In this document: one piece after another, positions 1 through 22,534 of the stretch
Layout: the number at the start of each line of letters is the position of its first letter
Position numbering within the stretch: the stretch's first letter is position 1
Virus record (IMG/VR): IMGVR_UViG_3300020430_000102
Coordinates: 1 to 22,534 of that record
Reading direction: 5' to 3' (one strand)
Source: a virus
DNA: 22,534 nt
Position numbers and translations under genes: made by a program
Notes under the pieces: model-generated
Database searches by the model: none
Told to the model about the DNA's origin: nothing
Seen by the model: the letters and a program-made list of their open reading frames with translations, nothing else

Positions 1-415
1 CTTGCTGAGAAGCATTGAGCTGAATAGCCGGATCATTCTCAATCTCAATTGAGTTTTGCCTGTTTTTAGGATCCTGTAGTCGTGCTTCACGGCGAGTGAA
101 TGCGCCTGCCAGTTCCTTGTCGGGGTCAGCATACCGCTGCGAAAATTCCTGAAAAGAAAATGAGCGGTGTCTTAGAATTTGCCGAGCAATATCCCGAGTT
201 GTAGTGATTTCTAAACAAGCACTTGCCATTTCCAATGGTGACCAGTGCTGGTTTTTAATAAGATACTGAACGAGCTTGTCAGCTGTCTTTTTATTTTGTT
301 GATTGCCTGGATTCGAGACTCTTGCGCAAAACGCTACAAGATCTTGTGTGTCCTCGATTCCCTGCACCCTGAACTCTTCGGTCGGGATGCTGTGGCTTAC
401 TAGTTTTACTTGCAT
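1..415 (-). CDS. thyX: Flavin-dependent thymidylate synthase ThyX, C-terminus beyond the window
   Basis: Only the first 138 residues are present; the gene runs off the left edge, so the C-terminal part cannot be judged. I translated it by hand: it begins MQVKLVSHSIP and carries the ThyX signature RHRxxxxxxxS as RHRSFSFQEFS at residues 82-92, followed by QRY. The motif binds dUMP and FAD. The enzyme methylates dUMP to dTMP using methylene-tetrahydrofolate and reduced flavin. In a T4-like phage it supplies thymidylate for DNA replication in place of the ThyA-type gp td. The ATG at 415 overlaps the TAA of gp46 by one base (TAATG), so it is probably translationally coupled as the last visible cistron of the gp55-gp47-gp46 unit. 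I am confident of the family. Full length and activity are not testable here. Confidence 0.93.
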   Translation of the reverse strand, partial: MQVKLVSHSIPTEEFRVQGIEDTQDLVAFCARVSNPGNQQNKKTADKLVQYLIKNQHWSPLEMASACLEITTTRDIARQILRHRSFSFQEFSQRYADPDKELAGAFTRREARLQDPKNRQNSIEIENDPAIQLNASQQ

Positions 416-2130
416 TATGCTACCTTTGAAAAGTTTCTTTCTTTTACGAACTCAATCTTCGATCTGAACTTACCGTCAAGTAAATCTCCCTTATGTGATA
501 TTACAAAGACGTTCGTTCCATCCTCAAGAGTACCGAGAATCTTCATAAGATTATCGATACCATCGTGGTCGAGAGATGAGTCGAATGTTTCATCAAGGAT
601 GAGAAGATTCGTAGATGCTGAGTTCTTCATCCTAGCGATCTGTCGCCAGGTGAATAGAAGAGCCAGATCAATACGTTGCTTTTCGCCCTCGCTAAACGAA
701 GAATAGTTAAAAGTATCACGATATCTTGATTTAATCGACTCGTTAAAGTTTTCATCCAAATCAAATGATACGAAAAAATCAAGTGTATTAAGATATTTAT
801 TCACTAAGTTATTCATAACCGGCAAATATTCTTTAACAATTTTAGTTTTGATACCACTATCCTTGAGCATCTCGCCAGCTGCATCATTATAGGATTTCTC
901 ATCGATGTACTGAAGCTTGCGTTCTGCAATATCATCTCGTTCATCAATAAGAGTTTGTAGTTCTGTATTGGCCTCACCAAGATCACCGGTTGAACCGGTA
1001 AGATTTTCAATATCTGTACGAAGAGCTTTGATTTGATCCTGTAATCTACCAATAGTAATATTGTTTGAATGAATTTCAGATTGCTTTTCGCGAATCTGGT
1101 TTGACGTTTCCTGTACCTCATTTAAATTAGTGACAACCGTATTCATTTCAGTTTGTACTTCGCCAAGTGCATCTTGAACTTTTTTGGCTTTTGCTTTTGC
1201 TTCGCCTAACTTCTTATCTCGAAGTTCCTGCCCAATCTCTTGTTCACATGTAGGACATTCGCTGTTATCTTCATAGAACTTGGCATCATTTACAGTAGTT
1301 TTGACTTGTTGTTCAAACTGGTGTTTGTAGTTGAGGAGTGCTTGCTTTTTGTCATTCAATTCTTTCAGGCCAGCTTCTACAGCTGTTTGATTATCTGTCA
1401 CAAACTGTGTAGCTTCATTGGAATGCTGCTGCAGGTCATAGACTTCGTTTTCGCAATCTGCAATCTCTTGTTCTTTATCGCTTTTCTTTTCTTCGTTGAG
1501 TTCAGTAATGTCACGAATGTACTTGCGCTGTAGATTGATTTTTTCTTTTGCAAGATCAAGTTGGTAGTTTGTATCAGTAATCTCCTGTTTGAGAGTAACA
1601 TTTTTCTCACGTAAGATTTGATTCATCTTTGTGAATACTTGAATGTCAAGTAAGTCTTCAATCACTTCACGTCTATGGTGAGATGATAGCTGCATAAAAG
1701 GAATAAACGATGAAGAGCCAAGTACCACAATCTGATGAAATGATTTATGATTGAGCTTAAGGATATTTTGCTCAAGAAACTTTTGATAGTCACGAGCAGC
1801 CGAAGCCTGATTAATCATATTGCCATTTTGCCAGATCTCAAACTTGTTTGGTTTGATACCTCTTACAATCTTAAATGAGTGTGATCCAATATCAAACTCC
1901 ACTTCAACCAAACAGCTTTTGCCATTGATGGTATTAATCATCTGTGATTTATTGATATTGCGATGTGGTTTACCAAACAAACCAAAAGACACTGCATCGA
2001 GCAAGGTTGACTTGCCAGATCCATTATCACCAACAATCAATGTACTTGGTGATCGGTCAAGTTGAATATGTGTAAAGTTATCGCCCGTTGAAAGAAAGTT
2101 CTTCCAACGTACGTTCCTAAAAATAATCAT
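415..2130 (-). CDS. 46: gp46, SbcC/Rad50-like recombination endonuclease subunit
   Basis: The 571-residue protein matches the T4 gp46 size class. It forms the ATPase subunit of the gp46/gp47 nuclease that resects DNA ends for phage recombination-dependent replication and degrades host DNA. Visible parts in order: N-terminal Walker A GDNGSGKS (residues 34-41), a long coiled coil (about 165-440), a zinc-hook CPTC in mid-coil (292-295), the ABC signature FSEGEKQR (about 479-486) and Walker B LLILDE (about 509-514) followed by the D-loop. The start codon is directly after the gp47 TAG (TAGATG, no gap), which points to coupled translation. No separate promoter was seen. Identification rests on the complete motif set plus the gp47 neighbour. 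Confidence 0.96.
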   Translation of the reverse strand: MIIFRNVRWKNFLSTGDNFTHIQLDRSPSTLIVGDNGSGKSTLLDAVSFGLFGKPHRNINKSQMINTINGKSCLVEVEFDIGSHSFKIVRGIKPNKFEIWQNGNMINQASAARDYQKFLEQNILKLNHKSFHQIVVLGSSSFIPFMQLSSHHRREVIEDLLDIQVFTKMNQILREKNVTLKQEITDTNYQLDLAKEKINLQRKYIRDITELNEEKKSDKEQEIADCENEVYDLQQHSNEATQFVTDNQTAVEAGLKELNDKKQALLNYKHQFEQQVKTTVNDAKFYEDNSECPTCEQEIGQELRDKKLGEAKAKAKKVQDALGEVQTEMNTVVTNLNEVQETSNQIREKQSEIHSNNITIGRLQDQIKALRTDIENLTGSTGDLGEANTELQTLIDERDDIAERKLQYIDEKSYNDAAGEMLKDSGIKTKIVKEYLPVMNNLVNKYLNTLDFFVSFDLDENFNESIKSRYRDTFNYSSFSEGEKQRIDLALLFTWRQIARMKNSASTNLLILDETFDSSLDHDGIDNLMKILGTLEDGTNVFVISHKGDLLDGKFRSKIEFVKERNFSKVA

Positions 2131-3192
2131 CTATAGAATTTCCCTATTCTGCGCTTCTACATAAAGGCCACGCATAACCGCCTTCATTCTATCTTTGTTT
2201 AATTCAGTGTCAACTGCATCTACGTATGAGTCAAGAAGTTCAGTGGTATCTTCTACACTGATGCTTTCATCCATTACATTTTCGCCTGAAAACTCGTCAA
2301 AGGTTTCTGCAATCTTTAACTCATGAATGTTTTCTTGAGAAATACGATCAATAAAGCGATCAAAGACAAATGGATCTGTTTTGTTTACAACTACTACTTT
2401 TACGAACTGGTCATTGTACATGTCAGTAGGTTGCATATTGTAATCTGTTGAAGTATCATCATAGAATACTTTCTTAAAGATTGTGAGTGGATTACGAACC
2501 TGTGTAAGTTCACGAGTTTCGGTATCAATCACATGAAAGTATTTAGGATCTCCAGCATCTGCCCAAGTAAATTCCATTTGAGAACCAAGGTAGTGAATAT
2601 TACCTTGACTTGACTTTGTATGGAAGTGGCCTGATAGCACAGCTTCGAAGCGATTGAAGACGTCTGTACCCATACCATGAGTATTCTTGACACCTCTCAT
2701 CATGTCAAAGCCAATAAGCTCAAGGTGAGCAGCTACCCAATCTGCAGGTACTTGCTGTAGCCATGCCATTGTTGATTGATGATTTTCATTGTTGATCCAT
2801 GGAACACATGCCACTTTCAAAGTGTCGTATGTTACAACGGTAGGTTCCATCATAATGTTAACGTTACTTGTAAAGTAACCAAGCAGCTCTTTCAATGAGC
2901 AGAGCTGATTTGTATTTTTGTAGTACACATCGTGATTACCCGGAAAGATGTCCATAGTAATACCTAAGTCACGCATAGGTTCTAGAAACACTTTACGGTT
3001 ATCATTGAGTGCTTTGAAATTAACAAACTTACGGTGATCATAGTAATCACCTAAGTGCAAGATCTGTTTGATGTTATGTTCCTTCATATAAGGAAAGAAC
3101 ACTTCAGTGTAAAACTTTTCTTGATATTTCAAAAATATGTCTGAGCTATTTCTGACGCCACAATGGGTGTCATTCAAGACTGCAACTTTCAT
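2131..3192 (-). CDS. 47: gp47, SbcD/Mre11-like nuclease subunit
   Basis: A 353-residue calcineurin-like metallophosphoesterase. Metal-binding motifs are in the expected order: DTH (residues 8-10), GDYYDHR (48-54), GNHD (85-88) and GHFH (188-191). This is the Mre11-type nuclease partner of gp46, acting on double-strand ends during recombination-dependent replication. It starts 3 bp after the gp55 stop, in the run TAATGAATG; the first ATG there is out of frame with this gene. gp55, gp47 and gp46 therefore look like one operon. T4 gp47 is of similar length. Nothing is missing from the catalytic core. Confidence 0.96.
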   Translation of the reverse strand: MKVAVLNDTHCGVRNSSDIFLKYQEKFYTEVFFPYMKEHNIKQILHLGDYYDHRKFVNFKALNDNRKVFLEPMRDLGITMDIFPGNHDVYYKNTNQLCSLKELLGYFTSNVNIMMEPTVVTYDTLKVACVPWINNENHQSTMAWLQQVPADWVAAHLELIGFDMMRGVKNTHGMGTDVFNRFEAVLSGHFHTKSSQGNIHYLGSQMEFTWADAGDPKYFHVIDTETRELTQVRNPLTIFKKVFYDDTSTDYNMQPTDMYNDQFVKVVVVNKTDPFVFDRFIDRISQENIHELKIAETFDEFSGENVMDESISVEDTTELLDSYVDAVDTELNKDRMKAVMRGLYVEAQNREIL

Positions 3193-3195
3193 TCA

Positions 3196-3783
3196 TTACC
3201 CCATAAACAGTTCAATGCCTGTTTTTTTCTTTTCTGGTGCCTTTTTCTTCTTTTCCTCTTTAGCAAAATCAGAAATGGCTTTATCGTTTGAGCGAACGAC
3301 ATCAATCCGTTCGCGAAGCTGGTCAACAAACGATCTTGTTACAGACATGTCTGCTGCTCCGCCAATTTGGTCATATTGGACAAAGTCTTCAATTCCTGCC
3401 CGTTCAATAAATTTGAATTTAATATCCTGCTGCTTCTTTTCCTTTGCAAGCCTGCGTAGGAAAGCATAGTAACAGATCTGTGTAAAGTACGCAAAAGCGT
3501 TAGGATTGCCTGTTCGTGTTGCCGCATCGATATTGTAGTTGGTAATTGCTTTGAGGCAGTTTTCTACTGCGTCCATCACCATCTCTTCTCGATACGTGTA
3601 CCTGATAAAGTTAGCCTTATGTGATAACCCTTCGGCAATCTTAAGGAAACATTCTGCAATGTAATTAGGTACGTTTGGAATAGTCTTTCCAGAAGCCTGA
3701 GCTTCATTTACGGTTTTCACGTATTCTACCACAGCTAACGAGAACTCTTTGTTATTCACGTAGTGAGGTTTTTGTTTTTTCAT
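3196..3783 (-). CDS. 55: gp55, late-transcription sigma factor
   Basis: I start this at ATG 3783 (195 residues). A longer reading would begin at TTG 3795, but that codon lies inside the Shine-Dalgarno sequence TTGGAGGATACGATG. The ATG sits 5 bases behind GGAGG. The protein directs host RNA polymerase core to late promoters. The conserved sigma region 2-like helix FAYFTQICYYAFLRR is at residues 97-111, matching the block typical of T4 gp55. The C-terminus is lysine-rich and then ends GIELFMG. Short hydrophobic/acidic C-terminal tails of this kind bind the sliding clamp gp45 in T4 gp55, so I infer the same use here. The gene lies directly behind a host-type early promoter, which suits a regulator made before the late genes. 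The co-activator gp33 is not in the window. Confidence 0.93.
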   Translation of the reverse strand: MKKQKPHYVNNKEFSLAVVEYVKTVNEAQASGKTIPNVPNYIAECFLKIAEGLSHKANFIRYTYREEMVMDAVENCLKAITNYNIDAATRTGNPNAFAYFTQICYYAFLRRLAKEKKQQDIKFKFIERAGIEDFVQYDQIGGAADMSVTRSFVDQLRERIDVVRSNDKAISDFAKEEKKKKAPEKKKTGIELFMG

Positions 3784-3808
3784 CGTATCCTCCAATGATT
3801 ATGATATT

Positions 3809-3837
3809 ATTATACCACAAACGTAAGGTATTGTAAA
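3809..3837 (-). promoter_or_regulatory. Host sigma70-type early promoter for gp55-gp47-gp46-thyX
   Basis: On the minus strand: -35 TTTACA (3837-3832), a spacer of exactly 17 bp, and -10 TATAAT (3814-3809) in the extended form TGTGGTATAAT. This resembles T4 early promoters (GTTTAC ... GTGGTATAAT). The start site should fall near 3802, about 20 bases before the gp55 ATG, with the GGAGG ribosome site in between. Confidence 0.85.
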
Positions 3838-3872
3838 CCATTAATTTTTTTCACTTTTGTGCATTTTAGGGG

Positions 3873-3901
3873 TTTACAAAACCGTAAAACTGTGGTATAA
3901 T
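3873..3901 (+). promoter_or_regulatory. Rightward sigma70-type early promoter, antisense to the late genes
   Basis: On the plus strand: -35 TTTACA (3873-3878), 17 bp, -10 TATAAT (3896-3901), again in the context TGTGGTATAAT. It points right, against every gene in the window. The first genes it meets are the 129-residue protein and uvsW, both on the opposite strand. The sequence match is as good as for the gp55 promoter; what is unknown is its product. Confidence 0.75.
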
Positions 3902-3914
3902 TAACTGTGGTTAA
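3888..3914. repeat. Direct repeat and small dyad at the rightward promoter start site
   Basis: AACTGTGGT occurs twice, at 3888-3896 and 3903-3911, 15 bp apart. The second copy lies inside the dyad TTAAC-TGTG-GTTAA (3901-3914), over the expected start site near 3908. This placement is operator-like. It could also be chance in AT-rich DNA. Confidence 0.45.
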
Positions 3915-3934
3915 GGGGGGAGGATATACCAGTT

Positions 3935-4324
3935 CTAGTGAAAGGTCTTTGGTCCTGGAAACTTAATGATATTTCCGTCGCTATCGGTAAGTTCATGATC
4001 ATCGGCCAGTTCTTCAACTTCGTAATCCTCAAATGGTTCTGGTTCTTCATCCATTCGCAAGCAAATTTGAATGTATCTTTCTTTAACCACATCTAAGCAT
4101 TCCGAATGAGATACGACGTTATTCGGGTTTACCACGCACTCGTCTTTATCCGCAAATGGGTGCCATTGCGAAAAGAAGAATCCTCCCTTTGCAGCTCGAT
4201 GGATTTGCAATGGGCGTTCCAATACAATAATCTCGTCGCTTCTATTTCCGGCAACGTAGCTTATCACTTCATCGCCTGAGGTAAACTTAATATGTCTTAT
4301 GTTGACACCGTCGTAATCTTTCAT
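3935..4324 (-). CDS. Small acidic phage protein, possibly Sm-like fold
   Basis: 129 residues. The N-terminal half (about 8-85) reads as short beta strands: IRHIKFTSGDEVISYV, then a strand EIIVLERPLQIHR, then a segment with FFSQWHPF and a strand before NPNNVVSHSECL. The C-terminus (from about 97) is very acidic (EEPEPFEDYEVEELADD). The pattern 'gEEVI ... ItlenPlqi ... pf ... i....v' resembles small, probably Sm/Hfq-like barrel proteins common in marine T4-like phages; this is recall of a family pattern, not a proven match. The ATG overlaps the uvsW stop as ATGA, so it is coupled to uvsW. It is the last gene before the divergent promoter region. Function unknown. Confidence 0.8.
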   Translation of the reverse strand: MKDYDGVNIRHIKFTSGDEVISYVAGNRSDEIIVLERPLQIHRAAKGGFFFSQWHPFADKDECVVNPNNVVSHSECLDVVKERYIQICLRMDEEPEPFEDYEVEELADDHELTDSDGNIIKFPGPKTFH

Positions 4325-5820
4325 ATATCAATCTCGTAGATGTTATAGTTGAACTTTTCTCTTGAGTATATCTTAATACGTTCTGCAGCATGCAATAGAG
4401 TATAGTTTTTGTTTTTCTTCCAATGCAAGTCGTCTGCAATGTCATATAATGTAGTAGGTCTACCATCATCGCTTTTTCTTAACCCTCTACCAATACTCTG
4501 TAAAATACGTATCTGGCTTTTAGAAGGAGAAGCAAATATGATATTATGAAGGTTCCTAATATTTATACCTGTCGAGAATGTTCCCATACTCGCTACAATA
4601 ATTGCATTCTTTTCGTTTTCTGTAATGCTTCGAATCTGTTCACGTGAATCTACATCTGTTTCACCTGACACATAAAAGATCTTACGTCTCCTATGAGCTT
4701 TGTCGGTGATCATAGTGTGTAGTGGCTTACCGTGTTTTTCTACAAACTGAAACAGGATAAGTGTGTTTCCGTCCTGGTCAAGTGCAAGATTCGTAATGAA
4801 CTTATTCCTTGCTTCATGCTTCACAATAAAGTCAACTTCTTCTTGATACTTTGACTTGTTCATAAGCTTACACAACTCGTCTGAATACTTGAGTAGCAAC
4901 ACCTTAATATCAAGCTCAGCCAGTGAGCCTTTTTCCATCAAGTCTTTTGTCGTTGTAACTTTGAATGTTCTGCCGAATAAGCCTTCCAAAACAAGCTGAT
5001 GAGTCTGTGTTCCGTCAAGTGTACCGGTGGTTCCAATCCTATATTCAGCATCTCTCATCTTGCCAAGGATTGAAGTAAGCGATTTTGCTTTAAAGTTATG
5101 AGCTTCATCACCGACAACCATGCCAAACTGCTCAAACCATTTTCCTGGCATCTTGTAAATTGACTGCCAAGTACTAATAATAATACGTTCTTGATCTGCA
5201 AACTTAGGTCGACCTGAATAAATCCTATGCATCATATCCTCACCAAAGTTTTCATCATACTGCGAGTAATCTGCAAAGTCGCTAAACATCTGTTGAACAA
5301 GCGATGTTGTTGGTACCACCACAAGAATCTTCTTGTTATAGTTTTCAAGGTAGTATCTTGCCATGCAGTAAATGATAAGTGATTTACCTGATGCAGTTGG
5401 CGATAACAGCAAAGATCCTTTACGTGATAAGCCGTGTTCAATCGCAGCGCGCTGGTAATCACGTACTTCGATCTTATTACCTTTCGACGTCAACGTAAGA
5501 TCATTAATGAATCCCATGTCAATGTCCTGCTTAATTGCAGGATATCCATAGTAGTTATCGTGTTCAAGTTCAATCTTATAGTCACGACCATCTACTGCAG
5601 CAAACTCTTCAATATAATCATACAGGCCTGCGTATAATTCGCGAGTCTGTGTATTGAACAGACGAATCTTTCCATCCCACATTTTGTTTCGATATGCTGG
5701 CATAAATTTATAACCAGGAACGTAAAATGTAAAGAAGTCACTGAGTTCATTTAACGTCGATGGTTCACCATCAACTGTAATATATGCGTGGTTTTTCTTC
5801 TTAATAGTTAAAGTAGACAT
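4321..5820 (-). CDS. uvsW: UvsW, recombination DNA/RNA helicase
   Basis: 499 residues from the ATG at 5820, which overlaps the uvsY TAA (TAATG). An in-frame ATG exists 27 bases upstream at 5847 but would lie inside uvsY, and the chosen start gives the expected length (T4 UvsW is about 500). It is a superfamily 2 helicase: Walker A SPTASGKS at about 140-147, DEAH at about 238-241, TGTLDGT motif III-like region, and motif VI QSIGRGLRKSD near the C-terminus. UvsW unwinds branched intermediates and R-loops, and so drives the switch from origin-dependent to recombination-dependent replication. It sits with uvsY, gp46 and gp47, the same functional set as in T4. Confidence 0.95.
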   Translation of the reverse strand: MSTLTIKKKNHAYITVDGEPSTLNELSDFFTFYVPGYKFMPAYRNKMWDGKIRLFNTQTRELYAGLYDYIEEFAAVDGRDYKIELEHDNYYGYPAIKQDIDMGFINDLTLTSKGNKIEVRDYQRAAIEHGLSRKGSLLLSPTASGKSLIIYCMARYYLENYNKKILVVVPTTSLVQQMFSDFADYSQYDENFGEDMMHRIYSGRPKFADQERIIISTWQSIYKMPGKWFEQFGMVVGDEAHNFKAKSLTSILGKMRDAEYRIGTTGTLDGTQTHQLVLEGLFGRTFKVTTTKDLMEKGSLAELDIKVLLLKYSDELCKLMNKSKYQEEVDFIVKHEARNKFITNLALDQDGNTLILFQFVEKHGKPLHTMITDKAHRRRKIFYVSGETDVDSREQIRSITENEKNAIIVASMGTFSTGINIRNLHNIIFASPSKSQIRILQSIGRGLRKSDDGRPTTLYDIADDLHWKKNKNYTLLHAAERIKIYSREKFNYNIYEIDI

Positions 5821-6263
5821 TAGACACCCGAAGTAAATTTCCTCCATTCAATCATGTTCTTAATTGTTTGGTGCCTCCATTTGATATTTTCAAGGATTTC
5901 TTTGAGAGTATCGATTTGAACTTTAAGCAGTTCAATTCTTGCTTGTGCTTCTTGAATATGTATATCCGAGTCATAGTAGTAATCCATCTCGCCTTTGAGG
6001 ATCTTCAGTCCGTCAAGAGGATCATAACTCCAGCCAAGCTCGTCGATTTGTGCTTTACTTAACTTGCCATTGTACCACAACCATTTTTGCTTAAGTAGTA
6101 CTTTAAAGTCGAGCTCGCGTTTACGAAGCTGCAGCTTTGCATTCGAATGTAGTTCAAGATATTTTGAATGAAGTTTAGCGCCATCCATTGAGGCGGTGTC
6201 TAAATGCATCTCATCGATCTGAGAGTCACGTTTCCACATTTCGTATATATCATCAAGTGTCAT
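5820..6263 (-). CDS. uvsY: UvsY, recombination mediator
   Basis: 147 residues, close to the 137 of T4 UvsY. The start is MTLDDIYEMWKRDSQID, the typical UvsY N-terminus. The rest is strongly helical with a C-terminal coiled coil (about 95-135). UvsY loads the UvsX recombinase on gp32-coated single-stranded DNA. It ends by overlapping uvsW by one base. An AGGA ribosome site precedes the ATG and a late-type box (AATAAATA) lies 19 bases upstream. UvsX itself is not in the window. The call rests on the N-terminal motif, the size and the uvsW neighbour. Confidence 0.9.
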   Translation of the reverse strand: MTLDDIYEMWKRDSQIDEMHLDTASMDGAKLHSKYLELHSNAKLQLRKRELDFKVLLKQKWLWYNGKLSKAQIDELGWSYDPLDGLKILKGEMDYYYDSDIHIQEAQARIELLKVQIDTLKEILENIKWRHQTIKNMIEWRKFTSGV

Positions 6264-6281
6264 AATCTAGTCCTAAAGTTT

Positions 6282-6289
6282 TATTTATT
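6282..6289 (-). promoter_or_regulatory. Candidate late promoter for uvsY-uvsW
   Basis: Minus-strand AATAAATA, one base from T4 TATAAATA and matching the NATAAATA form. It overlaps the stop codon of the gp19-like gene and would start RNA near 6275, leaving about 12 bases of leader with AGGA before the uvsY ATG. The weakest of the six intergenic late boxes, because the area is A/T-rich. Confidence 0.45.
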
Positions 6290-6806
6290 TAAACTTATAA
6301 TAGCTGTAGTTGAAAGAAGCAACTGCAGTAAGGTATTCAACATCAGTAACGTTTGTAGAGAAAGGAAGCGAACTTAGCGAAATTGGATATGCATCTACAA
6401 ATATGATTTCTTGTCCTACGTTGTTATGGCTAGTCAAAATTTGTAGCGTCAAGTCTCTTGTCTTTCTGCTTGTGTAACTTGCTTGATCCGGCTCAATGAC
6501 CAGACCAAGAATCCAGTCATGAATCTCTTTATAGTTCATGAGATCTTCATCGATCAAAAATGCAACTTCAAGCGATGCATATTCAAGCTTGTCAGGCATG
6601 GCAGCAATATTACGTTGTTTATATAGCAATGGAGCTCCAGCCGTTGAAACATCGGGCAAGCTTGCAGTTTGCACAAAGTACTGTGCGTTCTTGTATTTCA
6701 AAGAATCGATGAGAAGTCTAAAGCCTGACGGATTTACAAACGCAGTTTGATCCTGTGTCGGTGCTTGATAATCATCACTAAAATTAACTTTAGTCGTGTA
6801 AGGCAT
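6285..6806 (-). CDS. gp19-like tail-tube-fold structural protein (second copy)
   Basis: 173 residues, the size of T4 gp19 and of the tube protein encoded at 14428-14955. It shares the gp19 layout: an N-terminal FRLLIDSLKY strand, the 'ASLPDVS' turn (tube proteins have 'a.LPa'), a middle 'l.VaFLIDEDLMNYKEIHDWILGL' segment where gp19 has 'w.vtv.nD....r.ameRWm', and a C-terminal 'F.dayPisLssLpfs...dveYltavasFnYsyY' matching the 'G.fPtnvs.i.lsyd....eef.veL.yqYw' region. I infer a baseplate-tube or tail-terminal paralog. Exact role unknown. GAGGA lies just before the ATG. It lies between the accessory enzymes and uvsY, away from the main tail block. Confidence 0.7.
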   Translation of the reverse strand: MPYTTKVNFSDDYQAPTQDQTAFVNPSGFRLLIDSLKYKNAQYFVQTASLPDVSTAGAPLLYKQRNIAAMPDKLEYASLEVAFLIDEDLMNYKEIHDWILGLVIEPDQASYTSRKTRDLTLQILTSHNNVGQEIIFVDAYPISLSSLPFSTNVTDVEYLTAVASFNYSYYKFK

Positions 6807-6857
6807 TATTAATCCTCATAAATGTAGGCATCTTCTTGATCCCTTTTCTTTCTATTT

Positions 6858-7946
6858 TTAATCCAAGCCATGTACATTTTGATACGCAGCAAATAATTCT
6901 TCAGCAATTTTTTCATGGCCCTTTTCATTCGGATGATAGTCTCCATTTTGCTTCCCAGGCTCCGAAGGTTTTAAGACGTAAGAACGTCCCCAAGTTTCAG
7001 GATCCCAGTCTTTCCATTTATCTGCAAAAGCCCATCCTCCAAGTTGTGCCCAATAAGGCCAACCAACATGTAGCCCACCGTCAATATTAAAAGCATGCGG
7101 GCTTTCGAAAGCTTTTTCCGGAAATCCGCAGAAAGCTTCTCTCCACAATTGCTTAAGTCTTTCAGGTGCATCGGGTATTGCCTGCACATCGCCTTGATCA
7201 AGTCTTTTACTAATTTCTTTTTCTTCAATACTATTTATATCACCTGCGTATTGAAACAAAATTTGTTTAACCATATTTGATGATATGGGTTGATTTGCAT
7301 GACCCATAATTAGCTTAATATTATTTCTTTCACAGAAATCCTGAGCTTGCATGAATGTTCTTAAAGCGCTATGTGCTATGCTGGCTAGCCAAGTTGCTTT
7401 TTTTAACACACCTAATGCGATATCAACTTTATCTGCATTGCGAGAAGGTGCATAGTAATCATCACTTTGATCTATAAGATAATTGTTTCGAATTTCCGAC
7501 AGCACAATTAAGTTACTGTTGAATATATCGAATCTATCCCAACTCGACCATAGTATGAAAATCGCTTCCGGAAGCATATCTTCTTCAAGAAGCATGATAT
7601 CTTGTATTTGATTCCATATTCTTTGATTGCCCGCTCCTGAAATACCAGTGTTCCAATACTTTTCATAGCCGAGTTTATGAGCTATCACTTCCGGCCATTT
7701 AGCATATTTCCAATCATCTCTAATCAGAGTGTCAGGATCATAACTGCTGTAATCACCTTGAAAGAAATGATCGGTGTAACTGCAACCTCCACAAATGATG
7801 TATGGTTTTTTCTTATCAGTGGATGAGCAAAAGCGATTTCCCCTATAGTAATCCCACTGTCTTTCTTTCCAATCTTGACCTCTTGGTCTTTGATTTCGAG
7901 TTATATAAGGATACTTGAACTGCGCATCAGTAAACTGCGATTTCAT
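6858..7946 (-). CDS. SGNH/GDSL-like hydrolase
   Basis: 362 residues from the ATG at 7946. An earlier in-frame ATG at 7970 lies deeper in the carbamoyltransferase, while 7946 has GGTGGAG eight bases upstream. Visible SGNH features: a block I-type GGCSYTDHF (about 53-61, candidate nucleophile Ser56), a glycine block NTGISGAGN (99-107), a WSSWDRFD strand end (133-140), and the C-terminal catalytic block DYHPNEKGH (336-344, candidate Asp336 and His338). No signal peptide or membrane segment is seen. Members hydrolyse or transfer acyl groups on sugars, lipids or other esters; the substrate here is unknown. It overlaps the upstream carbamoyltransferase by 20 bp, so the two are co-translated and probably work on one pathway. 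The family call is by motif only. Confidence 0.75.
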   Translation of the reverse strand: MKSQFTDAQFKYPYITRNQRPRGQDWKERQWDYYRGNRFCSSTDKKKPYIICGGCSYTDHFFQGDYSSYDPDTLIRDDWKYAKWPEVIAHKLGYEKYWNTGISGAGNQRIWNQIQDIMLLEEDMLPEAIFILWSSWDRFDIFNSNLIVLSEIRNNYLIDQSDDYYAPSRNADKVDIALGVLKKATWLASIAHSALRTFMQAQDFCERNNIKLIMGHANQPISSNMVKQILFQYAGDINSIEEKEISKRLDQGDVQAIPDAPERLKQLWREAFCGFPEKAFESPHAFNIDGGLHVGWPYWAQLGGWAFADKWKDWDPETWGRSYVLKPSEPGKQNGDYHPNEKGHEKIAEELFAAYQNVHGLD

Positions 7947-9246
7947 ATTTTTTACTCCACCTTTGGCCATCTTCCCATGTATTGACCATGGGTTCGCCTT
8001 TTACATTCAATGATGTATTTAATAACATAGGACATCTCGTTGCTTTAAACCATTCTTCTAGGATCGGTCGCAGTATAGACTTACAGTCTTTCCGCACGAC
8101 TTGCACACGGGACGATCCATCTACATGAATAACTGACTTGTAATCGTGGTTTGCCTTTGCAACATACTGCATGTATTCATTCATCGGTCCTTCAAAAAAC
8201 TGCTCGGAATATTCTTCCAGGATGGCTGGTGCAAAGGGCCTAAATTTTTGTCTTCTTTTGATGGCGTTAACAGTGTCCTTAATATCATGACGGGGGTCAG
8301 CAAGAAGACTGCGATTACCAAGGGCGCGAGGACCAAACTCAGCACGGCCATGAACCACACCACAAATGCGATGCTGAAGAAGATGTCCAGCAATTTCACG
8401 GGGATTTGCACTAACGTCGACATTTTTACCAAGATAAGTATCCTTCCATTTGAGGGGTTTATCGAGATATGCAGCTGCAGCCCCTAAACTTGCACCTGCA
8501 TCGCCTGGGTTCGGCATGATCCAGACTTTGTCAAATAACCAATGTATCTTACTATTTACTACGCAATTAAGAGCAACTCCTCCTGCATAGCAAAGGTACT
8601 TTGAGTATTCCCTTGCTTTTTGCATAATTTGAATAATCTTTTGTTCGAGCAACCATTGGGCAGACGCAGCTAGGTCTTCATTCCTTGCATTAGGAAATAT
8701 GTTACCACATCCCTTGTGCAGATTAACTTGCAAAACGTCTTCAAGATTATACACCGGTTCTCCAAACCCGGCCATGCCCATAGTAATGTACTCATCTTCC
8801 ATAGGCTTGAGTCCAATCCTCTGTGTGATTGCAGAATAAAACAAGCCAAGTGAGTAAGGATATTTTTGTGACCAAACTTTCTTTTTCTTATACCAAATGG
8901 AAACAGTATCCCATTCGCCAATAGCATCAACCACCACACAAACAGGCTCTTCCGGCCACGGGCGGGTGTAGTACGCGCCTGCCGCGTGCGACCAATGATG
9001 AGATACAGACTTATGTCTACCTCTCCATTTGATCTTTTGTCCTGCATAAAGTCGTCGAGTATTCTTGAGAATTTGCTTCTCATAGAACACTTCCACTCCT
9101 TGATTCGGAGGCATATCGGGGTGTAAGTTTTTGTCGTTCTTTATACGACTATATCGTTCAGCATGACCAGCATATATGATATTACCTTTCAAGTCAATAA
9201 TCGTTTTAGCTGCATCATGAAATCCATAAGACAAACCGGTAATCAT
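7927..9246 (-). CDS. NodU/TobZ-family carbamoyltransferase
   Basis: 439 residues with the full family motif set: GFHDAA (8-13), ERYSRIKND (30-38), HHWSHAAGAY (83-92), VVVDAIGEWD (104-113), AGGVALNC (221-228), EFGPRALGNRSLL (303-315) and RPFAPA (336-341). These enzymes make carbamoyl-adenylate from carbamoyl phosphate and ATP (YrdC-like C-terminal part plus Kae1-like N-terminal part) and pass the carbamoyl group to a hydroxyl. Known acceptors include sugars and antibiotics, and phage relatives have been linked to carbamoylation of hydroxymethylated cytosine in DNA. The acceptor here cannot be read from the sequence. It lies behind the gp23 terminator with a late box ending 6 bases from the ATG and no ribosome site. 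T4 has gene 24 after gene 23, so this is accessory content. Confidence 0.93.
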   Translation of the reverse strand: MITGLSYGFHDAAKTIIDLKGNIIYAGHAERYSRIKNDKNLHPDMPPNQGVEVFYEKQILKNTRRLYAGQKIKWRGRHKSVSHHWSHAAGAYYTRPWPEEPVCVVVDAIGEWDTVSIWYKKKKVWSQKYPYSLGLFYSAITQRIGLKPMEDEYITMGMAGFGEPVYNLEDVLQVNLHKGCGNIFPNARNEDLAASAQWLLEQKIIQIMQKAREYSKYLCYAGGVALNCVVNSKIHWLFDKVWIMPNPGDAGASLGAAAAYLDKPLKWKDTYLGKNVDVSANPREIAGHLLQHRICGVVHGRAEFGPRALGNRSLLADPRHDIKDTVNAIKRRQKFRPFAPAILEEYSEQFFEGPMNEYMQYVAKANHDYKSVIHVDGSSRVQVVRKDCKSILRPILEEWFKATRCPMLLNTSLNVKGEPMVNTWEDGQRWSKKYEIAVY

Positions 9247-9251
9247 AAATC

Positions 9252-9259
9252 TATTTATC
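9252..9259 (-). promoter_or_regulatory. Late promoter for the carbamoyltransferase/SGNH pair
   Basis: Minus-strand GATAAATA, lying just past the U-run of the gp23 terminator. The last base of the box is only 6 bases before the A of the ATG, so T4-type spacing puts the RNA start at or within one base of the start codon. Confidence 0.6.
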
Positions 9260-9260
9260 C

Positions 9261-9290
9261 AATAAAAAAGGGAGGCCGAAGCCTCCCTTT
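9261..9290 (-). terminator. Rho-independent terminator after gp23
   Basis: In the transcript: stem AAAGGGAGGC, loop TTCG, GCCTCCCTTT, then the run continues to six T and ATT. A perfect 10-bp stem (9267-9276 with 9281-9290) with the very stable UUCG loop. It is 20 bp past the gp23 stop and closes the capsid operon. Confidence 0.93.
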
Positions 9291-9309
9291 GATCTTGAAG
9301 GTGTTAATC

Positions 9310-10611
9310 CTATGAAAGGATGTTAGTGATCTTCGTGATACGATAGTACTGGTTAGCACGATCTGTACCAGTCGAACCGTCGGTTGCTACGAACGGGTTA
9401 GCAATCATGCCGTAGCGAGTCTTAAACCCGATCTTCGGCTGGAAGCTGTTCTCACCCACTGCACGGACCATTGTTAACGGTACGTATGGGCAGTAGAAGA
9501 TACCTGCATCGTACGGGTTAGCACCCTTGTAACCGATGTTGACGTAATCTACAGAAGCATACGGGTCGATGTAGACCTTCATGCCGCCTGCAAGAGTACC
9601 GGCGAAAGTTGTGCCAGTGTCGTCAACTGTCAGGCCTGCGTTACCCTGCAGAGCAGGAGTATAGTCAAGCATGCCAGAAGCAGACAGGGCAGCCGCTACG
9701 TCAGAAGAACACAGGATAAAGTTACCCTTACCTCTACGTGTTTCTTTTGCGATCACGTTGGCTTCTCTCATCAGCTGTACCAACAGACCCTTATACTTTT
9801 CTACGCTCCAGCGACCGTCAGAATCTGCGTTCACGTCGAAAGTACCAGCAGTAGTGATATCACCCTGCTGCGAACCTGCTTTAGCTTTCAGGTTGATTGT
9901 GCGTACAACTTCTCTGTTGATTTCAGCAAGGATCTCAGCAGAAAGGATGTTTGCCAGCTCGGACTCAGCGTCAAGACCGTGGATTGCTTTCAGGTCTTGT
10001 GCCAGTTCCATGGTGTACTCAGCTTTCAGTGCACGGCTCTTGGCAGTGACTGTAGCTTTCTCGATTGAGAAGGCCATTTCAGCAAAGTTAGTACCGCCAC
10101 CATCGCCAAGGGCTTCAGCAGCAGAAGTTGCCATACCTGTACCAGGCGCGTAATCAGCTACGGTATCGGCGTCACCGGAATCACCAGCGAACGGATCATT
10201 AGAAGCAGTAGCTGAGCCAGAAGCTGCACCGGCAAATGCAGTGTCGGCTTCGTTGAACAGAGCCTCAGTACCACCCTGTGAGGTGTACTTCGACTTCATG
10301 GCGAAGATCAGGCCAGTTGGGCCAGTCATCGGCTGAACGCCTGCGATATCGTAAGCGATCAGATTAGGCATCGCACGTCTTACGAGACCGATAAGGATCG
10401 GGTCCCAGTTGTCGATGTTCGAGCCAGTTGCGTTGGCAGGTGCTTCAGAAAGCTGAAACTGCTGATGATTACGCTCTTCCTGAAGAGCCTTTTCAGTGTT
10501 TTCCAGAACTGTTGCAGTAACTGCTCTTTTATGCTTGTCGGCAAGTGCGCCAGCATCCTGAGAGTCCAGGACCGGTGCCCACTTTTCCATAAGTTTATCA
10601 CTTGTAAACAT
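9310..10611 (-). CDS. 23: gp23, major capsid protein precursor
   Basis: 433 residues, shorter than T4 gp23 (521) and in the range of marine relatives. The N-terminal pro-region (1-56) is helical and charged, and ends at QLSE|APAN, which fits the T4 prohead protease rule (I/L)xE followed by a small residue; I infer cleavage after Glu56. The mature part has the conserved stretch NIDNWDPILIGLVRRAMPNLIAYD (given here as a landmark: it opens at residue 64), then GVQPMTGPTGLIFA, and FQPKIGFKTRYGM near the C-terminus. It forms the hexamers of the head. AGGGAG precedes the ATG. It directly follows scaffold gp22 and is closed by a strong terminator. No separate vertex gene 24 lies in the window. Confidence 0.96.
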   Translation of the reverse strand: MFTSDKLMEKWAPVLDSQDAGALADKHKRAVTATVLENTEKALQEERNHQQFQLSEAPANATGSNIDNWDPILIGLVRRAMPNLIAYDIAGVQPMTGPTGLIFAMKSKYTSQGGTEALFNEADTAFAGAASGSATASNDPFAGDSGDADTVADYAPGTGMATSAAEALGDGGGTNFAEMAFSIEKATVTAKSRALKAEYTMELAQDLKAIHGLDAESELANILSAEILAEINREVVRTINLKAKAGSQQGDITTAGTFDVNADSDGRWSVEKYKGLLVQLMREANVIAKETRRGKGNFILCSSDVAAALSASGMLDYTPALQGNAGLTVDDTGTTFAGTLAGGMKVYIDPYASVDYVNIGYKGANPYDAGIFYCPYVPLTMVRAVGENSFQPKIGFKTRYGMIANPFVATDGSTGTDRANQYYRITKITNILS

Positions 10612-10629
10612 TATAGTTTCTCCCTATGT

Positions 10630-11652
10630 TTATTTTTTAAGTGCAGCGAGATAGCGGGACATGGTGTCAGATACTTGAACTTCTTCAGTCTCTTCATCCA
10701 GTTCTACTGTCTCAGTTGGTGTTTCAGCTGGAGCAGCCTTAAAATACGATTCTTTCAGTGTTGCAACCTTGGATGCGAAATCCTCGGCATTGTCGAAAGA
10801 AACGCCTTCAGCCAGCGACTTCAACTTTTCGGTTTGTGCCTCAGAAAGATCTGCAGCAGCTTCATTGATTACGTGTTCCTTAGAAAGGTCAGCAACCTGC
10901 TCTTTGAGCTTGATGTTATTTTCAATAGAAGCATTTAACTGCTCTTCCAGGTCATCGTTTCTCTTGGCCATATCATCGACCAGATCAACCTTAGACTCAG
11001 GAACTTCAATGTAATGCTCATTGAATACACCATGAAGTGCTTTCATGAAAGATTCTGAAATCTCATTGCGGAGACCGCTTTCGATTGCCAGTTTATTCTC
11101 TTCCATCCAGTTTTCTACGACGTAGTTTAGGTAGCCATCAACTTTCTCTACGAGTTCATTGTGGATACGTGTGGTTTCTTCAGCAAGCTCTTCCTTGTAC
11201 TGCTCTTCTAAGCTGTCCACAGTTTCAGCAACTTTTGCTTTTACTGCTGCTTCAAAGATAACTTCTGCTTTAGCGCGGAAGCCATCAGAAAGGGTTGCTT
11301 CAGATTCTACAAGCGCGTTGAGATCTTCATCAAAGTTGTTCTCTGCGATTGCTTCGTCATCGACGTCAACGTCTTCTTTCGCCATCATTTTTTGATAAGC
11401 AGCCATAAGATCGCCTTTTTTCATCTTTGACATTTCTTTGTACATCGCATTGATCATACCAGCCTTGGTCTTAGGTGCTGCGGCTTGTGTAGGCTCGCTC
11501 TTATCGATTGCAGCCTTAGTGTCGTCAGCAGCTTTTTCACCATCAGCCTCAGGGGCTGCGGCTTCGTCCAAAGAATCCTCGTTAACTTCGTCAACAATTT
11601 CATCTTGGAGTTGATCTTCTACGATGTCTTCAGTTTTGACTTCTTCAGACAT
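10630..11652 (-). CDS. 22: gp22, prohead scaffolding core protein
   Basis: 340 residues, against 269 in T4. Highly charged, alanine/glutamate-rich and predicted helical, with long coiled-coil stretches (about 105-290), as expected of a scaffold that is degraded by gp21 after assembly. Position between gp21 and gp23 is canonical. The extra length is mostly at the N-terminus: an acidic leader (1-45), then a compact basic/hydrophobic motif TKAGMINAMYKEMSKMKK (62-79) followed by GDLMAAYQKMMA (80-91). The C-terminus ends SRYLAALKK, the type of tail that contacts capsid proteins in such scaffolds (inference). GGAGGAG lies before the ATG. Candidate gp21 sites such as LVE|S and INE|A are present. Confidence 0.92.
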   Translation of the reverse strand: MSEEVKTEDIVEDQLQDEIVDEVNEDSLDEAAAPEADGEKAADDTKAAIDKSEPTQAAAPKTKAGMINAMYKEMSKMKKGDLMAAYQKMMAKEDVDVDDEAIAENNFDEDLNALVESEATLSDGFRAKAEVIFEAAVKAKVAETVDSLEEQYKEELAEETTRIHNELVEKVDGYLNYVVENWMEENKLAIESGLRNEISESFMKALHGVFNEHYIEVPESKVDLVDDMAKRNDDLEEQLNASIENNIKLKEQVADLSKEHVINEAAADLSEAQTEKLKSLAEGVSFDNAEDFASKVATLKESYFKAAPAETPTETVELDEETEEVQVSDTMSRYLAALKK

Positions 11653-11670
11653 GTGTTACTCCTCCGAGTG

Positions 11671-12306
11671 TTAAAGTTTGGAGAGGAAATCTTTGAAGGC
11701 CTTCATCTGCATTTCTGGAGATGTGCTTTCTTTGATCTCAGTCTCGAGTTTTTCAATTTCCTGAACCTTAAATGTTCCGTTTTCAAGGATCCATTCAACA
11801 CCTTCCATGACTCCGTTAACGAAGGCTTGAGGTGCCGAAGGATCTTGAACAACGTCAATGGCATTTAACATAAAGTCACCCTTTACGTAATTAGTACCAT
11901 TTCTTGGTTCAAGACTACCCATACCACGACTTGACACTGCCAACTGAACTCCTCCTTCCATGAGACCTTGAACGATTTGTCCCATCGGAGTATTCAAGAC
12001 AGTTGCCTTTCCCACCACATTACTACCTTGCCAACTTAGCTCGGTAATCTTATGGGAAACTTTATCCAAATTAATCGTTGGTCCTTCAGGGTGGTTCAAT
12101 TCACCGACCGCACGACCTTTGGAAACCTGTTCTGCAGTGTACTTGTTAACTGCGTTTTCAAGTACCTGCTTTGGATAGATACGGCCGTTTCTATTTTTTT
12201 GATCGGCCTGCATGAATACACCTTCGATGACAAGTTGCTTCTTGCCATCTTTTTCTTCGGTGATATAGCTTAACTCTACATCGTTATGTTCTGTTATAAG
12301 CTTCAT
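11671..12306 (-). CDS. 21: gp21, prohead maturation protease
   Basis: 211 residues, as in T4 (212). It is a herpes-type assembly serine protease (family S77/U9). Visible catalytic region: GELNHP with His72, and AVSSRGMGS with the SSRG serine at 125-126. NGRIYP (40-45) is a further family landmark. It cleaves gp22, gp23 and the core proteins after (I/L)xE. The start follows the upstream stop without a gap (TAAATG). The C-terminal 30 residues are charged and helical, as in the self-cleaved tail of the T4 enzyme. Confidence 0.95.
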   Translation of the reverse strand: MKLITEHNDVELSYITEEKDGKKQLVIEGVFMQADQKNRNGRIYPKQVLENAVNKYTAEQVSKGRAVGELNHPEGPTINLDKVSHKITELSWQGSNVVGKATVLNTPMGQIVQGLMEGGVQLAVSSRGMGSLEPRNGTNYVKGDFMLNAIDVVQDPSAPQAFVNGVMEGVEWILENGTFKVQEIEKLETEIKESTSPEMQMKAFKDFLSKL

Positions 12307-12540
12307 TTATCCACCCATTAAATCTGTAAATTCTTTAGCAGCTTTTTCGGCTTCTTTTGCACTTTTAAATTCGTCTAACTTATCACCATCAACGTAAACA
12401 CAAAAGAAATTACCTTTTTTAGTAATCACTGCTTCATATTTCTTTTTCTTTCCGACTTTAAACTTTTTTACAAGTTTTTCGCCGGGCTTAACCTTGTAGG
12501 CCTCAGCTAGATTCGTCCGAAACTGCTTGAACGTCTTCAT
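12307..12540 (-). CDS. Small basic prohead core/internal protein at the gp68 position
   Basis: 77 residues. It occupies the place of T4 gene 68 (between 67 and 21) but is shorter. It starts MKTFKQFRTNLAE|AYKV: this resembles the T4 capsid-targeting peptide of internal proteins (MKTYQEF...IAE|A) and ends in a gp21-type site LAE|A, so cleavage after Glu13 would release a 64-residue lysine-rich protein. The mature part looks like three strands and a helix (KKYEAVI, FFCVYVDGD, then KSAKEAEKAAKEFTDLM). I infer a core protein kept or injected with the DNA. The first 38 bp overlap the gp67-like gene in another frame. A GAGG lies upstream, at long spacing. Confidence 0.8.
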   Translation of the reverse strand: MKTFKQFRTNLAEAYKVKPGEKLVKKFKVGKKKKYEAVITKKGNFFCVYVDGDKLDEFKSAKEAEKAAKEFTDLMGG

Positions 12541-12829
12541 CTTCTACTTCTTCCTCTTCCGATTCCTCAGTTTCATCATCAGAAAGAACATCACTATCCT
12601 TTCCATCTGCGTCAACTGATTCTTCTTCTCCAGTTTCTTCGTCTTCATCTTCTTCGACTTCTACATCTTCGATGTCGACTTCCTCGTCAGCACCAAAGGA
12701 TTTGGCCAATTCAATTTTTTTCGCGTCTAGAGCAGCATTAATCTTGTCACTCATAAGCGCAGAAAATTTATTGTTAGCATCAGCCATTTTATTTCCGGCC
12801 AAGTCAACAATCATATCAGAAACATCCAT
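12503..12829 (-). CDS. 67: gp67-like acidic prohead core protein
   Basis: 108 residues directly after portal gp20, the T4 gene 67 position. The first half is helical (KMADANNKFSALMSDKINAALDAKKIELAKSF, about residues 14-45) and the second half is almost entirely Asp/Glu/Ser, the same build as T4 gp67, a core protein that is processed by gp21 into internal peptides. AAGGAG precedes the ATG and a perfect late promoter lies 19 bp upstream, so this gene opens the capsid operon 67-68-21-22-23. The call rests on position and composition; sequence identity in such low-complexity proteins is weak evidence. Confidence 0.82.
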   Translation of the reverse strand: MDVSDMIVDLAGNKMADANNKFSALMSDKINAALDAKKIELAKSFGADEEVDIEDVEVEEDEDEETGEEESVDADGKDSDVLSDDETEESEEEEVEDEDVQAVSDESS

Positions 12830-12847
12830 AAATTTTCTCCTTGATTT

Positions 12848-12855
12848 TATTTATA
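12848..12855 (-). promoter_or_regulatory. Late promoter of the capsid operon
   Basis: Exact T4 consensus TATAAATA on the minus strand in the 31-bp gap between gp20 and the gp67-like gene. RNA would start near 12842, followed by AAGGAG and the ATG at 12829. No terminator separates it from gp23, so it can serve all five capsid genes. Confidence 0.8.
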
Positions 12856-12860
12856 AAAAA

Positions 12861-14372
12861 TTAGATTTCATCGTCATCTTCTGACGATTTTTCCTTGTCA
12901 CTATCAGGGATCATGTCATCCACATCACCTTCAGCTTTAATTTGAGAATCGATTTTTTGCATTTCTGCTTCATCTTGGAAAAGTACATTCCTGCGGATCC
13001 ATTCCACAGAAAAATATTTGCCAACATACTCATCAATTTCTCGTAAAGTTCCAAGTCTTTCACGAAGAAGCTCAGATTCTTTGAGTTCTGAAAAATGTGA
13101 GTCTTTCATAAAGTCAAAGCGAATCTTGTTCGAAATTTCTTTAAACTCATCTTCAGTAAGAATGCCTTTTAAGACGAGCTGCGTTTTCAGCAAGTCAATA
13201 TAAAGCATACTAAATCTTTTTCTTAACCTATCAATAAACTTCTGGAACTTGAGTTCATCTCTTGTTATCTCAGAAGCGCGACCCAAGGAAAACTGAGCTT
13301 CTTGCTCGAGCCTGTTGATGGGGACGTTGAGAGATCGATATAATTTCTTTTGGAAGTAGACGATATCGTCGATCTGCCCGAGGTTTTCCCCTCCTGGTAG
13401 GGTTGTAATTTCTGTACCGCGGCCACCTTCTCTACGCGGTAGCCAGAAGTCCTCCAGCATGGAGACCTGGTTATTCGCATCTTTAATTTCTCCTGTCTGT
13501 GCATTATAAACCAGTTTATTTCTATACTTGGTCATAATGTTTCTCAGGTATTCTTCAGCCTTACCTTTTGGTAAGTTACCTACGTCAATATAAAAGATTC
13601 TGCGTTCAGGTGCTCTCGAAAGCCTGTAGATAACCAAGGAATCTTCCATCATCCTTAATTGGTTTACAGTCTTCATTGCCTTATGAATGTAAGAAGCAAC
13701 CTGTTTATTGTCCGGCGTATACAGGCCAGATGTTACATATGCAATTGAATCTTTATGAATCTTCAATCCTTGGTTGGCTTTGTTCATCGAGCCATTCTGA
13801 AAAAGATAGTATTCACTTACTTTTTTAATAAGCTCGGTACCACTCTGAGGATCTTTATCCTTAGTAACTTCCTTGACTTTTTTAATCTTAAGCGGGTCGA
13901 TCATACGAAGTTCGACAATACCTGCTTTAGGATTATTTGAGTCAATAATCTTGTGATAGTACACCCTGCCGTCGACATACCATTTGCGGAAAATGTCGTG
14001 TCCCTGCCAATTCATGTTTAGCAGTTCGGTGATTTTATCAAATTCATCTCTGATTTTGTTTTTAATAGATGCCGATTGCTTTATACCGTCTAGTACGATT
14101 TCAACCGGACTTTCCGTGTCAACTGCAGTAATTGCTTCGTTGACAATGTCTTCAATAGCAGCATCAACTTCTGGTTGACTTGCTGCATCTCTATATCTTA
14201 CGATTTGTTCATTTTCAGTCTTGGCCTTGCCGCCGTCCATATCAATGTATGCGCCATAATGGCCACCAGCATTTACAACCTGACCGACACCATCGTCGTC
14301 AGGTGGTACAAACGAAACTCTCTGAGGTTCGCCGCCTTTCCGTTTAATTTCAAATCCGAAAAACTCTGCCAT
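12861..14372 (-). CDS. 20: gp20, portal vertex protein
   Basis: 503 residues, near T4 gp20 (524). Typical features: an N-terminal DGGKAKTENEQIVRYRDAASQPEVDAAIEDIVNEA block (residues about 47-81 in part), ELLNMNWQGHDIFRKWYVDGR, the RAPERRIFYIDVGNLPKGKAEEYL stretch, the DFWLPRREGGRGTEI loop and the stem helix LRKRFS. It forms the dodecameric DNA entry ring that nucleates the prohead and docks terminase gp17. The C-terminal tail is acidic (SDKEKSSEDDDEI). AAAGGTG precedes the ATG. The leader carries a hairpin behind a late promoter. Confidence 0.95.
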   Translation of the reverse strand: MAEFFGFEIKRKGGEPQRVSFVPPDDDGVGQVVNAGGHYGAYIDMDGGKAKTENEQIVRYRDAASQPEVDAAIEDIVNEAITAVDTESPVEIVLDGIKQSASIKNKIRDEFDKITELLNMNWQGHDIFRKWYVDGRVYYHKIIDSNNPKAGIVELRMIDPLKIKKVKEVTKDKDPQSGTELIKKVSEYYLFQNGSMNKANQGLKIHKDSIAYVTSGLYTPDNKQVASYIHKAMKTVNQLRMMEDSLVIYRLSRAPERRIFYIDVGNLPKGKAEEYLRNIMTKYRNKLVYNAQTGEIKDANNQVSMLEDFWLPRREGGRGTEITTLPGGENLGQIDDIVYFQKKLYRSLNVPINRLEQEAQFSLGRASEITRDELKFQKFIDRLRKRFSMLYIDLLKTQLVLKGILTEDEFKEISNKIRFDFMKDSHFSELKESELLRERLGTLREIDEYVGKYFSVEWIRRNVLFQDEAEMQKIDSQIKAEGDVDDMIPDSDKEKSSEDDDEI

Positions 14373-14387
14373 AGTTCACCTTTCGAT

Positions 14388-14415
14388 TTAGGAGGGACAT
14401 AACCGCCCCTCCTAA
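14388..14415 (-). other. 5'-leader hairpin of gp20 mRNA
   Basis: Inverted repeat TTAGGAGGG / CCCTCCTAA (14415-14407 with 14396-14388), perfect 9 bp, 10-base loop. It begins 2 bp after the late box, so the RNA start near 14412 falls in the first arm and leaves about 6 G/C-rich pairs at the 5' end. No T-run follows, so it is not a standard terminator. The gp20 ribosome site lies outside it. Confidence 0.7.
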
Positions 14416-14417
14416 TC

Positions 14418-14425
14418 TATTTATC
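14418..14425 (-). promoter_or_regulatory. Late promoter for gp20
   Basis: Minus-strand GATAAATA, 2 bp after the gp19 stop codon. The leader to the gp20 ATG is about 40 bases. Confidence 0.65.
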
Positions 14426-14427
14426 CA

Positions 14428-14955
14428 TTAAGTAGTAGTGTTAGATTCCCAGTACTGAACCTGAAGTTCAACTGTGAATTCCTCAATCGCGTTTTCCGTA
14501 TCGTAGGAAAGTTCGATTGCAGACACGTTAGTTGGGAAAGTACCACGGAAGTCATAACGCTTCACCGAGTCGCCGTTCTTATTCAGTTGCTCGACAACCA
14601 TGTCAGCCTGATATTCGACCGGATCTACAAGACCAGTGTTATTGTTATGCTGGTTGATACCATTCATCCAACGTTCCATAGCGTTACGAACTGCAAAGTC
14701 CGTATCGTTAATCACAGTTATAGTCCAAGGTTCAAACGTTCTATCACCAGCAATCTGCAGCTGTCTGCCGCGGAATGGGATAGTGATAGGTGCAATCACC
14801 GATGCAGGAAGCTGAGCAGCTTTACACATGAAAGATGTCAGTTCTACGTCGCCGGCTGCGTACGAAGGAAAATTGATCGTCGCTTTGAAGAGGTTAGCGC
14901 GGGCTCCGCCACCAACCAGCTTCGACTTGAAGTCATCTACGCCTAAAATTGCCAT
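14428..14955 (-). CDS. 19: gp19, tail tube protein
   Basis: 175 residues (T4 163). It shows the gp19 landmarks: FMCKAAQLPASVI, PIPFRGRQLQIAGDRTF (here ITIPFRGRQLQIAGDRTF), EPWTITVINDTDFAVRNAMERWM and the C-terminal FPTNVSAIELSYD ... EFTVELQVQYWE. Hexamers stack to form the inner tail tube through which DNA passes. AAGGAGGA lies 7 bases before the ATG; the gap to gp18 is 12 bp, so it is co-transcribed with the sheath gene. Small difference from T4: a 10-residue N-terminal extension. Confidence 0.95.
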   Translation of the reverse strand: MAILGVDDFKSKLVGGGARANLFKATINFPSYAAGDVELTSFMCKAAQLPASVIAPITIPFRGRQLQIAGDRTFEPWTITVINDTDFAVRNAMERWMNGINQHNNNTGLVDPVEYQADMVVEQLNKNGDSVKRYDFRGTFPTNVSAIELSYDTENAIEEFTVELQVQYWESNTTT

Positions 14956-14967
14956 TGTCTATCCTCC

Positions 14968-16722
14968 TTAACCTGCGATCTCGTTAAAGTCAACGCCGGT
15001 TCGTGTGGCGATGAAATTAAGAGTCATAAAGTTGATTGACCTAGCAGGCTTGATAAAGATGTCGGCTACGAACTCGTTTCTATCGATGACGTCACCAGTG
15101 TTATTGGTTTCATCACAGACCACTTTAAAGTCCGTAATACCTCGTCTACCCTTGACTTCTCTCAAGAAAGGCTCGACTAAGTTTCTGAACTGTGCTCTTG
15201 TAAATTCATCGTTGAACTCAAAGAGTTGGAACTTAGCGGCAGTTGAGATAGCCTTTTCAAGCACGATAAAGAGGCGTCTTACGTTGATTCTGTCGAAAGC
15301 AGAAGGCTTCGATAACAATGTCTTGTCACCGAAAAGGACTGTACCTTCGCCAGGGAATGCAACGACCGGATTGACTCTTGCTTTGTAAAGCGTATCGCGC
15401 TCAGCCTGTTGTGGGTTAAAGTTAATTCTTGTGACACCCAGTAATTGACCTCTGTTAAAGCCAGCAGGTGAGAACCACGCATCAGCAACTCTGTCGGTGT
15501 TCGCAAGAAGACCTGCAACATGGCCGCTTGAAGGAATATCAACAAGAACGTCGTTGTACTTGTCATATACCTTTGCAGATGTTGAGTCAAGCATTGCGTA
15601 AGAGCTTGATGTAAGGTAATCAGCAAATGCCTTCACAAGGTTAGTTCTAGAAGCAGTAGCTGTTCCGCCGCCTACTTCAGTGACTGCAGTATGTGCGCCA
15701 GGGTTAGTCGTAAAACCAACCGGAGGTGAGATCACTGCAACTGCATCCTTACGTGCTTCACAGATTGCAATCATATCATTTGCGATAGCAACACAATCAG
15801 CAGAAGATCCACCAATTGCTTCATCCAGCGGAGGAGCAATCAGGATGTTAACGTCGTAAGTTGATGCGTCTTGTACTGTGTCAAATCCGCTTTGGATTTC
15901 ACCGGCAGTATATGCATCATCGTCAGTACCGCCTGTTAAGCTATGGTCGATAGCTGTACCACCATCGCCGTCAAAGACTTTGGAAGTAGCTTGTGCTGAC
16001 ATTGCAATACCTGCGTCTGTAAGACCGGTATCGTGATCCATCCACCAAACATACTGAGATGATCCGTTGATCACATCCTTGTAGAAGTTGTTGGTGCCGT
16101 TTTCGTTTTTAGCGTCAGATGCCTGTGAAACGAAAGCAAATCTTTCGAGTACTGTGTTAGCAGTACCGGTCCAAAGACCGTCTTCGTCGATAACGACGAT
16201 ATGCATTTCGTCAAGTGCGCCTGTTACGCCTAAGTTAGTTGCGAATGTTGAAGTGCCAGGAGCGGCATCGAATTCGCCTGCGTACGCCCAGCTGGCAAAG
16301 CCGCTGCTTGTACACATACTCACTTTGAGTGAGTTGCCCAAAGAACCGGGCCATTTTGCTGCCCATGGACCGACAGTAGCCTGTCCAGAAGCATAGCTTT
16401 GGTTGTAAGAGTTTGGTGAAGCAATCTTAACAGCTGTACCAGTTGAAACGGCGTTTGTTGCGCCGGTACTGGCTCTAACAACTCGAAGATCATTACCGTA
16501 CTGAAGGAAAGCAGCCGCGGTAAAGTAGCTCGTGTTATTAGTTGTGTTAGGAGTTCCAAACTTTTCAGCCAAGCTATTTTCAGAGGTGACCTGAGTCGGT
16601 ACTCCCATCGGACCCCATGAGAATGCACCCACGAAGCAAGCGATAGAAGAGGAGACTGCAGGAACCACGTTAGTGAGATCTACCTCACGTACGCGTACAC
16701 CTGGAGATACTTGGAAGCTCAT
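14968..16722 (-). CDS. 18: gp18, contractile tail sheath protein
   Basis: 584 residues, somewhat shorter than T4 gp18 (659). N-terminus MSFQVSPGVRVREVDLTN and FVGAFSWGPMGVP are standard sheath landmarks. The C-terminal third has VNPVVAFPGEGTVLFGDKTL, the RINVRRLFIVLEKAI helix and FVADIFIKPARSINFMTLNF, the conserved core that forms the sheath mesh with gp19. The middle (about 100-340) is the variable, surface-exposed insert, rich in Gly/Ser/Thr/Ala. A late promoter lies 57 bp upstream; AAGGGG precedes the ATG. Confidence 0.96.
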   Translation of the reverse strand: MSFQVSPGVRVREVDLTNVVPAVSSSIACFVGAFSWGPMGVPTQVTSENSLAEKFGTPNTTNNTSYFTAAAFLQYGNDLRVVRASTGATNAVSTGTAVKIASPNSYNQSYASGQATVGPWAAKWPGSLGNSLKVSMCTSSGFASWAYAGEFDAAPGTSTFATNLGVTGALDEMHIVVIDEDGLWTGTANTVLERFAFVSQASDAKNENGTNNFYKDVINGSSQYVWWMDHDTGLTDAGIAMSAQATSKVFDGDGGTAIDHSLTGGTDDDAYTAGEIQSGFDTVQDASTYDVNILIAPPLDEAIGGSSADCVAIANDMIAICEARKDAVAVISPPVGFTTNPGAHTAVTEVGGGTATASRTNLVKAFADYLTSSSYAMLDSTSAKVYDKYNDVLVDIPSSGHVAGLLANTDRVADAWFSPAGFNRGQLLGVTRINFNPQQAERDTLYKARVNPVVAFPGEGTVLFGDKTLLSKPSAFDRINVRRLFIVLEKAISTAAKFQLFEFNDEFTRAQFRNLVEPFLREVKGRRGITDFKVVCDETNNTGDVIDRNEFVADIFIKPARSINFMTLNFIATRTGVDFNEIAG

Positions 16723-16778
16723 TTTTCTTTCCCCTTGTTACATTAAAAGTTTATCATAATACGGTATGTTCACAATAT

Positions 16779-16786
16779 TATTTATA
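16779..16786 (-). promoter_or_regulatory. Late promoter for gp18-gp19
   Basis: Exact TATAAATA on the minus strand in the 76-bp gp17-gp18 gap. It is part of the 12-bp palindrome TATTTATAAATA (16779-16790), so a second exact box faces right on the plus strand at 16783-16790; no gene follows in that direction. Confidence 0.78.
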
Positions 16787-16798
16787 AATAAATCAGTC

Positions 16799-18430
16799 CT
16801 AGTAAAGATCGGTCTCGGCTGTGGTCTTCCACACATCGCCGTCAATAATCTCTTCAGAATCGTCTTGATCTACCGGCATAAAACCAACCGGTGTAAGTTC
16901 TTCTTCAAGAGCTCTCATCTGGTCAGCATATAACATATCTTTGACATTGATGTCTGTCATTTCTGCAAAGAACCATGTCGTTGCAAAATAACCAAATAGC
17001 ACTAAGTTCATAACCAAGTCATCATGGTTTCCGCCTTCGGCCTCATAACTCGTACCTTTTGCTACAAAAGTTGATAGTTCCATGATTGTGTCGGCATCTA
17101 CAATCTCAAGCTTGAAGTTTTCGATAAAGTCTTTGGCATTTGAACAGCCAATTCTCTTGACTTTCTTTGTCATCATAATACCAAGCGAGTTTGCTTTGAC
17201 GGTTGACTCGACATATACGTTTTCATACTCAAGATCATAGTACAGGCCATTACATACAACTGCACCCTGATCATTTGACTCTACAACCACATAAGCATCG
17301 TTGTACGTTTTCGCATATTTATAGATAATATCAGGGAAGAGTAATGGAGAGATAGTATTGTCGCGATACACAGCAACCTGTTTAAACGGGCGAGAGCTTA
17401 TATCGATCACATTAAATGTAGAGTAATCCTGTCCTCTTCCCTTCGCAACATCTACAAATATCATATACTTACACCCGTCAGCCGGCTTTGAATATACTGC
17501 TACTGACTCATGTCGATATATTGGGGGTTTTGCAGAAAGCTGCAGCAACACGTTACCTTGAATAAGCGTATTGCCTGTTCCATGGAAGTTGTTACCAAAC
17601 TCCTGATCAAACTGGAGTTCAGAAGTATTAGCTATTGTTTGTTCTTTCCACGCTTCATCTCGTCCTGGCACGTCATACCAGTCGATTCTAAACGGCACAT
17701 ACTCGTTTGTTTTTTGGACTGCGCCTTCCCATAGTTTGTGGAATACATTTCCAACACCATTTGCGGTGGATGTGATAATGACTTTTGTGTCTGTACCTGA
17801 AGACACCACTGGATATGTTGAGGTGTAAAACTCTGATGCGTTTTCGACGAATGCGAACTCGTCGAGGAATAGCAAGTTGACAGACATACCTCGGATACTG
17901 GACCCTGAGGTAGCAGCAGCGATAATCCTACTATTATTACTGAATTCAATGTTGCCTTTATTTACAATTTTACAACCCGGTTGAAGAAAAAATGGCAAGT
18001 TTTCTAATGCAATTTGGATTCGTGCAAGCATTTCTCTTGCAGTTGCACCTTTGTTTGCGAGGATTGCAATTGTCTTTTCGGGATTGAAAATAGCATACCA
18101 CAGAATGTAAACCACCGAACTGACTGATTTACCAGACTGACGACATGCTAGGACAATGCTAAACCTATTAGTATTGAACTCCTTAAACATCTTTTCCTGA
18201 TAAGGATAAAGATCAAAAGGTACAAGGCCTTCATCGAGTGAAATGATTTTTACATACTTACGAGCAAAGTGAACGGGATCTCGCATACACTTTGCATATT
18301 CAAATACTTCTTCTTGAGTCCATTGCTGTTCTACTCCATCCCTTTTGATTTGAGGATTTCCTAGGTAGCCAAACTCACTATTCTTGAGGGACGACGTCAA
18401 TAGTTTTCTCTTTTGTTTTCGCTTTATCAA
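16799..18430 (-). CDS. 17: gp17, terminase large subunit
   Basis: 543 residues from TTG 18430 (T4 610). ATPase domain: Walker A CRQSGKS (96-102), Walker B LLFLDE (186-191), coupling motif IITSTAN (218-224). RNase H-like nuclease domain: FVDVAKGRGQDYS with Asp327, VVVESNDQG with Glu384, and NHDDLVMN with Asp470/471. It pumps DNA into the prohead and cuts headful lengths. The first 52 bp overlap gp16, as in T4. No in-frame ATG exists before Met49, yet the conserved GNPQIKRDGVEQQWTQ segment is at 24-39, so the true start is a TTG at 18430 or at 18400. I give 18430; the exact start is uncertain. Confidence 0.95.
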   Translation of the reverse strand: MIKRKQKRKLLTSSLKNSEFGYLGNPQIKRDGVEQQWTQEEVFEYAKCMRDPVHFARKYVKIISLDEGLVPFDLYPYQEKMFKEFNTNRFSIVLACRQSGKSVSSVVYILWYAIFNPEKTIAILANKGATAREMLARIQIALENLPFFLQPGCKIVNKGNIEFSNNSRIIAAATSGSSIRGMSVNLLFLDEFAFVENASEFYTSTYPVVSSGTDTKVIITSTANGVGNVFHKLWEGAVQKTNEYVPFRIDWYDVPGRDEAWKEQTIANTSELQFDQEFGNNFHGTGNTLIQGNVLLQLSAKPPIYRHESVAVYSKPADGCKYMIFVDVAKGRGQDYSTFNVIDISSRPFKQVAVYRDNTISPLLFPDIIYKYAKTYNDAYVVVESNDQGAVVCNGLYYDLEYENVYVESTVKANSLGIMMTKKVKRIGCSNAKDFIENFKLEIVDADTIMELSTFVAKGTSYEAEGGNHDDLVMNLVLFGYFATTWFFAEMTDINVKDMLYADQMRALEEELTPVGFMPVDQDDSEEIIDGDVWKTTAETDLY

Positions 18431-18728
18431 TTAACATCCGCTGCAAATCTGTAGTAGATCCAACGAATACATTATTTTGTGTCATACTATTAGGAAGAGA
18501 TAATTTATCATGTTCAATGTCTTTTTTATCTTTTTGTAGTTTCATGAGCTTTTCAACAACATCTGAGTTTTGCCTGATTGCGTTCGACAAAACCTCAAAA
18601 GCTCGAGGGTGTTCGCTTTCTCTTGCGAGATCTAAAAGCAGGTCTATACCTTCTTGGCCTTTTTCTGCTAGGTTATAAAGACTCGACCTAATAAAGTCGT
18701 AGTCGTCTTGTATTTCTTTTTTACTCAT
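18378..18728 (-). CDS. 16: gp16, terminase small subunit
   Basis: 116 residues (T4 164). N-terminus MSKKEIQDDYDFIRSSLYNL and the helix AEKGQEGIDLLLDLARESEHPRAFEVLSNAI followed by a coiled coil (about 50-75) are typical of T4-type small terminase proteins in marine phages. It recognises viral DNA and stimulates gp17. The ATG overlaps the gp15 stop (TAATG). Its 3' end overlaps gp17 by 53 bp in another frame, so translation of the two is presumably linked. Confidence 0.88.
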   Translation of the reverse strand: MSKKEIQDDYDFIRSSLYNLAEKGQEGIDLLLDLARESEHPRAFEVLSNAIRQNSDVVEKLMKLQKDKKDIEHDKLSLPNSMTQNNVFVGSTTDLQRMLIDKAKTKEKTIDVVPQE

Positions 18729-19720
18729 TAGAATACTAAGTCAGTAACTTTGGTGACTGTGCCGAAAGCACCAGACGTGCCACCCGTTACGACGTCTCCT
18801 ATAATAAAGTTTGAATCCAGGTTAGTGAGTTTTAGAGTCGTACTGTTGTTAGTAATATTGGTTTGCTGTGCCATCTGCGCCGTAGAACCTGTAATGGAAC
18901 CGGTGATTGTTTCGTTTGTTGTAAACGTCGCAGTGCCTGAAGTTGAAATGTCAACCTGCTGAAACTCCGGAACATCAGGGAATGAATATGTGTTTGTTAC
19001 TACATAGGTGTCTTCGGGACCAGCACCTGATGGGTTAGTTGTAGTTGTTACCTTTTCAATCAGAGCGTTTGTATCCTGATCAACAAAGTCTGATATCACT
19101 GTTCTGATAAATCCAGAAGAAGACTTAGGACCATAGAATCTTACACGAGTTTCAAAGTCAAGTGAATAGATGATAGCTCTTCTTGAAGTAAAGTCACCTT
19201 CATAGTCATCATTCATAGTTACACTTGTCAATGTAATCGGAACGTCGTGCTTAAAGTTGTTTGAGGTTTCATTGATAGTAATAGTGTATTCTGGTTGAAA
19301 GTAAGGAAGAATCTGTTCAAGGATTTGTAGTGCCTCATCTTGATTCTTAGTAATTACATTCAATTGAAATCCCATACGATATGGAACAGGCCCGAGATAC
19401 TTATCACGCATGTTTGTAGTTGAAGAAGTAACTCGCTGTGTAGTGCTTTTTGAAAGCTTTGTGTTTGTATCATATGTGAGAGATGTGATCTCAAACGACA
19501 TCCTCGGTAACTTTATTCCAATGTTAGGATCATCAAGGTTAGGTCTGGACTCAATACGGGACAAAAACTTCTGTCTTGGGCCGTATGCTAACGGTACACG
19601 AGAGGATGATAGAACTTTATTATTCGCATCTCTTTTAACAACACTAATGTTATTGAACAGCGTACCAAACACTGCAACCATGCTGCGAATTGATTTATGA
19701 TAAAAATGATCTGTAAACAT
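18728..19720 (-). CDS. 15: gp15, tail sheath terminator, with extended C-terminus
   Basis: 330 residues against 272 in T4. N-terminus MFTDHFYHKSIRSMVAVFGTLFN and DKYLGPVPYRMGFQLNVITKNQDEALQILEQILPYF are standard for gp15, which caps the sheath and joins tail to head through gp14/gp13. About residues 255-330 are extra: two modules of the type 'F..nEtItGsitGstA' and 'FiiGDvVtGGTSGAfGtV', a beta-rich pattern often met in marine virion proteins. This part is Thr/Ser/Gly-rich and lacks charge. Overlaps gp14 and gp16 by one base each. Confidence 0.93.
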   Translation of the reverse strand: MFTDHFYHKSIRSMVAVFGTLFNNISVVKRDANNKVLSSSRVPLAYGPRQKFLSRIESRPNLDDPNIGIKLPRMSFEITSLTYDTNTKLSKSTTQRVTSSTTNMRDKYLGPVPYRMGFQLNVITKNQDEALQILEQILPYFQPEYTITINETSNNFKHDVPITLTSVTMNDDYEGDFTSRRAIIYSLDFETRVRFYGPKSSSGFIRTVISDFVDQDTNALIEKVTTTTNPSGAGPEDTYVVTNTYSFPDVPEFQQVDISTSGTATFTTNETITGSITGSTAQMAQQTNITNNSTTLKLTNLDSNFIIGDVVTGGTSGAFGTVTKVTDLVF

Positions 19721-20646
19721 TAGTAAGTCTCACTTGGATCGCCGAATGGGTTTGTTTCACTGAAGTCAATAATGGAATCTGCCTCTATTTCAAATTCACG
19801 GTTATCGCCGATGTCGTCATTCATAAACGCTGTTGAATCTGTGGTGTTAATATCATGAACAACTTGAATTTGCCATGTTTGACTATCGCCTGTAGCTACC
19901 ATGTTACCATTGACTGTAAACTCTCGAACTGTAGAGTCGGTACTTCCAACTTGCACCAAGTCAACTTTAGTAACTGTTGCTTGTCTATCTACCCTTGCGA
20001 CTTCGGCAGTTACGCGAATAGGATCGTTATTAGCATCTACGCCAAACTGTTGGTACACGTCTTCGCCGATAACGGGATTTCTTCCACCGTGCGCGATGGT
20101 CAATGTAATTGACGGTGCAAACGAAGCTTCGAAGTTGTCGATACCTGCAATACCTGTATCGAAGTTCTCGCCGTTGTATTCGAAAGTCTCACATTCGAGC
20201 TTGTATGTAGGCAGGTTGCTCAATTGATAAAACGGAAGCTCGTGTTCTACAAACTTAATTTCAAACATGGAATTTGAAAGAGGTAGGAATAACAGGTCTC
20301 CTTCAAGAGGCCGGTCGCTGTTTACGTTATTATTGTAGATACCGATAAGCTGTTCCCACCTACGTCTCGATACGATAAACGTAGCCTGGTCACGAACTTC
20401 TAATCCAAACTTTCCGAGCAGGTCGCCTTCACCGGCAAATCCTTCGGTATTCTCAATGTACATTTCAATATTGTACGCGTCAACAAACCGTGAATAGTCT
20501 TCATTCATCAGTTCATCAACGGTGATTTGCTCGCGAGGAATGTACATGACGTCTTGCCCGTACATCTTTAAGGATTCAATTACCAGATCTTCGTAAAGAA
20601 ATTGTTCCTGTTTGTTTTTCGCCGAAAAGTAAACATTAGTTGGCAT
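19720..20646 (-). CDS. 14: gp14, neck (head completion) protein
   Basis: 308 residues from ATG 20646; a GTG directly before it (20649) is a less likely start. T4 gp14 is 256, so this one is longer. N-terminus MPTNVYFSAKNKQEQFLYEDLVIESLKMYGQDVMYIPRE (its opening is the landmark) is characteristic of gp14. With gp13 it seals the filled head and forms the tail docking site. A central beta-rich region with FEIKFVEHELPFYQLSNLPTYKL is also typical. The extra length is in the C-terminal half (about 190-290, many Val/Thr/Asp). Overlaps gp15 as TAATG. Confidence 0.93.
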   Translation of the reverse strand: MPTNVYFSAKNKQEQFLYEDLVIESLKMYGQDVMYIPREQITVDELMNEDYSRFVDAYNIEMYIENTEGFAGEGDLLGKFGLEVRDQATFIVSRRRWEQLIGIYNNNVNSDRPLEGDLLFLPLSNSMFEIKFVEHELPFYQLSNLPTYKLECETFEYNGENFDTGIAGIDNFEASFAPSITLTIAHGGRNPVIGEDVYQQFGVDANNDPIRVTAEVARVDRQATVTKVDLVQVGSTDSTVREFTVNGNMVATGDSQTWQIQVVHDINTTDSTAFMNDDIGDNREFEIEADSIIDFSETNPFGDPSETY

Positions 20647-20649
20647 CAC

Positions 20650-21396
20650 TTACCCCATGTAAAAGTTTGGAGGCTGTTCATACTTAAGTTGCATTTCCTC
20701 TTCAATTTTTTCGATTTCGCCTTTGGCGTCTTCCATAATCTGACGACCGCTAATTGTTACGCCACCTGGCAACTGCATACCTTCAAACTTTGAAAGGTTC
20801 ATGCCCCATTGTAGCTTAATCAGTGCGGTCAAATATCTCTTGAGAAACATGTCATTGTACACGTCGGCAAAGCTTGCAGGATCTACAAGGCGATAACATT
20901 CTACGATAACATAGTTTCCTACTTTTAATTCGTTTTCCCAGTCACAGTCAATATAAAGCCTGTTCATATGGCGATTGAAACGTACGTGCTCATGGCCATT
21001 TAAGATCAGGTCAAGTGTACGAAGGTATTGCTGTGTCTGGTAATAAGTTGTGATTGCAGTCCCCGAACGAAGACTATACATGTCGTTCAGGTGGATCTGG
21101 TACTTGACGTCGAACATATTGATTGTCGAGTTCTCGTCGTCAAGTGGAAAAATTCTTTGAACTGTAGTGATTGCATCTGGAATATCAATGTACTCATTCG
21201 TCACATCAGTCTGCGTAATCTCATGCTTAAGGTATTCCTTATAGATCGCATCTGAATGATATTCCTGGTAAAACTGCAAGGCCTCGTCTGTGCGATCATC
21301 AAGCTGATCGTCATCGACATTGATCTCGATCACTGGATGGCCGAGGGCTCTCAAGCAGTAATCAATCAGCTCTTGTCTTGTTGTAGGTTTGGCCAT
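20650..21396 (-). CDS. 13: gp13, neck (head completion) protein
   Basis: 248 residues (T4 309). N-terminus TRQELIDYCLRALGHPVIEINVDDDQLDDRTDEALQFYQ (opening residues 6-20 as landmark) and the helix FLKRYLTALIKLQWGMNLSKFEGMQLPGG near the C-terminus are standard for gp13. It binds the portal side of the neck with gp14. It heads the 13-14-15-16-17 operon. The ATG follows directly after the T-run of the hairpin at 21403-21431; the only ribosome-site-like bases are the GGGA in the hairpin's second arm, so translation may depend on whether that hairpin forms. Confidence 0.93.
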   Translation of the reverse strand: MAKPTTRQELIDYCLRALGHPVIEINVDDDQLDDRTDEALQFYQEYHSDAIYKEYLKHEITQTDVTNEYIDIPDAITTVQRIFPLDDENSTINMFDVKYQIHLNDMYSLRSGTAITTYYQTQQYLRTLDLILNGHEHVRFNRHMNRLYIDCDWENELKVGNYVIVECYRLVDPASFADVYNDMFLKRYLTALIKLQWGMNLSKFEGMQLPGGVTISGRQIMEDAKGEIEKIEEEMQLKYEQPPNFYMG

Positions 21397-21397
21397 T

Positions 21398-21431
21398 AAA
21401 AAAGTCCCAGAAATAAAGTTGTTCTGAGACT
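21398..21431 (-). terminator. Terminator between fibre genes and gp13, overlapping a late promoter
   Basis: In the transcript: AGTCTCAGAA, 9-base loop, TTCTGGGACT, then TTTTTTA. A 10-bp stem with one T-G wobble (21431-21422 with 21412-21403). Stops messages from the fibre genes. Its first arm begins at the last base of the late promoter box. Confidence 0.85.
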
Positions 21432-21438
21432 ATTTATA
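21431..21438 (-). promoter_or_regulatory. Late promoter of the gp13-gp17 operon
   Basis: Exact TATAAATA on the minus strand. Start expected near 21425, inside the first arm of the terminator hairpin and about 29 bases before the gp13 ATG. Confidence 0.8.
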
Positions 21439-21449
21439 AGTTTTAAGAA

Positions 21450-22064
21450 TTAAGCAACTCGTTTAATCCAAGCATGAGTAGCTCGACCGGCAATATTATC
21501 TGCTGCCCCTGCATTTGCTGGAAACCGAACATGACTGTTGTCATCTTCACCAATAAGGGCATAAGTATCATAAGGAGCACTATCATCGGTATTAGCATTG
21601 TGTCTAAAAATAATTTGATCACCGACTGCGCATTGGACTATCGTGTGATTGTATTCCATTGCGTCACTACTATCATTTGAACCATTGTAATGCCTGTGAT
21701 GAGAAGATGAAATTACTTCTTCACTTCCACCACTTGGTGCGCGAGTAATAATTGCAGTAGTGTCTCTTAAGTTATGACTGACACCAGTAACACCAATATA
21801 GACTTGATAATATACTTCATAGTAACCAGCTACTGGAATATCAAATCGTTGATTGGTTGTATTTGCAACACTACCGTAAGTGTCAATATCTGAAGAATCA
21901 AATCGGCATCTATGCCAGGATTGCTCAGTAAAATCATGGAACGCTGTTGACATATATAGGTTTGCAATAATAGGTTTTGCTGGTGTAATTACACCATTAT
22001 TAGCTAATGTTAAAGCATTTTGACCTGTTGCTGTTTGGATTGCACCTACTCTTAAAGTACTCAT
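21450..22064 (-). CDS. Fibre-like virion protein with C1q/TNF-like jelly roll
   Basis: 204 residues. The N-terminus MSTLRVGAIQTATGQNALTLANNG is the short collar seen on many marine phage fibre proteins. The rest fits a C1q/TNF-type jelly roll: an aromatic strand (WHRCRFDSSDIDTYG), FDIPVAGYYEVYYQVYI (about 74-90), then VGDQIIFRHNAN and a final strand HAWIKRV. Such domains trimerise and bind receptors, so I infer a tail-fibre or head-decoration tip. It overlaps the upstream gene as ATGA and is followed by a terminator. The host receptor cannot be inferred. Confidence 0.7.
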   Translation of the reverse strand: MSTLRVGAIQTATGQNALTLANNGVITPAKPIIANLYMSTAFHDFTEQSWHRCRFDSSDIDTYGSVANTTNQRFDIPVAGYYEVYYQVYIGVTGVSHNLRDTTAIITRAPSGGSEEVISSSHHRHYNGSNDSSDAMEYNHTIVQCAVGDQIIFRHNANTDDSAPYDTYALIGEDDNSHVRFPANAGAADNIAGRATHAWIKRVA

Positions 22065-22534
22065 TGCGCAATCTCCATTAACGTAATACTTGCATTAGTT
22101 GATTCCAATTCGCTATTATCATAATTCCACCATAATCCATCTCCTGCGCTATGATTATATCCCATCCAGGTATATGTAATAGCAGATGTAGTGGCAGGTG
22201 AATCCAAATAATTAAGACATAAAGAGTTGCCTGCCCAATCTGAATCATCTGAATACATTGCTTGAAGAACAAGATCGGTTGATCCTCTTGTGACCTTATA
22301 TCCGATTGTTGTAGCACTTCTCTGCAAAGATGATCCACTACACATAATCATGATTTTACTTGAGGAAAATTTAGGAGTAATGGTTCCCGTCATTAAGCTT
22401 GTCCAAGTTGCTGCAGTGTTAACTGCTACTTCAGTATCAGTGACTGCCTGTACGACCTGAATCACATGGCCAGGTGCATGCAAAACTTGACTAGATGGTA
22501 CCGAAACTGTAGTTCCGGTTTGTGCTTGAATTGT
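22061..22534 (-). CDS. Fibre-like structural protein, N-terminus beyond the window
   Basis: The frame stays open to the right edge, so the true start lies outside; a TTG at 22483 is internal, not a start. The visible 157 residues begin TIQAQTGTTVSVPSSQVLHAPG and continue GHVIQVVQAVTDTEVAVNT, a pattern common in marine phage tail-fibre-like proteins: 'pGhViQvv', then 'W..l.tgtITPkfssSKImImcS' strands, a Trp/Tyr-rich middle and a final ASITLMEI strand. Beta-rich, no membrane segment. It pairs with the next gene (4-bp overlap); the two likely form one fibre or adjoining parts of it. Role inferred from fold pattern and place only. Confidence 0.7.
   Translation of the reverse strand, partial: TIQAQTGTTVSVPSSQVLHAPGHVIQVVQAVTDTEVAVNTAATWTSLMTGTITPKFSSSKIMIMCSGSSLQRSATTIGYKVTRGSTDLVLQAMYSDDSDWAGNSLCLNYLDSPATTSAITYTWMGYNHSAGDGLWWNYDNSELESTNASITLMEIAQ

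Follow-up and report, generated by a model that had tools for sequence, protein, structure and literature searches.

The window, a stretch of 22,534 nt, comes from the genome of a T4-like phage and has its nearest matches among the Kyanoviridae; its gp55 is closest, among named genomes, to that of phage C48C1 (61% identity). The minus strand carries, in this order, genes for head and tail, then uvsY, uvsW, a 129-aa gene, a gap, gp55, gp47, gp46, and thyX (Table 1), and PHROG profiles bear out the gene identities that the initial annotation had assigned to gp55, gp47, gp46, thyX, uvsW, and uvsY. The gp55 gene is listed as 199 aa with a TTG start and has an in-frame ATG at 3783. The family of the 129-aa gene is labelled 'methylamine utilization' in named phages; histidine is the last residue in 52 of 59 relatives, in a C-terminal region that is otherwise variable. 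A pattern scan for late-type promoters ([N]ATAAATA) returned 10 on the minus strand and 1 on the plus strand. Within the structural module, a Nol-like carbamoyltransferase gene (7927-9246) and a neighbor without a PHROG match (6858-7970) are accompanied by a strong intrinsic terminator (9290-9267, minus strand). Two genes, 6285-6806 and 14428-14955, both match the tail-tube family phrog_45, the former much more weakly.

Table 1. Features in and around the gp55 gap of the window, and extra promoter-plus-leader copies at the positions given in related genomes
Feature	Position	Strand	Evidence or remark
thyX-like thymidylate synthase, truncated by window end	2..415	-	PHROG 85
gp46 (SbcC-like)	415..2130	-	PHROG 77
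gp47 (SbcD-like), downstream in gp55 operon	2131..3192	-	PHROG 100
gp55, late sigma factor	3196..3795	-	PHROG 234, E=3.5e-53
gp55-operon (leftward) promoter	3809..3837	-	11/12; conserved partner of antisense promoter; -35 TTTACA 3837-3832, -10 TATAAT 3814-3809
AT-rich spacer between -35 boxes	3838..3872		length sets rotational phase
Antisense (rightward) sigma70-type promoter	3873..3901	+	11/12 match; -35 TTTACA 3873-3878, TG 3893-3894, -10 TATAAT 3896-3901
Conserved initial transcribed region of predicted antisense RNA	3902..3932	+	profile, 53 non-redundant relatives
129-aa gene, phrog_527/471	3935..4324	-	PHROG match and synteny
uvsW helicase	4321..5847	-	PHROG 16
uvsY recombination mediator	5820..6263	-	PHROG 231
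Late-promoter-like AATAAATA, upstream of uvsY	6282..6289	-	pattern scan
Extra copies, G002	12120 (+), 122588 (-)
Extra copies, G001	25093, 139159 (+)
Extra copy, syn9	52741
Extra copy, S-PM2	162737
Extra copy, Syn1	16507

The gap upstream of gp55 holds two divergent promoters, as first noted, each with near-consensus hexamers separated by 17 bp, within the 16-18 bp spacing of sigma70-type early promoters, and each with TG before the -10; within the first 12 kb, no other site scores 11/12 with TG. The pair had been described as a 31-bp inverted repeat with 25 matches; the repeat is real, but a direct count gives 24 matches in its 31 positions, and arms of 36 nt are 78% complementary. The rightward promoter was correctly said to have no gene to serve, all main genes to its right being on the minus strand, and its motifs support its assignment to the sigma70 (early) type, facing late-type promoters that run in the opposite direction. 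RNA made from it is predicted to overlap the 3' end of the 129-aa gene, and late transcription from 6289 would run towards it.

The antisense promoter is a selected element and not a remnant: of 56 related loci, 91% have one of this strength in the corresponding position. This figure comes from an antisense-strand scan of non-redundant gp55 gaps from viral contigs, with a score of at least 11 as the threshold, which 4% of uvsW-side control regions and 1% of dinucleotide shuffles also reach; the promoter scores served both for finding and for scoring elements, which these controls offset only partly. The suggestion that the rightward boxes are under selection, for which their loss in close relatives had been named as a refutation, is thus supported by their retention. 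The antisense promoter lies upstream of gp55 in 11 of the 12 named Kyanoviridae examined (syn9, S-PM2, Syn1, S-RSM4, P-SSM2, P-RSM4, S-CAM8, Syn19, P-SSM7, S-CREM1, and C48C1) and is weakly recognizable in the twelfth, Melnitz-3. A 69-bp element of S-PM2 has matches in 49 records, nearly all of them cyanophages with ≥80% identity, and among the matches listed many adjoin gp55 in antisense.

Conservation extends into the first transcribed stretch, or leader. A profile anchored on the -10 (53 non-redundant clade elements) reveals conserved boxes, a 13-nt purine tract in which C is rare, and TATAC, with information down to background ~37 nt past the start of the -10. The conserved part of the predicted transcript is its initial ~25 nt, which is lineage-specific in form. 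In the window, GGGGGGAGGATATACC at 3915-3930 comprises a G-rich purine tract and then TATAC; the cyanophage leader (consensus AACNCTGTNAGGGTTCA) differs from that of this clade, and the Melnitz-like leader is a third form, which by eye looks alignable with the cyanophage leader. The promoter-plus-leader conservation profile has the same shape in three other lineages, the mean information of the leader being 1.00-1.15 bits in cyanophages and 0.62 in Melnitz-like phages, and 0.2-0.4 further on. We rejected the idea that strong promoters generally have the purine tract, since only 2 of 107 in five genomes do (the gap copy of G003 and a second copy in G001). We also rejected a sense-strand role for the C-rich stretch that follows the 129-aa gene, because the distance of the leader from the promoter is nearly constant and the leader also accompanies the promoter in copies oppositely oriented to genes. 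Rfam covariance models gave no match above a gathering score.

The purine tract resembles a Shine-Dalgarno sequence, and a 52-codon open frame is present in the window, as would be expected if a small antisense gene were hidden behind a strong ribosome-binding site (GGGGGGAGG). However, a synonymous-shuffle test on the relatives found no conserved antisense ORF: frame lengths (27.1 codons) are those expected from the shuffles (26.4), which led us to reject a conserved antisense protein behind the G-rich tract, and in several relatives the ATG is followed by an immediate stop. We therefore regard a small gene here as highly improbable.

The short extent of conservation also bears on the idea that a long antisense RNA made early, or else head-on transcription, keeps the 129-aa gene, uvsW, and uvsY repressed up to the point at which gp55 takes over. 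The orientation of the promoter, its sigma70 type, and the opposing late-type promoters such as that at 6289 all fit such silencing, as does the lack of a convincing terminator just downstream of the antisense promoter. The initial annotation had raised this as a possible role, but the evidence does not support it for uvsW and uvsY: conservation ends close to the promoter, and silencing predicts neither the leader conservation, nor the phasing with the gp55 promoter, nor the sense-oriented promoter-plus-leader copies found in most complete relatives (both described below). Moreover, late genes would be silent early in any case, as they are in T4, because gp55 is then absent. Silencing is thus, in our estimate, quite unlikely.

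The distance between the two promoters follows a rule that usually puts both on one face of the helix. The first bases of the -10 boxes lie 82 bp apart in the window, and across non-redundant loci this distance clusters at 60-63, 69-72, 79-85, 90-94, and 100-101 bp, being quantized with a best period of 10.4 bp (R=0.66, p<=2e-4 in a jitter test, n=61-62, that is, 62 loci including the outlier L117 at 156 bp and 61 without it); because loci enter these tests as independent, the jitter p values given here and below are optimistic. The clusters are not single clades, since a gp55 tree requires at least 29 changes of phase class; phase steps between independent sister pairs gave p=0.02. The phasing rule was then tested on the twelve named phages and three held-out sets, and these held-out loci, taken together, yielded p<=5e-5 (n=140). 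Syn9-like loci fit (30/31, 40, 48-49, and 59 bp), as do Melnitz-like loci (mostly 60-61, 70-74, 81-83, and 100-101 bp); Syn1/S-PM2-like loci (L311-L390) are off the rule, lying mostly at 49-54 bp with a peak at 53 rather than ~50 bp, about a quarter turn away. Promoter picks are less certain in the divergent lineages (Melnitz-like and Syn1-like), and the distances there may be blurred for that reason. As a control, the distance from each promoter to the next ATG was measured; in every set it shows weaker periodicity than the promoter pair, by a small margin in the Syn1-like set (0.57 vs 0.55). In Syn9-like phages with a distance of 30 bp, the spacer of each promoter holds the -35 of the other, and the two promoters should therefore be mutually exclusive there.

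Profile and alignment searches of complete relatives revealed one or two further promoter-plus-leader copies in most of them (syn9, S-PM2, Syn1, S-RSM4, P-RSM4, Syn19, S-CREM1, Melnitz-3, G001, and G002), whereas the same searches found no good second copy in C48C1, G003 (incomplete), P-SSM2, or P-SSM7. The second copies mostly read in sense into small early-type genes, and several directly follow gp5 or directly precede the gp25/gp6 baseplate block. One G002 copy is antisense and divergent from an nrdA-looking gene, so judged by its sequence rather than by a profile search, and belongs there to a second divergent pair whose distance, by coordinates, is likewise 101 bp. The leader of a second copy resembles the gap copy of the same genome, as expected if a shared trans-acting factor, such as a phage regulator, bound the leader as an operator immediately downstream of two or three early promoters; the antisense RNA would then be incidental. 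The Melnitz and cyanophage leaders, which look alignable by eye, are compatible with this. On the other hand, duplication or gene conversion could also keep the copies alike, the leader lacks dyad symmetry by eye, and no candidate regulator was identified; we consider an operator improbable.

Both promoters, the conservation of promoter plus leader, the want of a conserved ORF, the phasing in most lineages, and the second copies are read from the sequence, and from them we infer transcription itself and an effect in cis, with its sign and timing. Such features favor an element that is local and coupled in cis to the gp55 promoter over a long silencing RNA, because conservation is limited to promoter and leader, because the antisense promoter is phased with the gp55 promoter, and because the two promoters overlap in Syn9-like phages. 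As far as they allow a judgment, the antisense promoter is a real control or replication element whose RNA is predicted to be non-coding. We tentatively propose, at a probability of roughly 0.4, that the gap is a phase-locked divergent pair of sigma70-type promoters acting in cis as a single unit that controls the gp55-47-46 operon. Of the two promoters, one would drive gp55, and the transcript of the other would be non-coding and run antisense to where the late uvsY-uvsW operon ends, the useful part of this antisense unit probably being local, that is, the promoter and the first ~25 nt. Polymerase would bind, initiate, and be slowed in the antisense leader, which is G-rich and predicted to be hybrid-prone here; the slowed polymerase could then affect the gp55 promoter by competition or by contact on the same face of the helix, or else by supercoiling, and so set the timing and strength of late sigma and recombination nuclease production. 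Counted against this proposal are the misfit of the Syn1/S-PM2-like loci, the sister-pair result of only p=0.02, and the second copies, which mostly have no obvious phased partner, so that the leader must also act independently of gp55. Nor does control in cis account for why phase should matter if both polymerases cannot bind at once.

The strongest rival is a replication origin. Here, as at T4 oriE or oriF, the antisense early RNA would form an R-loop at its G-rich start and prime leading-strand synthesis that enters the late module, and UvsW, encoded next to it, would later unwind the R-loop. For stability of RNA:DNA over DNA:DNA, the leader is in the top 0.03% of its own window (best-of-6), and in 95% of relatives the R-loop energy is lower than the 1% single-site level of the window, these energies being estimates from nearest-neighbor parameters. 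Such predicted hybrid stability downstream of the antisense promoter, extreme in this clade, suits a slowed polymerase, R-loop formation, or priming; however, it is moderate in the cyanophage and Melnitz leaders, and two G3 tracts occur in only 46% of relatives. At fourfold sites, GC skew shows a positive step at the gap in 10 of 13 genomes, but this step is weak and broad, confounded with the change from late to early genes, and absent in three; in raw cumulative skew, the coding strand dominates and turning points are not consistently at the gap. The second copies are often close to gp5 or gp25/gp6. T4 itself supplies two precedents, oriE with an early primer in antisense and oriF next to uvsY: its record annotates the oriE primer as complementary to the gene 5 transcript and places oriF between uvsY and 25. 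According to a T4 review, oriE is apparently dependent on an early promoter, and origin R-loops are unwound by UvsW (PMC3016281). Against these stand the lack of an iteron-like repeat array, a search for 12-nt direct repeats having given only weak two- and three-copy matches, and the phasing, which an origin does not need. We judge an origin of this kind unlikely. Its broader form, a family-wide origin of T4-like marine phages in which two helically phased divergent early promoters and an antisense G-rich R-loop primer would couple replication start to late sigma expression, with shut-off via UvsW, is rather doubtful; if true, the extra copies would mark further origins.

Comparison with known systems places the gap near several of them. 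Like T4 oriE, it has an early-mode promoter and an RNA complementary to a late virion-gene transcript, here as predicted from sequence and orientation only; unlike oriE, which lies in gene 5, encodes repEA/repEB, and has iterons, it contains neither a conserved ORF nor iterons, and its promoter is phased to a divergent partner. Like T4 oriF (ori-uvsY), it adjoins uvsY in a T4-type genome and combines a promoter with downstream DNA predicted, in this clade, to be R-loop-prone. In oriF, however, a MotA middle promoter, with a MotA box replacing the -35, reads uvsY in sense, whereas both gap promoters have a -35 and the sigma70 promoter reads antisense. The bidirectional bacterial promoters described by the Grainger laboratory share with the gap divergent sigma70 initiation in which the second RNA is often antisense and non-coding, but they use one near-symmetric -10 with start sites 7-25 bp apart (PMC10268837). 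The gap instead has two full, strongly conserved promoters, their -10 boxes being mostly 30-113 bp apart in ~10-bp steps (82 bp here and at least 27 bp elsewhere). The mitochondrial LSP-CSB II primer element likewise joins a promoter to a G-rich transcript tract favoring hybrid and quadruplex (PMC4357710), although it serves an unrelated polymerase and two G3 tracts are, as noted, present in fewer than half of the relatives. The CfrI RNA of S-PM2 is also antisense in a T4-like cyanophage, but it lies at psbA and a homing endonuclease gene rather than at gp55, and is experimentally confirmed, in S-PM2 only (PMC2984593).

T4-like cyanophages are without MotA and AsiA, and their transcription timing and replication start sites are not settled (PMC2984593). 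Our literature search found no transcription-start map of a T4-like cyanophage, and the portions consulted of two RNA-seq papers (PMC5082946, PMC5931967) contained nothing on the gp55 gap. The gap offers one small, conserved, mutable site in culturable phages (Syn9, S-PM2) for testing both questions. By the phasing rule, an antisense promoter easily taken for noise is probably a selected partner of a key regulatory promoter. In some relatives (L008, L010, L013, and L015-L018), a small extra gene seems to be present between the divergent promoters and gp55, and the promoter pair remains 5' of it.
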